Source: Bradyrhizobium commune
GTDB lineage: Bacteria; Pseudomonadota; Alphaproteobacteria; Rhizobiales; Xanthobacteraceae
Direction: 5' to 3'
NCBI RefSeq assembly: GCF_015624505.1
Contig: NZ_CP061379.1
Span: forward strand, 6,572,001 to 6,636,000
DNA length: 64,000 nucleotides
Made by a program: the position numbers and the translations under genes. Position 1 is the stretch's first letter. Every line of letters begins with the position of its first letter. Below, in pieces: positions 1 through 64,000 of this stretch. The notes under the pieces were generated by a model that saw nothing but the letters and a program-made list of their open reading frames with translations, did not search any database and was not told the DNA's origin.

Positions 1-210
1 GCCGAGACGGCGCAGCGCGTTGTTGAGGCGGGCCGTCACGCCGACGAGCTCGGCAGGCGTCGCGCTGTCGAGATCCGGACCACGGAAGCGCGCGGTGCGC
101 TGGAACGCCCCGTCCTTGTTGAGGACGACGCCTTGCGCGACCAAAGCGGCCCAAGGCAGGAAGTCGGCCAGACCGGCGGGCCGGTTGCTGTATTCGGCGA
201 GGTTCAGCAT
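1..210 (-). CDS. trbE: TrbE conjugal transfer ATPase, N-terminal part only (cut by window edge)
   Basis: The first 70 codons of TrbE, the VirB4-class ATPase that powers the type IV secretion mating channel at the inner membrane. The translated start MLNLAEYSNRPAGLADFLPW is characteristic of TrbE from rhizobial and IncP-like transfer systems. The frame is open to the window edge, so the Walker motifs lie outside. It begins 7 nt after the trbD stop, in the order trbB-trbC-trbD-trbE expected for a trb operon. The identification is firm although the gene is partial; whether it is intact cannot be judged. Confidence 0.9.
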   Translation of the reverse strand, partial: MLNLAEYSNRPAGLADFLPWAALVAQGVVLNKDGAFQRTARFRGPDLDSATPAELVGVTARLNNALRRLG

Positions 211-217
211 GGAAGCC

Positions 218-493
218 TCACACGCCGAGATAGGATGGATAGCGGAGGTGGCGTCGAACGACGTCCACGAACTGCGGGTCGCGCTTGGCCGCCCAGACGG
301 CGGCGGCATGGCCCACGGCCCACATCAGTACGCCGGGAATCCAGAGGCGGAGGCCGAGCGCGATAGCGGCCGCCAACGTCCCGTTGGCGATCGCAACCGT
401 GCGGGGCGCGCCACCCATGAGGATCGCCTCGGTCAGCGCGCGATGGACCGGCGCAAAGAAGCCCGGCACTTCCGGATCGACGACAGCGGCCAT
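218..493 (-). CDS. trbD: TrbD conjugal transfer protein (VirB3-like)
   Basis: A 91-residue protein with a hydrophobic stretch at about residues 35-70, matching TrbD, the small inner-membrane VirB3-like component of the mating pore that works with TrbE. I place the start at the ATG at 493, which overlaps the trbC stop codon by one base (TGATG), a usual sign of translational coupling. A GTG one codon upstream (496) is an alternative. Length and position between trbC and trbE are standard. Confidence 0.88.
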   Translation of the reverse strand: MAAVVDPEVPGFFAPVHRALTEAILMGGAPRTVAIANGTLAAAIALGLRLWIPGVLMWAVGHAAAVWAAKRDPQFVDVVRRHLRYPSYLGV

Positions 494-834
494 CACACCA
501 GCGCTCCGCCGGAGAAGGAGAAGAAGGTCAGGAAGAAGCTCGACGCGGCGAAGGCGATCGACAGACCGAAGACGATCTGGATCAGCCGGCGGAAGCCGCC
601 GGAACTATCGCCGAACGCGAGCGTCAGGCCGGTCACGGTGATGATGATGACCGACATGATCTTGGCGACCGGACCTTGCACCGACTCCAGGATCTGATTG
701 AGCGGCGTCTCCCACGGCATCGAGGCGCCGGAGGCGTGGGCCGCGGGCGCGAACGCGACGGAGATCAAGGCAATCGCCGTGAGGTCGGCGAAGCGGCGGC
801 GAGCGTGACGGATCGCGGAAGGGAACTGAATCAT
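493..834 (-). CDS. trbC: TrbC conjugal transfer pilin (VirB2-like)
   Basis: A 113-residue propilin of the conjugative pilus. An N-terminal signal-like segment (about residues 15-36, ending near AAHASG) is followed by two hydrophobic helices around residues 57-75 and 86-106 separated by a short basic loop, the VirB2/TrbC topology. The frame extends upstream to 1260 without a stop, but the ATG at 834 overlaps the trbB stop as ATGA and gives the usual TrbC length, so I chose it. TrbC is normally processed and cyclised in IncP-type systems; processing here is inferred from the family. Confidence 0.88.
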   Translation of the reverse strand: MIQFPSAIRHARRRFADLTAIALISVAFAPAAHASGASMPWETPLNQILESVQGPVAKIMSVIIITVTGLTLAFGDSSGGFRRLIQIVFGLSIAFAASSFFLTFFSFSGGALV

Positions 835-1829
835 GATAAGTCCTTGGGAAGCGAGGATTGGCCGTCCGCCCTGGCCGACTGGACGCAGTAATCGCCGGTG
901 GCGGGATCGAGGCCGGCGACGAGAGCAAGTTCGGCGAGGCGGCGTTCGCTGCCGCGGCCGCGCAGCACCGCGACGAGATTGATGGTCTCGGCGATCAGCG
1001 CCTTGGGAACAGTGAGGACGGCTTCCTGAATGAGCTGCTCGAGGCGGCGGAGCGCACCCAGTGCGGAGCCTGCGTGAATCGTTCCAATCCCGCCGGGATG
1101 GCCCGTGCCCCAGGCCTTGAGGAGCTCCAGGGCTTCGCCGCCCCGGACCTCGCCAATCGGAATCCGGTCGGGGCGTAGACGCAAGGAGGACCGAACCAGA
1201 TCGGACAGGGATGCCACGCCATCCTTGGTGCGCAACGCGACCAGATTGGGCGCGCGGCACTGCAGCTCACGCGTATCCTCGATCAGGACCACGCGGTCGG
1301 TGGTGCCGGCGATCTCGGCCAGCAGTGCGTTTGTGAGCGTGGTCTTGCCGGTCGAGGTGCCGCCGGCGACCAGGATGTTCTTGCGGGCGGCGACGGCCTC
1401 GCGGAGCACGCCCGCCTGGGCCGCCGTCATGATACCGGCCGCCGCGTAATCATCCAGGGTGAAGACAGCGACCGCGGGCTTGCGGATCGCAAAGGCTGGC
1501 GCGGCAACGACGGGCGGGAGAAGCCCCTCGAACCTCTCCCCCGTCTCGGGAAGCTCGGCCGAGACGCGCGGCTTCTCGGCATGCACCTCGGCGCCAACAT
1601 GGTGCGCGACCAGGCGCACGATCCGCTCGCCGTCGGCGGCGGACATCGTTCGTCCGCTATCCTCCAGCCCGCCGGACAGCCGGTCGATCCAGAGCCGACC
1701 GTCGGGGTTGAGCATCACCTCGACGATCGAGGGGTCTTCGAGGAAGGTCGCGATCGCGGGGCCGAGCGCGGTGCGCAGCATGCGCGCGCCACGCGAGAAC
1801 GCTTCCGAATGGATTGAAGTGCCCGCCAC
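831..1829 (-). CDS. trbB: TrbB, VirB11-type secretion ATPase (intact copy)
   Basis: A 332-residue hexameric ATPase of the VirB11/GspE family that works with TrbE in pilus assembly and DNA transfer. The Walker A motif [10 protein letters not shown] lies near residues 155-164, followed by the acidic LIEDTREL segment, the [12 protein letters not shown]alker B region and the [14 protein letters not shown] histidine box. It heads the trb operon and overlaps trbC by 4 nt. The first ~113 codons and about 230 nt upstream are present again, diverged and broken, at 13620-14223. The upstream region carries an inverted repeat conserved between both copies and likely holds the operon promoter. Confidence 0.93.
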
Positions 1830-2082
1830 GATCGTCCCCCGGAGGCCGATCGCGGCAAGCGATCGGCGATGGGGACGGATAGAAAAGGCACGGAATGGGT
1901 TAGTTCAACAAGTATTCAGGTGGCGTAGGAGTGCAGCGTAGAGGAGAGAAAAAATACTTGCTACGGCGTGGGCGCACTGTGGACGCGCCGAGAGATGCAA
2001 GCGGCTTCTAACGACATTGGCACGTAGGATACTGCCGTTTGTCTTGCCTCCCAATTGAACTCGGCTTTGAATTTGCTCGCTT
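1535..2082. repeat. Copy A of diverged direct repeat (trbB 5' part plus upstream region)
   Basis: This stretch aligns by eye with 13650-14223 in the same orientation. In the coding part (1699-1841 against 13813-13955) I count about 11 differences in 143 nt. The upstream part is more divergent but stays colinear to around 2082/14223, where both end in a TGCTCGC word. The two copies bracket an ~11.5 kb cargo block. The divergence argues for recombination with a related element rather than a recent tandem duplication. Confidence 0.85.
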
Positions 2083-2307
2083 AACGAATATCGATCGAAA
2101 GATGTAATGTCTCCGGATCGCGCTTTCGCATTCTACTTGCGCCGCTAAAGCATCCTCCAATTCGGCCCCAAATGCAGGCGGCCAAACCCGGTCACCTGAT
2201 CGCACGGCGAGATCATTGCGACGCGCCGACTTGCGTCAGCAATAACGGACCATGTGTGCGCTGCCGGCACGCGCAATCTTCCGTCCGCCGGTGTAAGCAA
2301 TGCAAAG
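1830..2307. other. Noncoding region upstream of trbB
   Basis: No convincing gene. The first ~250 nt belong to the repeated trbB upstream region and probably contain the trb operon promoter; the remaining ~225 nt up to the dioxygenase stop codon look like unique junction sequence. The short open frames here have no ribosome-binding site or recognisable product. Confidence 0.6.
1909..1960. promoter_or_regulatory. Inverted repeat upstream of trbB, conserved in both copies
   Basis: Arms CAAGTATT (1909-1916) and AATACTTG (1953-1960) are a perfect 8-bp inverted repeat with a 36-nt spacer. The second copy (14042-14093) keeps both arms and the exact spacing although the spacer has diverged strongly. 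This points to selection on the arms. A regulator site or a leader hairpin about 80 nt before trbB are both possible. Confidence 0.55.
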
Positions 2308-3327
2308 TTACGCGGTGAGACCCGAGTAGTGAGCCCGGGCAACATCTGGATGAGAGCGAAGCCGCGCCTTCAAATGGTTTGCACCGACATCGTTCAGAAT
2401 AGGGTTTTGAGGATCGACCGTGACGCCTCGCTCAGCGAGCTTGATACCCTCGGGCAGATCGAGAGGCGGTATTTTTGCACCGTAGTACGCGCCGAGGAAG
2501 AATACGACCGAGTAACGCTCCACGCCAGCAGGCGGCGTCACAACAGCATGGACGTCGGCTCGAACAAACCCGTTCGTCACAAGTTCAAGCAGTTCACCGG
2601 TGTTGACGATGAAGGCACCGGCAAGCGGAGGAGCATCGATCCAGTCGCCCGCTTCTGTCCTCACTTTCAGACCTGCCACTTCGTCATTGAGAAGGATCGT
2701 GACGAGACCACCATCCTTGTGAGCGCCAACGCCCTGCTCTGACGCAGCTTGATCCTTTCCCGGGTAGCGAAGGATCTTGAGGTGTTGCGCGGGGTGCGGA
2801 TCGAAGATCGGAGCGAAAACGTTTTCCGGCTGGCCGAGCGCTGTCGCGATCGCGCCCAGAACATCCTTGGCAACTCGCGTAACTTCGGCCTGGTAATCAA
2901 GGATAACGCTCCTCAAATCCGGCAACGCATCCGGCCATTGGTTCGGCCCAAGGACACGTTTCCAGAGGGGATCATCCTCAGAGAGTTCCTGTGTTTCGCC
3001 CTCCGTATCGAAGTCGACCTGCTCGCGCCAGTCCTGCTTACCGCCCGTAAGCTCGAAACCGGCCCTGTTATAGCCGCGGAAGCGAGGCGTCTTGACCATC
3101 TCGATGGCGAGCTTGTCTTTTTCCGGGAGAGCAAAAAATGCTCTTGATACATTCAGCACACGTTGGGTTGTTTCTTCGCTGACGCCATGACCAATCAGAT
3201 AGAAGAAGCCGCAATCGTGCAAAATCTCTCGAAGCGATACGATAAACGCCGCACGCTCGGCGGCTTGGCCGTGAAAGCGCGAGATATCTACCGTCGGCAA
3301 AGACGTCGTTTGATTTCCGAAGCTCAT
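2308..3327 (-). CDS. Isopenicillin N synthase-family 2-oxoglutarate/Fe(II) dioxygenase
   Basis: A 339-residue cytosolic oxygenase. The N-terminal DIOX_N half contains PTVDISRF and GFFYLIGHGV; the C-terminal double-stranded beta-helix carries the iron ligands in GVGAHKDGGLVTILL (HxD) and RADVHAV (distal His), and ERYSVVFF supplies the arginine that usually binds the 2-oxoglutarate carboxylate. The frame extends to 3357, but AAGGA lies 6-7 nt before the ATG at 3327, which decides the start. It is the last gene of the ABC-transporter cluster (192 nt after the preceding ATPase gene), so it may oxidise the imported compound. The substrate cannot be told from sequence; flavonoid, amino-acid and ethylene-forming types all share this fold. 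Confidence 0.85.
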   Translation of the reverse strand: MSFGNQTTSLPTVDISRFHGQAAERAAFIVSLREILHDCGFFYLIGHGVSEETTQRVLNVSRAFFALPEKDKLAIEMVKTPRFRGYNRAGFELTGGKQDWREQVDFDTEGETQELSEDDPLWKRVLGPNQWPDALPDLRSVILDYQAEVTRVAKDVLGAIATALGQPENVFAPIFDPHPAQHLKILRYPGKDQAASEQGVGAHKDGGLVTILLNDEVAGLKVRTEAGDWIDAPPLAGAFIVNTGELLELVTNGFVRADVHAVVTPPAGVERYSVVFFLGAYYGAKIPPLDLPEGIKLAERGVTVDPQNPILNDVGANHLKARLRSHPDVARAHYSGLTA

Positions 3328-3519
3328 GGTTTTTCCTTGTAACGAAGGTTCGAACATGTAGCGAAATCAGCAACGGTCGCTCGCCGCGAAGCGAGCTCCG
3401 TAGGATTCCGAGTAATCGACGGCCTGCAAAAGGCCGAAACCCGCAATGCATCTGAGCCGTCGCTCTCGGTCGAGAAAGCAGCACCCTCGACTTTGCCGCG
3501 CGGTCGGCGGCAGGCTCGA

Positions 3520-4206
3520 TCAGGTCTGAAGTGCGGCGTCGCCCAGAAGTTCGTCGGGTGATCGTTGGGCCACGATTTCGCCTTTCTGGACGACGAGTGC
3601 CCGTCCAGCCAACGAAGCAACGAAGCTCAGATCCTGATCAGCGATAATCATCGCGGTGTTTTCGGTTCGGCGGATCGACAACAGGCACTCGGCAATTTCA
3701 TCGGTCACCGAGGGTTGGATACCTTCTGTCAGCTCGTCGAGGAGAAGGAGCCGTGGCGAGGGAACGACGGCACGCGCGAGCGCAAGCAACTGCCGTTCAC
3801 CGCCGCTGAGGGCGGAACTGCGACGGTCGAGCAGTTTCTCGAGCCGCGGGAACAGCGAGAGGATTTCGCTGATAGGCCTGATGCGCGCCTTGGTCGGCGT
3901 CATGCCGGCGAGTGCAAGATTTTCCCGGACTGTAAGGTCGGGGAAGCCCTGCCCGCCTTGCGGGGTGTAGCCGATGCCCAATCGCGCTCGCCGATGCGCA
4001 GGCGATCGTTCGACTGCGATCCCATCCAGCTCGATACGTCCGCCCTCGGTTGACAGCAAGCCCATGAGCGTTTTGAGCAAGGTTGTCTTGCCCATGCCGT
4101 TCAGGCCAACGATGCCGAGCACTTCCTCCGCCGCAAGTTCAAAGCTCAAACGACGCAGGACCTGGGTTCTGCCATAGCCCGCGCTCAACCGTTCGACCTT
4201 AAGCAT
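3520..4206 (-). CDS. ABC transporter ATP-binding protein, UrtE/LivF-like
   Basis: A 228-residue cytoplasmic ATPase of a branched-chain amino acid/urea/amide (HAAT) importer. Walker A is VGLNGMGKTT, the signature ALSGGERQ, and Walker B LLLLDELTEGIQPSV. The EGIQPS extension is typical of UrtE-type subunits. The usual switch histidine is replaced (IIADQDLSF), as in LivF/UrtE proteins where Glu-Gln is common at this site. It overlaps the preceding ATPase gene by 8 nt. The substrate is not fixed: urea, short-chain amides and amino acids use the same subunit family. Confidence 0.88.
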   Translation of the reverse strand: MLKVERLSAGYGRTQVLRRLSFELAAEEVLGIVGLNGMGKTTLLKTLMGLLSTEGGRIELDGIAVERSPAHRRARLGIGYTPQGGQGFPDLTVRENLALAGMTPTKARIRPISEILSLFPRLEKLLDRRSSALSGGERQLLALARAVVPSPRLLLLDELTEGIQPSVTDEIAECLLSIRRTENTAMIIADQDLSFVASLAGRALVVQKGEIVAQRSPDELLGDAALQT

Positions 4207-4945
4207 GGGCTGTCACCGTTTCCTTTTTGCGACCGAGATAGATGTCTCGAACCGTCTCGTTCGCTTCGATCCTTTCCATGCTGTCTTCCACCAAAACCCG
4301 GCCTCTGTGCAGGACCGTGACCTTCTGGGCGAGGCGAGCAATGAACTCGAGGTCGTGCTCGACAACGATGACCGTGGCACGGGCGTTCAGGCGTTTGATT
4401 ATACTGACCGTCTTCAACATCTCGTCGCGCGTCATGCCGGCGGTCGGCTCGTCGAGGAGTGCAAGGCGTGGATGGCTTGCGAGAAGCATGCCGAGCTCGC
4501 ACCACTGCCGATGCGCATGGGAGAGCGTCGCCGCCTGCTGTTTGGCCAGCCGCTCGTCGAAACCAATTTCATCCAGCGTCAACTCGACAACCTTCTCCAG
4601 CTCACGTTTTGCAAGTGCCCGACGCAAGGCTGCAAGGTAGATGTTCTCGCGAACACTCAGCCCGGCATACACTGTGGGAATCTGGTTCTTGATGGCTATG
4701 CCCAGGCGGGCGATGCGATGCGTCGCAAAACCTTGCAAATTCCGACCGTCGAATAGGACCTGGCCGCTGGTGGGCTGATGCTGGTGCGTAAGGCATTTGA
4801 ACAGGGTGCTCTTGCCAGCACCATTTGGACCGATCAGGCAGCGGATCTCGCCCGCCATGATATCGAGATCGACACCGTCGACCGCTACGACCCCGCCGAA
4901 GCGCTTGACCAGACCGCGCGTTGCGAGAATTGGGGATGCGCTCAT
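4199..4945 (-). CDS. ABC transporter ATP-binding protein, UrtD/LivG-like
   Basis: A 248-residue ATPase partnering the UrtE-like subunit. Walker A is [10 protein letters not shown], Walker [13 protein letters not shown], and the switch histidine is present in VVEHDLEF. The signature motif is non-standard, [15 protein letters not shown], and closely resembles the LSHGxxQWLExGMLL form of UrtD subunits, so I favour a urea/amide-type transporter over LivG. The start at 4945 ([11 protein letters not shown]) overlaps the permease stop as ATGA; the frame is open further upstream but that part lies inside the permease gene. Confidence 0.88.
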
Positions 4946-5958
4946 GCCGGTTTCTCCTTGCGCCGTAAGGTGCCGGAACGCCGCAGAAACGGCAGATCCG
5001 CAATCCTTTGGATCGTCGGCAAAATGCCCTGCGGCGCCAGCAAGACAAACAGCAGGATTGTCGCGCCGAAGATCAGTTCCGTGTTGAACGTCTGGTTTGC
5101 GCCGAGCTGGCTGCTGAGAAACTGAAAGCCGAAGCTTGCGATCATGGGCCCGACATAGGTGCCGAGTCCGCCGGCGATCACCCACAGAAGGAATTGCGAG
5201 GCTTGCGAGAGATCGAAGACGTTCGGGCTGACGAAACCCATCACCGCAGTATAAAGCGCGCCGCCAAGACCCGCGATGGCGGCGCTTAAGCCAAAGCCCA
5301 CGAGCTTGTAGAAGCGAATATCATAGCCGAGCAGTTCGCTACGCAACTCGCTTTCGCGGATCGCCGCCATGATCCGTCCGGCATTGCTCGCGCGCACGAA
5401 CGAGAGCACGATATACACGGCGGCAAGGGCGAGCAGGCAGATTGAAAATGTCGCTTCCACCGACAAGGATGTCTGCGGCTCCCCCGGCATGTTGAGTGGA
5501 GGTATGGCCGTGATGCCGTTGAAGCCGCCAAGCGGAACCGAGCCGATGCGGAAGGAGGGATCAGCGGTCGAAGTCATGAAGGAATAGAAGATCAGCGTCA
5601 CGCAGAGTGTGATGACGCCAAGATAGACGTCGCCGAGACGGCTGAAGAACAGGAAATAGCCGAGGATCAGCGAGAATGCGGCCGGTAAGGCTATCCCGAT
5701 CAGCAGCGCAAGCGTGCTGTCGCCCAGATTGGAGACCGCAATCGCATAACCGTAAGCGCCGAGACCGAAAAAAGCCGAATGGCCCAAATTCAGGACGCCG
5801 AGCGTCCCCCAGACCAGGGCGAGGCCGAGCACGGCGATCGCCATTGCTGAAAAGGCCGACAGATTGACCAGGCTGAAAGGCTCCAGCACAAACGGCCCGA
5901 GAGCCGCGAAAAGCGCGAGAGCGACAGGAACAAAGGCATGTTTTAGTTGACGCAGCAT
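4942..5958 (-). CDS. ABC transporter permease, UrtC/LivM-like
   Basis: A 338-residue inner-membrane permease with about nine hydrophobic segments. The LivM/UrtC hallmark region is present: [19 protein letters not shown] near the first third and [13 protein letters not shown] followed by [10 protein letters not shown] near the end. It starts 4 nt after the upstream permease gene ends and overlaps the downstream ATPase by 4 nt, so the four transporter genes are translationally coupled. Substrate unknown. Confidence 0.88.
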
Positions 5959-5962
5959 GGCG

Positions 5963-6826
5963 TTATCGAGCTCCGGTCCACAAGCTGGAGACGCCCGTTG
6001 GCAACAGGCGCAGGATGATCACGGCCAACAGCAGAAGCGAGGCCTGGCCGACGACGGGTGTCGCGAAATAGGAAAGCAACGCCTCGACCGGCCCGAGAAT
6101 CGCCGCGGCCGACAGAAAGCCCGTGATCAAGGCGCCGCCGCCGCTGATGACTGTGACGAAAGCGCGGGCGACGTAGGCGGAACCCATGTGGGGAAGGACG
6201 CCGGATATGGGCGCGAGGAGAGCGCCGGCCAAGCCGCTGATCGCCGCGCCTACAATAAAGGTGGCGGCATACGCACGATCGCAATTGATCCCCAGCGTCG
6301 CTGCCATTTCCGAATTCTGTATCGCCGCCCGCGCGATCAGTCCGTATTTCGTCCAGCGCAACGCCAGGAGAGAACACACGACGAGCAGCGCCGTGATTGC
6401 ACTCAAGAGCAGTTGATAAGCACCGATGGAATAGGCCCCAACCGGAATATTGCCTAACGGTGCGCTCACGCCCATGGTCGTGTTGCCGAAAATGGCGGTT
6501 ACGACGCCGATCAAAAAGAGGCTGAGACCCCAGGTCGCCAACATCGTCGTCACCAGATGCCCGTAAAGTCGACGAATGATGAGGCGCTCGACCACAGCCC
6601 CGATCAGACCGACGACGATAGGGGCGACGATCAGCATGGAGAGCCACAGATTGATGCCGGCATGAGTAGCGATCACCGTCGTGTATCCGCCCAGCATAAT
6701 GAATTCGCCATGGGCGAAGTTGATGACCCGCATCATTCCGAAAATGACGGCGAGCCCCAGGCTGACCAGAACGAGAAGGGCGACGGAATTCACCACCGTG
6801 AAGCACAATATGACGAACTGATCCAT
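5963..6826 (-). CDS. ABC transporter permease, UrtB/LivH-like
   Basis: A 287-residue inner-membrane permease, partner of the UrtC-like protein. The LivH/UrtB pattern is clear: GLAVIFGMMRVINFAHGEF close to the N-terminus, later KYGLIARAAIQNSEMAATLG and ISGLAGALLAP. I start at the ATG at 6826 (MDQFVILCF); the frame is open ~140 nt further upstream but that part is not membrane-like. It follows the second binding-protein gene after 83 nt. Urea-type UrtB proteins usually have a long periplasmic N-terminal domain that is absent here; this length fits amide or amino-acid transporters better. Confidence 0.86.
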   Translation of the reverse strand: MDQFVILCFTVVNSVALLVLVSLGLAVIFGMMRVINFAHGEFIMLGGYTTVIATHAGINLWLSMLIVAPIVVGLIGAVVERLIIRRLYGHLVTTMLATWGLSLFLIGVVTAIFGNTTMGVSAPLGNIPVGAYSIGAYQLLLSAITALLVVCSLLALRWTKYGLIARAAIQNSEMAATLGINCDRAYAATFIVGAAISGLAGALLAPISGVLPHMGSAYVARAFVTVISGGGALITGFLSAAAILGPVEALLSYFATPVVGQASLLLLAVIILRLLPTGVSSLWTGAR

Positions 6827-6909
6827 GATGTATCCCGATCTGCGAAAAGCGGAGACAATCGAATAAGGCTGCGATGTTGCCCGAGGTTCGGCGCTGCTAC
6901 CCCGGCTTG

Positions 6910-8145
6910 CTAGATCTGCGGCATCAGAAAGTCCGTCTGGTTCGGATTGGTGAAGACATTGCACTTGCCGCCATAGGTATCCGGCGGGATCTGTTCTTTC
7001 TTCTCGATCAGGCTCCAGACGCGGTTCTTGACGGTCACGATGTGAACATCTTGCGACGTGTTGTGGGTGGGACCATCAGTGGTCATGACCCCGGCCGGAC
7101 CGTCCCACCGGATGCCGCTTTCAAATGCCGCAAGCACTGCGTCGCGCTCGAAGCTGCCCGCCCGCTTGACGGCTTCAGCCCAGAGCATGACTCCGCTGTA
7201 GCCGCCGAACACTTCGCCGTTGATGTAGGGATGGTTTTTGCCGGCCACCGCTTCGACCCTGCTCAGAAATTCCTTGTTCTTTGGCGTGTCGAGCTCCTGG
7301 AAATAGTTGTAGGCGACGGTTATGCCGTCGGTTTCGTCGGGCGTAAGAACCTCATGCTCATTGCCCGCGGCAAAGACGATCGAAATGATCGGGATTTTCT
7401 TCAGCATCCCGGCCGCCGCCCACTGGCGATAGAAGGACATGGCCGGGCCACCCACCAGGCAGGAATGGACGATGTCCGGTTTTGCCGCCTGGATTTTGGC
7501 GATGGCCGCAGTGAAGTCGGTTACGTCCAGGGGATAGTAGTCCTCCGCCAGCACCTCGCCGCCTTCGCGCTTCCCCACCACATGATTCCAGATGCCGAAA
7601 TTGCGCGGCGCGTTATAGTCCGACGCGATATAATAGAGCTTCTTGCCCAACTTCTTGAACGACCATTCGAGCAGCGGAACCACCTGCTGATTGCCGCCCG
7701 TATTGACGCAGAAGGTGTTCTTCTCGCAGAGGCCGCCCTCGTAGAACGAGCCATAGACGAACGGTATCTTGTAGCGGCGCAACACCGGACGCGTCGCTTC
7801 GCGCGCGGCGCCGGAGAGCGCGCCCTGCACCATAACGCACCTGTCGTTCAGCACCGCCGCTTGCGCGTATTGCGGGTACTTCTTGATGTCCGATTGGCAG
7901 TCATAGACTTTAAGATCGATCTTCTTTCCAAGAAGGCCACCGGCGGCATTGATTTCATCGACGGCGACCTTCATGCACAAATTGGACGGAACGCCATAAA
8001 TATCGAGTGCTCCGGTCAAATCGTGCAGCGAGGCAATGGCGACCGTGTCTGATGCCGCCATGGCGCGACCGGTCAATGAGCCGGCGAGGGATGCGGCGGA
8101 AAGCGCCGCGGAAGAGCCGAGAAACGTGCGACGGGACAGATTCAA
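6910..8145 (-). CDS. Urea/amide-type ABC substrate-binding protein, paralogue 2 (TTG start, Tat signal)
   Basis: A 411-residue periplasmic binding protein of the Peripla_BP_5/UrtA type. The N-terminus LNLSRRTFLGSSAALSAASL is a twin-arginine signal ending near GRAMAASD. I chose a TTG start at 8145 because AAGGAG lies 7 nt upstream and because it gives exactly the same length as the paralogue at 8261-9496; ATG codons further upstream (8181) lack a good ribosome-binding site. Both proteins share the blocks YYIASDYNAPR, YYPLDVTDFTAAIAKIQAA and SCLVGGP. Tandem paralogues suggest two related ligands or an old duplication. Confidence 0.86.
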   Translation of the reverse strand: MNLSRRTFLGSSAALSAASLAGSLTGRAMAASDTVAIASLHDLTGALDIYGVPSNLCMKVAVDEINAAGGLLGKKIDLKVYDCQSDIKKYPQYAQAAVLNDRCVMVQGALSGAAREATRPVLRRYKIPFVYGSFYEGGLCEKNTFCVNTGGNQQVVPLLEWSFKKLGKKLYYIASDYNAPRNFGIWNHVVGKREGGEVLAEDYYPLDVTDFTAAIAKIQAAKPDIVHSCLVGGPAMSFYRQWAAAGMLKKIPIISIVFAAGNEHEVLTPDETDGITVAYNYFQELDTPKNKEFLSRVEAVAGKNHPYINGEVFGGYSGVMLWAEAVKRAGSFERDAVLAAFESGIRWDGPAGVMTTDGPTHNTSQDVHIVTVKNRVWSLIEKKEQIPPDTYGGKCNVFTNPNQTDFLMPQI

Positions 8146-8260
8146 GAGAAATCTCCTTGGCGTTGTCGAAAGAAGGGTCATGACTTCTCGCCTCAACCGA
8201 TAGACGCGGAACCAGACCAACGAGGCCGCGGCGCGAATGCGGCGCCGCGCGCTCAAGCGC

Positions 8261-9496
8261 TTATGTCTGCGGCATCAACCACTCTGTCTGGTTCGGATGG
8301 GCGATGACGTTGCATCTGCCGTCATAGGTATTCGGTGGGTTCTGCTTTTTGGTCTCGATCAGACTCCACACGCGATCCTGGACTCTGATGATGCGCACGT
8401 CCTGGATCGTATGGTGCGTCGGGCCATCAGTGACCATCGTTCCGCCGGGCCCTTCCCAAGTGATCCCGCTCTCCCATGCCTTCCTGACCGCTTCGGGCTC
8501 GAAGCTATTCGCACGCTTGACGCACTCCGCCCACAACATGACGGTCGTGTAGCCTCCGATTGCCTCTCCGTTGATGTAGGTATGGTCTTTGCCCATGGAC
8601 TCGGCAAAACGTGCGAGAAAGGCTTTATTCTGCGGGGTATCGAGCTCCTGAAAATAGTTGTAGGCAACATAGATGCCGTTCGTCTCTTGAGGCGAAAGGA
8701 TCTCAGGCTCCCGGCCACCACCAAAAATAATCGAGATAATCGGAATCTTGTTCAGCATTCCGGCCGCCGCCCACTGGCGATAAAACGACATCGACGGGCC
8801 GCCGACCAGACAGGAATGGATGAAGTCCGGCTTCGCCGCCTGGATCTTGGCGATTGCCGCGGTGAAGTCGGTCACGTCCAAGGGGTAGTAGTCGTCAGCA
8901 AGCACCTCGCCGCCTTCGCGCTTTGCCATGACGTGATTCCAAAGCCCGAACACGCGCGGCGCGTTATAGTCCGACGCGATATAGTAAAGCTTCTTGCCCA
9001 AATTCTTGAACGACCATTCGAGCAGCGGAACGACCTGTTGATTTCCTTCCGTGTTGCAGCAGAAGATATTTTGCTCGCACGCGCCCCCCTCGTAAATCGA
9101 GCCATAGAAATACGGTACTTTGTATCTGTGCAGGACCGGTCGCGTGGCTTCCCGAGCGGCGCCGGTCAAGGCGCCCACCGCCATCACGGCCCGGTCACTT
9201 AGCGCTGCTTGCTGCGCGTATTGCGGACCCTTGTTGACGTCGGACTGGCAGTCATAGGCCTTCAAGACCACCTGCTTGCCCAAGAGCCCGCCCGCCTTGT
9301 TCAATTCCTTGACGGCAAATTCCGTACACATATTCGACGGAGCGCCATAGACGTTGAGCCCTCCGGTCAAGTCGTATAGCGAGGCTATGGTGACGCTATC
9401 TGAGGCGGCGAAGGCGGGACCCGCAACTGAGCCGACCATGGATGCGGCGGATGCCGCGACGGAAGAACGGAGAAGCGTGCGGCGTGAGATATTCAT
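8261..9496 (-). CDS. Urea/amide-type ABC substrate-binding protein, paralogue 1 (Tat signal)
   Basis: A 411-residue periplasmic ligand-binding protein, first of two tandem paralogues. The start at 9496 (MNISRRTLLRSSVAASAAS) has AAGGAG 6-7 nt upstream; the frame continues upstream without coding character. SRRTLLRSS is a twin-arginine signal with cleavage expected after AFAASD. The mature part begins VTIASLYDLTGGLNVYG, typical of UrtA/FmdD-like receptors. It precedes the second receptor by 115 nt in the same orientation, in a cluster reading MetE-like, phosphoesterase, two receptors, two permeases, two ATPases, dioxygenase. Confidence 0.86.
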   Translation of the reverse strand: MNISRRTLLRSSVAASAASMVGSVAGPAFAASDSVTIASLYDLTGGLNVYGAPSNMCTEFAVKELNKAGGLLGKQVVLKAYDCQSDVNKGPQYAQQAALSDRAVMAVGALTGAAREATRPVLHRYKVPYFYGSIYEGGACEQNIFCCNTEGNQQVVPLLEWSFKNLGKKLYYIASDYNAPRVFGLWNHVMAKREGGEVLADDYYPLDVTDFTAAIAKIQAAKPDFIHSCLVGGPSMSFYRQWAAAGMLNKIPIISIIFGGGREPEILSPQETNGIYVAYNYFQELDTPQNKAFLARFAESMGKDHTYINGEAIGGYTTVMLWAECVKRANSFEPEAVRKAWESGITWEGPGGTMVTDGPTHHTIQDVRIIRVQDRVWSLIETKKQNPPNTYDGRCNVIAHPNQTEWLMPQT

Positions 9497-9622
9497 GAGA
9501 GTGCTCCTTGGTCCTGAAAAGAAGAGCCCAAATGGCGCGAACAACTGCTCCGCCGGGGCTAGACGACGGACAGGCAGGCGTGACGATCGTCGGCGAGGAG
9601 CGAGACCCCGCCGCATACGGGG

Positions 9623-10459
9623 TCAGGGTTGCGTTCGTCGTGCCATTGGAACGACTTGACGCTCAACAGGCAGGTCCGGATCGTATAGATACTTTGCACT
9701 TCCATCGAGGAAGTCGTGCGTATGGACGACAACGGCGTCCGCATTCAGGAATGCGATCGCATAGGCTGGGGGCTCCATACTGCAGGGAATTCCGCGCTTC
9801 ACGCTGAAATCAAGCCACGACTGGTGGTTCAAACCGCGCAAGGTGGAAAAGGGAATGCTTCGCCAGCTTCCGGCGATGGGGCGATGAACATGCCCGAAGA
9901 ACAGGTGGCGGATGCGGTGCCCGTCGAGAACCGTTCCGAACGCTGCGCCGTCGTCGAGCATGATCTCGTCCATCGGCCGGAAATGGACCGGCAACGGCGG
10001 GTGATGCATGAAGAGATAGACCGGCCTGTCTTTCGCTTCCTCCAGCCTCGCCCGCAGCCATGCCTCGCGGGCTTCACAATATTCGCCGGCGTGGCTGTCC
10101 GATCGGTTGGTGTCGAGGAACAGAATCCGCCCGGCCGGTGTGTCGAGCAAAGACTGGACGAAGCCGTGCTCATCCACGGGCGCATCCGGGAACACACTTC
10201 GGAACTGGTGGCGGTCGTCATGGTTTCCGATCAGAAGCCGCACAGGCATCGGAAGGACGCTGAGGGCTTCGCGCAGACGAAGATAGGCGCCCCTCTCGCC
10301 ATGATGGGCAAGATCCCCCGTGATTACGCAAAGGTCGGCATCCGCGTGGTGCGCAGCAACGTCCAGCAGGCAGGCCTTCAGGCGCTCGCCCGGATCATTG
10401 TCGAACAGACGATGACCTGGCGGGACCAGGTGAAGGTCGGTGATTTGGATGATCTTCAT
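9623..10459 (-). CDS. Metallophosphoesterase, CpdA/GpdQ-type phosphodiesterase
   Basis: A 278-residue calcineurin-like phosphoesterase. All metal-binding blocks are present in order: ITDLHL (DxH), VITGDLAHHG (GD), LLIGNHDDR (GNHD), FMHHPPLP (His), and FGHVHRPI (GHxH). This is the pattern of class III cyclic-nucleotide phosphodiesterases and glycerophosphodiesterase GpdQ. I start at the ATG at 10459 (MKIIQITDLHL), where the family begins; the frame is open upstream into the MetE-like gene. It lies 31 nt downstream of that gene. Its natural substrate in this cluster, perhaps a phosphodiester or phosphonate monoester, is unknown. Confidence 0.87.
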   Translation of the reverse strand: MKIIQITDLHLVPPGHRLFDNDPGERLKACLLDVAAHHADADLCVITGDLAHHGERGAYLRLREALSVLPMPVRLLIGNHDDRHQFRSVFPDAPVDEHGFVQSLLDTPAGRILFLDTNRSDSHAGEYCEAREAWLRARLEEAKDRPVYLFMHHPPLPVHFRPMDEIMLDDGAAFGTVLDGHRIRHLFFGHVHRPIAGSWRSIPFSTLRGLNHQSWLDFSVKRGIPCSMEPPAYAIAFLNADAVVVHTHDFLDGSAKYLYDPDLPVERQVVPMARRTQP

Positions 10460-10490
10460 TGTTTGCCTTTGGTCTGACACCGCGAGGTCA

Positions 10491-11660
10491 CTAAGCTGCG
10501 GCTTCTGTCGAGCGGCTGGATGAACTCTTCCAGAGCCGGCGGGACGCGATGTCGGCGCCTTGCACCAGGGACTCGAGCTTGCGCCAAGCAATATCCGGAT
10601 CGACAGTGTGGAAGCTTGCAAAGCTGGCAAAACCGCAGTCCGTACCGCCGATCACCCGCTCCCGGCCAACCAGATTGGCGTATTGCTCGATGCGCTGCGC
10701 TACGACTTCGGGATGCTCTATGTAGTTCGTGCAGGTATCGATGACGCCGGGTACGATGATCTTGTCGTCGGGAAGCTTCGTCTGCTTGAAAAGGCTCCAT
10801 TCATGGGCATGGCGTGGATTGGCAGCCTCGAGAAGGATGGCCTGCGGTCGCGCCGTGACGATGATGTCGAAGATTTCGTGAAGATCGATGTCGTGATGGT
10901 GGGGCGATTCGTAATTGCCCCAGCAAAGGTGCAATCGCATGCGATCAGCGGGGATATCGCGCAGGGCGTGATTGAGAACTGCGACATGAAGCCCGATCTC
11001 CTTGCGGAAGTCCGCGACCTCCATCGGCTTCTCCCGGAAGTGACGGCCAAGCGCCAGATCCGGGCAGTCGATCTGCAGAAGGACACCCGATGCGGCGATG
11101 GCGTCATACTCCTGCTTCATTGCATCAGCCAACGCGTAGAGATAGGCTTCCTGCGAGGGATAGAACTTGTTCGGCATGTAGTGAGCCATGATCCCCGGAG
11201 AAGACGCGTTCATGAACCCTTCTTCGACGGAAACCGTCGCGAGCGCCGCCTTGAAGTTGGCGATATCCGTCGCGACGATTTCATTGCCGTGATAAGTGAG
11301 AGGCCCGACGCAGGCTGGCGTCTTGATGTCCAGAACGACGCGCTTGGCGAAATTCGGAAACTCCGCGATCTCGGAAAGCGCCAAGGGTTGATCGACGCCG
11401 GTCAGGCCCGTCATGCGATCGCGGGCATAGGTCGAATAGGCGTATTTGCTCATCTCGCCGTCGTCGACGACGGAGATGCCGAGGTCGGCCTGCCGCTTGA
11501 CGACGTCCACAACCGCCGAAGCCACTTCTTGCGGCAATGTCGCCCGCCCCTCAGCACTGAGTTCGCTTTTTTCCCGGGCCGACAATTTGGCTTCGAGAGC
11601 CGCTGGACGCGGCAAGCTTCCGACATGGGTCGTAAGAATCCGATCGGTGCTGATCTTCAT
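10491..11660 (-). CDS. MetE C-terminal-like (cobalamin-independent methionine synthase family) protein
   Basis: A 389-residue TIM-barrel protein of the UROD/MetE superfamily. It starts TTHVGSLPRP, a family hallmark, and has the zinc-ligand set of the MetE catalytic barrel: His and Cys in LHLCWGNYE, Glu in LLEAANPRH and Cys in GGTDCGF. Stand-alone proteins of this size include archaeal-type methionine synthases and epoxyalkane:coenzyme M transferases, so a zinc-dependent thiol alkyl transfer is likely but the thiol and donor are unknown. It is the promoter-proximal gene of the cargo operon, divergent from the LysR gene. Confidence 0.82.
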   Translation of the reverse strand: MKISTDRILTTHVGSLPRPAALEAKLSAREKSELSAEGRATLPQEVASAVVDVVKRQADLGISVVDDGEMSKYAYSTYARDRMTGLTGVDQPLALSEIAEFPNFAKRVVLDIKTPACVGPLTYHGNEIVATDIANFKAALATVSVEEGFMNASSPGIMAHYMPNKFYPSQEAYLYALADAMKQEYDAIAASGVLLQIDCPDLALGRHFREKPMEVADFRKEIGLHVAVLNHALRDIPADRMRLHLCWGNYESPHHHDIDLHEIFDIIVTARPQAILLEAANPRHAHEWSLFKQTKLPDDKIIVPGVIDTCTNYIEHPEVVAQRIEQYANLVGRERVIGGTDCGFASFASFHTVDPDIAWRKLESLVQGADIASRRLWKSSSSRSTEAAA

Positions 11661-11794
11661 CGAGATCTCCTGACTGACGATGAACCGCTGAGGCTCGTAA
11701 CCTGGGACGATGCGATCCGTATGAGCAGAGCATCATTCCCAACCTTGGCCAGGCGAGGAGATAACAAATCCAATTGACGTCCACGTGTCGTAAT

Positions 11795-11809
11795 ATTAGA
11801 TTAACTAAT
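11795..11809. promoter_or_regulatory. Candidate LysR-type operator in the MetE-like/LysR intergenic region
   Basis: The 175-bp region between the divergent MetE-like and LysR genes contains a perfect inverted repeat, ATTAG-ATTAA-CTAAT. Its core TTAGATTAACTAA (11796-11808) fits the T-N11-A rule for LysR-family operators. It lies 27 nt before the regulator start, suited to autoregulation and divergent control. The assignment to this regulator is inference. Confidence 0.5.
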
Positions 11810-11835
11810 GGACGAATGAGCACGCGCCCTGCCCG

Positions 11836-12711
11836 ATGAAGATCAGCTCGAACCAGATGGCGGCCTTCACCGAGGTCTTCCGGCACCGAAGCGTCTCAAA
11901 GGCCGCGACAGCTCTCGGCATCACACAGTCGGCCGTCACCCAGCATCTCGCCAAGCTAGAGAAGCGCATGGGTGCGACGTTGTTCATTCGCTATCGATCG
12001 GGCCTCGAACCAACAAAGCCGGCGCAAGAACTGTTTGCGCTGACGGATCGGGTCCGGGTTCTCGAACAACTCGTAGCCGAAAAGATCGACGCCTACGGCG
12101 CGCTGTCGGAGGGACATTTAACGGTCATCGCGAATGCGCCACGGCCAGCGATGCCGATCATTGCGGAGTTCTCACGTCGTTATCCGGGCGTGAAAATTGC
12201 GTTCTCTCTGTTGGCTTGGGCGGTTGCGATGGAAAGGGTGGCCGCCCGCGACGTCGATATCGCCATCATTACTGAGCCGGGGGATATGCCTGGAATCTCC
12301 CGTCATGAGCTAAGCACGACTCGTCTCATGGCCGTGCTCCGACGCGAACATCCACTCGCCAAAAAAGCACGCATCGATCTGGCTGAGCTTGCGCGTGAGA
12401 CCATGCTTTTGACGGAGGACGGGTCGTTGACCCAGCGCGAGGTGCTTCGGACCTGCGCGCATGCAGGTATCAAGCTTTCGAACACTATCCAGGTGACGAC
12501 CTATCCCGTCCTAAAAGAAGCGGTTCTACACGGCATTGGCGTCGGCATACTTCTGGATGACAGCATTTTTCCTTCGAGGCACATCGTCATGAGACCGGTG
12601 GTCCAACTTGACGTGGACTTCAAAACTTATGTCGTAAGCCCACGAGACAAGGGGGACTTGAAATTCGTCCGAGCATTCGTGGACACCGCTTCGGATTGCG
12701 AAGCACCATGA
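11836..12711 (+). CDS. LysR-family transcriptional regulator
   Basis: A 291-residue regulator. The N-terminal winged helix-turn-helix is clear at about residues 5-62 (MAAFTEVFRHRSVSKAATAL, then ITQSAVTQHLAKLEKRMG), followed by a periplasmic-binding-like effector domain with SRRYPGVKI and GIGVGILLDDS. It is transcribed divergently from the MetE-like gene, the classic arrangement for a LysR protein controlling its neighbouring operon, here the ABC transporter and enzyme cluster. Its inducer is probably the imported compound or a derivative (inference). Confidence 0.9.
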   Translation: MKISSNQMAAFTEVFRHRSVSKAATALGITQSAVTQHLAKLEKRMGATLFIRYRSGLEPTKPAQELFALTDRVRVLEQLVAEKIDAYGALSEGHLTVIANAPRPAMPIIAEFSRRYPGVKIAFSLLAWAVAMERVAARDVDIAIITEPGDMPGISRHELSTTRLMAVLRREHPLAKKARIDLAELARETMLLTEDGSLTQREVLRTCAHAGIKLSNTIQVTTYPVLKEAVLHGIGVGILLDDSIFPSRHIVMRPVVQLDVDFKTYVVSPRDKGDLKFVRAFVDTASDCEAP

Positions 12712-12764
12712 CGGCGTCGGAAGAACAAAACACTGCCGCTTGCAAGCCCGAACACCGTATTTGA

Positions 12765-13403
12765 CTAGGAGCTTTCGGCCCATCGCGCACAGAAAGCCTC
12801 GACGTCGGTCGACTGAAAGTCCCCAAGACGTGCCATGATGATTTCAAATGGCCAGTTCCACCAGGCAACCTGAGCAAGCTTTGCCGCCGTCTCACGACTA
12901 AATCGCTCCCGAATCTGGCGGGCGGGCACACCACCGACAATGGTGTAAGGCTGCACATCGCGCGTCACCACCGCGCCCGCCGCCAGCACAGCGCCGTCGC
13001 CCACCGTCACGCCGGGCAGCACGATAACCGCGTGGCCAATCCAAACGTCATTGCCGATGACCACTTGATGGTCCCGTCGCTCGGCAAAGAAGGTATGATC
13101 GCGCTGCGCCGTCTCCGAATAGTATTCGGGGCAATAGGTGAAACGGTGCAGCGACGGACGGCCGATGGGGTGATTTGGCGCACCGATCCGAACCTGCGCG
13201 GCAACAGCGCAGAAGCGCCCAATCTCTGCATTCCCGACTATGCAGCCCTGCCCGAGATAAGAGTAATCGCCAAGTGTCGAATACTCAACGATACTGTTCT
13301 CGAGTATTTCGCAGCACTTGCCGATGGTACTCTCTCGCAACTTGACGGTAGGCTCGATAACTGTTTCGGTGATTTTTGGCGGCGAGCGAGGCGCTTCATT
13401 CAT
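12765..13403 (-). CDS. Left-handed beta-helix (hexapeptide repeat) acyltransferase, phosphonate-cluster type
   Basis: A 212-residue trimeric hexapeptide-repeat transferase. The body is a run of imperfect hexapeptides ([62 protein letters not shown]), and [17 protein letters not shown] resembles the TIGR03308 group linked to phosphonate metabolism as well as virginiamycin/chloramphenicol acetyltransferases. I start at the ATG at 13403 (MNEAPRSPP); the frame is open to 13577 without coding character. It converges on the LysR gene with 53 nt between stops. No phosphonate lyase genes are visible, so the pathway is unproven. Confidence 0.78.
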
Positions 13404-13619
13404 TTTTTGCCGTTCCCGTGTCAGCGAATGCAAGCTCGAAGCGGGCAGTGAGCCGCATTCTCGATATCCAGCGCCTCGCACGGTGTCACCCAAGGTGTCA
13501 AGGGACGCGGTACGATGGCGATCGTTTGAAGTCCGGCGACCACTTCGCTGTAATGGGCAACCTTCTCCTGCAATCAATTGCTCAAGCGTGTGAACCTTTT
13601 CGAGACCGGCAAACAGCTG

Positions 13620-13991
13620 GCGACCGGCGCCGCAACTACGGTCTTAAGAAGCCCATCGAACCTCTCTCCCGGCTCGGGAAGCTCGGCCGAGGCGCGCGGC
13701 TTCTCGGCATGCACCTCAGCGCCGACATGGTGCGCGACCAGGCGCACGGTCCCGCTCGCCGTCGGCGGCGGACATCGTTCCTCCGCTATCCTCCAGCCGG
13801 CCGGACAGCCGGTCGATCCAGAGGCGGCCGTCGGGGTTGAGCATCACCTCGACGATCGATGGGTCTTCGAGGAACGTGGCTATCGCGGGGCCCAGCGCGG
13901 TGCGCCGCATACGCGTGCCACGCGAAAAGGCTTCCGAATGGAGTGAAGTGCCCGCCACGATCGTCCCCCCGTCGAAGGCCAATCGCGGCAA
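13620..13991 (-). pseudogene. trbB: trbB remnant: N-terminal ~113 codons, frameshifted and truncated
   Basis: Translation from about 13991 gives [13 protein letters not shown] and [14 protein letters not shown], nearly identical to the intact TrbB at 831-1829. A one-base insertion near 13748 (GGTCCCGCTC against GATCCGCTC) shifts the frame after ADGER; the homology continues in the new frame through [21 protein letters not shown] and stops at VVAAPV near 13625. All ATPase motifs are missing, so it cannot be functional. It marks a former junction between transfer genes and cargo. Confidence 0.9.
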
Positions 13992-14223
13992 GCGATCGGC
14001 GACGGGGATGGATAGAAAAGGCAGGGAATGGATCAGTTCAACAAGTATTCGATCGTCGTAGGGATCGTGCGTAGAGCAGAGAAAGAATACTTGCTGGGAC
14101 GTGGGCTCATCTGTGGACGCGCTGAGAGATACAAGCGGCTACTGACGACATTTGCGTGCAGTCGGATACTGCCATCTCTCCGGCCGCTCAATTGAACCTC
14201 GTCTGTGACGCGATGTGCTCGCC
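13650..14223. repeat. Copy B of diverged direct repeat (trbB 5' part plus upstream region)
   Basis: Counterpart of 1535-2082, same orientation. It contains the broken trbB start and the upstream noncoding region including the inverted repeat at 14042-14093 (arms CAAGTATT/AATACTTG, spacer 36 nt). Between this copy and the methyltransferase stop at 14253 there is no gene. Confidence 0.85.
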
Positions 14224-14252
14224 TCACAAGCCTGAGACCACAAGGACCGAGC

Positions 14253-14948
14253 TCATGCTTTTACCGCCGAGAAGAAGAGGAATCGGGGCTTAGTCGTCAG
14301 GCTCTGGTAGGCTTCCGGGAAGCGAGTGCGGGCGCGCGGATCGGGCTGTGGCTCACGCAATATATCGATGTGAAATCCAGCCAAATTGAGGGCGTCGAAC
14401 ATGGCATGAAGCGGACGATGCCAGAAGCGCATCGTCATGGACTCGCCACCACGCTGCCAGGTCTCGCTAAAGCTATAGGTCTCGAAGTAATTGTCGCTGC
14501 CGCCCAACTGGTGACCCATGAAGGGATGGTGCGTGGAAATAACCAGGCGACCGCTGTGGGCCAGCAGGCGATTGAACTCCGAAAGAGGCGGTGACCAGTC
14601 CGGCAGATAGTGCATGACCAACGAGGCAACGATCAGATCGAAAGCGCCATCGTCAAATGGCAATGGTTCATTCAGGTCGGCCAGTAGGAATTGCCCTCGT
14701 CCTTCTAGGCGGCGTTGCGCGATTTCCAGCAAGCCTGCACTCGAATCGATACCGGTCAGTATCGCCCCGCGATCAACGAGGGCCGCAGCATGCGCACCAC
14801 CGCCGCATCCCGCATCGAGTACTCGAAATCCCGCGACATTCCCAACCAGAGAAAGAATTGCCGGCCGTTCATAATAGGCATTCCAGGCATTGGTCTCGTT
14901 GTCAGCGTCATAGGCTTCGGCGAACGCATCGTAATCATTTTCAGACAT
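14253..14948 (-). CDS. SAM-dependent class I methyltransferase
   Basis: A 231-residue methyltransferase of the Methyltransf_11/25 group. Motif I is VLDAGCGGGAHAAAL, the acidic motif II TGIDSSAGLLEIA, and motif IV is represented by FDLIVASLVMHYL. I start at the ATG at 14948 (MSENDYDAF), preceded by GAGGAG about 6 nt away; the frame is open to 15206 but without coding character. The substrate is not predictable. It sits in a small cargo block with an acetyltransferase and an MFS exporter, a combination seen in resistance or metabolite-modification islands. Confidence 0.87.
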   Translation of the reverse strand: MSENDYDAFAEAYDADNETNAWNAYYERPAILSLVGNVAGFRVLDAGCGGGAHAAALVDRGAILTGIDSSAGLLEIAQRRLEGRGQFLLADLNEPLPFDDGAFDLIVASLVMHYLPDWSPPLSEFNRLLAHSGRLVISTHHPFMGHQLGGSDNYFETYSFSETWQRGGESMTMRFWHRPLHAMFDALNLAGFHIDILREPQPDPRARTRFPEAYQSLTTKPRFLFFSAVKA

Positions 14949-15202
14949 TGTTTCTCCTCGCCAGCGGATCACCGAGAGACCGCGCATTCGACAGCAAATT
15001 GTACAGTCTATAGTGTCTACATCGATATCGACGTCAGGGATTTTCTCTTTGATCGCCGAGCTACCGCGGGATAAGTTCCGTACCTGCATTACTCGTGAGG
15101 CGGAGTTCGAAATGCCGCCGATGCCAGCCGAAAAGCAGGCGTTTGCGAAGCGACGAATCGCCAGGCGTGCTGTCGCAACAGACGCAGCAGCAGTGTCGAA
15201 GT

Positions 15203-15676
15203 TCACAGTTCCATATGCACGATCTCGATAGGCTCACCGCCGAGACCGTGAGAGAAGTAGCCCCTGCCTGTGCTTCTAAAGCCGTGCCTTTGGTAGAAGC
15301 CTTCGGCATTGATCGTCGCTTCGAGCCTCACTGGACCGTCATGGCCTAACCGTGCCTGGACAATCCCGATCTCGAGCAGCCGCCGACCCAGTCCGGCGCC
15401 AGCGGCTTCTGGCAAGATAAATAAGCGTGTTACTTCGCCAGGCTCTGCGTCGACAAATCCGACCACAATGCGGCCGCGCATACACACGGTCATTCGCCCC
15501 TTGGCGATAAGCTCTTCGTAAAATGCCGGTGTACGCTCACCCATCCAATTCTCGATTTGATGGCGAGAATAGGATGCGCGTGCTAGGCCGCCGATCGAGG
15601 CCTTGGTGACGTTGAAAACCGCCTCCGCGTCCTCGCGGCAAGCGGCCCTAAAGGAAACATCGTCGTCGGACGTCAT
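15203..15676 (-). CDS. GNAT-family N-acetyltransferase
   Basis: A 157-residue acetyltransferase. The acetyl-CoA pyrophosphate loop is LFILPEAAGAGLGRRLLEIG (motif A, about residues 86-105), and the C-terminal EGFYQRHGF block is typical of GNAT enzymes. I start at the ATG at 15676 (MTSDDDVSFRAACREDA), where the family usually begins. The acceptor (antibiotic, amino acid or protein) cannot be identified. Confidence 0.86.
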   Translation of the reverse strand: MTSDDDVSFRAACREDAEAVFNVTKASIGGLARASYSRHQIENWMGERTPAFYEELIAKGRMTVCMRGRIVVGFVDAEPGEVTRLFILPEAAGAGLGRRLLEIGIVQARLGHDGPVRLEATINAEGFYQRHGFRSTGRGYFSHGLGGEPIEIVHMEL

Positions 15677-15983
15677 GAGAACTGGACTCCAGATGCTCCT
15701 GTCTAGTTCGGTTTGCGAGTTTGCCGGAGCTTGGTCAACCGTGGTCGGCGGATTGGCGAATACCTGCCTACCCGAGCAGACTCTTATGACCATGAAAGCG
15801 AACCACGGCATGTTCGCACTTTTACTGCGGCTCTTAGCGGATGTTTTGCGCGGTACGACGCAGGTTTCCTGCAGATATCGCCAGGACGCGCGATGATTCC
15901 CAGCAGCCCCTAGGACATCGCAAATGTCAGATGCAAAACTGCCTCTTGAATCGGCGAATTTGTCAGGTCACTAGGAGACGACA
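15677..15983. other. Intergenic region between divergent GNAT and MFS genes
   Basis: About 300 nt without a supported gene. It must hold the promoters for the divergent acetyltransferase and the MFS exporter. The short frames have no ribosome-binding site. The last part contains AGGAG (15973-15977), the ribosome-binding site of the leader peptide that follows. Confidence 0.5.
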
Positions 15984-16022
15984 ATGCCAACCACGATCTC
16001 CCTTGAGGCAAATTCAACGTGA
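15984..16022 (+). CDS. 12-residue leader peptide coupled to the MFS gene
   Basis: An ATG with a strong AGGAG site 6 nt upstream opens the frame MPTTISLEANST, which ends in TGA overlapping the GTG start of the MFS gene (GTGA, 4 nt shared). The exporter start itself has only a weak site, so its translation may depend on ribosomes finishing this peptide. Leader peptides control translation of several resistance exporters and enzymes; that role here is inference. Confidence 0.5.
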   Translation: MPTTISLEANST

Positions 16023-17212
16023 AAGGTTTGGAAAGACCTCTGTTCATCGCCTTTTCGTCGGCTTCTTTCTTTATCGTTGGTGTCGGTATTGTTCTGCCTG
16101 CTTGGGTAGCTTTCCACATTGGTGGTTCTGGACTGGTTGGAGTGGTGTTACTCTCATCGAGCATGGCCGGCATATTGCTCGCACCGGTCGCCGGCCACCT
16201 GGCCGATCGTCATGATCGCGCACAGGTCACAGTGGCGGGGCAGACGATCCGAGCCTTGGGGCTGGCCCTTCTCGCGCCCGCTGGATTCGCTACAGACTCT
16301 CTATCGCCAGTTCTCCTCATCAGTTCCGGCGTATTGGGAGCCTTCGGCTTCGCGCTCCTGTCGGGATCACTGAGCGGCATTTTGCAGGCAATCGTCCCCG
16401 AAGCACAACGCATGGGGTTCGCCGTTCGACTTTCCCTTTTTAATCAGCTGGGCATAGCGATCGGGACGGGTGCTACCGGGCTTGCCATCGACAGGCTCGG
16501 CAGTCCCACGTCCGCACTGATGTTTGCGGCGGCGGCTCTCACATGTCTTCCTTTGTTGAAGCCGATCACAGCGCAGGCCCGCGACGTCCGATCGTCTCAA
16601 CGGCTTAGCTTGCTTCCTGCTTCACGGCAGGCTCTCAGCTATTTGCTCACCAGCCCTCAAGCCCTCTCAGCGGCGGCGACTGTCGGGCTGGCATTTGCCG
16701 TGATCCAGGTTACCAACCTTCTCCTTCCGGGTTTTGTGATCCGATCGCTCGGCGGTGACAGTGGCCTTTTTGGCTTGCTCGAAATGGCTGCCGCGATCAC
16801 TGGAATAGTCGCACTGGCGGTGGTGGGTCTTCCGTCCATAGCGAAACGTCTGCAAGGTCTCACACCAGCAATCCTGGCTATTGCTGGCGCATCCCTGTTC
16901 TTCTTCTCTCTCGCGCCGAATCGCGACGTCGCCATCGTTCTCTATTGTGTGGCCGGCATGCTCTGGAACGTGTCGCGAGCGGTGGCCAACGGCCACCTTT
17001 TGACTGTTGTGGATGCCGGCATGATTGGCCGCGTGCAGGCGTTCACGACCTTGCTTACAGGCGGCTTCGGGCTTGCGATATATCTCCTCCCCACAATTAT
17101 GCGAGGAGCCTCCGAGGCAACTCTCTACATGGCATGTAGCGTGGTCATCGTGGTCTGCGTCGGCGGGCTATACCTTTGGACCAGAGGTCAGGAGCAGTCG
17201 CGGAAATCCTGA
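16019..17212 (+). CDS. MFS transporter (probable drug/metabolite exporter)
   Basis: A 397-residue membrane protein with about 12 hydrophobic helices in two halves. The loop 2-3 signature of the major facilitator superfamily is visible as GHLADRHDRAQVTVAGQTIR near residue 60. The start is a GTG overlapping the stop of a short upstream frame with a good ribosome-binding site, and GAGG about 10 nt upstream is a weaker alternative signal. The nearest class is proton-coupled drug or sugar efflux, but the substrate is unknown. It is divergent from the acetyltransferase and lies at the end of the cargo block next to the CopG-like gene. Confidence 0.85.
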   Translation: MKGLERPLFIAFSSASFFIVGVGIVLPAWVAFHIGGSGLVGVVLLSSSMAGILLAPVAGHLADRHDRAQVTVAGQTIRALGLALLAPAGFATDSLSPVLLISSGVLGAFGFALLSGSLSGILQAIVPEAQRMGFAVRLSLFNQLGIAIGTGATGLAIDRLGSPTSALMFAAAALTCLPLLKPITAQARDVRSSQRLSLLPASRQALSYLLTSPQALSAAATVGLAFAVIQVTNLLLPGFVIRSLGGDSGLFGLLEMAAAITGIVALAVVGLPSIAKRLQGLTPAILAIAGASLFFFSLAPNRDVAIVLYCVAGMLWNVSRAVANGHLLTVVDAGMIGRVQAFTTLLTGGFGLAIYLLPTIMRGASEATLYMACSVVIVVCVGGLYLWTRGQEQSRKS

Positions 17213-17256
17213 TTTTCGTGGTCAGTTTGGCTGCATTGAACTTCAAGAGAAACGTT

Positions 17257-17697
17257 TTAGTCACCTTGAAGCGAGCCAGTCTGCTGAACATCCTCCGGGA
17301 TCTCCTGCCGCAATTTCGGGCCCTGATTGAGTCGGCGACCCAACGCTGCGACGAAGTTATCATAACGCGCTCCGGCCTGTGCCCGCGCGGCCTTGGCGGC
17401 CGGTTCGGGGAGTGGCGGTGTTGTCGTGAGCCAGAAGCGGATGAAGAGAGCGATCGTCTCGACCGAAATCCCGACATCCCGCTCAAGGCGCGCGATCCGG
17501 CGATCGATCTGGTCGAGGCGCTTGGCAATGGCTGCTTCACGCCGTTCGTCGGCGTCCGGCGACAGAAAGGACGCAATGGCGGCTTCGGCGATGAGCGACA
17601 GCGACTGCTCGCGCCGGGCGGCATAGGCCGACAGCGCCTTCATGACATCAGGATCGAGATAGACCGACATCTGGGCTTTCTTCTTCGGCGCGGTCAT
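17257..17697 (-). CDS. CopG/ribbon-helix-helix family regulator of the transfer region
   Basis: A 146-residue protein with an N-terminal ribbon-helix-helix (KAQMSVYLDPDVMKALSAYA) and a helical region (RLDQIDRRIARLERDVGIS). CopG-like proteins of this size normally sit between traG and trbB in this ICE family and are thought to control transfer genes or assist the relaxosome. It starts 7 nt after the traG stop. In this element the usual next gene, trbB, is displaced by about 15 kb of cargo. The last residues may have been altered at the cargo junction. Confidence 0.8.
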   Translation of the reverse strand: MTAPKKKAQMSVYLDPDVMKALSAYAARREQSLSLIAEAAIASFLSPDADERREAAIAKRLDQIDRRIARLERDVGISVETIALFIRFWLTTTPPLPEPAAKAARAQAGARYDNFVAALGRRLNQGPKLRQEIPEDVQQTGSLQGD

Positions 17698-17704
17698 GCC
17701 TGCC

Positions 17705-19687
17705 TCACAGTCCGAGATCGTCGCCGGGATCGAGCGATGCCTGGCGCGCGACGCCCTGCATGATGTCGGTCATGCGCCTGATCCGCGGGGCATCCTCATC
17801 GGCCTCGTCGGTGAGGTCAGACGCGAACTCGTTATCGATCGGTTCCTTGTTTTCCACGATGTCTCGGACCAGTTCCGGCTGCCGCCTGCGGTCAGCGGTC
17901 CTTGGATCTTCGTCGTCCGTCTGGTCGTCGGTCGACGCCTCCAATGTCGTTGGACGGGGCGGCAGTGGCCGGGAACTCCAATCGTCCAGCCGCCCATCAT
18001 TGGGTTTGGTCAGCGTCGGCGGCGCCAGGATGCGCTCCTGGAAGCGCCCGTCCTCGTAATAGCGCGCCTTCTTCGCGCGGATCGGATGGAGACCCGACAT
18101 CATGACGATCTCGTCCGATGGCGGCAGCTGCATCATCTCGCCGGGCGTCAGCAGCGGGCGGGCGGTCTCCGACCGCGACACCATCAGATGACCGAGCCAA
18201 GGCGCGAGCCGGCTGCCGGCATAGTTCTTCATTGCCTTCATCTCGGTCGCGGTGCCGAGCGCGTCGCTCACCCTCTTCGCGGTCCGCTCGTCATTGGTCG
18301 CGAAGCTGACCCGGACGTGACAATTGTCGAGGATCGAGTTGTTGGGGCCATAGGCCTTCTCGATCTGGTTCAGCGACTGGGCGATCAGGAAGCTCTTGAT
18401 GCCGTAACCCGCCATGAAGGCCAGGGCGGACTCGAAGAAGTCCAGCCGGCCGAGCGCCGGGAATTCGTCGAGCATCAGGAGGAGCCGGCGCCTGCCGGCC
18501 TTGGACTGGAGATCCTCGGTCAGGCGGCGGCCGATCTGGTTGAGGATCAAGCGGATCAGCGGCTTGGTGCGGTTGATGTCCGAAGGCGGAACCACGAGGT
18601 ACAGCGTGGTCGGCTGGTCGGCGCCGACGATGTCGGTGATCCGCCAGTCACAGCGCCGTGTCACCTCCGCCACCACGGGATCCCGGTAGAGGCCGAGGTA
18701 CGACATCGCGGTGCTCAAGACGCCGGAGCGTTCGTTGCCGGATTTGTTCAGCAGCTCGCGCGCGGCGGAAGCGACGACGGGATGGACGCCGGCCTCACCG
18801 AGATGGGGCGTGCGCATCATGGCGGCAAGCGTCGACTCGATCGGCCGCTTCGGATCGGACAGAAAGGCTGCGACGCCGGCGAGCGTCTTGTCCTGCTCGG
18901 CATAGAGGACGTGAAGAATGGCGCCGACCAGGAGCGCGTGACTGGTTTTCTCCCAGTGGTTCCGCTTCTCGAGGCTACCCTCCGGGTCGACCAGGATGTC
19001 GGCGATGTTCTGGACGTCGCGCACCTCCCACTCGCCGCGGCGAACCTCCAGCAGCGGATTGTAGGCCGAGGACTTTGGGTTGGTCGGGTCGAACAGGAGC
19101 ACGCGGCCATGTTGAGCACGGAAGCCGGCGGTGAGCTGCCAATTCTCGCCCTTGATATCGTGGACGATCGCCGACCCCGGCCAGGTCAGGAGCGAAGGGA
19201 TGACGAGGCCGACGCCCTTGCCACTCCGGGTGGGTGCGAAACAAAGGACATGCTCCGGCCCGTCATGGCGGAGATAGGCGCGCTCAAACCGGCCGAGAAC
19301 CACCCCATCAGGCCCGAGCAAGCCGGCCTGCTCGATCTCCTTTGCATCAGCCCATCGGGCGGAGCCATAGGTCTCGGCATTCTCCGCCTCGCGGGCGCGC
19401 CAGACCGACATGCCGATCGCCACCGCCGCGGCGATGATCCCGCCGGATGCTGCGATGTAGGCGCCCTCGATGAAAACCTGTGGCGCATAGGCGTCGTAGG
19501 CATACCACCACCAAAAGAAGGCGGGCGGGAGATAGAACGGAAAATGCAGCAGCTCGAACCAGGGCTGCCCCAGTTGCGGTTGGAAGCCGAGCTGCCAGGC
19601 GGTCCACTCCGTCGCGGTCCAGATCGTCAACAGGACGATCGCGAAGACCGTGACGACCTGGCCCCAGAGAATCTTGGTCGCGGACAT
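17705..19687 (-). CDS. traG: TraG/VirD4 type IV coupling protein
   Basis: A 660-residue inner-membrane ATPase that delivers the relaxase-DNA complex to the mating channel. Two or three N-terminal transmembrane helices (about residues 8-30, 45-65, 70-92) precede the cytoplasmic motor. Walker A is APTRSGKGVGLVIP, followed by SAIVHDIKGENW; Walker B is LLLMLDEFPALGRL. The C-terminal tail is acidic and probably disordered. I start at the ATG at 19687 (MSATKILWG), with GGAAAGGA about 10 nt upstream; the frame is open into the relaxase gene. A 702-codon frame on the opposite strand is its shadow. Confidence 0.93.
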   Translation of the reverse strand: MSATKILWGQVVTVFAIVLLTIWTATEWTAWQLGFQPQLGQPWFELLHFPFYLPPAFFWWWYAYDAYAPQVFIEGAYIAASGGIIAAAVAIGMSVWRAREAENAETYGSARWADAKEIEQAGLLGPDGVVLGRFERAYLRHDGPEHVLCFAPTRSGKGVGLVIPSLLTWPGSAIVHDIKGENWQLTAGFRAQHGRVLLFDPTNPKSSAYNPLLEVRRGEWEVRDVQNIADILVDPEGSLEKRNHWEKTSHALLVGAILHVLYAEQDKTLAGVAAFLSDPKRPIESTLAAMMRTPHLGEAGVHPVVASAARELLNKSGNERSGVLSTAMSYLGLYRDPVVAEVTRRCDWRITDIVGADQPTTLYLVVPPSDINRTKPLIRLILNQIGRRLTEDLQSKAGRRRLLLMLDEFPALGRLDFFESALAFMAGYGIKSFLIAQSLNQIEKAYGPNNSILDNCHVRVSFATNDERTAKRVSDALGTATEMKAMKNYAGSRLAPWLGHLMVSRSETARPLLTPGEMMQLPPSDEIVMMSGLHPIRAKKARYYEDGRFQERILAPPTLTKPNDGRLDDWSSRPLPPRPTTLEASTDDQTDDEDPRTADRRRQPELVRDIVENKEPIDNEFASDLTDEADEDAPRIRRMTDIMQGVARQASLDPGDDLGL

Positions 19688-19728
19688 GGCGGCCGTCCTT
19701 TCCCGAAGTCGGTGGTTGGAGGGATCGT

Positions 19729-21468
19729 TCATAGCCCGAGCCCCCGGCTGCGCCCAAAACCCCAATCGATGCCGCCGTCGCTGCGGGCCACGCCGGAGAC
19801 GTGACGGCCGAGCTGCTTTTCGAGTGAGGGTGTCCAGGGCACGAGCTGGAAGCCGAGCCCGTCGTCGATCATGGCAAAGCGGCCGGAGGCGAGCGCGAAG
19901 CGCTGCCGATAAGCGCCGGCGACATACTCGCCCGCCGCGGCCGCGTTGAACGGCTGACCCGTCTCCGCCGCGAGCTGCTTGCCGAGGGCTTCGATCTCCC
20001 GGCGTCGAAGCGTGCCGATCAGGTTGTGCGAGAAGACGAGGCCGCGCGCCTGGCGTTCTGCAAGACCCTGCTCAATAAGCTGCTCGGCCCGCCGTTGCAT
20101 GGCCTCGCGGACCTCGGCTCCGAAGCCAGCTTGGCCAAGCGCCACAGGGTCGCGTGCGACGGCCTGCCGGTCGAGCCATGTCGCGCCGCTGGCCGTCACC
20201 TGATCCTCGATGGAGATATCCGAGCGCACGGCGATCGCGACACGACGCCGGCCTTGTGCGTCATCGAATTTGCGGAGCTCGACGACCGAGCCCGGCGCGC
20301 TGTCGCCGGCAGCGTCGAGGTCGGGGAGCCTGATGTGGTGAGTGCGGCCATCGACGCCGTCGACCACCGCATAGGCGGTTGCCTTGAGTTCGTCGTCGAG
20401 ACCACGATCGACGAGGCGTCCGATGACGGGGACGTCGAGGCTTTCGCCTGATAGCACGTAGCTCGCGGTCCCGCGCTCGATGCCACGTTCGGTCAGCCCG
20501 CGATGGATGCGCTTGATGATGTCACCGCGCTCGCCGAGTTCGCGCAACGTCGTCTCGGCGGCCTCGTCCATGACCCATTGCCCTGGCCCGATCTGGTGGG
20601 CGAGGCCGAGACTCTCCAGACGCCGCAGCCGGCCGACCTTCAACGCATGGAACTGATCGGGCTGCTGCGCCGGATTGGGCGCAAGGTCGATGACGCCGTG
20701 CCGGTCTGCGTCGCGAACAAGCTGGCGGTCGAGCTGTGTCCAGCGTTCGGCCTCGACCTGGCGCTCGAGCGAGCGGCGGATATCGAGATCGGTGCGCAAT
20801 CCCAGCTCTTGCGCGACCAAGTCCTGGGCGCGGGCGCGCATCCCGTCCTTGATGTAGTCGCGGGAGATGACGAGGTCCTGGCTGTCTTCGGCGATGCCGC
20901 GCACGATGAGGTGGACGTGCGGGTGCTGGGTGTTCCAGTGATCGACGCCCACCCAGTCCAGCTTGGTGCTGAGATCCTTCTCCATTTGCCCGACCAGCTC
21001 CCGCGCAAAACCCCTGAGGTCGGCCATCTCGGGCGCATCCTCGGGCGAGACGATGAAACGGAAATGGTGGCGGTCATTCTGACAGCGCTCAGCGAAGGCC
21101 TTTGGATCGGCATCCTCGGTGCCCGGGCCCAACAGCCGGGCCTTCTCCCCGTCCCGGGTAACGCCCTCGCGCCGGAGGTAGCCGAGATGGGCTCCGAGCG
21201 GCGCCGAGCGCGTTCTATGACGAACGACGCGGGTCTTGATCGTCACCAGACGCGAGCGGCCGGTGAGCAGACGGTTTGCCCGCACGCTGGCGACCCGGCC
21301 GCGGCCGAAGGTCGAGCGGCTGGCGGACCCGAGGCGACCCTGTCGCGAGATCCCGCCACCGGCGCGCTGAGCCGCGGCAAGGGCCTGCGCGATGAAGGGC
21401 TTGGCGCGCTGGCTTCGCGAGGAGCGGATGCGGCCGGGTCGCGCCTGGAAATCGTTCTCTTCAGCCAT
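19729..21468 (-). CDS. Relaxase/mobilization nuclease with DUF3363 domain (VirD2/RlxS-like)
   Basis: A 579-residue relaxase that should nick oriT and stay bound to the transferred strand. The basic N-terminus is followed by the relaxase domain: HHFRFIVSPEDA, then the metal-binding histidine motif WNTQHPHVHLIVRG near residue 186; the C-terminal half is DUF3363 (GIERGTASYVLSGE and later WLDRQAVARDPVALG). This domain pair is found in the relaxases of rhizobial trb-type ICEs, including RlxS-like proteins. The start at 21468 (MAEENDFQARPGR) is preceded by GAGG; a 9-bp inverted repeat ends 12 nt upstream. Immediately downstream is traG. Confidence 0.9.
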   Translation of the reverse strand: MAEENDFQARPGRIRSSRSQRAKPFIAQALAAAQRAGGGISRQGRLGSASRSTFGRGRVASVRANRLLTGRSRLVTIKTRVVRHRTRSAPLGAHLGYLRREGVTRDGEKARLLGPGTEDADPKAFAERCQNDRHHFRFIVSPEDAPEMADLRGFARELVGQMEKDLSTKLDWVGVDHWNTQHPHVHLIVRGIAEDSQDLVISRDYIKDGMRARAQDLVAQELGLRTDLDIRRSLERQVEAERWTQLDRQLVRDADRHGVIDLAPNPAQQPDQFHALKVGRLRRLESLGLAHQIGPGQWVMDEAAETTLRELGERGDIIKRIHRGLTERGIERGTASYVLSGESLDVPVIGRLVDRGLDDELKATAYAVVDGVDGRTHHIRLPDLDAAGDSAPGSVVELRKFDDAQGRRRVAIAVRSDISIEDQVTASGATWLDRQAVARDPVALGQAGFGAEVREAMQRRAEQLIEQGLAERQARGLVFSHNLIGTLRRREIEALGKQLAAETGQPFNAAAAGEYVAGAYRQRFALASGRFAMIDDGLGFQLVPWTPSLEKQLGRHVSGVARSDGGIDWGFGRSRGLGL

Positions 21469-21480
21469 TGCCAGCCTCGG

Positions 21481-21533
21481 CAATGTGCGAGAAGCAGAAA
21501 CCCTGCAATGAGTTGATGGTGAAGCGCACATTG
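21481..21533. promoter_or_regulatory. Inverted repeat CAATGTGCG-N35-CGCACATTG before the relaxase
   Basis: Perfect 9-bp arms at 21481-21489 and 21525-21533 with a 35-nt spacer. On the coding strand the 3' arm ends 12 nt before the relaxase ATG, so in RNA the stem could influence translation; as DNA it could be a regulator site. The spacing matches that of the repeats before trbB, fseA, DUF736 and DUF2493. Confidence 0.5.
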
Positions 21534-21888
21534 CGCGGCGAAGCCACACATTGCCAAATCAGAGAAAAACTAAAGCAAGAACAACCGACCGACCGAGCCG
21601 CACCTTGCGGCCTTTTATCTCGCCCTCGTTCGGTCGTTGCTTCTCTCCTCATGTTCTCCCGGTCGCTGGTTCCCAGGACCCAACTTCGAAGCCAAAAGGC
21701 TCTCGGTGCACGCGGCGGTTTGCGACAAAATGCAGTTCGGGTCGTTGCGGTGGATCCTCTCATAGCGCCTGCCCGAACACGGCGGCTGGTGGCCGATTCA
21801 TTGCGAAAGAGCCGCAGCGACTTCGCAGTTGACTTGCGAAGCCCCCACTGTTTGCGAGCGTTTGCGATAGCGATCGTTACCCGAAGGG

Positions 21889-21913
21889 CCGAGACACCCG
21901 TAGGGTGGCTCGG
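21889..21913. repeat. Hairpin in the candidate oriT region
   Basis: CCGAGACACCC-GTA-GGGTGGCTCGG forms an 11-bp stem with one A/G mismatch and a 3-nt loop. Such hairpins commonly flank nic sites, but it could also be a regulatory or terminator-like structure; no T-run follows. Confidence 0.45.
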
Positions 21914-22356
21914 TGAGGAGCGAAGCGACGAGTAGAGCGCGGGCCGAAGGCATCGCCCGTACGCCATCAGCACGTTATGATCGCACTCCTGCGCGAACTC
22001 TTGCCGCGTGAGCGAGGGTCCTTCAGCAGCAAACCCGAACGTCTTGGCGTCATGACCATGTTGTGGCGTTTCGAATGTAAACCGAATGTCCGTCACGGGA
22101 CGCCCGCGACGTGGAAACTGACGAGTGATATCACGAGCTGCCCGATGTGCAGCCGCCGGACGCTTACTCGTTGCCTGCTCTTCTCCCTCGCCTGCTCTTT
22201 CCTTCTCGCAAGAACATGCTGAAACACGCCTCCGCACGAATTCGGAACCGATGGCGGTAGCTCGCCGCCATCGCGCAGCGGATATCCAGATGTCCGCAGC
22301 ACGGGTGCTCGCAGCCGTGTATCGATCCGGATTTTCGTGTTGGCGACGTCGCCCAT

Positions 22357-23280
22357 TCATTGCGATCGTCCCGTTGCCCCGAGTGCGACAAACAGACCCT
22401 CCGACCGCGGCGCGATGGCCGAGAGATCGTGCACGCGAACCGCAGCCGGCATGTCGTTCGTGGGTCGATCAGGTGTCGCTCGCGCGGCAGATGGCGGACC
22501 CTCAGCGTGCCCGAAAAAGAGCGGCGCCCACGTCCAGGATGATCGAGAGAAGGCCGCGATGAGGAGAGGTTCTGGCGTCCTCTCCGCATCGACAAAAGGG
22601 ACGATGGCCGCGACATAGGCTGTGGTCTCCGTTGGCAGCGGACGATGTCTGTCGCGGTAATCCTCGTAGCGGCCGGGGCCCGCGTTGTAGGCCGCGAGGA
22701 AGCCCGGCGAGCCGTAGCGGTCATGCAGCTCGCGAAGGAAGGCCGCGCCAGCCAGGATGTTGTCATGCGGATCGAAGGGATCGCGTCCGAGACCATAGCG
22801 AGCGCGCATATCCGCCCAGGTCTTGGGCATGAGTTGCATCAGGCCGAGCGCGCCTTTGGGTGAAACCGCGCGCGGCTCACCATGGCTCTCGATCCGCATC
22901 ACGGCGCGAATCCATGCCGCCGGAATGCCGAAGCGCCGCGCGGCTTCCGCCACAGGCATGGCATAGCGATCGCTCGCCGACTGACGTGGCGCCGGTGCGG
23001 CCTGTGCGGACACCGCCAGCGATGGCCCGCCGATCACGAGCAGGCCAGCGAGAAGGATGGCAAAACCCGCCTTGTCTCCGCCATGACGTGAGCGTGCCCT
23101 CGTGCTCGCATCCGTCAAGGGTTCGCGCGGTGCGCCGGCCTGCGGCCGCCCTTGTCCGCCGCTGTGCGCGACGGCCGACTGACGCTCGAGCGGGACGAAG
23201 GGATGAGACGGCTTTCCCGCAAACAAAGGGATGGAGCTTGGATGCGCCTGATTGCCGGCACGCGTACCAGGACTCTGCAT
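22357..23280 (-). CDS. Lytic transglycosylase (VirB1-like SLT domain)
   Basis: A 307-residue peptidoglycan hydrolase that opens the cell wall locally for mating-pore assembly. A long N-terminal region with a hydrophobic segment (KAGFAILLAGLLVIGG) precedes the SLT domain, whose hallmarks are AVMRIESHGEPRA (catalytic Glu), GALGLMQLMPKTW and FLAAYNAGPGRYEDY. I chose the ATG at 23280, 4 nt after the DUF736 stop; a GTG at 23301 overlapping DUF736 is an alternative. It is the last gene of the parA-traF operon. Confidence 0.88.
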   Translation of the reverse strand: MQSPGTRAGNQAHPSSIPLFAGKPSHPFVPLERQSAVAHSGGQGRPQAGAPREPLTDASTRARSRHGGDKAGFAILLAGLLVIGGPSLAVSAQAAPAPRQSASDRYAMPVAEAARRFGIPAAWIRAVMRIESHGEPRAVSPKGALGLMQLMPKTWADMRARYGLGRDPFDPHDNILAGAAFLRELHDRYGSPGFLAAYNAGPGRYEDYRDRHRPLPTETTAYVAAIVPFVDAERTPEPLLIAAFSRSSWTWAPLFFGHAEGPPSAARATPDRPTNDMPAAVRVHDLSAIAPRSEGLFVALGATGRSQ

Positions 23281-23284
23281 GCAA

Positions 23285-23620
23285 TCAATCCCGCTCGGCA
23301 CGTTGGGGCAGACGATTCCAGTTCAGCACCCAGGCCGATTTGTCGTCGCCCGATTGGAAGAGGTTGGCGCGAATCGGCCGCGGCAGCGCCGGGTCGTCGA
23401 TGATGAGCGAAACGTAGTCGCCCGCCTTCTCTCCAGTCCGCTTCCAACCTGCGCCGATCTCCGGGCCCTCGGCATCGCCAAGGTGGATGCGGTAGTCCGG
23501 CGCATTCTCGGCATGCGAGGATTCGGCCGGAGTGAGGATGAGAATCCGCTCGAAAAGAAGCGTTTGAATGCGCCCGGTGAAGCCGGACTTCTCGCGGGTG
23601 AACTGACCGATTTGCGCCAT
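23285..23620 (-). CDS. DUF736 family protein (first copy)
   Basis: A 111-residue cytosolic protein beginning MAQIGQFTREKSGFTGRIQT, the DUF736 start, with the terminal SAWVLNWNR block also typical. AAGGAG lies 7 nt before the ATG. DUF736 proteins are very frequent on alphaproteobacterial plasmids and ICEs, often next to traF or relaxase genes, but have no established activity. A second, about 40-50% similar member is encoded at 29527-29853. Confidence 0.87.
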   Translation of the reverse strand: MAQIGQFTREKSGFTGRIQTLLFERILILTPAESSHAENAPDYRIHLGDAEGPEIGAGWKRTGEKAGDYVSLIIDDPALPRPIRANLFQSGDDKSAWVLNWNRLPQRAERD

Positions 23621-23655
23621 GGGAAATCTCCTTGGTTGGCGGGTTGGGAAGCGGG

Positions 23656-24201
23656 TCAATGGGTGGCGGCGCGCCAGACGAAGCGGCCATGGCCCTCCTC
23701 GTCGGTCCAAAGCGGGACCGCGCGGGCGACGAGCGAGGTGACGGGGAGCGGACCGAAATAGCGGCCGTCCAGGCTGTCCGGGACGGACGGGTTCATGAGG
23801 AAGACTTCGCCCGGTTGCAGGGTGTGGCAGCCGCTCCAGCGCGGCAGCGGACGGCCGAGATGGTCGCGATCATGTGCGGCGCCGACATCGACACGATCGA
23901 CGGTGATGGCCTCGCCGGACCGGCACACGGTTTGCCCTGGCAGCGCCATCACATGCTTCAGCAGCAGCACACTTTTCGGAAGAAAGCCGCCGTCGGCAAG
24001 CAGGCCTGCGATCGGCTCCGGTAGTCGCACCGCGACCAGTTCCAAGGCGTGCAGCTCTCCAACCGGATGCAGCGCATACAGCCCTATCGGCGTGCTCGCC
24101 GTGGCGTTCCAGATCAGCCGCGGCGCGGGATGAACGAACGCGAGGCCGCTCGCCACGAGCATCGCTATGTATGTCAACATCACGTAGCCGAAGCGGGTCA
24201 T
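23656..24201 (-). CDS. traF: TraF-like S26 family signal peptidase of conjugative transfer
   Basis: A 181-residue membrane-anchored serine peptidase. After one N-terminal helix comes the catalytic serine block NATASTPIGLY (about residues 33-43) and the lysine block LLLKHVMALPGQ (about 80-90), the Ser-Lys dyad of TraF/LepB peptidases; NPSVPDSLDGRYFGPLP near the C-terminus is another TraF marker. In IncP plasmids TraF matures the TrbC pilin, and the same role is expected here. It overlaps the DUF2840 gene by 4 nt. Confidence 0.9.
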   Translation of the reverse strand: MTRFGYVMLTYIAMLVASGLAFVHPAPRLIWNATASTPIGLYALHPVGELHALELVAVRLPEPIAGLLADGGFLPKSVLLLKHVMALPGQTVCRSGEAITVDRVDVGAAHDRDHLGRPLPRWSGCHTLQPGEVFLMNPSVPDSLDGRYFGPLPVTSLVARAVPLWTDEEGHGRFVWRAATH

Positions 24202-24716
24202 GGCGTGACGCTCCGGCGCTTGAGCCAGGCCACATGCTGCTCGCGCGTGTAGGCGCGCGGCTCATGGCCGGCGGCGAGGCGGTTGTGCAGATGCCGCCAG
24301 TATTCGGGTGCGACGTCGGCCGGATCGATCCTTAGCGCCTCGATGGCGTCGATCGCCTGCAGCACGCGCTCGACCTTCGGCCAGCTATCGACGCGAAGAA
24401 GGATCTCGCCACCGGGCCGCACGAACGGCAGCGTCTGATAGCGATTGCCGGGCGCTACGGCGCACACGATGTCCATGCGCGAGACGACGGTGCCGTAGTC
24501 GTTCGATGCCCAGCGGACGAAGCCGAAGATGCTGCCGGGCGCAAAGCTCGAAATACTGCGACGGCGGTCGAGAATCTTCTCTTCAGTGCGCCGGCCGAAG
24601 CGGAGCCAGTGCTCGATCCTCTTCTCGATCCAGGTCAGTTCGACTTGCGTGAGCACAACGTCGCGCCGGTGCGAGGGCGGCATGGCGCGCGGCGGCAAGG
24701 CCTCGTTGTCGTTCAT
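24198..24716 (-). CDS. DUF2840 family protein
   Basis: A 172-residue protein recognisable as DUF2840 by TQVELTWIEKRIEHWLRFG, FAPGSIFGFVRWASNDYGT and the C-terminal WRHLHNRLAAG. The family is found almost only between parA and traF on alphaproteobacterial conjugative elements. No catalytic motif, signal peptide or membrane segment is visible. Four-base overlaps on both sides tie it into the operon. Function unknown. Confidence 0.85.
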   Translation of the reverse strand: MNDNEALPPRAMPPSHRRDVVLTQVELTWIEKRIEHWLRFGRRTEEKILDRRRSISSFAPGSIFGFVRWASNDYGTVVSRMDIVCAVAPGNRYQTLPFVRPGGEILLRVDSWPKVERVLQAIDAIEALRIDPADVAPEYWRHLHNRLAAGHEPRAYTREQHVAWLKRRSVTP

Positions 24717-24967
24717 GACGGCTCTCCGGGATCGTTGGGGAATTCGCGCGCCAGCAATTCGCGGAGCATCTCGGCCACGGTGACGCCGCGCTGGAACGCG
24801 GCGACCTTGATGCGGCCGCGCAGGGCCTGTGTGACGTCGATGGTCAGTCGCGCGGTGAAGGCGGCTGCGTCATTCACGCCGCGTGGCGTTACATCGCTGG
24901 CCTTGATCCAGCTTTCGGCATCGCCAGGGCGCGACGCGAAGCCGCGCTTGGTGGAGCGCTCGCTCAT
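24713..24967 (-). CDS. Small ribbon-helix-helix-like protein downstream of parA
   Basis: An 84-residue protein whose C-terminal half (FTARLTIDVTQALRGRIKVA then GVTVAEMLRELLAREF) fits a ribbon-helix-helix fold. Proteins of this kind partner small ParA ATPases as centromere-binding factors, which fits its overlap with parA. Whether it binds DNA here is inference. The N-terminal 30 residues look disordered. Confidence 0.7.
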   Translation of the reverse strand: MSERSTKRGFASRPGDAESWIKASDVTPRGVNDAAAFTARLTIDVTQALRGRIKVAAFQRGVTVAEMLRELLAREFPNDPGEPS

Positions 24968-25602
24968 GGCGCGAACCTCGCGACTTCAGCGGCGAGCGCG
25001 GTGATCTCACGGGCGGCGGCGCACTGCTTGGCGAACTCGAAGACGAGGCGGCCGGATTGCGCGGCATCGGCGAAGACGACGCGTTGGCCGATGGTGCTTC
25101 CGAGCACCGGCGGATCGTGATCGGCGAGCGTTTCAGCGGTTTCGCGGGCGATGATCGTGCGCGCGCCGCAGCGGTTGAGGACAAAGCGCGCGGCGAGCTG
25201 TGGCCGGTAGATACGAGCCTCCCGCAGCAGAGCGCGCATCTCGGCCGACGCCCAGCCATCGAACGGCGAAGGCTGCACGGGGATCAGCACCAGATCAGAC
25301 GCCAGCAGCGCCGAACGCATCAAGCCAGCGACGCGCGGCGGCCCGTCAATGACGACATGATCGGCGGTGCGCGCGATCTCCGGCGCCTCGCGATGGAGCG
25401 TATCGCGCGCGAGGCCAACGACGCCGAACAACCGTGGGACGTTCTCCCGTGCCCGCTGCTGCGACCAGTCCAATGCCGAGCCCTGCGGGTCGGCATCGAT
25501 CAGGGTCACGCGCTTTCCGCGCAGCGCCCATTCACCGGCGAGATGCAGGGCGAGCGTGGTCTTGCCGACCCCGCCCTTCTGGTTGAGCACGGCGACGATC
25601 AT
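24964..25602 (-). CDS. parA: ParA-family partition ATPase
   Basis: A 212-residue deviant-Walker ATPase. Walker A is NQKGGVGKTTLALHLA at the very N-terminus, followed by LIDADPQGSALDW and VVIDGPP (Walker B region). The small size and lack of an N-terminal DNA-binding domain place it in the ParF/type Ib group. It probably stabilises the excised element with the RHH partner encoded next to it. It overlaps both neighbours by 4 nt. Confidence 0.92.
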   Translation of the reverse strand: MIVAVLNQKGGVGKTTLALHLAGEWALRGKRVTLIDADPQGSALDWSQQRARENVPRLFGVVGLARDTLHREAPEIARTADHVVIDGPPRVAGLMRSALLASDLVLIPVQPSPFDGWASAEMRALLREARIYRPQLAARFVLNRCGARTIIARETAETLADHDPPVLGSTIGQRVVFADAAQSGRLVFEFAKQCAAAREITALAAEVARFAP

Positions 25603-26747
25603 CGCTTGCCTCCCGTCTTGCGGTCGAGAAGCGGCAGAGATGGTTGGCTTGGAGGCTTGGTTGGCTGCGGCTCAGCACCACTCGCCGCGGCGTTATCCGC
25701 AAGACGTACCGCCCCACTACAACAGTTAGATTCTAAGTTAGACTCTAAGTTAAGGCCCGGAATCACGGTTTCCGGCCAAAGCGTTAGTTGCGGTTCGCGC
25801 GTGCGAAGTCCCGATAGGGCTGCGTACGGAATCCCGAACCGGTTTGCGTGCGAAGTCCCGAGCACTTCCACAGCACCGTCCACAGGGGCAGTGGATAATT
25901 TCGCCGGCACGATGCGCAGCAACTCGCGGCGCGCCTTCCGCTCGATACGCAAGCAATAGCCCGGCAACGGCTGGCGCGCCGCGATGCGCCGGATCTGCAG
26001 CGCAAAATCAGAAACACGCACCAGGCTGCCCGACTTCGCATGGAGGTGCGCGACCTCGAATAGCCAGCCTCTCGGCTGGCGACCGGCGTGCTTGCGCGCA
26101 ACGCGGTAGAGCCAGCGCTCGATCCCGCCGGTCAGGCTGAAATAGGCCGGATCGATCGTGAGAACGAGTGAGCGATCAATGACGCCGCGATAGAACCAGT
26201 CGGGGAGGACGAATTCCATCCCCTGCACCCGACCGTCGCGCGTCGCGCATTCCTCCCACTCATTGATCCAGGAGAACTGGTGTCGCCGCCAATGCTTGCC
26301 CTGCCGGATGGTGGTGCGGATAACCGTCGCCTGCAGGCGGGCCAATGCCCCCTTCAGCAGCTTGTAGTCGCGGGCGCCGGTCTGCCGGCCCACGGCTGTC
26401 AGGAGCTGGTAAGGCGTGAAGCGCAGGAAGCGCGAGGTTTTGAGACCGAGGTTCTCGGCCTCGACAATCTGGCTGGCCGCCCAAATCAGCACGTCGGCGT
26501 CCCAGATCGTCGCCATGCCGTGCTCGGGAACCGCATAAACCTCGACGCGGATGTCGCCGGCTTCATAAAGGATCGGCGTCGTGCGCTTGGCCTTTGCGAG
26601 CGAGAAGAATGGCCGTTCCATCAGGTCGCGCTGGTCGCGCGGGCTGGCGTCGCCGGTGGCGACGACGAACGGGTCGAGCTTGCTTCGCTCGCTGGGCGTA
26701 ATGAGGCGGCGCAATGACATGGCGAGCGTCGCTTCAGCGATGCGCAT
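25599..26747 (-). CDS. Replication initiator protein A (RPA/PF10134-type) homologue
   Basis: A 382-residue protein of the RepA type found on alphaproteobacterial plasmids and ICEs: MERPFFSLAKAKRTTPILYE, then ELAGENTLY-like helices and LPDWFYRGVIDR, YRVARKHAG and RGWLFEVAHLH. The last ~100 residues are low complexity. I start at the ATG at 26747, which overlaps the excisionase gene by 14 nt; the ATG at 26720 is an alternative. It may allow replication of the excised circle. Two 12-bp direct repeats lie inside the gene near its 3' end. Confidence 0.8.
   Translation of the reverse strand: MRIAEATLAMSLRRLITPSERSKLDPFVVATGDASPRDQRDLMERPFFSLAKAKRTTPILYEAGDIRVEVYAVPEHGMATIWDADVLIWAASQIVEAENLGLKTSRFLRFTPYQLLTAVGRQTGARDYKLLKGALARLQATVIRTTIRQGKHWRRHQFSWINEWEECATRDGRVQGMEFVLPDWFYRGVIDRSLVLTIDPAYFSLTGGIERWLYRVARKHAGRQPRGWLFEVAHLHAKSGSLVRVSDFALQIRRIAARQPLPGYCLRIERKARRELLRIVPAKLSTAPVDGAVEVLGTSHANRFGIPYAALSGLRTREPQLTLWPETVIPGLNLESNLESNCCSGAVRLADNAAASGAEPQPTKPPSQPSLPLLDRKTGGKR
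25725..25748. repeat. Tandem GTTAGAYTCTAA repeats inside repA
   Basis: Two adjacent 12-bp copies (GTTAGATTCTAA, GTTAGACTCTAA) followed by GTTAA. Each unit is itself near-palindromic (TTAGAnTCTAA). They encode the repeated NLES residues of the initiator but are AT-rich against the background, like short iterons. Confidence 0.4.
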
Positions 26748-26985
26748 TGCCAGCGGTGCGGGCCTCGACGTAGCGAGGATCTGACGTTGAGCTGCAGGCG
26801 GCCTGATCGGCCCAGGCTTCGAGATCGCTGATGGCGTAGACAACGCGGCCGCCGAGCTTGCGGAAGGTCGGGCCGTTGCCGTGACAACGATATTTCTCAA
26901 GCGTGCGCGACGAGAGGCCAAGGAGGCGCGCGGCCTCAGGCGTGCGCACGTAGCGCGTGGTGAGCTGCGCGGTCCGGTCGAGCAT
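26734..26985 (-). CDS. Excisionase-like helix-turn-helix protein (RdfS-like)
   Basis: An 83-residue protein of the HTH_17/AlpA group: RTPEAARLLGLSSRTLEKYR is the winged HTH and FRKLGGRVVYAISDLEAW the following wing. In ICEMlSymR7A the recombination directionality factor RdfS is this kind of protein and heads the operon activated by FseA. The same position here, first gene before repA-parA-traF and close to fseA, supports an RdfS role, but the sequence alone cannot separate it from other small HTH regulators. Confidence 0.68.
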   Translation of the reverse strand: MLDRTAQLTTRYVRTPEAARLLGLSSRTLEKYRCHGNGPTFRKLGGRVVYAISDLEAWADQAACSSTSDPRYVEARTAGNAHR

Positions 26986-27065
26986 GGGAGATCTCCGTCT
27001 TGCCTTGAAGCGCCGCGGCCAAGTCGCGGCATGTCGGGGCCAGAGTGGCGGAGAGTTCGGGCGTT

Positions 27066-27105
27066 GGGGGTGGACGAAAGTTTACGCGGATTTGTGTCCC
27101 CCCAC
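27066..27105. promoter_or_regulatory. Imperfect inverted repeat upstream of the excisionase-like gene
   Basis: GGGGGTGGAC (27066-27075) and GTCCCCCCAC (27096-27105) are imperfect inverted arms with a 20-nt spacer, 81-120 nt upstream of the excisionase start. It is a candidate activator site for FseA by position only. Confidence 0.3.
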
Positions 27106-27193
27106 GGTCGCAGCAAGGCGAACCGAGGCGCTATCAGCGGGGCGCGGTTTTGGCGTCATCACGGCGGATGGTTTGGAGGGATCGAGAGGCCGG

Positions 27194-27980
27194 TCAGAGG
27201 CCGCGCAGGAGTTTCAGATAGCCTCGTTCGACCAAGGCGATCGAATCATGAATGAGGCGGTTGGCCTTACGGCGGGCATGCGAATCCTTCCACTCGACCG
27301 AACGGCGGTGGGCATGGTCGGACGCGAGCACCTTCGCTGCCACGTCCCGAGGACCACCGCCCAGATCGTGAACGTCGAAGGCGTGAAGGAGCTGAATCAG
27401 TCGCCGCTTCTGGAACGACGTGAGCCGCAGCGCCGCCGGCAGAAGACTGATGCGTTGGCCAGCAAGGCGGCGCGCAAAGCGAAGCGCCACGTCGGCCCGC
27501 AGTTCGCCCATGCTGTCGAGCGGCAGAAGCACGGCGGGACGCTGCGCGGCCTGCTCGTCACGCAAACGGACATGAAGTTCACCCGATCCCTCCGCGATCA
27601 CCAGTTCGCGACCGTCAGCATCTGTCCGCTCGACAGGCGGCTGTCCGAAAGCATCGCGATCGATCGAATGAACGGTCGTGAAGCCCGACGGCGCGGGCTC
27701 CAGGATCAAAGTTCCAGGTGATGCCTCGGGCAGCCAAATGGCTGGTTCGGGCCCAACCGGAGAGGCGGGGTCATGGGCGAAATCGCAACCCCCATCGGCG
27801 TGCGAAACCAGTTCGGATGGTCTCAGGATCAGCGCCGTCGCGCGCGACCTGGCGCTTCGTGCGGGCAAAGTCGCGGCGGTAGTCCGCGTTGCGGCGAAGG
27901 AACTCGAGGGCGAAGCCCGGGCGCTCAAGGCGATTGAGGCGATCGATGGTCTCCGGCGAGCGCCAGTACTGGGTCGGCAT
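27194..27980 (-). CDS. fseA: FseA-like transfer activator, encoded in two frames joined by a +1 frameshift
   Basis: The first frame (27980-27771, 69 residues, MPTQYWRSPETIDRLNR) is a DUF6499/Trans_reg-type domain like Msi172; the second frame (to 27194) is a DUF2285 domain like Msi171 (FQKRRLIQLLHAFDVHDLGG) and has no usable start codon of its own. Near the end of frame 1 the coding strand reads CGA-TTT-C-GCC-CAT-GAC: skipping one base after TTT (27782-27780) before the TGA at 27773 joins them into a ~261-residue protein. ICEMlSymR7A makes its excision activator FseA by exactly such +1 frameshifting. Alternatively the gene is simply broken; the conserved arrangement argues against that. Confidence 0.75.
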
Positions 27981-28030
27981 GGTGTGTCATCTCTGCTTTC
28001 TGTTTGTCCTCCCGAAGGAGGGGACACACC
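27981..28030 (-). promoter_or_regulatory. Leader stem-loop abutting the fseA start codon
   Basis: On the coding strand the RNA would begin GGUGUGUC, form a small CCUCC-UUCG-GGAGG hairpin, and end GACACACC directly before AUG. The outer arms (28030-28023 and 27988-27981) pair perfectly over 8 bp. The structure places the start codon region next to a stem and buries a GGAGG sequence in a UUCG tetraloop hairpin, so it may limit translation. A DNA operator is the alternative. Confidence 0.5.
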
Positions 28031-28110
28031 ACGGTCCGGAAAATCGGCTCGGCGGGCTAGACCTTCAGGTTGCATCACGCGAGATCGCAATTTGCGTGAC
28101 GGAACGCAGT

Positions 28111-28374
28111 TCACTGCATCCGCGGTTCCAAAAGATGCTGATATCCGGCTTCCGACATCCATCGCGCCCGGGCGAGATGGCTGTCGTGGACGAGTTTGGC
28201 ACGATCCGGTTCGCGCGCAGGGTCGAGGCCGAAGATCACGCAGACCACCTCCCGCCAGTCAGCGCCCTCTTCTTCGGCCATCAACAACCGAACATAGATT
28301 GCAAGATGTTTCTCGTCGTAGGTGTTCACGCGATCGGTTATTGGCGGCTGATCCCGGAATGGCAGTTCGTTCAT
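28111..28374 (-). CDS. QseM-like antiactivator (small DUF2285 protein)
   Basis: An 87-residue protein, MNELPFRDQPPITDRVNTY..., with EKHLAIYVRLLMAEEEG and HLARARWMSEAGYQHLL. It matches the short single-domain DUF2285 proteins, the class to which QseM of ICEMlSymR7A belongs; QseM blocks TraR and FseA. Its position, between fseA and a divergent XRE regulator, is the same as in that element. The start at 28374 has GGGGG about 8 nt upstream; a GTG at 28389 is possible. Name by synteny and family, not proven. Confidence 0.72.
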   Translation of the reverse strand: MNELPFRDQPPITDRVNTYDEKHLAIYVRLLMAEEEGADWREVVCVIFGLDPAREPDRAKLVHDSHLARARWMSEAGYQHLLEPRMQ

Positions 28375-28455
28375 TGCAATTGCCCCCACAGATCAATGCG
28401 GCGATTAGAATTCATCTAAGCCCCGGAACTTTGCAAGCCGCGAAACCGTCACATG

Positions 28456-28480
28456 CGATTTGCGCGCGATGCGCAGATCG
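28456..28480. promoter_or_regulatory. Candidate operator 1 in the qseM-qseC intergenic region
   Basis: CGATTTGCGC-GCGAT-GCGCAGATCG is an inverted repeat matching 9 of 10 positions. It lies 82-106 nt upstream of the qseM-like start. QseC of ICEMlSymR7A is described as binding the qseM-qseC intergenic region, so this is a plausible site. Confidence 0.45.
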
Positions 28481-28554
28481 TATCACGGCGCTCCCCGCGA
28501 GCGGCAAACCAGGCCCAATCCAGAAGATATGAATAGCACACCGCCGTACGAATC

Positions 28555-28580
28555 GGAACGATCGTTCCTGGAACGATCGT
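28555..28580. promoter_or_regulatory. Candidate operator 2, perfect palindrome before the qseC-like gene
   Basis: ACGATCGTTCC-T-GGAACGATCGT (28558-28580) is a perfect 11-bp inverted repeat around a single T; GGAACGATCGT also occurs twice as a direct repeat (28555-28565 and 28570-28580). It ends 24 nt before the regulator start, ideal for autoregulation. Confidence 0.62.
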
Positions 28581-28604
28581 GCCGATGTGAGTTCCCTTGT
28601 CGCC

Positions 28605-28838
28605 ATGGATCTCAAGGAGGTCATGGCGATCAATCTGCGTCGGATACGTCATGTGAAGAAGATGACGCAGGAAGAATTGGCCGATGGCGCCGGACTGAGT
28701 GTCCGTTACGTCGGCGCAATCGAACGCGCCGATGTGTCGGCCAGCGTGACGGTGCTCGGCCGAATCGCGAAGGCACTAGGCGTCGAAGCAGCCGATTTGA
28801 TTAAACGAACGGCGGCTCATCCTCATCGGGCGCGCTGA
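28605..28838 (+). CDS. XRE-family helix-turn-helix regulator (QseC-like)
   Basis: A 77-residue Cro/CI-type repressor: NLRRIRHVKKMTQEELADGA and LSVRYVGAIERADVSASVTV cover the five-helix HTH, with recognition helix in VRYVGAIERA. I start at the ATG at 28605 (MDLKEVMAIN), the usual beginning of this group; an in-frame ATG at 28623 has AAGGAGG only 2 nt upstream. It is divergent from the qseM-like gene with two palindromes between them, matching the QseC/QseM switch of ICEMlSymR7A, in which QseC represses or activates according to operator occupancy. Confidence 0.78.
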   Translation: MDLKEVMAINLRRIRHVKKMTQEELADGAGLSVRYVGAIERADVSASVTVLGRIAKALGVEAADLIKRTAAHPHRAR

Positions 28839-29002
28839 CAGAGTGTATTTGTGCTATGCTGCCGCATTGACTGGTTAAGAACCAACTCCGCGCTGCGTCA
28901 CGCTTAAGTGGATAGGCGGCTTCGGCCAAATCTGCTCTGTTTCCAAGGACGCTTGCTCCACCCAAGGGATTGGCGGCATGGTTGGAGGATGGATTAGCCA
29001 CG

Positions 29003-29419
29003 ATGACCTTATACGAGCACTTGCCTGCCGACATCCGCGAAGTCGTGGACGCTTATGTCGCGGACCTCAAGCCCCAACCTTGGCGAATTCGCTTCCTCTT
29101 GCTGATTGATGTCCTCCAAGAGAAATTGGAGACCGGGGCCGCCGCTGAGCACTTGCGTCTGCTTCAACAATGGACCGGCATCGTGACGGCGATCTTGGAG
29201 CACTTGCCGCCTGACAGTTCGGTCGTCGAATGTTTGGGGTTGATGAGCATCAGCTTCAACGACCATTGGCGCGCTCAAGCGCTCGGCCAGATCGAACGGG
29301 ATCCCACAGTGCTGGATCGGTTGCTCGCAATTTGCCCCGACTGGGAAGACATCGTCAAAACCGTGTTGGAGACCAATCAAAGGCGGCCGATCAAGGCGGG
29401 ACAGGTCCGCGGTCGCTGA
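29003..29419 (+). CDS. Hypothetical protein
   Basis: A 138-residue, mostly helical, acidic protein that I do not recognise (MTLYEHLPADIREVVDAYVA; later WTGIVTAILEHLPPDSSVVE and CPDWEDIVKTVLE). GGAGG precedes the ATG at 29003 by about 12 nt; the frame also reads through a TTG at 28970. No signal peptide, membrane segment or known motif. It is transcribed in the same direction as the QseC-like gene, 164 nt downstream, and converges on the second DUF736 gene. Confidence 0.6.
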   Translation: MTLYEHLPADIREVVDAYVADLKPQPWRIRFLLLIDVLQEKLETGAAAEHLRLLQQWTGIVTAILEHLPPDSSVVECLGLMSISFNDHWRAQALGQIERDPTVLDRLLAICPDWEDIVKTVLETNQRRPIKAGQVRGR

Positions 29420-29526
29420 TCGGGACCAACCGGCCATCCGCACCGGCTCGCGAAGCTCTGCACGGCCAGCTCTTGAGCAAGGTGATGCCCCGCCCGGGCC
29501 AGCCGGGCGAGGCATCGCGGATCGGA

Positions 29527-29853
29527 TCAGTCGCCGTTGCGGCGGCTGGGACGGGACCAGATCAGGCTGAAGCCCTCGCCGTCCTCGTCGTTGAAGAGGT
29601 TGGCGAAGATCGGAGCGGTGAAGCTCGGATCATCTAGCTTGAGGCCCAGATAGTCGCGGCCCTCGTTGGAGCGCTTGGACCAGGCGGCGCCGATCTCGAC
29701 GCGGCCGCAGTAGACCCGGTGGCTGGGGGCGTTCTCGCCGGTGCGGGTGGTTTCGGGGACGATCCGGACATTCTTGGCCTGGACCGAGAGGGTGACGATT
29801 TCGCCGGCGAATTCGTTCGAGCCGGTCTTCTTGAAGGTGCCGATGGTCGCCAT
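29527..29853 (-). CDS. DUF736 family protein (second copy)
   Basis: A 108-residue DUF736 protein (MATIGTFKKTGSNEFAGEIV, ending GFSLIWSRPSRR) with AAGGAGAAC before its ATG. It shares the family core SYIGLKLDDPSF-like segment DYLGLKLDDPSF with the copy at 23285, which reads DYVSLIIDDPAL. It stands alone here with a long upstream region that includes a 9-bp inverted repeat with a 36-nt spacer. Function unknown; DUF736 genes are frequent markers of alphaproteobacterial ICEs. Confidence 0.87.
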   Translation of the reverse strand: MATIGTFKKTGSNEFAGEIVTLSVQAKNVRIVPETTRTGENAPSHRVYCGRVEIGAAWSKRSNEGRDYLGLKLDDPSFTAPIFANLFNDEDGEGFSLIWSRPSRRNGD

Positions 29854-30441
29854 GGTAGTTCTCCTTGATCTCTGTTTTCCGAGCCCGCACCTTGCGGCCT
29901 CGATGGTGATCGACAGGCCGGAGGCGATCGACGGCGCACCCCGAAGGGGCTCGACAGCAAAGGAGGAACTTTCTTGCCTCGCGCGAGGAATGACGGCGCG
30001 GCCGGCAGGGGAAGAAAGTTGTGACGCCGCTGTTGCGCCATAGGCGGTCGAGGCCTCAGCCGGCCTTCGGCTAGATCCATCCATCGAAGAGGCCGATTGG
30101 TGCGCTCGATCAGAACAGATCTGACATCAAGGAGAACGTGGCGATGCTCGCGCCCGCAAAGTCCGGCAAGCGAATTCGACGGAGATTGGCTCCCGTGCTG
30201 CCCGGCGACGGACGGATCTAAGTTTCCGCGACCGCAATTAAGCGATGGGCCCATCGACTCGACTTGTTGGCCGTGTTCGTGAGGCGTCATCGCCTGGACC
30301 ACCGCGTCTCAACCGCCGCCGCTAGCTCGGCCACCCCGCAATGACTCAAGTCTCAACGCACAGACCGCTGCCTATCGAGTATCGAGGATGAGCACTGCGA
30401 GCGCTCGGCGCGCTTGATCTGGTCCCACTCCACGACCGCCG
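29854..30441. other. Noncoding region upstream of the second DUF736 gene
   Basis: About 590 nt. The only structured element I see is the inverted repeat at 29967-30020. The remainder is GC-rich sequence with short frames lacking ribosome-binding sites. Confidence 0.5.
29967..30020. promoter_or_regulatory. Inverted repeat AACTTTCTT-N36-AAGAAAGTT
   Basis: Perfect 9-bp arms at 29967-29975 and 30012-30020, spacer 36 nt, 114 nt upstream of DUF736. The spacer begins GCCTCGCG, as does the spacer of the repeat at 36528-36590 before DUF2493. Confidence 0.5.
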
Positions 30442-30891
30442 CTACTGTGTTAGCCCTGCGCCAAATCCCGTCCGGCTGGTCCGGGTGCGGCCATTGCCGT
30501 AAAAGCGGATGAACGCCGTGATTGTGACCGCGGTCGCGCCAACGATCGCAAAGATCGTTTGCCAGATGGGCGAAGGCATTGCCATCCGGGCGATTCCGCG
30601 CGTCGCGTTATAGCCGGCGACGGTCGCAGGCGCGATATAGAGGAGGAGGATCAGGAGTCTAAGCCAAGTCCATGGCACGAAGGCGAACGCGAGTTGGCCA
30701 ATACAAATGGTTGCACCACCCGCCACAAGCCCTGCTGCGGTGCCGCCGAGCACACCGGCGCCAGTGTGGAAGGCCCAGATGCCGATCGTCAGGCCAACAG
30801 AGAGGGGTAGCGCGAAGACAGCAAGCGTGAAGAGCAGCCAGCAGAAAAAGCCGATGCCAACGACGACGAGCAGCGGTCCAAAGAAGATCAT
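30442..30891 (-). CDS. Small integral membrane protein
   Basis: A 149-residue protein with four to five hydrophobic helices (about residues 1-22, 24-45, 47-70, 78-98 and 108-128) and a short polar C-terminus rich in Arg, Thr and Gly. Glycine-rich helices (GVLGGTAAGLVAGGAT) are notable. GGAGACC stands about 8 nt before the ATG. No family recognised; similar unnamed membrane proteins occur on alphaproteobacterial ICEs. It lies alone between two unrelated genes. Confidence 0.65.
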   Translation of the reverse strand: MIFFGPLLVVVGIGFFCWLLFTLAVFALPLSVGLTIGIWAFHTGAGVLGGTAAGLVAGGATICIGQLAFAFVPWTWLRLLILLLYIAPATVAGYNATRGIARMAMPSPIWQTIFAIVGATAVTITAFIRFYGNGRTRTSRTGFGAGLTQ

Positions 30892-31036
30892 GGCGGTGGT
30901 CTCCGTGAGCTAAAGGTCTGACGGTCACGCCTTCCACCACCACCACGGCGTACGCATGAGTATAACGGGAAACGACCACGATCGGGAGCGGAGATCCCGA
31001 GGGAATTCCGCAGCCGTCGCGTAACGATCCGCCCCT

Positions 31037-31204
31037 TCACGGCTGGAAAGGGTCGAATTCGTGGAGGATGGCGGCGGGATCGCCATCATATTCACCGGAC
31101 GGCATGACACCGTATCCGCCTATGCCGGTGCGGAAGATAACGACGCAGACCATGAGGGTGGTGGCGAGGTTCCAGGCGTTGGCGAAAGCGAGCGATTGAG
31201 ACAT
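31037..31204 (-). CDS. Short hypothetical protein (55 residues)
   Basis: A 55-residue frame, MSQSLAFANAWNLATTLMVC..., with AGGAG 8 nt before the ATG at 31204. The central part (about residues 12-30) is hydrophobic enough to form one membrane segment; the C-terminal half is acidic with prolines (HEFDPFQP). The good ribosome-binding site and non-random composition support a real gene. Function unknown. Confidence 0.5.
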   Translation of the reverse strand: MSQSLAFANAWNLATTLMVCVVIFRTGIGGYGVMPSGEYDGDPAAILHEFDPFQP

Positions 31205-31562
31205 CGATCCGGCTCCTGTGCTGAGGCGGGGACCATCCCCGCGCGACAGGCGCCCGATGTGTCCGGCCGGGGCCGCGATCACCGCGCAGACGAAGGCGGA
31301 GCGGCGGCACGCATCAGCATAAGCCGACCCCTTGTGGGTTGATGGCGTCAGGCACTCGGCTGGGACCAAGGATCAGCGCTATGGAAGCGGGGTGGTGTCC
31401 GCCGGCAGGAGCCCGGTTGTCAGGATCGCGTGGCTTTCGGCTGGAACATCATTGCCGTCACGGTGCGACGGCTGATCGGCTAGGATGAATTGTGAGTCGA
31501 CGCGCGGTAGAGGTCGTCACAATCATTCGAGCCTCAACAGACAAAACATTAGGTAACAAGCC
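31205..31562. other. Intergenic region, nothing recognised
   Basis: About 360 nt between two divergent hypothetical genes. It should contain both promoters. A GGGGACCATCCCC inverted repeat near 31228-31240 is the only short structure seen. Confidence 0.4.
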
Positions 31563-32267
31563 ATGGGAGAGATCAACATCCCCCGCGTTCAACAGAATGC
31601 TCTCAAAGAGATCGACGACAACGAACTGAACAGGCTTGTCGATCAGGCGATCCGGGAAGAACGAATGGGTGATCTGAATCGGCTGCCTCTCACAAGCTGC
31701 GGTCCCTACATCTCAAAAAAGCTCCACTACTTCGAACAGGCCCTAGCGAAACACCGCGAGGCCAAGGCGCCACGAAAGCGCGCGGAAACAGCACACACCC
31801 TGCAGCGCGCGGGCAGTGATTTATCCTTCGCGGTCGATGCCATGAAGCGACGAATGGAAGAGGAACGGAAGGAAGGGCAGATCTTCTACGTCGATGACCC
31901 GATCGTGCCGCCTTACCACTTCGATAAACACCTGATTGTCAGAGTGAGCTATCGGTGGCGCCGGACCGTCGATGATGATTGGACGTCCGGCAGCATAACG
32001 TTCGTCCATGACGTAGATCTACGTCCCAACTATACGATCCCTGCTCCCAAACGAAAGCCGAGCGCCGCCAAGCAGGAGCAGGATCGGCAGACCGAATTGG
32101 CTGAAACATGGCAGCACCTGATGAGAGGAGCGCTCTATTCGGTCAGGGACTATTTTAGGGAAGGTGGTGACGGAGACAAGATTCCGCAGACCTTTCAGGC
32201 GGCGGTCGATTCGCATACCCGCGGGCTGAATAATCACAGCACTCGGTTCTGGCACCAGCCCGCCTGA
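31563..32267 (+). CDS. Hypothetical protein
   Basis: A 234-residue charged, soluble protein (MGEINIPRVQQNALKEIDDN). The N-terminal 110 residues look helical and partly coiled-coil (KHREAKAPRKRAETAHTLQR, MKRRMEEERKEG); the middle has beta-like segments (HLIVRVSYRWRR, GSITFVHDVDL). No domain recognised. Upstream is an A-rich stretch (CAGACAAAACATTAGGTAAC) without a strong ribosome-binding site. Moderate AT content compared with neighbours suggests recent acquisition. Confidence 0.6.
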   Translation: MGEINIPRVQQNALKEIDDNELNRLVDQAIREERMGDLNRLPLTSCGPYISKKLHYFEQALAKHREAKAPRKRAETAHTLQRAGSDLSFAVDAMKRRMEEERKEGQIFYVDDPIVPPYHFDKHLIVRVSYRWRRTVDDDWTSGSITFVHDVDLRPNYTIPAPKRKPSAAKQEQDRQTELAETWQHLMRGALYSVRDYFREGGDGDKIPQTFQAAVDSHTRGLNNHSTRFWHQPA

Positions 32268-32411
32268 TTTTTTCGAGGCCTGCTCCCATCGCCTTCGAGC
32301 CGCCTGATTCTTGCTCCTTCAGGCTCGCAGGCTCGGCAGCGGTTTCGCGGTCTGACAGATACATTCCGAAAGTCGCACTGGGGTCGATTCACGACCCCGC
32401 AAGTCCTTACA

Positions 32412-33380
32412 TCAGGAAGCGAATGCGCGGAAATCGCCGTCGGCCGCCTTGCGCAAGGTCGTCTCCGCTTGGCCCAGAACAACATCCCACAGCGCTGTGT
32501 CTAACTCGCAATAGTCGAACAGGAATTGCATAATGCGCAGCTGATGTTCAGCCACCATCCAGCGCACAGAATGGACGAAGGATTCACTTTCGACCAAGCC
32601 ATATCCAGCGAGGAACGATCTCCACAACAGGCCGGCATTCCCCTCGTTCATGAATTCCAACCATAGAACCATGGCCGCCAGGTCGAGCCATTGAGGGCCG
32701 CTACCACAATCATCGAAATCGAAAAATGTGATGCGCTCACCCTCGATCCGCATGTTCATCGGCCGGACATCGCCATGACAAAGCCCAGCCGGGCCAATTG
32801 CTTTGTTTGCACCGAGGCCCACGAGCAGATCCAATGATTTTCCGATCTCATTGGCAACAAGTTGAGATCTATCGGCGATCATCGCGAGGGTCTGCTTGCG
32901 CCTGTCGTCGCTCAAGAGCTCCCTCTTCGGGGCAAGAGCCGCGAGACGATTCTGTCGATGCAAATGTGACAGGGCGGCACCCGCGCGATGCCAATCTGCC
33001 GCGGTTGCCGCCAACTCACGCCCCGCAGCTGGAGTGAACACCCCAAGAAGGCGTTTGCTGCCATCAGGCAATTCGAAGGTAGAGAACGACCGGCCCACAA
33101 GATCGATCAGAGGTCGAGAGACCTCAAGTGCGGGCGTACCTTCAACGGCTTGGAGCACAGCCATTTCGTCGGCGACGTCAGCGACAGAGCGGCCCCAGTT
33201 TCGATATAAGCGGATGAAAGCCAGATCTTGCGACCCGTCACGAACGACAAAGGTCCAATTTGCACCCTTGACAACTGTTGAGATGCTTCCGGTGAGGTTA
33301 TAGGCACCTGCAACATATCCGGAAATCGCCCGTTCGACAGTCGCTCGCAATTCCTGTTCCATGTCCACTTGGTTCAGCAT
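32412..33380 (-). CDS. Aminoglycoside phosphotransferase-fold kinase (APH family)
   Basis: A 322-residue small-molecule kinase fold. The catalytic loop CHGDVRPMNMRI (HxD...N) and the following metal-binding FFDFDDCG are clear near residues 205-225; the N-lobe WTFVVRDGSQDLAFIRLYRN is compatible with a phosphate-binding sheet. This set is shared by APH, choline kinase and homoserine/SrkA-like kinases. The start could be the ATG at 33380 or at 33362. No resistance phenotype can be assigned from sequence; the gene stands alone between two operons. Confidence 0.8.
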   Translation of the reverse strand: MLNQVDMEQELRATVERAISGYVAGAYNLTGSISTVVKGANWTFVVRDGSQDLAFIRLYRNWGRSVADVADEMAVLQAVEGTPALEVSRPLIDLVGRSFSTFELPDGSKRLLGVFTPAAGRELAATAADWHRAGAALSHLHRQNRLAALAPKRELLSDDRRKQTLAMIADRSQLVANEIGKSLDLLVGLGANKAIGPAGLCHGDVRPMNMRIEGERITFFDFDDCGSGPQWLDLAAMVLWLEFMNEGNAGLLWRSFLAGYGLVESESFVHSVRWMVAEHQLRIMQFLFDYCELDTALWDVVLGQAETTLRKAADGDFRAFAS

Positions 33381-33566
33381 TAAAGGGCGCTCGAATTACC
33401 ACGAGGGCAACGCTTCGTCCCTTGACAGCTGAAATGCGGTGAGCAGAGCAGCTATGCGGCAGCATGGAAAAAGGACCATCCTGAGAAACCGTGGGGGAGG
33501 ATACCTGGAGACATCATGTTTGGGCTGAGGACTGCCCAACGTGAGACGGTCTCGAAATCAGCCTGA

Positions 33567-34445
33567 TCATTTCGAAGGGGCGGCATCTCCTTCGATGGCC
33601 TCGCGCTCCAGCCAAAACCCTCCCGCTTGAAACCAGACCTTTTCTGCATCGTTGTGGCTCGGATCACCCACGTGCAGCGCGCGAATTGGAACTTTGCCGG
33701 GCGGCAGGCCTTCGAGCGCCTCATGCAGACGTTGTCCCGCCTCCTCGTCGCGTCCGCCGATGCAAGGATAGATCGAGACGGCACCAATCGAAAAGGCCTC
33801 GAATCGGTTTCGACCCCGGATCACGCGAAGAAGAAAGCCCCTCCAGGAATCGTCAGTCAGCGGCATCAGAAGCCGGCCGCGTTCGACCAACCGATCGAGC
33901 CAGAGGCGGGATGGGTGGGTCGATCCGGCGAATACGATGATGACGTCAAGTTCACCGACGTCCACGGCCCGGCCGTCGCCTGCGACCACGTTCACCTGCG
34001 GCCAGTTCACGAGATTCGCTCGGGCTTGGGAGGCCAGCATCGGGTCGGCTTCAACTGCAGTCACGCGACCGACGGATCCGACGATCTCAGCCAGCACCGC
34101 CGAATAGTACCCGGTCCCGGCACCGACCTGGAGCACGCGTTCGCCCCGCGCGATGTCGAGATGCTCCAAGTTGCGGGCCCAGAAGCTCGGCATCCCATTG
34201 TTGAGATTGCGGCTCGCATCGATCGCCACGAGAACGTCATGATAAAGCCAGCGCGGGTTGGTATCGGGGGTCAGGAATGCGTCGCTGTACGGGTCCGAGA
34301 TGATGCGCCAGGGGCCAAGGCTGACGAATTGCTCGCGTGGAACAGACGCGAATGCCTCGATCAACTGCGGGTTACGCAGCACCGGGACCTTGTATCGCAG
34401 GTCTTCGGCATACCAGCGGCGCGCCGCCGCCAACGTGTCGTCCAT
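33567..34445 (-). CDS. Protein-L-isoaspartate O-methyltransferase-like protein
   Basis: A 292-residue class I methyltransferase related to Pcm. Motif I is RVLQVGAGTGYYSAVLAEIV, preceded by PSFWARNLEHLDIARGE, and followed by VTAVEADPMLASQARANL, the Pcm order. The Pcm region that normally reads H-x-S before motif I is not obvious, so activity on isoaspartate is uncertain. AGGAG lies 8 nt before the ATG at 34445. It is divergent from the sigma-factor gene (117 nt). Confidence 0.78.
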   Translation of the reverse strand: MDDTLAAARRWYAEDLRYKVPVLRNPQLIEAFASVPREQFVSLGPWRIISDPYSDAFLTPDTNPRWLYHDVLVAIDASRNLNNGMPSFWARNLEHLDIARGERVLQVGAGTGYYSAVLAEIVGSVGRVTAVEADPMLASQARANLVNWPQVNVVAGDGRAVDVGELDVIIVFAGSTHPSRLWLDRLVERGRLLMPLTDDSWRGFLLRVIRGRNRFEAFSIGAVSIYPCIGGRDEEAGQRLHEALEGLPPGKVPIRALHVGDPSHNDAEKVWFQAGGFWLEREAIEGDAAPSK

Positions 34446-34562
34446 GGAGGCTCTCCTGTTGTAATACAGACGATGCGCCTGAGGAGCACCCACGCGGACA
34501 CGTCAAAATTTTTTCCATCCGCTGTCCGCACTGGGCCAGGTGAAGCGCATAACGATGTGACC

Positions 34563-35147
34563 ATGGAACGATTGACGATAGCTCCCAAGTCCGATGACGC
34601 GGTTGGCCGCGCGGTCGATGTCGCGGCCGCCATCGATGCACTGTCCGATATCGAGCTCGTGCGGCTAAAAGCTCTGGCGCGGTTGTGGGGCCGCAACCTG
34701 CCGGGAGGACTGGGCTGGAACGACATCCTCCACGAGGCGATCGCACGTGTCCTCGATGGTTCGCGCCCTTGGCCGGCCGACGTACCCATCCTGGCGTTCC
34801 TGTCGGGCGTCATGCGCAGCATTTGCAACGATTATTGGCGGCGTGCGCGGCTTGAGCAAAGGCTGCTTGTGAGCCGCGATGATCCGGACCAGCGAAGCTG
34901 GCCCGGTGAGGAGGGCGATGAAGTGCCCGACCCGGAGCGGGTGCTGGCCGCCGCGCAGACATTGGCCAACGTCTATCGGCTGTTCGAAGACGATCCGCTG
35001 GCGCTGAAGATAATTGCGGGCCTGGCCGACGGCCTGGCAGCCAGAGAGATCTGCAAAGTCAACGGCATATCCGAGCTCGACTACGACACGACGCGACGGC
35101 GGATGCGACGCGCTCTGCTGCGCGATCAACGGAACTGGAGCAAGTGA
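34563..35147 (+). CDS. Sigma-70 family (ECF-like) RNA polymerase sigma factor
   Basis: A 194-residue protein with sigma region 2 (LGWNDILHEAIARVLDGSRP, then VMRSICNDYWRRARLEQRLL) and a region 4-like helix-turn-helix (GLAAREICKVNGISELDYDT, then RRRMRRALLRD). The region between has an acidic linker. It may switch on transfer or accessory genes of the element. The start at 34563 has no strong ribosome-binding site; the frame is open upstream inside the antisense of the methyltransferase gene. It is coupled by one base to the next gene. Confidence 0.78.
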   Translation: MERLTIAPKSDDAVGRAVDVAAAIDALSDIELVRLKALARLWGRNLPGGLGWNDILHEAIARVLDGSRPWPADVPILAFLSGVMRSICNDYWRRARLEQRLLVSRDDPDQRSWPGEEGDEVPDPERVLAAAQTLANVYRLFEDDPLALKIIAGLADGLAAREICKVNGISELDYDTTRRRMRRALLRDQRNWSK

Positions 35148-35431
35148 TGACACGCTGGCACCCAAGTCGCGATCTGATCCGCTTGCTCGAAGCACTGAGC
35201 GAGGAAATCCTCGACACGAGTGACGAGGAGGTGCGGCAGACCTCCGGTCTGCAAGGATGGACAATCGCCAACACCGCCCTCGAGGTCAGAGGGGTGATCA
35301 AGGCTGCGCGTGGGGACGAGAGTGGGAGCCTTGCTCGAAATTGTGATCTGAACGAAGATCCGAGCGAACCCGGAGCAAGGCTGCGGCGGACGCGTGCGGG
35401 TCGCGGCGCGTCGCACGATCAGCGGCACTGA
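35147..35431 (+). CDS. Hypothetical protein coupled to the sigma factor
   Basis: A 94-residue protein (MTRWHPSRDLIRLLEALSEE) whose ATG overlaps the sigma-factor stop (TGATG); a GTG at 35144 is also possible. The first 60 residues are helical and acidic (EEILDTSDEEVRQTSG), the rest arginine-rich. The coupling suggests a function with the sigma factor, for example as an antagonist, but no anti-sigma motif is visible. Confidence 0.6.
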   Translation: MTRWHPSRDLIRLLEALSEEILDTSDEEVRQTSGLQGWTIANTALEVRGVIKAARGDESGSLARNCDLNEDPSEPGARLRRTRAGRGASHDQRH

Positions 35432-35473
35432 ACGATCCCGAGGGCACCTAGTCTTCGGAATTTGCGGCAGCGC

Positions 35474-36403
35474 TCACGCGCCGCCGAATTTCCAGACGGG
35501 GATGCCGAGCTTCTTGGCCTTGTCAGCGAGATTGTCCTGAATGCCCGTGCCTGGGAAGTGCATCACCCCGATCGGCAGCTCGTCGAGCATCGCATCGTTG
35601 CGTTTGAACGGAGCGGCCTTGGCATGCTTTGTCCAGTCGGGCTTAAAGGCGATCTGCGGGACCTTGCGGTTGTCGGCCCACTTGGCGGCGATCAGCTCGG
35701 CGCCCTTGGGAGATCCGCCGTGCAGCAGCACCATGTCCGCATGCTTGGCGTGCACTTGGTCAAGTTTGGCCCAGATCAACCGGTGATCGTTGAAGTCGAG
35801 ACCGCCGGTCAGCGCGACCTTTGGGCCGGGCGGCATGAGCACCTGATTGTCGGCGCGCTTCTTCGCGGCCAGGAAATCGCGGCTATCGATCATCGCGGAG
35901 GTCAGATTGCGGTGGTTGACCCTCGAGCCGTTGCGCGGCCGCCAGGCGGAATGAGTGTGGCGCTCAAACTCGTCGGCAGCCTGATCGCGCATCAGCTCAA
36001 AGGCGTTGCGTCGCTCGATCAGCGTCTGCCCTTCCGCCGTCAGGCGCTCCAGCTCGACGGATTTGATCTCGCTGCCGTCTTGCTCCCGCTGCGACCGCCG
36101 CTGTGCCATCTCGTTGTCGTCGAGCCCGCGCTCGATCCTGTCGACGGCACGATGGAAGACGTTCACAGTCGACCAGAGCAGGTCTTCGAGATCGGGCTCA
36201 AGACGAGTATCGGACAGCGCCACCACAAGGGCATCGAAGATCTCGGCGACGCTGCCGGCGAGGACCCGCGCTTCAGGAAGCCGCCGGGGATCGGGCTCGT
36301 CGTGGAAGGGGCGGTAGCCATAGAGCTGGAGTTCCTGGAGGATTTGGTCGGTCGGGGATGAACTGTGGTGCGGCTCGAAATCGTTGTCGTGGTCGGCGGT
36401 CAT
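35474..36403 (-). CDS. DUF2493 (SLOG superfamily) protein
   Basis: A 309-residue protein. The C-terminal ~130 residues are the DUF2493/YAcAr domain: VALTGGLDFNDHRLIWAKLD, VLLHGGSPKGAELIAAKWAD and VMHFPGTGIQDNLADKAKKL, a Rossmannoid SLOG fold predicted to bind nucleotides or their derivatives. The N-terminal half is helical and acidic. The start at 36403 has GAGGAA about 8 nt upstream. DUF2493 genes are constant companions of ArdC, ParB and strawberry-notch genes on these ICEs. SLOG domains often sense or process nucleotide signals; the role here is not known. Confidence 0.85.
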   Translation of the reverse strand: MTADHDNDFEPHHSSSPTDQILQELQLYGYRPFHDEPDPRRLPEARVLAGSVAEIFDALVVALSDTRLEPDLEDLLWSTVNVFHRAVDRIERGLDDNEMAQRRSQREQDGSEIKSVELERLTAEGQTLIERRNAFELMRDQAADEFERHTHSAWRPRNGSRVNHRNLTSAMIDSRDFLAAKKRADNQVLMPPGPKVALTGGLDFNDHRLIWAKLDQVHAKHADMVLLHGGSPKGAELIAAKWADNRKVPQIAFKPDWTKHAKAAPFKRNDAMLDELPIGVMHFPGTGIQDNLADKAKKLGIPVWKFGGA

Positions 36404-36730
36404 TGCGGCTTTCCTCGTCGGATCGACCGCGCCCATCGCGGCCTTCATGGCGACGAAGGCGGCGGGCGGAACGGACTTGCACCCGCAGCGTGAGCTGTGG
36501 GCCGGAGCCTTGGCGGAGGACCGAAGGGGGCCGACTATTTTGCCTCGCGATGTAAAGGCGGCTCCGCCGCCGACGGAAAATAGTCGGCCCACGAGGTTGC
36601 CGGTCCGGACCGCTTGCCGCCCGATCGCCCTCTCGGAAGGCCGTGGGTACGGACCTCTCCGGCGCCGAGGGGAAGCAGGACCACCGGCCCGCTGGTAACG
36701 CAGCGGCCACGCCACCCCTGCCCGTTCCGG
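36404..36730. other. Noncoding region between the Toprim and DUF2493 genes
   Basis: About 330 nt with no supported gene. Its main feature is the 14-bp perfect inverted repeat at 36528-36590. It probably contains the promoter and leader of the DUF2493 gene. Confidence 0.5.
36528..36590. promoter_or_regulatory. Perfect 14-bp inverted repeat with a 35-nt spacer
   Basis: GGGCCGACTATTTT (36528-36541) and AAAATAGTCGGCCC (36577-36590). The spacer begins GCCTCGCG and contains an additional GGCGG/CCGCC hairpin. A chance origin of a 14-bp perfect repeat in a window of this size is improbable. It may be a regulator site, an attenuator or the end of an upstream transcript. Confidence 0.62.
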
Positions 36731-37798
36731 CTATGCCGCCAGCTCCATAAAGCGGGCGACGTCGTGCGCCGCAATCTGCATACGGCTCGAGGTCCGAAGG
36801 GCGTCAAATCCGAGCAGGCGAAGATCCTCGTTGAAGTCGCCAAGCCGTGGCGAGATCACCATTGGCTCGATCCCGGCCTCCTGCGCCCGATCGATCAAGG
36901 TCGCCATGGCGCTATCACCGGCAGGATCGTCATCGCGGGCGATGTAGAGGCGGCGGAGCGTGTCCGGGAGAAGGATGGCAGAAAGATGCGCTGCCGAGAG
37001 GGCTGCGACCATCGGCATCGTCGGCAGGACGCTGCGGAGCGACAGCATCGTCTCGATGCCCTCGCCGGCCGCCATGACTTCGCCAGCTACGCCAAATCGA
37101 ACGGCGTGACCAAGCAGGTCGCCCATCGCCCGCCTTGGCGTGTCGATCCGCGCCTTGCCGAGCGTCGTCTCGCTGAAGCCTTCGGGGTCAAGCCAGGTGC
37201 GATGCGCGCCGGTCAGATGGCCGAAGCGATCCGTGACGGCGGCGATCATCGCCGGCCAGGTCTCGGTCGGGCTGTGGTCGTCGGGCCGGTAATAGCAGCG
37301 TGGGTGAAAGCGCAGACTTCCGGTTTCGTGCAAAGCCGTAATGCCGCGATTGCGGAGATACGCTTCCACGAGTGTGCCCACGATCGACTGTGATATGCCG
37401 AAGAGCCGCCGCGCTGCCTCTGGCGATCCAAGGGGCGCAGGCGATTTTCTCGACCGGAGGCGACTTGGCTCTGGCTGCAGTTCTGAACTCGGCAGACTCA
37501 GAAAGCGTCGTGCCTCATTGGCGACATCGCGAAAGTCGGTGAGCCCGCAGCTCTCGCGGATCACGTCGAGCAGATCGCCATGTTCGGCCGAGGCGGCATC
37601 TCGCCAATGCCCGGCGGCGCCAGGACCCGATTCCGGTCCGCTGAGTCGAACGAACATCGACCGGCCGGGCGTATTGCGGACGTCGCCCACTGTCCAGTAG
37701 CGGCCCTGGCGCCGCCCGTTGGACAGGTAATGGCGGCAGACCGCTTCGGCGTCACGCGCGAGACGGCGGGCCAGTTCGGAGGCATTGGCGCGGGCCAT
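36731..37798 (-). CDS. Toprim-domain protein with N-terminal DUF7146 (plasmid primase-like)
   Basis: A 355-residue protein. The N-terminal half (HYLSNGRRQGRYWTVGDVRN, then HWRDAASAEHGDLLDVIRES) is the DUF7146 region with CHC2-like zinc-binding remnants missing; the C-terminal Toprim domain shows GVAGEVMAAGEGIETMLSL (catalytic Glu) and RLYIARDDDPAGDSAM (DxD). Such proteins are predicted primases of conjugative elements, laying primers on the transferred strand. It begins one base inside the upstream gene's stop (TGATG), so it is translated with the strawberry-notch gene. Confidence 0.85.
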   Translation of the reverse strand: MARANASELARRLARDAEAVCRHYLSNGRRQGRYWTVGDVRNTPGRSMFVRLSGPESGPGAAGHWRDAASAEHGDLLDVIRESCGLTDFRDVANEARRFLSLPSSELQPEPSRLRSRKSPAPLGSPEAARRLFGISQSIVGTLVEAYLRNRGITALHETGSLRFHPRCYYRPDDHSPTETWPAMIAAVTDRFGHLTGAHRTWLDPEGFSETTLGKARIDTPRRAMGDLLGHAVRFGVAGEVMAAGEGIETMLSLRSVLPTMPMVAALSAAHLSAILLPDTLRRLYIARDDDPAGDSAMATLIDRAQEAGIEPMVISPRLGDFNEDLRLLGFDALRTSSRMQIAAHDVARFMELAA

Positions 37799-40700
37799 CA
37801 GGCGACCCCCCGCTCGCCGATGCGCGCGATCGGATAGTGGTCGAGCACCTTTGCCAAGACGGTGACGCCGGTCGCATCTGATGGCACGAACATGCGTAGC
37901 TTCCACGAGATGATCTCGCTGAAGAGGCCGTAAGCGCGCAGCCGGTCACGCATCGCATCGGTGAAGCCGGACAGCTCGATGCGATGGGTGCCCATCACGC
38001 GGACACGACGGAGCTGCAGGTCCTCGGCGAGGTCGAGCACGGCGCGCCCCTCCATCAGCGCCGAGAAAGCTTCGTGTGGGCTCAAGCTGCCAGTGCCGGT
38101 CGCGCAAGCGTTCGCCGCCCAGGCTGGCGAGACCCTGCGACCGATGATGCGCTCACCCTCGTCGGTCTGGAGCCGATAGACGCGGGTCGACTCGTTCGGC
38201 AGTCGCTTCCAAATCGGCAACAGCAAGCCTGCGACGATGTGGAGAGTGCTATCTGCAAACTCGGGTACCTCGACGACTTCGCCGTTCCATGCCGCGGCGA
38301 ACCTCGCACGATCCGCAGGCAGCCAGTGGCTTTCGACCATCATTTTCATTGAAGCGTGATGGTGCTCCATGGGGCGGATCAGCCGCACGCGGCGTTCGAT
38401 CTCGCCGTCATCGAGCATGAGGCTCGGCGCAGGAATCTGCACCGCGGCGCGCCCTGAGCGCTCGTTGAGCAGTAGCACCACCCGAGCATCGGCAAGATGA
38501 TCAAGCGCGTGATTCAGCGTCATGGGGCGATTGCGCCGGCGCTCGGTGATGGTGAGCAGCCGGGTTTCCGCGCCGGTTGCAGGGTGCGTATAGATCGTGC
38601 GCCGGTCGGTGACGACAAAGCTCTCGGCCTGCAATGTCTCCAGGCCGGTGTCGTAGACGCCGCTGGCGATCGCGCCCTCGACCTTGGCGTTCAGCAACTG
38701 CTCGAAGGCTGTGAACAGCAAACTTTGCAGGTCGATGGTGAGCGCGAGCAGGCGGTTCAGGAACGTGGTGATCGGGGGCAGCTCGTCCTTGAGGCCGTTC
38801 ACGTCCACGAGCTTCAGGCCCGTGGCGTCCTCGAAGATCTGGAGCGAGCAGCCTTCGACCTTGCCTCGCACGAGCAGCAGATAGAGCTGGCGCAGCGCAT
38901 CTCGGGCGTAATGGCTCTCAAGATTGTCCTCGGGCCGGAACAGGCCCTGGCCGCCGGTCTGGCGCTGGCCGCGCGTGATGGCACCCAGCGTGTCGAGCCG
39001 GCGGGCAATGGTCGAGAGGAAGCGCTTTTCCGCCTTCACGTCGGTGGCGATGGGCCGGAACAGAGGCGGCTGCGCCTGGTTGGTGCGGTTCGTTCGACCG
39101 AGACCCTGGATCGCGGCGTCAGCCTTCCAGCCCGGCTCGAGCAAATAGTGGACGCGAAGCCGGCGATTCCGCGCCGAGAGTTCGGCGTGGTAGCTGCGGC
39201 CCGTGCCGCCCGCCTCCGAGAAGACAAGCACGCGTTTGAAGTCATCCATGAAGGCGGCGGTTTCTGCGAGATTGGCGGAGGCGGCACGGTTCTCAACGGC
39301 AAGGCGGTCACCCTTGCGCACCACACGTCGCGAACGTCCGGTCACTTCCGCCACGAGCTCCGTGCCGAAACGCTGTACGATCTGGTCGAGCGCGCCAGGA
39401 ACCGGCGGAAGCGAAGCGAGCCGCTCGATCAGCTCATTGCGACGGGCGACGGCCTCGCGGCTCTCGACCGGCTGGCCGTCGCGGAACACGGGCCGGGACG
39501 CGAGATTGCCCTCGCCGTCGGTGAAGGGCTCATAGAGCTGCACCGGGAAGGAATGGGCGAGGTAATCCAGCACGTATTCGCGCGGCGTGATGTCCACGCG
39601 CACATCGTTCCATTCCTCAGGTGGGATTTCGGCGAGCCGCCGCTCCATCAGCGCCTCGCCGGTCGACACGATCTGGATGACGGCGGCATGGCCCTCGGCC
39701 AGATCCCGCTCGATCGAGCGGACCAGGGTCGGCGTCTTCATGCTGGTGAGCAGATGGCCGAAGAAGCGCTGCTTGGCGGACTCGAAGGCTGAGCGCGCGG
39801 CTGACTTCGCCTGGCGGTTGAGCGTGCCGGTCTCGCCGGTGATGTTGGAGGCCTGCATCGCCGCCTCGAGGTGATTGTGGATGACGCTGAAGGCACCGGC
39901 GTAGGCGTCGTAGATGCGCCGCTGCTCGTCGGTGAGCTGATGTTCGACCAGTTCGTATTCGACGCCGTCGTAGGAAAGTGAGCGGGCGGTGTAGAGGCCG
40001 AGCGAGCGAAGGTCGCGGGAGAGCACCTCCATCGCCGCGACGCCGCCATCCTCGATGGCCTCCACGAACTCGGCGCGGGTGGCGAATGGAAAATCCTCGC
40101 CGCCCCAAAGCCCGAGTCGCTGGGCGTAGGCGAGATTGTGGACCGTGATGGCGCCGGTCGCCGAGACGTAAACGATGCGGGCATCGGGCAGCGCATGCTG
40201 AAGGCGCAAGCCCGCGCGCCCCTGCTGCGAGGGCGCGACATCGCCGCGCTCGCCCTTGCCGCCACCGGCATTCTGCATGGCATGGCTCTCGTCGAAAATG
40301 ATAACGCCGTCGAAGTCGGAGCCCAACCATTGAACAATCTGCCGGACGCGCGAAAGCTTCTCGCCGCGGTCGTCGGACCGCAGCGTAGCGTAGGTTAAAA
40401 ATAGGACGCCTTCGGCCAAGCGGATGTCGCGCCCTTGAGGGAAGCGCGAGAGCGGCGTGACCAGCAGGCGCTCCATGCCGAGCGCCGACCAGTCGCGCTG
40501 CGCGTCCTCGAGCAGCTTGTCGGATTTCGAGATCCAGACCGCCTTGCGCCGGCCCTGCAGCCAATTGTCGAGAATGATGCCGGCGGACTGGCGACCCTTG
40601 CCGGCGCCGGTGCCGTCGCCGAGCATGAAGCCTCGGCGGAAACGGACGGCGTTCGGTGCGCCGTCGCGGGCGGCCATGACGAGGTCGAAGGTCTCGTCAA

Positions 40701-42129
40701 CCGTCCAGGCGCCGGCGAGATAGTTACCATGCGCCTCGCCGGCGTAGATCACGGTCTCAAGCTGGGCGTCGGACAGGATGCCGCCGCTGACGAGGTTGGC
40801 CGGCAGCCGGGGCCTGTGACCCGGCTTCGGTGGCACGACCGAGGCCATCGCGGCCGACTGCACCAGCTTGGTCGGATGCGCCTGCGCGCGGGGGATCCGG
40901 ATCGATTGCAGCCGGTATTCCTCGTAGATGGCGTCGCTGAGGCGCGCGGCCTCGGGCGGCGTCCAATCGATCGTCTCATAGACGAGGTCAACCGCTTCGG
41001 GGGCGGATACCGACGGCTTGGCCGACTGTGCGGCGGGCCGTGCGAGATAGCCGCGCACCGTGCGAGGGGCCCGTGATGCTGACATCGGAAGCGCGCCGGT
41101 AGGTGCGACGTTCAGGCGAGGTGGAACATGTTCGCCGATCCAGTGGAGCAGCGTCGCGACGTCGGGCGCGATTCCCGGCGATTGTGGGAACGCGTGCGGA
41201 TCATCGGCCGGCACTTTGTCGATGACGGTGAGGCGCGTCTCGATCGTGGTGCCGTGCTTGGCAAAGACCGCACCGGCGATCGCCGCGGTGAACACTAGGC
41301 GGCCACGTTCCTGCAATCGGGCGAAGGCGTCTCGCCAGGCTGAGGCTTCGGGTGAGAAGTTTGCGCCGGTGATCGCGACCAGCCGGCCACCATCGGCAAG
41401 ACGCGCCAGCGCCGAGGCGATGTGACGGTACGCAGTGTCGGCCATGCGGCCGGAGACGTTCGCCGTCGCAGAAAATGGCGGGTTCATCAGCACGACGCTC
41501 GGGACGACGGCGGGATCGAGGTGATCGTCGATTTGGGCCGCGTCGAGGCGCGTGACGGAAATGGCCGGAAAGAGGGGCGAGAGCAACCTGGCCCGGGTCT
41601 CGGCCAGTTCGTTCAGCACGAGCCCGCTGCCAGCAATCTCGGCGAGGATGGCGAGCAGCCCGGTGCCTGCGGACGGCTCCAGCACGCGATCCGTCGCCGA
41701 GATGGCGGCCGCGGTCAGCGCGGCCAGGCCGAGCGGGATCGGCGTCGAGAATTGCTGGAAAGCCTCGCTCTCGGCAGAGCGGCGCGTGTGGGTGGGCAGA
41801 AGTCCCGCGATCTTGTCCAAAGCGCAAAGTCGTGAAGCCGCAGGGTAGGCTTTGCGAAAAAGCGCCTTTCCGTATTTGCGCAGGAACAGGACAGTGGCGA
41901 CCTCACAGGCGTCATAGGCCGTCTTCCAATCCCAGGCGCCTGTCGAATCGGATGCGCCGCAGGCCAATTCCATCGCGGCGCGCAGGGTTGCGGCGTCGAT
42001 GCGTCGGCCACGCTCAAGATGTGGGACAAGCTGCTCGGCGGTAGCGATGACGACGCTGACGCCCTCGGGAGCGCGCGCAGGCGAGATCACGGCGGCCTCG
42101 TCGGCCGCAATCGAGAAAAGGTCGTTCAT
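37798..42129 (-). CDS. Strawberry-notch-type helicase with N-terminal methyltransferase
   Basis: A 1443-residue fusion. An N6-adenine-type methyltransferase core comes first (RVLEPSAGTGLLAILAEIAG and the catalytic VLMNPPFS near residue 217). The SF2 motor follows: MLGDGTGAGKGRQSAGIILD (Walker A, about 500-520), IIFDESHAMQNAGGG (motif II, about 610), and the strawberry-notch C-terminal helicase domain with GLGRTNRTNQAQPP near 1015. Proteins of this design are common on alphaproteobacterial ICEs and phages and are thought to protect or remodel incoming DNA. It heads an operon with the Toprim gene; its leader resembles those of parB and ardC. GAGG is the only weak ribosome-binding site. Confidence 0.9.
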   Translation of the reverse strand: MNDLFSIAADEAAVISPARAPEGVSVVIATAEQLVPHLERGRRIDAATLRAAMELACGASDSTGAWDWKTAYDACEVATVLFLRKYGKALFRKAYPAASRLCALDKIAGLLPTHTRRSAESEAFQQFSTPIPLGLAALTAAAISATDRVLEPSAGTGLLAILAEIAGSGLVLNELAETRARLLSPLFPAISVTRLDAAQIDDHLDPAVVPSVVLMNPPFSATANVSGRMADTAYRHIASALARLADGGRLVAITGANFSPEASAWRDAFARLQERGRLVFTAAIAGAVFAKHGTTIETRLTVIDKVPADDPHAFPQSPGIAPDVATLLHWIGEHVPPRLNVAPTGALPMSASRAPRTVRGYLARPAAQSAKPSVSAPEAVDLVYETIDWTPPEAARLSDAIYEEYRLQSIRIPRAQAHPTKLVQSAAMASVVPPKPGHRPRLPANLVSGGILSDAQLETVIYAGEAHGNYLAGAWTVDETFDLVMAARDGAPNAVRFRRGFMLGDGTGAGKGRQSAGIILDNWLQGRRKAVWISKSDKLLEDAQRDWSALGMERLLVTPLSRFPQGRDIRLAEGVLFLTYATLRSDDRGEKLSRVRQIVQWLGSDFDGVIIFDESHAMQNAGGGKGERGDVAPSQQGRAGLRLQHALPDARIVYVSATGAITVHNLAYAQRLGLWGGEDFPFATRAEFVEAIEDGGVAAMEVLSRDLRSLGLYTARSLSYDGVEYELVEHQLTDEQRRIYDAYAGAFSVIHNHLEAAMQASNITGETGTLNRQAKSAARSAFESAKQRFFGHLLTSMKTPTLVRSIERDLAEGHAAVIQIVSTGEALMERRLAEIPPEEWNDVRVDITPREYVLDYLAHSFPVQLYEPFTDGEGNLASRPVFRDGQPVESREAVARRNELIERLASLPPVPGALDQIVQRFGTELVAEVTGRSRRVVRKGDRLAVENRAASANLAETAAFMDDFKRVLVFSEAGGTGRSYHAELSARNRRLRVHYLLEPGWKADAAIQGLGRTNRTNQAQPPLFRPIATDVKAEKRFLSTIARRLDTLGAITRGQRQTGGQGLFRPEDNLESHYARDALRQLYLLLVRGKVEGCSLQIFEDATGLKLVDVNGLKDELPPITTFLNRLLALTIDLQSLLFTAFEQLLNAKVEGAIASGVYDTGLETLQAESFVVTDRRTIYTHPATGAETRLLTITERRRNRPMTLNHALDHLADARVVLLLNERSGRAAVQIPAPSLMLDDGEIERRVRLIRPMEHHHASMKMMVESHWLPADRARFAAAWNGEVVEVPEFADSTLHIVAGLLLPIWKRLPNESTRVYRLQTDEGERIIGRRVSPAWAANACATGTGSLSPHEAFSALMEGRAVLDLAEDLQLRRVRVMGTHRIELSGFTDAMRDRLRAYGLFSEIISWKLRMFVPSDATGVTVLAKVLDHYPIARIGERGVA

Positions 42130-42457
42130 GAAGGGAAGCCTCAAGGAGAGCAGGAACGAGCGAGCCGGCCGGCGCTCTCTCTCGGACCGCATCGGCTCAA
42201 ACCCGTCCCGGCCCGCCTCTCACTCTGCGCCCGGCGCCTTGAACCGCTATCGCCGGGACATTACGTACGCTGTGTCAGAGTCGCTGCGCGCTTGCGCGGC
42301 AAGAACCGCTTATGGCGCGAGCCTCAAGAGCTGAATGGCCTGGTCAACAGGCCGCCGCTGACCTGCCTCCGCGCTTTTGCGCGGGGCGGGTCTCGGCATG
42401 CGGTTCACGAGCCCCGACAAGACCATCGAACCGCATCGCACAATGAAGGAGGGTTTG
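42130..42457. other. Divergent intergenic region with leader element copy 1
   Basis: About 330 nt between the strawberry-notch gene and a divergent small gene. The part from 42170 to 42226 is a member of the repeated leader family. The plus-strand half should contain the promoter of the small gene; its ribosome-binding site AAGGAGG is at 42447-42453. Confidence 0.55.
42170..42226 (-). promoter_or_regulatory. Shared leader element, copy 1 (strawberry-notch gene)
   Basis: On the coding strand: AGAGTGAGAG, then GGGACGGGTTTGAG, then GAGAGAGAG, the same blocks in the same order as before parB and ardC. Here the CCCGTC partner of GACGGG is absent and the element is further (about 40 nt) from the start codon. 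Confidence 0.5.
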
Positions 42458-42796
42458 ATGGCTCAAATCTTGAAATTTCCTGCCAAGAAGATCGAACCGG
42501 TCACCGTTCGCAACGGCAGCAAGCACCGTATCAGCGTCGAGGTGCTCGATGATGTTCGGCCGCGACGCATCCGGTGGAGGGTTCAGTTCGAGATCCAGGA
42601 AGCAGCAGGGTTTGCTGCTTTGAAAGGCTTTACCGATAGCGCCGTAGCCTATGGCTATCGACATCGCTTCCAGGTGAGCAGCACGCGGGCGGTACAGCGG
42701 TTCGTGGCGGAAACGTCCAGCCTCGTCGCCGCCGGCAAGATCGCGATCTGGATCGACGGCCTGCAGGTGCAGCCTCGGGTGGTTCGCAGCGCATAA
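42458..42796 (+). CDS. Hypothetical small protein
   Basis: A 112-residue basic protein (MAQILKFPAKKIEPVTVRNG) with a strong AAGGAGG site 4-5 nt upstream of its ATG. No known domain: the middle (RWRVQFEIQEAAGFAALKGF) and end (IAIWIDGLQVQPRVVRS) suggest mixed alpha/beta. It converges on parB with 40 nt between stops. Function unknown. Confidence 0.65.
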   Translation: MAQILKFPAKKIEPVTVRNGSKHRISVEVLDDVRPRRIRWRVQFEIQEAAGFAALKGFTDSAVAYGYRHRFQVSSTRAVQRFVAETSSLVAAGKIAIWIDGLQVQPRVVRSA

Positions 42797-42836
42797 AAAC
42801 TGGCTGGGGCGAGCATCGTCGCCCCAGCCAGTGTTC

Positions 42837-44972
42837 CTACTCAGCAGCTGTCATGCGCGGCCCGTCCGCTTCATCGGCCGGAGTGTCCTCGTCGTCACCG
42901 GCGAGGAATTCCGGCAGCGCCTCACCATTGCCTTCGGGCTCCACGGCGCTGGCGGTCGTCGCCTGGTCGGCGTCGGGCATCCGCAGGGGTTCGGGCAACC
43001 AGCCGGTCTCGGCCAGGAGCCGTTCGGCCTCCTTGGCCATGTCGCCCTTTTTCAGATGATCGATGAGCTGGGCGGCGCGCTCGCCGGCCCCCTCCCGTAC
43101 CGCCTCCAGGATGCGGCGCTTCGGCACGCGGCCGAGATAGTTCTCGACGGTGGGGCGCCAACCGGATTCCACCATGTTGAGGTCAACGGCCCAGGCGATG
43201 CGATCGGCCTCAGTGATCCGCTGCTCGACGATGTGCGGGGTGACGCCACCGCCGTAGCGGTCGCCTTTCTCGTAGAGCGCGTTGACGCCGAACGAGGCGC
43301 AGTGCGCAAAGAGCGCTGCCTGCTCGTCGCCCGTGAGACTGATGAGCCAGTCCCAGAGGTCGACCTTGTCCTTCGGCAGGCGCTCCTCCCAGGTCTTGTG
43401 GCGCGCGTCGATCGCCTTGGCTGCCGGGCTGTCCTTCAGCCCTAGCGCCTGAACAGGGAAGCTGACGTTGCGCACCAATACCTCCATCGCCGCCCCGTAG
43501 GAGGAATAGCGGGAGAAGACGTCGAGGCAGAATTTGTGCAGCACCGCTTGGAAGGCGACCGAAGGCGTGGTCGCCAGCTTGTCGCGCAATGCCAAAGTCC
43601 GCTCCGCCGTGAGCTCGGTCACCAGGCGATCCGGTAGCGGTTTCACCGCATCATCATCCTCGTCCTCAGGCTCCGTAACCTGCCCGCCGATGGTGATGAC
43701 GGCGCGCTGGATAGCCGGCGCTGATGGTTCGGCACCGTCGACGGCCGCGGCAGCGGGTTCGACATCGCTGTCCTGCTCTGACTCGGCCACGGGCAGCTCG
43801 TCCTCGGGCCGGACGTAGCCGCGATCGACCGACAGCGCGCCTTCGGCGTCGATGCTGACGAACACACCCGCGCGTGCGATGTCGGCAGGCTGATAGGTGA
43901 TGGGTCGATCATCGAATGCGGCGAGAGCCGTCTCGATTTCGCCAAGCCGCTGGTCAACTTCGTCGGGCAGCTCATCTGCGCCGTCATGCTCGGCTTCGAG
44001 CTTGGCATATTCGGCCTTGAGCACCTCGATGGTCGCCTGCTCTTCGGCGGCGAGGCCGCATTGCACGCCGTCCAGCACGCGCAAGCCACGCGTATGGGCG
44101 TAGGGGAAGTCGATCGCGACCTCGATCCACTTCCAACCTTCGGCGGCAACTGTCTCGGTCTCGGTCTTGAGCTTCTCTGTGACCAGGCGATCGAGCAACG
44201 GCACGTCCTGCAGCCAACCCCCGTCATCGTGTTGGAACAGGTCGCGCAGCACGACGCCGCCAGCTTCCTCGTAGGCATCGAGCCCGATGAATTGGGCCCG
44301 GCGATCGGAGGCGCGGACAGTGTATTCCGTGAGCATCCGGCGGATCTGGTACGGCTCGTCGTTTTGCGATCGGCTCACATTATCCCAAACCTGCTCCTGA
44401 CGCGTAAGGTCGCCGGTGACGGAAAAGGCCATGAGCTGCTCCAGCGTCATGCCGTCGTCAGCGTAGACGTCGTGCAGCTTCGGCGATACGGACGCCAGAC
44501 GCAGGCGCTGCTTGACGATCGCCGGTGTCACGAAATGCCGTGCCGCGATGTCCTCTTCGCTCATACCGCCATTTCGGAGGATCTGGAACGCGCGGAATTG
44601 GTCAAGGGGATGAAGACCGATGCGCTCGTCGTTTTCCGCAAGCGAGTCGTCCTCGGCAATACCGCCGTCCCTGACCACGCAGGGGACAGGCTGCGTCTTC
44701 GCCATGCGCTTCTGCTTCACCAAAAGCTCGAGCGCGCGGTAGCGCCGGCCACCGGCGGGTACCTCAAACATACCGGTCTCCGTGCCATCGGTATCGACGA
44801 CGGCACGGACGCTGAGGCTTTGCAGCAACGTGCGCTGGGCAATGCTCTCCGCTAGTTGCTCGATCGAGATGCCGGACTTTACGCGCCGGACATTGGACTG
44901 GCTCAAGACCAGCTTGTTGAAGGGGATGTCTCGGGACGGACTGAGTTTGATCTTCTGAACGGCGCTTGCCAT
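42837..44972 (-). CDS. parB: ParB/RepB/Spo0J family protein, plasmid type
   Basis: A 711-residue protein. The N-terminal ParB nuclease-like domain is clear: IPFNKLVLSQSNVRRVKSGI and FEVPAGGRRYRALELLVKQK, then the helix-turn-helix region MSEEDIAARHFVTPAIVKQR near residue 165-190. The remaining ~480 residues are an extension rich in acidic segments (EPEDEDDDAVK), characteristic of the large ParB-like proteins of these ICEs rather than chromosomal ParB. It is not next to parA; a role in DNA binding or regulation of the accessory region is as likely as partition. GGAGAA lies before the ATG. Confidence 0.85.
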   Translation of the reverse strand: MASAVQKIKLSPSRDIPFNKLVLSQSNVRRVKSGISIEQLAESIAQRTLLQSLSVRAVVDTDGTETGMFEVPAGGRRYRALELLVKQKRMAKTQPVPCVVRDGGIAEDDSLAENDERIGLHPLDQFRAFQILRNGGMSEEDIAARHFVTPAIVKQRLRLASVSPKLHDVYADDGMTLEQLMAFSVTGDLTRQEQVWDNVSRSQNDEPYQIRRMLTEYTVRASDRRAQFIGLDAYEEAGGVVLRDLFQHDDGGWLQDVPLLDRLVTEKLKTETETVAAEGWKWIEVAIDFPYAHTRGLRVLDGVQCGLAAEEQATIEVLKAEYAKLEAEHDGADELPDEVDQRLGEIETALAAFDDRPITYQPADIARAGVFVSIDAEGALSVDRGYVRPEDELPVAESEQDSDVEPAAAAVDGAEPSAPAIQRAVITIGGQVTEPEDEDDDAVKPLPDRLVTELTAERTLALRDKLATTPSVAFQAVLHKFCLDVFSRYSSYGAAMEVLVRNVSFPVQALGLKDSPAAKAIDARHKTWEERLPKDKVDLWDWLISLTGDEQAALFAHCASFGVNALYEKGDRYGGGVTPHIVEQRITEADRIAWAVDLNMVESGWRPTVENYLGRVPKRRILEAVREGAGERAAQLIDHLKKGDMAKEAERLLAETGWLPEPLRMPDADQATTASAVEPEGNGEALPEFLAGDDEDTPADEADGPRMTAAE

Positions 44973-45060
44973 GTCGGATTCTCCGCGACGGGCGGCCGAA
45001 AGACTCTCTCTCGACCTCCAACCCGTCACGAAAACCCCACCCCTCCCCTCACTCTCTGAC
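44973..45060 (-). promoter_or_regulatory. Shared leader element, copy 2 (parB)
   Basis: Coding strand order: AGAGAGTGAGG, CGTGACGGGTTGGAGGTCGA, GAGAGAG, CGGCCGCCCGTC, then GGAGAA and the ATG. GACGGG (45027-45022) pairs with CCCGTC (44992-44987) across a 29-nt loop, placing a stem directly upstream of the ribosome-binding site. Confidence 0.6.
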
Positions 45061-45100
45061 GCGCCGCCGCGAACGCAAGTTGAAACAGCCGGCGGATGCA

Positions 45101-46051
45101 CTAGGCGGCCTCCTCGTTGCCCTCATCGACGGAGGCGATCGGCCGTTGCGGAAAGCCGAGCAGGAAATCGGCGGCCCTCGATGCCGCGCTCGCCGCGCGC
45201 ACGACGGCGCGGTTGTCCTCGCGCAACAGCTCCAGCCACGATCCGATGTAGTCGGCGTGACGCACGGTGGGCACGATGCCAAGCGAAGCGCAGACGAACG
45301 CACCCGCCATCTCGGCCACCAGTTCCTCGCGTGCGTAGGATTTCGAGCCCATCGAGCCAGTGAGATCCCGACCGAGCCGGGAAGCGGCTCCGCTCCAATG
45401 CGAAAGCTCGTGGAAGGCGGTCCGATGCCAGTTGATCGGCTCGAAATACGCCGCCGGCGGCGGAACCTGCACGAAATCGCCGGTCGTATTGTAGTACGCG
45501 CGCGCCCCGCCAATGCGGAAGTCGGCACCGGTTGCGGCGATTAGCGCTTCCGCCTGCGGTTCAATCTGATCCGATGGCGGCGGGACAATTGAGCCAGCGA
45601 CGTCGTCCGGCAAGCCAGCGCACTGGTCGATGTTGAATACGGTAAATCGCTTGAGGAATGGGATCGTACCCGGCTCTTCCCCTGTCGCTGCGGCGAGCTG
45701 GCGCTCGCCCTGGGGAACGAACCGATCGGCATAGACGACGGTCGTTCCCCGCTCGCCCTTCCTGACATGGCCGCCGAGCCCGAGGGCCTGACGAAATGTC
45801 AGCCAGCTCTGACCAGAGAAACCGCACTCAATAACGGCACCCCACAAAATCAGCACGTTGAGTCCAGAATAGCCGCGCTGCGTGGACGCATTGCGCGGCA
45901 TGGCGAGCGGCGCCTTGATCGCAGCGGTCCCCCATGGCTGGACCCACGGGACACGGCCGGCCTCCAGTTCGGCGATGATCTTGTCGGTGATTTCGGTGTA
46001 AAGGCTTGCCCGTTCGTGACCGGGGCGCGCACGTGATTTCCGGTTAAGCAT
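45101..46051 (-). CDS. ardC: ArdC-like antirestriction protein (zincin-like peptidase domain)
   Basis: A 316-residue protein with the ArdC N-terminal ssDNA-binding domain (DKIIAELEAGRVPWVQPWG, then YSGLNVLILWGAVIECGFSG) and the C-terminal metallopeptidase-like domain with TAFHELSHWSGAASRL (HExxH near residue 213) and EELVAEMAGAFVCASLGI. ArdC proteins shield incoming conjugative DNA from host restriction, which suits an ICE. The start has GGAGAA upstream and a leader stem shared with parB. Confidence 0.9.
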   Translation of the reverse strand: MLNRKSRARPGHERASLYTEITDKIIAELEAGRVPWVQPWGTAAIKAPLAMPRNASTQRGYSGLNVLILWGAVIECGFSGQSWLTFRQALGLGGHVRKGERGTTVVYADRFVPQGERQLAAATGEEPGTIPFLKRFTVFNIDQCAGLPDDVAGSIVPPPSDQIEPQAEALIAATGADFRIGGARAYYNTTGDFVQVPPPAAYFEPINWHRTAFHELSHWSGAASRLGRDLTGSMGSKSYAREELVAEMAGAFVCASLGIVPTVRHADYIGSWLELLREDNRAVVRAASAASRAADFLLGFPQRPIASVDEGNEEAA

Positions 46052-46136
46052 CGCGGTTCTCCGAGACGGGCGCCGGGAGCCTCTCTCCCAACCCTCAACC
46101 CGTCACGGCGAACCCGGTCGGCACTCTCACTCTCAA
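46052..46136 (-). promoter_or_regulatory. Shared leader element, copy 3 (ardC)
   Basis: Coding strand order: GAGAGTGAGAG, CGTGACGGGTTGAGGGTTGG, GAGAGAG, CGGCGCCCGTC, then GGAGAA and the ATG. GACGGG (46104-46099) pairs with CCCGTC (46070-46065) across a 28-nt loop. Very similar to the parB leader over about 70 nt although the genes are unrelated. Confidence 0.62.
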
Positions 46137-46878
46137 GGCGCGCGGACGCGGCACCGGAGAACGATGGTTATCTCCGATGAGGGTTCCGAGAACCGCACTC
46201 CCGCTTCATGGTCTTTAGTTTTGCGGCCGAATCGCTCCCTGCCTGGCGACGTCGCTGACATGCGATCATGAAGTAAAAGGCGGAGCGCCGAAGCGAAGCG
46301 GAGGCAGAGGAAAAGGCACCCGCAGGAGGGTCAGCATAGCGCCGACGCGTAGCGGCGGGACCCGGGACCGAGTGCAGTCGCGAGACCGGTTTAAGAAGGC
46401 ACCCGGGCTCGGGGCAGTGATAGCGACGCCGGAATGAAATGACGGCGGGACCCGAGAGCGAGTGCCTCCGGCGAGCGACTCATGATCGCGCGAGAGATCG
46501 AAGCCGGATGGCCGTGACGCGAAGCGGCACGGTTCACGAGAGCTCGGTCCGCGACCAGCGGACGCGCCCAACGCACCTAGCCTCAACGAAAATGGCGCCC
46601 CAGCTTTCCTATGTCCCCGGGGATGGATGAGCCCTTTGTCTTAAGCCGATTTCCGCTGCGGTTTGGCCGTCGGCTTCTTCGCCGCAACTTCCTTCTCGAG
46701 ACCTGGATGACGGCGCCTCCGGACGAAGCTCTCAACCTGCAGCGGCCGCTTCCGGGTGGGTCGCTCCGGATCGTCGCCCGCGGCGTCAAGGAAGATCCGG
46801 CCGGGCCGGCCGCGTGACCGGCGAAGACGACGATCAGGGGACGCCCCCGTCCCGCCAGCGCAAGATCATCCACGTCGA
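46137..46878. other. Noncoding junction between the ICE backbone and the defence island
   Basis: About 740 nt. A 22-bp imperfect direct repeat occurs at 46354-46375 and 46444-46465 (GGCGGGACCCGGGACCGAGTGC and GGCGGGACCCGAGAGCGAGTGC, 20 of 22 identical). A minus-strand frame ending near 46640 with KKPTAKPQRKSA looks protein-like but has no start codon and is interrupted at its N-terminal side, so it is at most a gene remnant. No terminator or att site was recognised. Confidence 0.45.
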
Positions 46879-49800
46879 CTAGAGATTCGCCGCCAGTTCC
46901 AGATAACGGCAAAAGGCGTTGGCGAGTTGCATCTGTCGGGGCGTTCTGCATTCCACCTCGAACAGTCGAGGAGATGCCACGACGACGCAGATGCATTTCG
47001 CCCGCGATGTAGCCACGTTCAATCGATTAGCACTGTAGAGAAACTCCATTCCCCGGGGAGCGTCCAAGTAGCTGGATGTCGTCATCGAATAGATCACTAT
47101 GGGGGCTTCGCGTCCTTGGAACTTGTCCACCGTCCCGATGCGGGCGCCGGGAATGCGCTCCTGAAGCTCGAACACCTGCGCGTTGTATGGGGCGATGATC
47201 AGGATGTCGTCCAGTTCGACCGATGTCTCGACGCCGTCGCGATTGGTCCAGGTCGTTCCGTTACCTAGAATCTCCGAAACGAGGTCGCGGACGGCGTCCG
47301 CTTCCTCTCGCGACGAGCTCTGATTGCCGTCGTGCGCGACAGGTAGATAACGGAGACCGGCGCCGTTAAGCCTACCAATCGACGTGATCTTCTGATTCTC
47401 TTGGCCGGGATGGGGATGCAGGCGACCGTCGTAGAACATTTCAGAGTTGAACGAGCAGATCTGCGGATGCAGGCGCCACGTCTCGGGGAGAAAGAGACCT
47501 CGGTCGGGGGGCACGGTGGCGTGGGGGCCAAGGATATGGTCGAGAGACGAGACATCGACGCCGTCGGGATGGCTCCCTTTGATCGGCTGTTCGAGTTGTC
47601 TCGGATCGCCCAAGAGAACGATGCTTCGCGCGGCCTGCGAAACGGCAAGGACGTTCGCCAGCGACATCTGGGCGGCTTCGTCGATGAAGAGCACATCGAC
47701 GATCTGCGCCGCATCGGGTCGCGCCCAAAACCAGGCGGTCGCACCGCCGACCTTGCAGTCGGAATCCAGAGCATCGAGGAACGCCGTGTTGTCAGTCGTG
47801 AAGCGCAAACCCGGCAGATCGTCCTCCCTCTCGGACGGCTTCTGGATGCATTTGATCGGAAGACCCTGTTCGCGGGCTGTGGAGACGACCTCGTCCAGAA
47901 GATTGCGGATGACCTTATGGCTGTTCGCCGTGATCCCGACTTTCTTCCCCTCCTTGGCGAGGGCACAGATCATCCGAGCACCGGTATAGGTCTTTCCTGC
48001 CCCCGGGGGTCCCTGTACCGGAAACACGCTGTTGTCGAGATTGAGCGCTATGCGGATCGCCGCCTGCATGGTCGTCTCGCCGTTCACCTGGAATTGCTGC
48101 CCCACGAGTCGCGGAGCCGCCGCCATCAATAGATCGCGGGCGGCGCGATGGTCGCCTTCCCCGACCATTCCATGGTCGGCCACATACTCGCCGATCCGCA
48201 TCAGCGAGTCGGCGAGAACCTGAGTGCCGACGAAGCTGTGTGTGAAGACCGCCTCGGGATGCAACGAGGCCGTGTCTCCGCGCTTCTTGACGTCGATCGT
48301 ACGCTCTTCGAGCGACATCGCGACGACCCGTCCGAAATCGTCGCCGCCGATGCTGTGCAACTTGTCTCCGACGCGGATGTCGGTGTCCTGCAGCGCGAAG
48401 CGATACCGATGGACCGGGACCTTGGCCGTCCCGCCGACTTGCTGCAGGAACGCCAGTTCCGCGATCCCGTCGCGCTCGTGAAGCAGATCCTCGGCGGACA
48501 GGTCTCGAAGCCGGAAGAAGTCCCACCAGACGGCTTTGTTCTCGCGCCCATGCCAATCGAGCATAAACGCCAAAAGCCAACGCGCCTGCTGCTCGGAGCT
48601 TCGCTCTGCGACGTCGTCCGGCACGCCTTCCGTTAGACGTCCTACAAGCGCGGCGACCTTCTTGTGCCATTCGTCGAGTTCGGCGCTGACCTCCGACGTC
48701 CCCGGCGCCGGCCGGTCGACGATCGCCCCGCCGGCGATGACGTCGGCCCGAACCGACTCGAGCCAACGTCGCAAAGCATCCGTCGAGGTGCAGTCGTCCC
48801 GGTTGTAGCCCCTGATCGCTTCCTTGTCGCTTTCGGGTATACCGGCCGCGTCCGACAACTCAAGCCGTGCCTGCGTCCGCGCCATCACCGCACCGACGTC
48901 GTCGAGCGGAACGGTTCTGACGAAGGAATACAAAGGTTCGAGCTTCTTGATGGAGTAGCTCTCCACGCTGGCTCTAATGGCGTGCCGGACGACGGAATAG
49001 AGGTCAACGAAGGTTTCGGCGCGCAGCAGGCTATCGACCTCGTTCTCGCGCGTCGCATATCGGCCCATGAGCCGTTTCATCGCCGCCGGTTCGTAAGGCG
49101 CGAAATGGTAAATGTGCAGGTCCGGATAGATTTTGAGTCGATCCATCACGAAATCGACGAAACGCTCGAATGCGATCCTTTCTTCCTGACGGTTGGAAGC
49201 CCAGTCGCCGACGTACCGCGGCTGGCCGCCTTCGTCGGAGTAAGTGTATCCGAAGAGGAATTCCAATCCGCCGTCGCCTACGAACGGATCGCCCTCGAAG
49301 TCGAAGAATATGTCGCCGTGGGAAGGTTCGGGCAGTCGCGCAAGGCCGAATCCCGCGATCGGCGACAAGGTCTCGTAGAGGACCGAGCCGCTCTCGCGTC
49401 CTTCGACCTGGATGCGGGCCTGCTCGCGGACCTTCTCGAAGCTTTTGACGTTTCCTCTTTCTGGTCTCCACTGGAGCGGCAACGGCAGGGCGGCGAGCGC
49501 AGCCATCGACTCCACCCCATTCCTCTCCAGTTCGCCCATCTGCGATTTGCTGATTCCGGCGACGAGCGACATGTGATCGTCGGCCCTCCTTCGCTCGTCG
49601 CAGTGCCTCCGCCATCGGCATATCCCGCAGTGGTCGATGGGCTCGGGATAGACGGAGCCCAAGAGCGTCCCCGACACTGCTTCCTCCAGGCTGCGGCGGA
49701 CATGCCGGTAGTAAGCTGCGTAATCGGCGACCCGGTACGTCTCCGGCGTGAAGTTGGTGCCTGGCGTGACGACCAGCGCGGATGTCGGCTCGGCCTGTTG

Positions 49801-50274
49801 AATTTCGGACAACAGGTCCGAATAGAGCGAGATCTGAAGGATCGTGCTGCCCTTCGTCTGCCGCGCGAGCTTGGTGTCGATGACTTCATATGACCAGGCG
49901 CCGAAGCGGCTCGGCGTTTCGACCCTTGTGAGGATGTCCGCGCGGCCGTTCCAGTGCCCCGCCTGCAACGCGCCCTGGACGATGATCGAGTCTCCGCGGG
50001 CCATGGCGGCGCTGGTGGCTGCGAGCGAGTTGGCGTCAACGCCTACGCCTTCCACGACCGTCGCGGCTCGACCGTCGGCCTTGAGGTGCTCAACGAATTC
50101 ACGTTCGTGCAGCGTCCCCCTCTCGGCCAGCACTTCGAGCACCGGATCCCAGATCTTGGGCTTGTCCAGCTCGCCGTCGACGACCTTGAGGTCGAGCGAT
50201 GTCAGATAGCGGCAGTTCAGATGCCCCACCAGATCGCCGGCACTGAGGTTGAGCGTTCCCGCGACTTTGTACAT
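46879..50274 (-). CDS. TM0106-type RecB-like nuclease / RNase H-like exonuclease / SF1 helicase fusion
   Basis: A 1131-residue DNA-processing enzyme. The N-terminal part is a RecB-like PD-(D/E)XK domain (NGRADIL, WSYEVIDTKLA near 130) with a cysteine cluster HCGICRWRRHC near 215-225, consistent with an iron-sulphur nuclease. A DEDD-type RNase H-like exonuclease domain follows (FFDFEGDPF near 323, YNRDDCTSTDAL near 490). The C-terminal DNA2/COG1112-like SF1 helicase has VQGPPGAGKTYTGARM (about 755), FIDEAAQMS (about 863), LLGDPRQLEQ, TVDKFQGREAP and NRLNVATSRAK. It begins 24 nt after the Lhr-like helicase and is the last gene of the four-gene defence operon. Confidence 0.87.
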   Translation of the reverse strand: MYKVAGTLNLSAGDLVGHLNCRYLTSLDLKVVDGELDKPKIWDPVLEVLAERGTLHEREFVEHLKADGRAATVVEGVGVDANSLAATSAAMARGDSIIVQGALQAGHWNGRADILTRVETPSRFGAWSYEVIDTKLARQTKGSTILQISLYSDLLSEIQQAEPTSALVVTPGTNFTPETYRVADYAAYYRHVRRSLEEAVSGTLLGSVYPEPIDHCGICRWRRHCDERRRADDHMSLVAGISKSQMGELERNGVESMAALAALPLPLQWRPERGNVKSFEKVREQARIQVEGRESGSVLYETLSPIAGFGLARLPEPSHGDIFFDFEGDPFVGDGGLEFLFGYTYSDEGGQPRYVGDWASNRQEERIAFERFVDFVMDRLKIYPDLHIYHFAPYEPAAMKRLMGRYATRENEVDSLLRAETFVDLYSVVRHAIRASVESYSIKKLEPLYSFVRTVPLDDVGAVMARTQARLELSDAAGIPESDKEAIRGYNRDDCTSTDALRRWLESVRADVIAGGAIVDRPAPGTSEVSAELDEWHKKVAALVGRLTEGVPDDVAERSSEQQARWLLAFMLDWHGRENKAVWWDFFRLRDLSAEDLLHERDGIAELAFLQQVGGTAKVPVHRYRFALQDTDIRVGDKLHSIGGDDFGRVVAMSLEERTIDVKKRGDTASLHPEAVFTHSFVGTQVLADSLMRIGEYVADHGMVGEGDHRAARDLLMAAAPRLVGQQFQVNGETTMQAAIRIALNLDNSVFPVQGPPGAGKTYTGARMICALAKEGKKVGITANSHKVIRNLLDEVVSTAREQGLPIKCIQKPSEREDDLPGLRFTTDNTAFLDALDSDCKVGGATAWFWARPDAAQIVDVLFIDEAAQMSLANVLAVSQAARSIVLLGDPRQLEQPIKGSHPDGVDVSSLDHILGPHATVPPDRGLFLPETWRLHPQICSFNSEMFYDGRLHPHPGQENQKITSIGRLNGAGLRYLPVAHDGNQSSSREEADAVRDLVSEILGNGTTWTNRDGVETSVELDDILIIAPYNAQVFELQERIPGARIGTVDKFQGREAPIVIYSMTTSSYLDAPRGMEFLYSANRLNVATSRAKCICVVVASPRLFEVECRTPRQMQLANAFCRYLELAANL

Positions 50275-50298
50275 TTTTCCCCCGCTCTTTGGAGCGCG

Positions 50299-52572
50299 TC
50301 AGTGGAGTCCGCCGTCGCTTCCCGCTCCGTGCGCATGGCACACGGTCCGCGCCATGCCGTTGATGCCGGTTATCGGCCCGCTGTTCTGTCGGGCCCACAA
50401 GGCCTTGGCCAGGGGTTGCGGGACCTGCTCCCGGAACTTGCCGGCCGTTACATTCTCGACAAACGCTGCTAGCCCGATGGGATCCACGTCCTCCGCATCT
50501 GCCAGGAGCTTCAACTTCGCCGAAGCATCGAATACGTTCGTTTCGGAAAGTGTAAGACCGAGGTCATGGACCTCGCCCGGAATTCCGACCATCGCGGCGG
50601 CGGCTCCGAAGACGGCGATCGCCTGGGACCCCCGCCACAGAAAGACGTGAAGATTCCTCTCCTCCTGTACGCAGATCGTCGTCTCAAGACCGAGAGACCG
50701 GAACATCTCTCTTCCTTCGGCCAGCAGCGAACGCCCCTTGTCGTCGAGATAGGGTGGCACGTCCGACGCCAGGTAGACCTGCCGCATCTCCGCCGCCAAT
50801 CGATCGTGGAGGCGCTCTCCATTGGCCCGTTCGAATCGGGGCACAACACCTCCTGGATGCGGCGCCACGAACAGAGTGTTCGTCTTCTCGTCGAGATCCT
50901 GTACGATCCAGCGTTGGCCGGCGAAGACGACCAGGCTGTCCTTATGGACGGGAAATGAAATCGGGAGAGTCCCGAGTGTCCGCCCTCCGACCGTGAGGCG
51001 CCATTCGTCGGGCGACTCGAACACGGCGAAGAAATTGCGCGATTGGACGATCCGTTCGCCCTCCTTCCCCAGCATGATGGTGCCGTCGCTCGCTTGCTCC
51101 ACGAACTTGACCGCCTCCGAAGACAGATGCCGGAGCAGATCGGCGAACTCGGACACCGAGATCGAGGCGAAGGGACCCGGGCCGCACAATAGATCGTACA
51201 TCGGTCGAGCCCTTATGCCGCCGCGTTCCGCGATTACAGACAGGATCTGGTGGATGAGCGTCGACGCCGTTTCGGGCACCTCGCCGGCCGGCTCGACGAA
51301 CCGTTCCAGGAGCAGCCGGACGACGGCTACCGACCGTATCGTGTTGGACCGAAGCCTATCCAACATACCGGAGTCCTGATCGATGTTAGGTTCGCGCACA
51401 TAGACCCGCAGGATCGAAGGGGTGCCGCGCCGGCGCCCCGTGCGTCCGAGCCTCTGCTTCAGCGACGATAGCGATCTGGGCGATCCGATCTGGGCGACGG
51501 ACTTCATGGATCCAATGTCGACGCCGAGTTCCAACGTCGACGTGCAGATCGCGGTCGTCGGAAGCCTCGCGTCCTTCAAGCGGTCTTCGAGATCCTCGCG
51601 CAAGCTCTTCGAGAGGCTGCCGTGATGGGGGAAAAATTCGTTCGGGACCTTCGCTGCTTCGCAACGCCTCCTCAATCTGTCCGCGGCCGACTCGACAGTG
51701 CGGCGCGACCCGCCGAAGACAAGATTGTTCGTCCCGCGGAGGGTGGCGAACAGATGATCCGCGATGTCGTCCAGCGCAATCCTTCTCGGCGTTTCTTCCG
51801 CACCGGCGGCACCTTCGGCATGATCGGGATCGTCGAGCTCGGGCGGCTCGACGAACCCACGTATCTGAAGCCTGAGCTCCGGCGAATCGGATTTGGCCTC
51901 GAGAATCTCAACTGAGTGCGGTACAGCAGGACGCAGCCAGGCGGCGGCCTGCGGAAGATCGCCGATCGTCGCGGACAGTCCGACCCGCCGCGCGGCCTTT
52001 TTCGACATCGCGTCGATGCGGCGAAGTAGGCTCGCCACATGAAGTCCCCTCGGCCCCTGGAGGAAGGAATGAAGCTCGTCGATCACGATGAACGCGGCCG
52101 TCGACAGCAACCGCGAGGCGTCGGCCGGTCGGCGGGTGAACATGGCTTCGATCGACTCGGGCGTGATCAGGGCGATGCCCTGCGGCTTGGCCAAGGCCCG
52201 CTTCTTGTCGGCCTGCGGCGCATCCCCGTGCCATTTCACGACTGGAATGCCCATTTTGTCGCACAATTCGTCCAGGCGCTTGAACTGGTCGTTTATCAGC
52301 GCCTTCAAAGGACTGACATAGAGGACGGAAAAGCCCGGTTCCTTGCGCTCCGCCACCTTGGTGAGGATGGGCAGGAAAGCCGCTTCCGTCTTTCCGGCCG
52401 CAGTCGTCGCCGCGATCAGGATGTCGCGATCGCCGTCCAGCACCGCATTCACGGTGCGAGCCTGGATCTCCCTCAGTTCGTCCCAACCTTGATCTCTGAT
52501 CCAGCGACGGATCGTCGGGTGAAGCTTGTCGTAGGCTTCGTCAAGGGTTGAGTCGGAGGCTGGTGAGCTCAT
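50299..52572 (-). CDS. sngC: Lhr-like DEAD/DEAH SF2 helicase (SngC-like)
   Basis: A 757-residue helicase. Motif I is ATTAAGKTEAAF (about residues 55-67), motif Ia VSPLKALINDQ, motif II VIDELHSF, motif III LSATIGDL, and motif VI LGRTGRRRG; the TAAGKTEAAF form and DELH box are typical of Lhr/YprA-type helicases. A large C-terminal region with QRWIVQDLDEKTNTLFV follows the motor. The ATG at 52572 has GGAG 6 nt upstream and overlaps the ATPase gene by 32 nt; an in-frame ATG at 52590 is possible. With the TerB protein and the BrxD-like ATPase it forms the three-gene set described as the Shango antiphage system. Confidence 0.83.
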   Translation of the reverse strand: MSSPASDSTLDEAYDKLHPTIRRWIRDQGWDELREIQARTVNAVLDGDRDILIAATTAAGKTEAAFLPILTKVAERKEPGFSVLYVSPLKALINDQFKRLDELCDKMGIPVVKWHGDAPQADKKRALAKPQGIALITPESIEAMFTRRPADASRLLSTAAFIVIDELHSFLQGPRGLHVASLLRRIDAMSKKAARRVGLSATIGDLPQAAAWLRPAVPHSVEILEAKSDSPELRLQIRGFVEPPELDDPDHAEGAAGAEETPRRIALDDIADHLFATLRGTNNLVFGGSRRTVESAADRLRRRCEAAKVPNEFFPHHGSLSKSLREDLEDRLKDARLPTTAICTSTLELGVDIGSMKSVAQIGSPRSLSSLKQRLGRTGRRRGTPSILRVYVREPNIDQDSGMLDRLRSNTIRSVAVVRLLLERFVEPAGEVPETASTLIHQILSVIAERGGIRARPMYDLLCGPGPFASISVSEFADLLRHLSSEAVKFVEQASDGTIMLGKEGERIVQSRNFFAVFESPDEWRLTVGGRTLGTLPISFPVHKDSLVVFAGQRWIVQDLDEKTNTLFVAPHPGGVVPRFERANGERLHDRLAAEMRQVYLASDVPPYLDDKGRSLLAEGREMFRSLGLETTICVQEERNLHVFLWRGSQAIAVFGAAAAMVGIPGEVHDLGLTLSETNVFDASAKLKLLADAEDVDPIGLAAFVENVTAGKFREQVPQPLAKALWARQNSGPITGINGMARTVCHAHGAGSDGGLH

Positions 52573-53860
52573 CGCCGTCTCCGCTTGCATCGCCGTCCGC
52601 CGAAACTTCCGGTGCGTCCGGTGCGATCGGTATGTGATCTAGAAGATCTTCCCAGCGCGCACCCGGATTCTGTTCGAGCACCGACAGCATGTGAACGAAC
52701 GCTTTCACTGTCGAACGTGGGGTCCTGAAATATGCCTCTCCGATCTTTCGATCGCAGTGTTCCATGAATCCGGTGAGGGCCTCGTCGGGTATCAGATATT
52801 TGGATGGGTCACCGCTTGCGAACACCATCCTGATGTTGCCTAGCAGCACCAGCAGATCCTCGGGCGTCAGACTCTGGAGCCGGATGACCGGTCCCGAAAG
52901 GTCGACGAGACCGCCGTGCGCGAAGGTATTCTCCGCCAACCGCGATTGAAGCGCTTCGTAACTGAACAAGCCGCGGCGGGTATCGAGCAGAAATTCGGGC
53001 GTTCCGCACATGACGAACCCGATGCCGGACGTGGTGCCCTGCAGCGAGTCGTTCACAATGTCCAGGATCTGCTCGTAGTTCTGCTTCCGGGCCTGGGAAT
53101 TCTGTAGCTTGTAGATATTGGCCATTTCGTCGAACATCACGACCAGACCCGCGTAGCCCGCGACCTTCACGAGGCATGCCAGCGATTTCAGCGAGTCGTA
53201 GACGTTTTCGTCGTCGATGATCGTCCGAACTCCGAGATCCTTCTTCGCATCCGTCTTCGTCGAATATTCGCCGCGCAGCCATCGGACGGCGCATTGCTTG
53301 AGGGCATCGTTCGATTCCTCGCTGCCCCGCCAGTATGCTTTCAGGACGGTGGCGAAGTCGTATCCGCCGGCGAAACCGGTGATCTGCGCGAGCTTCTCGT
53401 CGATGACCTTCTCGATCGGCACGCCCTTGTCGCCGCCTTCCTTAGCGGCGTCGGTCACCAGCCTTTCGATCACGCTCTGTAGCGCGCCGCCTTCGGGCTT
53501 GTTCCGCGTGGCCATATTGTTCACGGCTTCGGAATAGAGCGCACGCGCCTGGCCACCGCTCGCGTGGATACGCCTGTTAGGCGACAGATCGGCGTGCATC
53601 GTGACGCATTTTCGCTCGAGCGCGATGAGACGCACGATGCTCGCGAAGAACGTCTTTCCCGCTCCGTATTCGCCGATAATGAATCTCACCGCGGCACCGG
53701 AGTCCGCTATCCGGTCGATGTCGCGCAGCAGGGCTGCGATCTCTCCGGCGCGCCCTACCTGTATGTGCGCCAAACCCAGGCGAGGCACCACGCCCGCCGA
53801 CAGAGCCTGAATGATCGTATCGCGTTCCTTGGGCCGGATTGTCTTGACGGATTTGCTCAT
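52541..53860 (-). CDS. sngB: BrxD-like ATP-binding protein, DUF2791 (SngB-like)
   Basis: A 439-residue P-loop ATPase of the DUF2791 group used by BREX (BrxD) and Shango (SngB). Walker A is FIIGEYGAGKTFFASIV (K69), Walker B LVVMFDEMANI near residue 245, and a sensor-like segment GFVMCGTPEFLLDTRRG follows. It ends with an acidic, probably disordered tail. Four-base overlap with the TerB gene and 32-nt overlap with the helicase gene show a tightly coupled operon. It probably couples ATP hydrolysis to loading or control of the helicase; this is inference from the family. Confidence 0.84.
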   Translation of the reverse strand: MSKSVKTIRPKERDTIIQALSAGVVPRLGLAHIQVGRAGEIAALLRDIDRIADSGAAVRFIIGEYGAGKTFFASIVRLIALERKCVTMHADLSPNRRIHASGGQARALYSEAVNNMATRNKPEGGALQSVIERLVTDAAKEGGDKGVPIEKVIDEKLAQITGFAGGYDFATVLKAYWRGSEESNDALKQCAVRWLRGEYSTKTDAKKDLGVRTIIDDENVYDSLKSLACLVKVAGYAGLVVMFDEMANIYKLQNSQARKQNYEQILDIVNDSLQGTTSGIGFVMCGTPEFLLDTRRGLFSYEALQSRLAENTFAHGGLVDLSGPVIRLQSLTPEDLLVLLGNIRMVFASGDPSKYLIPDEALTGFMEHCDRKIGEAYFRTPRSTVKAFVHMLSVLEQNPGARWEDLLDHIPIAPDAPEVSADGDASGDGDELTSLRLNP

Positions 53861-56217
53861 GCGGCCTTGTCCTTCATCTCGGCGATTTTCCCTCGAAGAT
53901 GCGGCGTGACGACGACTTCATCGCCGTCTTCGATCAGCGCTTCATCGAAGCGATCGAACGACCAGTCGTTGATCCGTTCGATGGCACCATCCGGCAACAG
54001 GCGCATCTCCTTCGCGTGTCGGTCGAATTCGGTCCGCGTCATCGACCCGCGAAGCTCCAGGAGCTCCACCAGTTCGGTGTGCGGCCCGTCGAGTCCGTCC
54101 AGAGCGGCCTGTTCGGGAGGAGCTTGTTGCGGCTGGACGACGTCCTCGGCGAAGATATCAGAAAGGAGCGCCGACACCGCCTCCGTGTCCCTGCGCGTTC
54201 GCGCCAGTCGCGCGGCATCGATGGAAATTCCCCTTGCGGCGACGGCCGGAGGAATCGGCGACGGCGCTTCCTTCGGTAACGGTACCCCTGCGGCCCGATC
54301 CTCGCCGCTGATCGGCACGGGATCGTCGGCCTGCCTTGCGGCGGCGCTATGGAGTCCCGAGTACACGCGCTCCTTCGGCAACCCGAGCGACTTGTGGAGC
54401 CTTTCCAGGAATTTCACTTCGCCAGCGTCCACGTTTCCGTTGCCGCCGATCACTGCTATGGCCGCGTCCGCGATGGCCTGGCGCTCGCCTTCGGTGGTTT
54501 CGGCGAGCCTGCGCATCACCCTCGCCTGCTTCGGCGGATTGTTGAACGTCGTCACTGCGAAAGCAATCAGCCGCGCCTGCTCGACCCCGGACAGATCGGT
54601 GGCGGAGCGGATCCGCGCGATCGTGCGCTGGAGTTCCTCGTACGATGCATCCCCGTCCGCCGCGGCCGCCAGCACCGCGACCTCGACTTGCGCCTTGACG
54701 GCCCTGAACGACGCCCGGTCGGGATCGACGGGGCCACCGTTCGGAGCCCTGAACACGAACACCTGCTCATCGGCGCGCGGGACGCTACTTCCGTATCGGC
54801 GGTCGGGCTCGATGGCGACCCCGATCGAATCCAACGCGCGGCCTAGTTCGTTGGCGGCCGCGGCCGAAATCTTCCCGTCCGCGGGCACTTCGATGCCCGC
54901 CATTTCCAACAGCGCCTGTGCCGTAGTGCTTCCGCGTCCGTGATCGCCCACGACGGCTTCGATCCGGTGCCGGAAATCGACTATCGCGCCCGTGCTCGTG
55001 CTTTGCTGCAGATCGGCGGGCAGCAATTTCGCTGCGGCCATCGAATTTCTGGCCGAAGGTTTTCGGCCGACGAAGCGACTGAATGAGTCCAGCTCGTCGG
55101 TGCAGTCGATCACCAGCTTCTGCAGTCCGGGCAACGGTTTCGTCACGCGGGCCACATCCACGTGCTGCTCGTGCGGGCCGCGGACCGCCACGTCGAATGC
55201 ACCGCTCGCCGCCCGATAGCGCAGCGCGATCCGGTCTTTGCCGTTCACCGGAAGGCCTGCGGGATAGATCCGGTCAAACCGCAACCGCCACAACGCGACG
55301 AACTCGCCGAAGCAACGGACTGCCGGTGTCCTCAGGTACGTGTCCGGCATCGCAAGAACCCAGCGCAACGCGTCCTCGGCCGACAACGTTGGCGCTTCGG
55401 CTAAGCGGTTTCCGAGGTATAGGCGGGTCGGTAAATCCATCTCGGGTCCGCCGCGCCGCTCTGGAGACAGCCCGCTTACTTCGAGGCCTTCGCCTTGGGC
55501 TAGTCGGGCGAAGTTGAGGAAACTGCTCGCGTAGCCGTGGAACGAGTTGTTGGCGCCATAGATCGCGAGAAGTCTCTCGACCTCTCGGACGAGCAGGGAT
55601 GCATCGTCTCCTCCCTCCAGGAACAGACGATGTTCGAGGCCATACAGGAAGATGAAGACCAGCCCGATTCCGTAGGACGGATCCCGCCTGCCGCCAGCCA
55701 TCCAATCGAGGAAAGCACGACGGGCTCCGGGAGACATGTCCGCGTAGGACGGCCAGTACGGCATCGAGCTGCCCTCGACGTCCGCCGATCCCGAGGCCGG
55801 AAGTTTCGGGTTGATGGCGTATTGGCGCGTGGCGCTTTCCGCGAGCGGGAGCCAGCCCCCGTAGTAGAACATTCCGCCGGAAAGCTCGGCCCTACCGAAC
55901 TTGACGGTTTCACCGCTCCGGATCCACCGTGCTGGGGGCGAACGTTCGACCCGTGCGGAAGGACCTTGGGAAGCGCGGGTCCGCAACCCGGTATCCAGAG
56001 GCGGTGGCTTGAGACCGGTCGGATCGGCTCGTTTCGCCGACCTCGCACGGGACACGAAGTACGGAATGGAGATCAGCCCGCAAACGAGGGCTATTGCCCC
56101 GATCGCCGCCGCGTTCTCCACCGCGAAGCGGTAGACGGCCGACACCGCGGCGGCCAAAGCGCCGAACAAAATCAACAGGATCGTCCCACCCGACGAATTG
56201 CCCCGCCGCCTAGCCAT
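53857..56217 (-). CDS. sngA: TerB_N-TerB-TerB_C membrane-anchored protein (SngA-like)
   Basis: A 786-residue protein. Two N-terminal hydrophobic helices (about residues 10-32 and 37-56) anchor it in the membrane. Next comes a TerB_N domain (FGRAELSGGMFYYGGWLP, MSPGARRAFLDWMAGGR, and GLVFIFLYGLEHRLF), then a TerB domain (about 530-660: VAVLAAAADGDASYEELQRT, IGGNGNVDAGEVKFLERLHK, with acidic metal-binding positions), and a TerB_C domain at the end (MTRTEFDRHAKEMRLLPDGA, INDWSFDRFDEALIEDGD). This domain order matches the TerB protein of Shango and the Ter-linked DNA-processing systems described by Aravind and colleagues. I start at 56217 (MARRRGNSSGG). Confidence 0.85.
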   Translation of the reverse strand: MARRRGNSSGGTILLILFGALAAAVSAVYRFAVENAAAIGAIALVCGLISIPYFVSRARSAKRADPTGLKPPPLDTGLRTRASQGPSARVERSPPARWIRSGETVKFGRAELSGGMFYYGGWLPLAESATRQYAINPKLPASGSADVEGSSMPYWPSYADMSPGARRAFLDWMAGGRRDPSYGIGLVFIFLYGLEHRLFLEGGDDASLLVREVERLLAIYGANNSFHGYASSFLNFARLAQGEGLEVSGLSPERRGGPEMDLPTRLYLGNRLAEAPTLSAEDALRWVLAMPDTYLRTPAVRCFGEFVALWRLRFDRIYPAGLPVNGKDRIALRYRAASGAFDVAVRGPHEQHVDVARVTKPLPGLQKLVIDCTDELDSFSRFVGRKPSARNSMAAAKLLPADLQQSTSTGAIVDFRHRIEAVVGDHGRGSTTAQALLEMAGIEVPADGKISAAAANELGRALDSIGVAIEPDRRYGSSVPRADEQVFVFRAPNGGPVDPDRASFRAVKAQVEVAVLAAAADGDASYEELQRTIARIRSATDLSGVEQARLIAFAVTTFNNPPKQARVMRRLAETTEGERQAIADAAIAVIGGNGNVDAGEVKFLERLHKSLGLPKERVYSGLHSAAARQADDPVPISGEDRAAGVPLPKEAPSPIPPAVAARGISIDAARLARTRRDTEAVSALLSDIFAEDVVQPQQAPPEQAALDGLDGPHTELVELLELRGSMTRTEFDRHAKEMRLLPDGAIERINDWSFDRFDEALIEDGDEVVVTPHLRGKIAEMKDKAA

Positions 56218-56738
56218 GAAAATCCATAAGATAATACTGCCGGTCCCGGCCCGTCTTATGGGGCGACATTCGCACGACACACAACCGTAAGGAAAGGGTC
56301 GGGCCTCGATAATTCGGGCAATCGGACTATCCTTCAGACTATCGCCCGAAGACCATTGTGGAATCCCTTACTGCGGAAGCAATGGAGGGCCCGGCTGCAT
56401 TGAGCTCTTACTGCACGATGCGCATGCCACGTGCGAGCGGAGCCGAAGCCGGAAGTGCCGTACCGCTCGCGTGCGGCACAAAATCGCACATTGGCGAGAA
56501 TGAAACGCCGGCGGAGCCGAATCGGCCTATCTCATACGATAAAAGGGGTGGCAACGACGCCGGAGCGGAACTATTGCCGAACGATGCAACCTGAGGGAGC
56601 ATCACCAATCGGTTAGTGTTCGGTCAACTCTCTGGTTACTGGCGGGCGTCCGAGAGGACACCGCAATGCTGTATTTCAGGCGCCTGGGCGGAAATTCCGC
56701 CCTCACCTTTCGCGGTCGCGACATGGGATTGGGACTTC
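56218..56738. other. Divergent control region of the defence island
   Basis: About 520 nt separate the starts of the minus-strand Shango-like operon and the plus-strand NERD-kinase-helicase gene. The composition is more AT-rich than the genes. It must hold both promoters, so the two transcription units may be co-regulated. The plus-strand frame is open from 56616, but sequence before the ATG at 56739 does not look coding. Confidence 0.55.
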
Positions 56739-59700
56739 ATGGATATCAATTTCTTTCGGCCCCAGGGTCCTCAGCCCACGGAGATGGAGGGACTAGCCGA
56801 GATGGGCCGTGTCCTCCCTAGGCCGTGGAAGGGGTTCGCGAATTTCGTTATGCGGCAACGCGGTCGACGTGGTCAAGACCGTGAAATCGACGCCGTCATC
56901 GTAGCGTTCGATCGGATCATTCTTGTCGATCTGAAGCATATTCGCGGCCGCATCGAGAACCGCGGCGGCTTCTGGCATCGGGGCGGCGACAACCTTGGTC
57001 CTTCGCCGGCGCACAAGATCCGCGAGAACGCGAAGATGCTCGCCTCTCTCATAAAATCCGAAGTCCACAAGATCCCGGGGGTTCCGCCGGTTGAAAGCAT
57101 CGTCGTTCTCACCCATCCGGATTGCGATCCGAGCGGATTGGATCAGGTCGAGCTCGACAGAACCGTAAAGTTGGCGAACTTCCTGAAGATTTCGCGCGAG
57201 CAGAATTTTCAAAACCTGTTCACGACCCATTCGGTGTATGGAGCTTCAAACCCGCTTTGCTCGGGACATTTCGGTGCAACGCTGCAGAAGTTCTTTCAGA
57301 ACGGAAAGCTGTTCGAACCCCGGAAGACCCGGTTCCACGGCTTCGTACCCGTCGGCGAGCCGGAATTCAGCCACAAGCTCTTCGAAGAATTCGCTTGCCA
57401 TCAACCCGAAGATCCTAACTACACGGGATTGCTCAGGCTTTGGGACTTCACCGTCGAAAGCGAATTAATCGTAGAAGAAGCGCGGCGCCCCGTAGCCGAG
57501 CGCGAGCGGGCCGTGCTTGGGCACATCCGGGTGCAAGACCCCGCTCTCTACGAGAACTACGTGCTCAGATCGATCCATTTCGACGCCGAGTACACCCTTA
57601 GATACTCCGAAATCTTCGACAAGCTTCCGGATCTCGAGAGGCTCAACAGATTCCAGGGTGCCCTTAAAGATCTGACCTTCGAGCGAAGGGTCGAATTGTC
57701 TCGGCTATTTCTGGACCGGATCGCGAGCCTTCATCGCATCCGCGTCGCCCATCGAGACCTCGATCGGCACTCGGTGTGGATCGACGAGCGCCGAAGCAAG
57801 GTCGTCCTATCGGGTTTCGGTGCCGCTCATTTTCCGGAGCGAACGTCGATCGGCGGAACGCGCTCGAAGCTTCAGGCGAGCGGATTCAGAGTACCGGAGG
57901 ATGTCGGCGAGAGCTCGGCCGGAACACCGTTTCAGCAGGACGTGTTTCTCGCGGGCGCGCTCGTCTGGGGGCTCCTGTCTGGAGAGCGTCTTCAGTCCAT
58001 GGACCGCGTGCCGGTATGGACGTCCGGGACGATCAAAGGCTCGGATGTCCCCGACGCGTTCAGGAGCTGGTTCGATCGTTGTCTGAAGATCGAGGCGCGA
58101 GAACGCTTCGACAACTGCGTCGAAGCCGCAGACGCTTTCGCTGAACTCGTGCGCAAGACGGAGAAGGCCTCCCTCGAGAAGCAATTGGACGCTTATCGAC
58201 GCGACGTCGATCCGATCTCGGACTACGAGCCGACCGAATGGATCAGCAAGAAGCCATATCGGGTGTATAAGGCGGAACGGGATGGCGAAGCTCTCTTCGT
58301 CAAAAGCTGGCCAGAACGCGTCCTGGGTGAGCGCAGGAAGTCCACGGCACGCCTGATCGAGTTCTTCGCCAAGGCCAATGCCTTGAGACGCGTGGACGCG
58401 AGTTGGCTACCGAGAACCGACGTTGCGTGTCTCTGCACCGATGGTCTACTGCTGGTGCAGGAGTGGGTAGAGGGCGAGCGCCTTTCCGAATGCAACACCG
58501 CGGATTGGACGCCCGAAGCCCTCCGGCGTTTCATCGTGGCGCTTGCCGACGCGGTGGACGAACTCCACAAACTCGATCTGGTCCATGGGGACCTATCGCC
58601 GAAAAACATCATCGTTCGCCTCGACGGCGACGTGCCGCGTCCGATCCTCGTCGATGCCGTGGATTTCTCCACCGACGAGGAAGGGAGGCGGACACCGGTG
58701 TACTGTCCGCCGGAAGACAATGACCTGCGGATCCGCGACCGCTTTGCGGTCGGACAGATCACCGCGGAACTGGCCGAGGTCTGCAGGGACGAGGAGACAA
58801 AGACGCTCTTCGCGCTGGGGGTATCGAAGAGCGCCGAGGGTGCCGCGCCCTGGCTAACGCTCAAGACTCTCAAAGATACGATCGCCATGCGCCGGCGGCG
58901 CCCCGCGAACGCGAGGCTCGAACTCGAAGTCGAGATGCAGAGAGTCGGCTTTGAGGGCAGGATGCTGTCGGATAACGGCGTATTCCACGTCATAAAACCG
59001 AAGAAGGCTCCGAACTCGATAGAAATTTTCGGATTCGATCAGCGCCTCATCGTCGACTTCGACCCCGCCGACTCGAAGCCCTTCGATGCGGTCGCGAGCA
59101 AGATCGGCATGCGGGAAGCCGCTTGGGCTCAGGGGCATCGCATATTCTCGTTCGAGGGATCGGTCACGGTACGACGGTCTCGCGCAACCAGGTTCGCCGG
59201 CTTCGACGATCTGCCTGCGCTTATCGCCGCGCACTTGACCGCCGTCTCGGTCTCGAAGGACGCCGTCACCCCCGCAGAGACCGTAGACGCGAAGACCAGC
59301 GCGCCGGAGCCCGCGCAGCCGCCGAAGCGTGGTTTTCCCGTCAAGGATTTCTGGCACGGCACAATTCTGGTCGAGGAGGAGATCAGCCCAGAGGTCACCC
59401 TCGCCACCGAGCCGCGGTACGACGACGAGGAGCGTACCCTGTATCTCGTCGCCGAAGACAACATTCCGGACGTCGATCCAAGCGACGGGCAGGCGGTCGG
59501 CGTCCAATGGAACGGCTACAAGCTCGGCGATCTTGACACCGAGCGAACCCGAGGAACGACCGTTGTTGTCAGGAACGTTCGCAGCGCGCGCGGTCTGCAC
59601 AAGGGCGACATCCTGAAGATTCCCGACGACCTCATCAGCTTTCAACGCCGCTCTCGCGCCATCTCGCGTATTCTCGACGGGAAGTCGACGATACCCAATC

Positions 59701-61496
59701 TGATAAGATACTTCGATCCGGAAGGGGATATGACGCCGCAGACCTTCGGACCCGAGGTTCGCGACGAAGACCTGACGCGATACGGTCTCAACCCCGACCA
59801 AAACGAGGCATTCAAGCATCTCTGGAAGCACGGGCCGCTGGGGCTGCTTCAAGGACCACCTGGGACCGGCAAGACGACCTTCATCGCCGCCTTCGTCCAT
59901 TTTGCTCTGACACAATCGAGGCTCAGCAACGTCCTCGTCCTGTCACAATCGCACGAGGCGGTAAACAACGCCGCGGAAAAAATCCTGCATACCGCTTCGA
60001 AGCTCGGAGGGGACATCGACCTCCTGCGCGTTGGACAGCACTCGAAGATATCGCCAATGCTGCACAAATTTCATGCCCGCGCGATCCAAGATCGATATCG
60101 CGAGCTGTTCCGAGCCGCCGTTAAGGAACGAGTGGTACCGCCGGCGAATCGCCTGGGACTGGACAGAAACTACATTGAAGAGGCCATTGAGGTCGAAAAC
60201 ACGCTTGGATCGCTTCTACGTCAGATCGAATTCTGCGAGCAGGACATCGCGACATCGAACGATCAGGACACTGTGGCAGCGGCGAAAGAGAGGGCAGAAA
60301 GACTGAAGGAGGCCTGGACCGACGCCGCAGCGGAGCGTTCCGTGTCGATCGACGGCGACCCACGCGGTGCTCTGGAGGAGGTCCGTGCCGGCATCGCCGA
60401 GAGATACGCCGTGCATGATCCAGACGCGCGACGGCGGCTTTTGCGCATTCACGGCCTGGCGATGGAGTGGGGCGCTACGCTCGGAATGCGCGGGAGAAGT
60501 CTCGAAGAGCTATTCGCCAGGAGCCGAAATCTCATCAGCGGCACATGCGTCGGAATCGGGCGACAAGGAATCCAGATCGACAAGAACGTGTTCGATCTAG
60601 TCATCATCGACGAGGCGGCGCGCTGCACGCCGGGCGAGCTCGCCGTCGGAATGCAGTCGGGCCGACGCGTCCTCCTTGTGGGCGACCACAAGCAGCTTCC
60701 GCCGCTGTACGGCCACGAACTGACTGAGGCGCTGGGCGTGCGGCTGAATCTCGCCTCCAAGAAGGATCTACGGCGAAGCGATTTCGAGCGGGCATTTCAC
60801 TCGACATACGGCTCGGCAGTCGCCCGCACGCTGAAGCGACAATACCGGATGGCCCCGAAGATCGGGAAAATGGTAGCCAAGATTTTTTACCCGGGTCAGG
60901 ATCTGGCGACGCAGCGCGGAGACCCGCCCGACTACTACCGGCTTCTCCCGCGACCGTTAGACGACGAGATCGTCTGGTTGGATACTGGCTTCTCCAAATC
61001 GACGAGGAGGGAGAGCGATTCCGGCAGCAGCTTCGTGAACAGACGGGAAGCGACCGCCATCGTCTCGTGCCTGAAGACGATCGCCGGTTCAACTGAATTC
61101 CTCCAATCCGCGAGCGACGACCTCAAGGAGGACGAGCCCCTCATCGGCGTCATCTGCATGTACGCTCCGCAGGTCGGCCTGGTGGAGGAGATGCTTATCA
61201 CGTCCGGCCTTGCACCCGAATTCAGGAAGCTAGTGAAGGTCGGAACGGTCGACAGCTATCAGGGAAAGGAAAACCGAATCGTCATTCTATCTCTGGTACG
61301 GAGCAATCCGGAACGCGACATGGGCTTCATCCGCGCCGCGAACCGCGTGAACGTCGCGGTTTCCCGCGCGATGGAGCGGCTTGTGATCGTCGGATCGGTT
61401 CGCATGTTCGACAGAAGTCGGAGTTCGTTCTCGTCTGTCATCCACGAACTGAGAGCCGCAGACCGCATCGTCGCGCTCGGAAAGGAATGGCAATGA
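56739..61496 (+). CDS. NERD nuclease-like / pseudokinase / protein kinase / SF1 helicase giant protein
   Basis: A 1585-residue protein (MDINFFRPQGPQP). Residues ~25-130 resemble a NERD nuclease-related domain (DREIDAVIVAFD, IILVDLKHIRG). A first kinase-like domain (~270-480) has AHRDLDRHSVWI but lacks the catalytic-loop Asn and DFG Asp, so it is a likely pseudokinase. A second (~500-690) keeps the key residues: LFVKSW (Lys), VHGDLSPKNIIV and VDAVDFS. The C-terminal DNA2/COG1112-type SF1 helicase has QGPPGTGKTTFIAAF (~1038), IIDEAARCTPGEL (~1290), LLVGDHKQLPPLYG, TVDSYQGKENRIV (~1504) and NRVNVAVSRAME. PglW and MkoA (Mokosh) share some of these modules. Confidence 0.82.
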   Translation: MDINFFRPQGPQPTEMEGLAEMGRVLPRPWKGFANFVMRQRGRRGQDREIDAVIVAFDRIILVDLKHIRGRIENRGGFWHRGGDNLGPSPAHKIRENAKMLASLIKSEVHKIPGVPPVESIVVLTHPDCDPSGLDQVELDRTVKLANFLKISREQNFQNLFTTHSVYGASNPLCSGHFGATLQKFFQNGKLFEPRKTRFHGFVPVGEPEFSHKLFEEFACHQPEDPNYTGLLRLWDFTVESELIVEEARRPVAERERAVLGHIRVQDPALYENYVLRSIHFDAEYTLRYSEIFDKLPDLERLNRFQGALKDLTFERRVELSRLFLDRIASLHRIRVAHRDLDRHSVWIDERRSKVVLSGFGAAHFPERTSIGGTRSKLQASGFRVPEDVGESSAGTPFQQDVFLAGALVWGLLSGERLQSMDRVPVWTSGTIKGSDVPDAFRSWFDRCLKIEARERFDNCVEAADAFAELVRKTEKASLEKQLDAYRRDVDPISDYEPTEWISKKPYRVYKAERDGEALFVKSWPERVLGERRKSTARLIEFFAKANALRRVDASWLPRTDVACLCTDGLLLVQEWVEGERLSECNTADWTPEALRRFIVALADAVDELHKLDLVHGDLSPKNIIVRLDGDVPRPILVDAVDFSTDEEGRRTPVYCPPEDNDLRIRDRFAVGQITAELAEVCRDEETKTLFALGVSKSAEGAAPWLTLKTLKDTIAMRRRRPANARLELEVEMQRVGFEGRMLSDNGVFHVIKPKKAPNSIEIFGFDQRLIVDFDPADSKPFDAVASKIGMREAAWAQGHRIFSFEGSVTVRRSRATRFAGFDDLPALIAAHLTAVSVSKDAVTPAETVDAKTSAPEPAQPPKRGFPVKDFWHGTILVEEEISPEVTLATEPRYDDEERTLYLVAEDNIPDVDPSDGQAVGVQWNGYKLGDLDTERTRGTTVVVRNVRSARGLHKGDILKIPDDLISFQRRSRAISRILDGKSTIPNLIRYFDPEGDMTPQTFGPEVRDEDLTRYGLNPDQNEAFKHLWKHGPLGLLQGPPGTGKTTFIAAFVHFALTQSRLSNVLVLSQSHEAVNNAAEKILHTASKLGGDIDLLRVGQHSKISPMLHKFHARAIQDRYRELFRAAVKERVVPPANRLGLDRNYIEEAIEVENTLGSLLRQIEFCEQDIATSNDQDTVAAAKERAERLKEAWTDAAAERSVSIDGDPRGALEEVRAGIAERYAVHDPDARRRLLRIHGLAMEWGATLGMRGRSLEELFARSRNLISGTCVGIGRQGIQIDKNVFDLVIIDEAARCTPGELAVGMQSGRRVLLVGDHKQLPPLYGHELTEALGVRLNLASKKDLRRSDFERAFHSTYGSAVARTLKRQYRMAPKIGKMVAKIFYPGQDLATQRGDPPDYYRLLPRPLDDEIVWLDTGFSKSTRRESDSGSSFVNRREATAIVSCLKTIAGSTEFLQSASDDLKEDEPLIGVICMYAPQVGLVEEMLITSGLAPEFRKLVKVGTVDSYQGKENRIVILSLVRSNPERDMGFIRAANRVNVAVSRAMERLVIVGSVRMFDRSRSSFSSVIHELRAADRIVALGKEWQ

Positions 61497-62980
61497 CGTC
61501 AGAGGCGCCCAAGCACGTGGACATCGACGTGGCCACCTTCGCGGTCCGTTGTCAGAAGTTCAGAATCGCCGCGCTCGTCATGAAGAGAACCTCCATACCG
61601 CTTGCGACCGAATATGCAACGCGTCTCGTTCATCTTATTCCAGGCATCCGGTTGGACGACATGCTCGCATTCTTCGACTTCGATCCTTCCGAGTCCAAGA
61701 TCCTTCTTCAGGACGTCTTGAGCACGGGGCTCGTCGAGGAACGCAACGGACAGCTTCATCTGTCGCAGCGGGGCTGGAAATCCCTGTCGCCCGATTCGGA
61801 CAGACTGGACCTCTTCGAGGTGGAGGAAATCAACACGACGGTCGCCTTCGAGCTTGCCGCGCTCACTCCGGTCGAGGAAAGCTCGCTCAACGCTCGCGAA
61901 GCCAAGGTGGTCGAGGAGCTCAAGCTGCCGAACCGCGAGAAGGCCGCCGCCGCCGGCGCCGAAGCCGCGGAGGCATTTGATCTGCACTTTCAAGAGTGGC
62001 GCGCTACCCAGGCAAGGCGACGTTGGCTCGACGAGGACACGCGGCTGACGTCGATCGAGGATATCCAGCCGATCGCAGCCGCCACGGCGGTCTTCCAGAT
62101 ACCGGTGCGCTGGCGTCCTGCGGACGAAGCAGGAGTTTCTCCCGACTTCTCCGAACTCTCCAGTCGCGGTCGGCCGGGGTCCAGAAGTCCCCTTATCTCT
62201 GCGATCAGCGAGCAAATGAAGTCCGTGGTGGCGCCTTCGGACCACCATCTCGCATTCGAACTTGTGGATCGGATCGACGGAGGAATTCTGCGTCGTGGCG
62301 GCGTCAGATCCTCGATCGAGCGCGAGCAATGGATAAGGGCGGCCGCGAGTTCCGACGGACATCAATTGAAAGGGGTAGGCGCCCCGGGACTCCGCCTCGT
62401 AGGGTCCGTGGCATCCGACAAGTTACGTTCCGCTTTGCTCGATTGGACTCAATCTACGGCGAACGCGACGTCAACGACCCGGACACCAGTGTTCTGGTTG
62501 CCGCCCGCCGTTTCGTCATGGGGACGCAACGTTCCGTTCGTCAACCTCGCTCGGGATCTGTCCATAGCCAATCAAATCGACGACGGAACCGTGCTTCTCG
62601 CGCGGGCCGGCAGCACATACGACCGAAAGTCGTGGACCAGACTCTACGCGCAGGCCAACCGACAGCCTGCGCTGTTCGACCGTTGTCTCGCCATTCCTTC
62701 TAAGGAGCTTCCCTCGGCCCTTGAGATCATACTGAAGCCAAGCAGCTGGGTGGCAATTCTCATCCACTCGCCCGATTCAACCTCCAACTATCCGCTTCCG
62801 TTCGGATACATTACGGCAGACCCGACGATAGTCGGCAGCTACAAGCAGAGCATAGCGGAGCTCGCCGCCAAGGCCGAGGGCACCGCAGCACTTCTTTGGA
62901 CGAAGGCGGATGAGGATCCTCATCGGGCCCTCACCTCAATCGATGCCGCGCTCGACATCGGCGTCGCCGACCCAGATTGA
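61493..62980 (+). CDS. Unrecognised partner of the NERD-kinase-helicase, winged-helix-like N-terminus
   Basis: A 495-residue soluble protein (MTSEAPKHVDIDVATFAVRC). The ATG at 61493 overlaps the helicase stop as ATGA and has AAGGA 6 nt upstream; the ATG at 61487 has no room for a ribosome-binding site. Residues ~55-105 (DDMLAFFDFDPSESKILLQD, LVEERNGQLHLSQRGWKSL) look like a winged helix. The middle is charged; the last ~200 residues (VFWLPPAVSSWGRNVPFVNL, SSWVAILIHSPDST) are alpha/beta. I see no HKD phospholipase D motif, which the MkoB partner of Mokosh would have. Tight coupling suggests an obligate complex partner or effector. Confidence 0.65.
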   Translation: MTSEAPKHVDIDVATFAVRCQKFRIAALVMKRTSIPLATEYATRLVHLIPGIRLDDMLAFFDFDPSESKILLQDVLSTGLVEERNGQLHLSQRGWKSLSPDSDRLDLFEVEEINTTVAFELAALTPVEESSLNAREAKVVEELKLPNREKAAAAGAEAAEAFDLHFQEWRATQARRRWLDEDTRLTSIEDIQPIAAATAVFQIPVRWRPADEAGVSPDFSELSSRGRPGSRSPLISAISEQMKSVVAPSDHHLAFELVDRIDGGILRRGGVRSSIEREQWIRAAASSDGHQLKGVGAPGLRLVGSVASDKLRSALLDWTQSTANATSTTRTPVFWLPPAVSSWGRNVPFVNLARDLSIANQIDDGTVLLARAGSTYDRKSWTRLYAQANRQPALFDRCLAIPSKELPSALEIILKPSSWVAILIHSPDSTSNYPLPFGYITADPTIVGSYKQSIAELAAKAEGTAALLWTKADEDPHRALTSIDAALDIGVADPD

Positions 62981-63218
62981 CGAGATCGCGCGCATCGTCC
63001 GAGCGCAATCTCGCTCCTTCGCTGCTGAAGACGCCAGGACCGAGGCGCGGTCCCGCGAAATCCGCCCCTGTGGCGGTCTCCAGCCGCAGTGAACTCGAAC
63101 GCATCTCACTTGTGTTGCTGGAGAAACCAGATGCCGCTTCCCGAAGCGGTCCGCCTCGTGGGTGTCTGGCTATCTTCGCTGCAGAGCGATGAACGAGGCG
63201 ACGGCACAGGGGTACGCG

Positions 63219-64000
63219 CTACGGCAGTTCGAGGCCCACGCTGTAGTCGCCGTCGCGCAGGCCATCGAAATCCCACTCATAGATCGAAACGGGTCCGATC
63301 GCGGCTTGGCTCTGGCCCAGAAAGAATGCGAAGGCGTTCGGCCCCGCGATGAAGAGATGGACACGGCGCGGCCCACCCTTGGCCGAAGCGCGTATCGCGC
63401 CCAGCAAGGACAAAACCATCGCCGCCGCATGGCTGCCGGATCGCACGCTTTGGTAAGACGGGCCGCCCACGGGGGTTGCCGTCATGAGCGCGCCGACGGC
63501 GGTAAGATTCTGGACGTAGCGGCGAACCGCCGGCCCCACGTCGTGCGTCAACGAGACGGCGACCGCGAGGTCCACCCCGATGGAGTGGACCGTTTCCTCG
63601 ACGATTGAGAGCGTCGGCCAGGCCGGATCGAGCGGCTTGTCCGTCGCCGACCAGATGTGCCGCCCGCCCGCCCGCTGCTCGATTTCGATGGCCTTCCCGG
63701 ACTTGACATTGAGGATCGCGCCGACGCCGAACGCCAGGGAGACGTGCGTGTCCAGGATCAGGCGCAGTTGGTCCTTGTCGCGCGCGGACTGGATCAGAAA
63801 CCGACTGAGTTCCGGGAAAACGTCTGCCTTCCACCTGGCCTGGTCGCGGATGTAACGGCCGTCGAAGTGCGGAACGAGGTTCACTGACTCTTCGCTGCGC
63901 GCCTCGATGTCGTCGATGGGGTGCATGAACGATCGTACGCCAAGCGTCTTGGGCCGCGGCTGCGCCGGCGCGAGGAGCCCCTCGTCTGCGACGAGATCGC
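63219..64000 (-). CDS. SAVED-domain protein (CBASS-type sensor), 5' part outside the window
   Basis: The frame runs without a stop from the right edge to 63219, giving about 260 C-terminal residues. TLGVRSFMHPIDDI, LVPHFDGRYIRD, LILDTHVSLAFGVG, LAVAVSLTHDV, RVHLFIAGPNAFAFFLGQSQ and VSIYEWDFDG are the successive blocks of a SAVED domain, the cyclic-oligonucleotide sensor fused to nucleases or other effectors in CBASS. The N-terminal effector and any CD-NTase gene lie beyond the window. It converges on the partner gene at 62980 with 238 nt between stops. Confidence 0.82.
   Translation of the reverse strand, partial: DLVADEGLLAPAQPRPKTLGVRSFMHPIDDIEARSEESVNLVPHFDGRYIRDQARWKADVFPELSRFLIQSARDKDQLRLILDTHVSLAFGVGAILNVKSGKAIEIEQRAGGRHIWSATDKPLDPAWPTLSIVEETVHSIGVDLAVAVSLTHDVGPAVRRYVQNLTAVGALMTATPVGGPSYQSVRSGSHAAAMVLSLLGAIRASAKGGPRRVHLFIAGPNAFAFFLGQSQAAIGPVSIYEWDFDGLRDGDYSVGLELP

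Follow-up and report, generated by a model that had tools for sequence, protein, structure and literature searches.

A Mokosh type I locus of Bradyrhizobium commune and the mutually exclusive occurrence of NERD and HKD nucleases in 30 MkoA-MkoB pairs

Results

A Mokosh Type I Gene Pair in Bradyrhizobium commune

A stretch of 64,000 nucleotides from Bradyrhizobium commune (contig NZ_CP061379.1, positions 6,572,001 to 6,636,000, in the following called the window) contains a gene pair that is, as PADLOC draws this family, a Mokosh type I locus of the kind with a long MkoA. The NERD domain of MkoA is most likely the nuclease, and the predicted PLD-like domain of MkoB, which has no full HKD motif, would belong to a sensing subunit. 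To this reading as a whole we assign a probability of about 70%. Computation established the family membership by profile, the domain order, the conservation of residues and an either-or distribution of NERD and HKD.

The first gene, mkoA (56739..61496, forward strand), encodes a protein of 1585 amino acids with the order NERD, pseudokinase, kinase, linker and SF1 helicase, and residues 1-1573 matched positions 1-1588 of the 1607 positions of the PADLOC MkoA model PDLC03921 with 1365.1 bits. The second gene, mkoB (61493..62980, forward strand), encodes 495 amino acids, or 497 if the ATG at 61487 is used, and residues 10-464 of the longer form matched positions 7-441 of the 454 positions of the PADLOC MkoB model PDLC03923 with 176.6 bits. 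The two genes are adjacent on the same strand, and the stop of mkoA overlaps with the start of mkoB at 61487-61496, as a sequence-only reading of this DNA had described. Near-whole-length matches of both proteins and adjacent genes on one strand are features of Mokosh type I that the window shares. A further feature, the PLD-type (HKD) nuclease motif in MkoB, which reportedly belongs to the founding description of type I, is missing. Because the full motif is absent from the MkoB of the window and also from the other 16 short MkoB proteins described below, membership was judged by the PADLOC models and not by the HKD feature.

Domains of MkoA

The NERD domain comprises residues 25-125 (56811..57113, forward strand) and matched Pfam PF08378 with 46.6 bits, compared to a cut-off of 22.1. 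The residues of the PD-(D/E)xK type are E15, D51, D64 and K66 in the window. In an alignment of 45 sequences, including that of the window, E15 was present in 42 (the remaining three have gaps), and D51, an acidic residue (D/E) at position 64 and K66 were present in all 45. The structure of residues 1-960 was modeled with a mean pLDDT of 85 and a pTM of 0.44. The model supported a kinase fold at residues 199-477, and its top Foldseek match was a duplicated kinase domain. Kinases took up the match lists when this model was used for fold searches, and the NERD assignment is therefore based on Pfam and on the residues.

The first kinase (residues 199-477, 57333..58169, forward strand) is a pseudokinase. 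In the 45-sequence alignment its HxD is kept, while position 345 is Ser instead of Asn in 41 sequences and position 358 has no Asp. In the second kinase (about residues 490-699, 58206..58835, forward strand), which is supported by a Pfam Pkinase stretch at 566-631 and by the secondary structure, the catalytic set K522, H616, D618, N623 and D639 is kept in the same alignment. After a linker at about residues 700-1000, the SF1 helicase core follows at residues 1017-1554 (59787..61400, forward strand; Pfam AAA_11 and AAA_12), with a Walker A motif GPPGTGKT from residue 1039; Walker A and DEAA are conserved in the alignment. Both the order of a NERD, two kinase-like domains and a helicase in one chain of 1585 residues and the succession of a pseudokinase and a kinase had been read from the sequence before and were borne out.

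NERD and HKD Exclude Each Other in 30 Gene Pairs

Thirty MkoA-MkoB pairs were compared, i.e., the window, seven pairs from other genomes and 22 from plasmids. The plasmid loci were a selection of distinct matches, with 13 chosen from 49 + 48 records, nine from 153 + 55 records, and all three from another search. Four loci were left out before counting: L057, the annotated MkoA of which has only 804 amino acids, L053, which consists of fragments on a 3.9-kb contig, L064, in which mkoB is split by an IS3 transposase gene, and L068, in which mkoA is split by an IS3 element. The latter two exemplify IS3-type insertions into both genes on plasmids.

Two full HKD motifs are present in all 13 of the MkoB proteins with a length of 572-639 amino acids, and no NERD was found in the MkoA proteins paired with them (1095-1199 amino acids); L059 and L069 gave weak matches to NERD, with E-values of 6.1 and 0.53, respectively, which are not N-terminal. 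In contrast, no full HKD motif was found in any of the 17 MkoB proteins of 461-523 amino acids, which are paired with MkoA proteins of 1501-1714 amino acids, and in 16 of these MkoA proteins a NERD lies close to the N-terminus, with E-values of at most 1e-26. The MkoA ORF of the 17th pair, L049, has no NERD, but the pair was nevertheless classed with the long form; a NERD stretch (about 5151-5468, i-E 2.4e-24) lies just upstream of this ORF in a different frame. Among the 30 pairs examined, NERD and HKD nucleases are mutually exclusive. At L074, a separate gene (730-1347) annotated as a nuclease-related domain protein is located just upstream of the NERD-bearing mkoA.

The gene pair of the window resembles the long MkoA and short MkoB described by PDLC03921 and PDLC03923 in both proteins, over nearly the whole models and in the gene order, and the relatives have the same NERD-kinase-kinase-helicase order. 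No difference of substance was found, so that the pair is one more copy. The loci described by PDLC03920 and PDLC03922 (short MkoA and long MkoB, e.g., L046, L047, L054-L063) share with it the kinase and the SF1 helicase of MkoA and a related N-terminal region of MkoB. They differ in that neither a NERD nor a second kinase was found in their MkoA and that their MkoB has two full HKD motifs; in L046 and L047 the MkoB partner also contains Pfam PLDc_2 twice. A profile built from 13 kinases of the short form favored kinase 2 of the window (8.8 versus 2.9 bits), and the alignment of PDLC03920 with P0128 (residues 573-1668 on model positions 54-1103) points to kinase 2. In L052, L067, L074 and L075 the best match of the short-form profile was kinase 1.

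In a helicase tree with 27 rows, which holds only four of the 13 short MkoA proteins because the Walker A pattern missed the other nine, the long-MkoA kind forms one side of a single branch with a support of 94/98. As the tree needs only one change, the NERD/HKD correlation counts as one event and not as repeated convergence. The exclusion is consistent with a single exchange that was followed by long maintenance; it does not represent several independent events. In this exchange, the role of the nuclease would have moved from the MkoB partner to the giant MkoA.

According to PMC12839542, the order NERD, inactive kinase and active kinase is found in PglW and in a subset of DndF, and a backup or suicidal role of the NERD nuclease has been proposed there. 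The N-terminus of the window protein matched MAD6 of MADS (NCBIfam NF047741, 156.9 bits, cut-off 460, residues 17-497 only) and PglW of BREX type 2 (NF033442, 87.8 bits, cut-off 990, residues 15-417 only), in line with the likeness to PglW and MkoA noted in the sequence-only reading. The likeness to PglW and MAD6 consists of an N-terminal NERD and kinase-like domains that follow it. Membership in PglW or MAD6 was rejected, as both scores are far below the cut-offs, and neither match reaches past residue 497. The shared order and these matches would suit an explanation in which defence depends on the helicase alone and the NERD acts with both kinases as a module that is either self-directed (suicidal) or regulatory, in the manner suggested for PglW. 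We regard this as rather unlikely, because in Mokosh the NERD is present where the only other recognizable nuclease is missing, and this speaks more for a main effector than for a backup.

A Predicted PLD-Like Fold and No Full HKD Motif in MkoB

For the MkoB of the window, no Pfam or NCBIfam match was obtained. Counted in the 497-residue form, it comprises a winged-helix domain at residues 37-108 (61595..61810, forward strand) and a C-terminal domain at residues 291-490 (62357..62956, forward strand), for which a PLD-like fold was predicted. The fold matches include PLD-family nucleases such as NucT, and TrmB-type regulators are among the solved relatives. TrmB-type regulators also combine a winged helix with a PLD-like fold, but they have another size and only 11% identity, so that the similarity is one of fold only.

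A pattern search revealed no full HKD motif in any of the 17 short MkoB proteins, including that of the window, and neither a second HKD half nor a GSxN tail was found in any of them. Thus the prior observation that the partner has no recognizable HKD motif stood. It had also been stated that an HKD domain detected in the partner by structure prediction would make the locus a Mokosh variant; here the prediction yielded the PLD-like fold, but not the complete motif. Looser patterns matched L052 (421), L067 (340) and, among 48 homologues, P0020 and P0021; none of these matches has a GSxN-like tail and none lies at the conserved His. When the C-terminal domain of short MkoB proteins was compared with PLD repeats at the profile level, no link was found (probability of 0.4% and below), and therefore the interpretation as a lost HKD is founded on the fold and on spacing. 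The N-terminal regions of both kinds of MkoB, on the other hand, are related with a profile-profile probability of 94%. PDLC03922, the second MkoB model of PADLOC with 610 positions, cross-matched four of the five short MkoB proteins scanned other than L018, the five being L019, L020, L048, L051 and L052.

At the site of the conserved His, Lys is missing from 16 of the 17 loci and from all 35 rows of A1. The exception is L067, with H-x-K at the conserved His itself. The His (H427 in the window) and a Gly (G440) are kept in all 17 short-MkoB loci and in 35/35 rows of A1. Glu413, 14 residues before this His (about 62723-62725 in the window), is likewise found in all 17 loci. Judging from these residues, short MkoB proteins may retain some catalysis. 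A nuclease activity of MkoB via a non-canonical site around His427, Gly440 and Glu413, with the NERD as an extra or backup nuclease, would be in agreement with the invariance of the three residues in the long-MkoA kind, with the predicted fold similarity to NucT and with the H-x-K of L067. It is nevertheless unlikely, given the missing second HKD half, Lys and GSxN tail and the TrmB-type regulators among the fold relatives. A sensing role of this domain, with the NERD as the nuclease, is preferred.

Distribution and Genomic Surroundings

Among 398 genomes of the phylum, PDLC03923 yielded six long matches, including the window, and seven short ones that are confined to the N-terminal part; a search of 289 genomes of the class retrieved ten short matches besides that in the window. 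In 14 control genomes no match was found, unlike for PDLC03922, which matched in eight of them. In the 398 genomes PDLC03922 gave two full-length matches (the loci L046 and L047), fragments in genome G334, and many partial matches to other ORFs, which presumably encode PLD enzymes such as cardiolipin synthases. At E<=1e-30, a search of the 369 genomes of the class of genome G351 with PDLC03922 retrieved only G351 again.

The gene pair has other defence genes as neighbors, which agrees with the defence association suggested on first inspection. A Shango operon with SngC, SngB and SngA (50299-56280, reverse strand; PADLOC scores of 290.1 bits for SngA, 569.6 for SngB and 823.6 for SngC) is divergent from mkoA. 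It is adjoined at sngC by a gene (46879-50274, reverse strand; TIGR03491, 246 bits) whose product combines a RecB-like nuclease of the TM0106 family and an SF1 helicase in one chain. L019 likewise has a TM0106-family gene (1-2506) close to its Mokosh pair. Downstream of mkoB are CBASS-like genes for a SAVED effector, a SMODS nucleotidyltransferase and an AAA ATPase (63219-64000, reverse strand, continuing in L076 1220-5464); the gene of the SAVED-domain effector extends past the end of the window. A small ORF is located among these genes (L076 3607-4128). The genes to the left of Shango (19729-46051) encode a DUF3363/relaxase protein, ParA-like, RepA-type and Toprim proteins, a Strawberry-notch-type helicase, a weak ParB_N match and an ArdC-type anti-restriction protein, and they would fit an integrated mobile element.

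The pair had initially been regarded as a candidate new defence system, and the missing full HKD motif and the lack of a Pfam or NCBIfam match of the partner would agree with this, but a new system without kinship to Mokosh is very improbable and was rejected, because both genes have full-length PADLOC matches (1365.1 bits for MkoA and 176.6 bits for MkoB) and the same gene pair occurs in named plasmids.

Discussion

For the window copy we infer an anti-phage activity; the substrate, the order of events, the roles of the kinases and the loss of MkoB activity are proposed here as follows. Phage nucleic acid would be recognized by the SF1 helicase and by MkoB, through the winged-helix and PLD-like domains of the latter. 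The PLD-like domain would have lost its catalytic motif and would act together with the winged helix as a subunit that senses nucleic acid or a ligand. The NERD at the N-terminus of MkoA could then be released by an ATP-driven movement or by phosphorylation through kinase 2, with the pseudokinase as a regulator, so that one kinase would presumably regulate the other, and it would cut nucleic acid. The pseudokinase may be a latch that arrived together with the NERD.

In evolutionary terms, it appears about evenly balanced whether Mokosh swapped its nuclease, so that one lineage has a PLD (HKD) nuclease in MkoB, whereas in the other MkoA acquired both a NERD and a pseudokinase by fusion and MkoB became a catalytically dead sensor with a PLD fold. 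If there are two such lineages, one defence chassis of kinase, SF1 helicase and winged helix would therefore operate with two unrelated nucleases. No description of an exchange of NERD for HKD was found in the literature searched, which is weak evidence of absence, since most subscription papers were outside the search; a mechanistic study of Mokosh was not found in it either. In a review (PMC10952713), a PLD-like domain is listed for both Mokosh types and NERD for type I, and in PMC11291487 Mokosh is said to degrade viral transcripts. The account of NERD-kinase proteins in PMC12839542 does not include Mokosh.

Mokosh thus joins PglW and a subset of DndF, as described in PMC12839542, among the defence proteins with the order NERD, pseudokinase and kinase. 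The locus of the window is one more Mokosh and ordinary as a defence system, and the proposed swap of NERD and HKD is testable. The either-or distribution of the two nucleases names the probable effector of each form of Mokosh.
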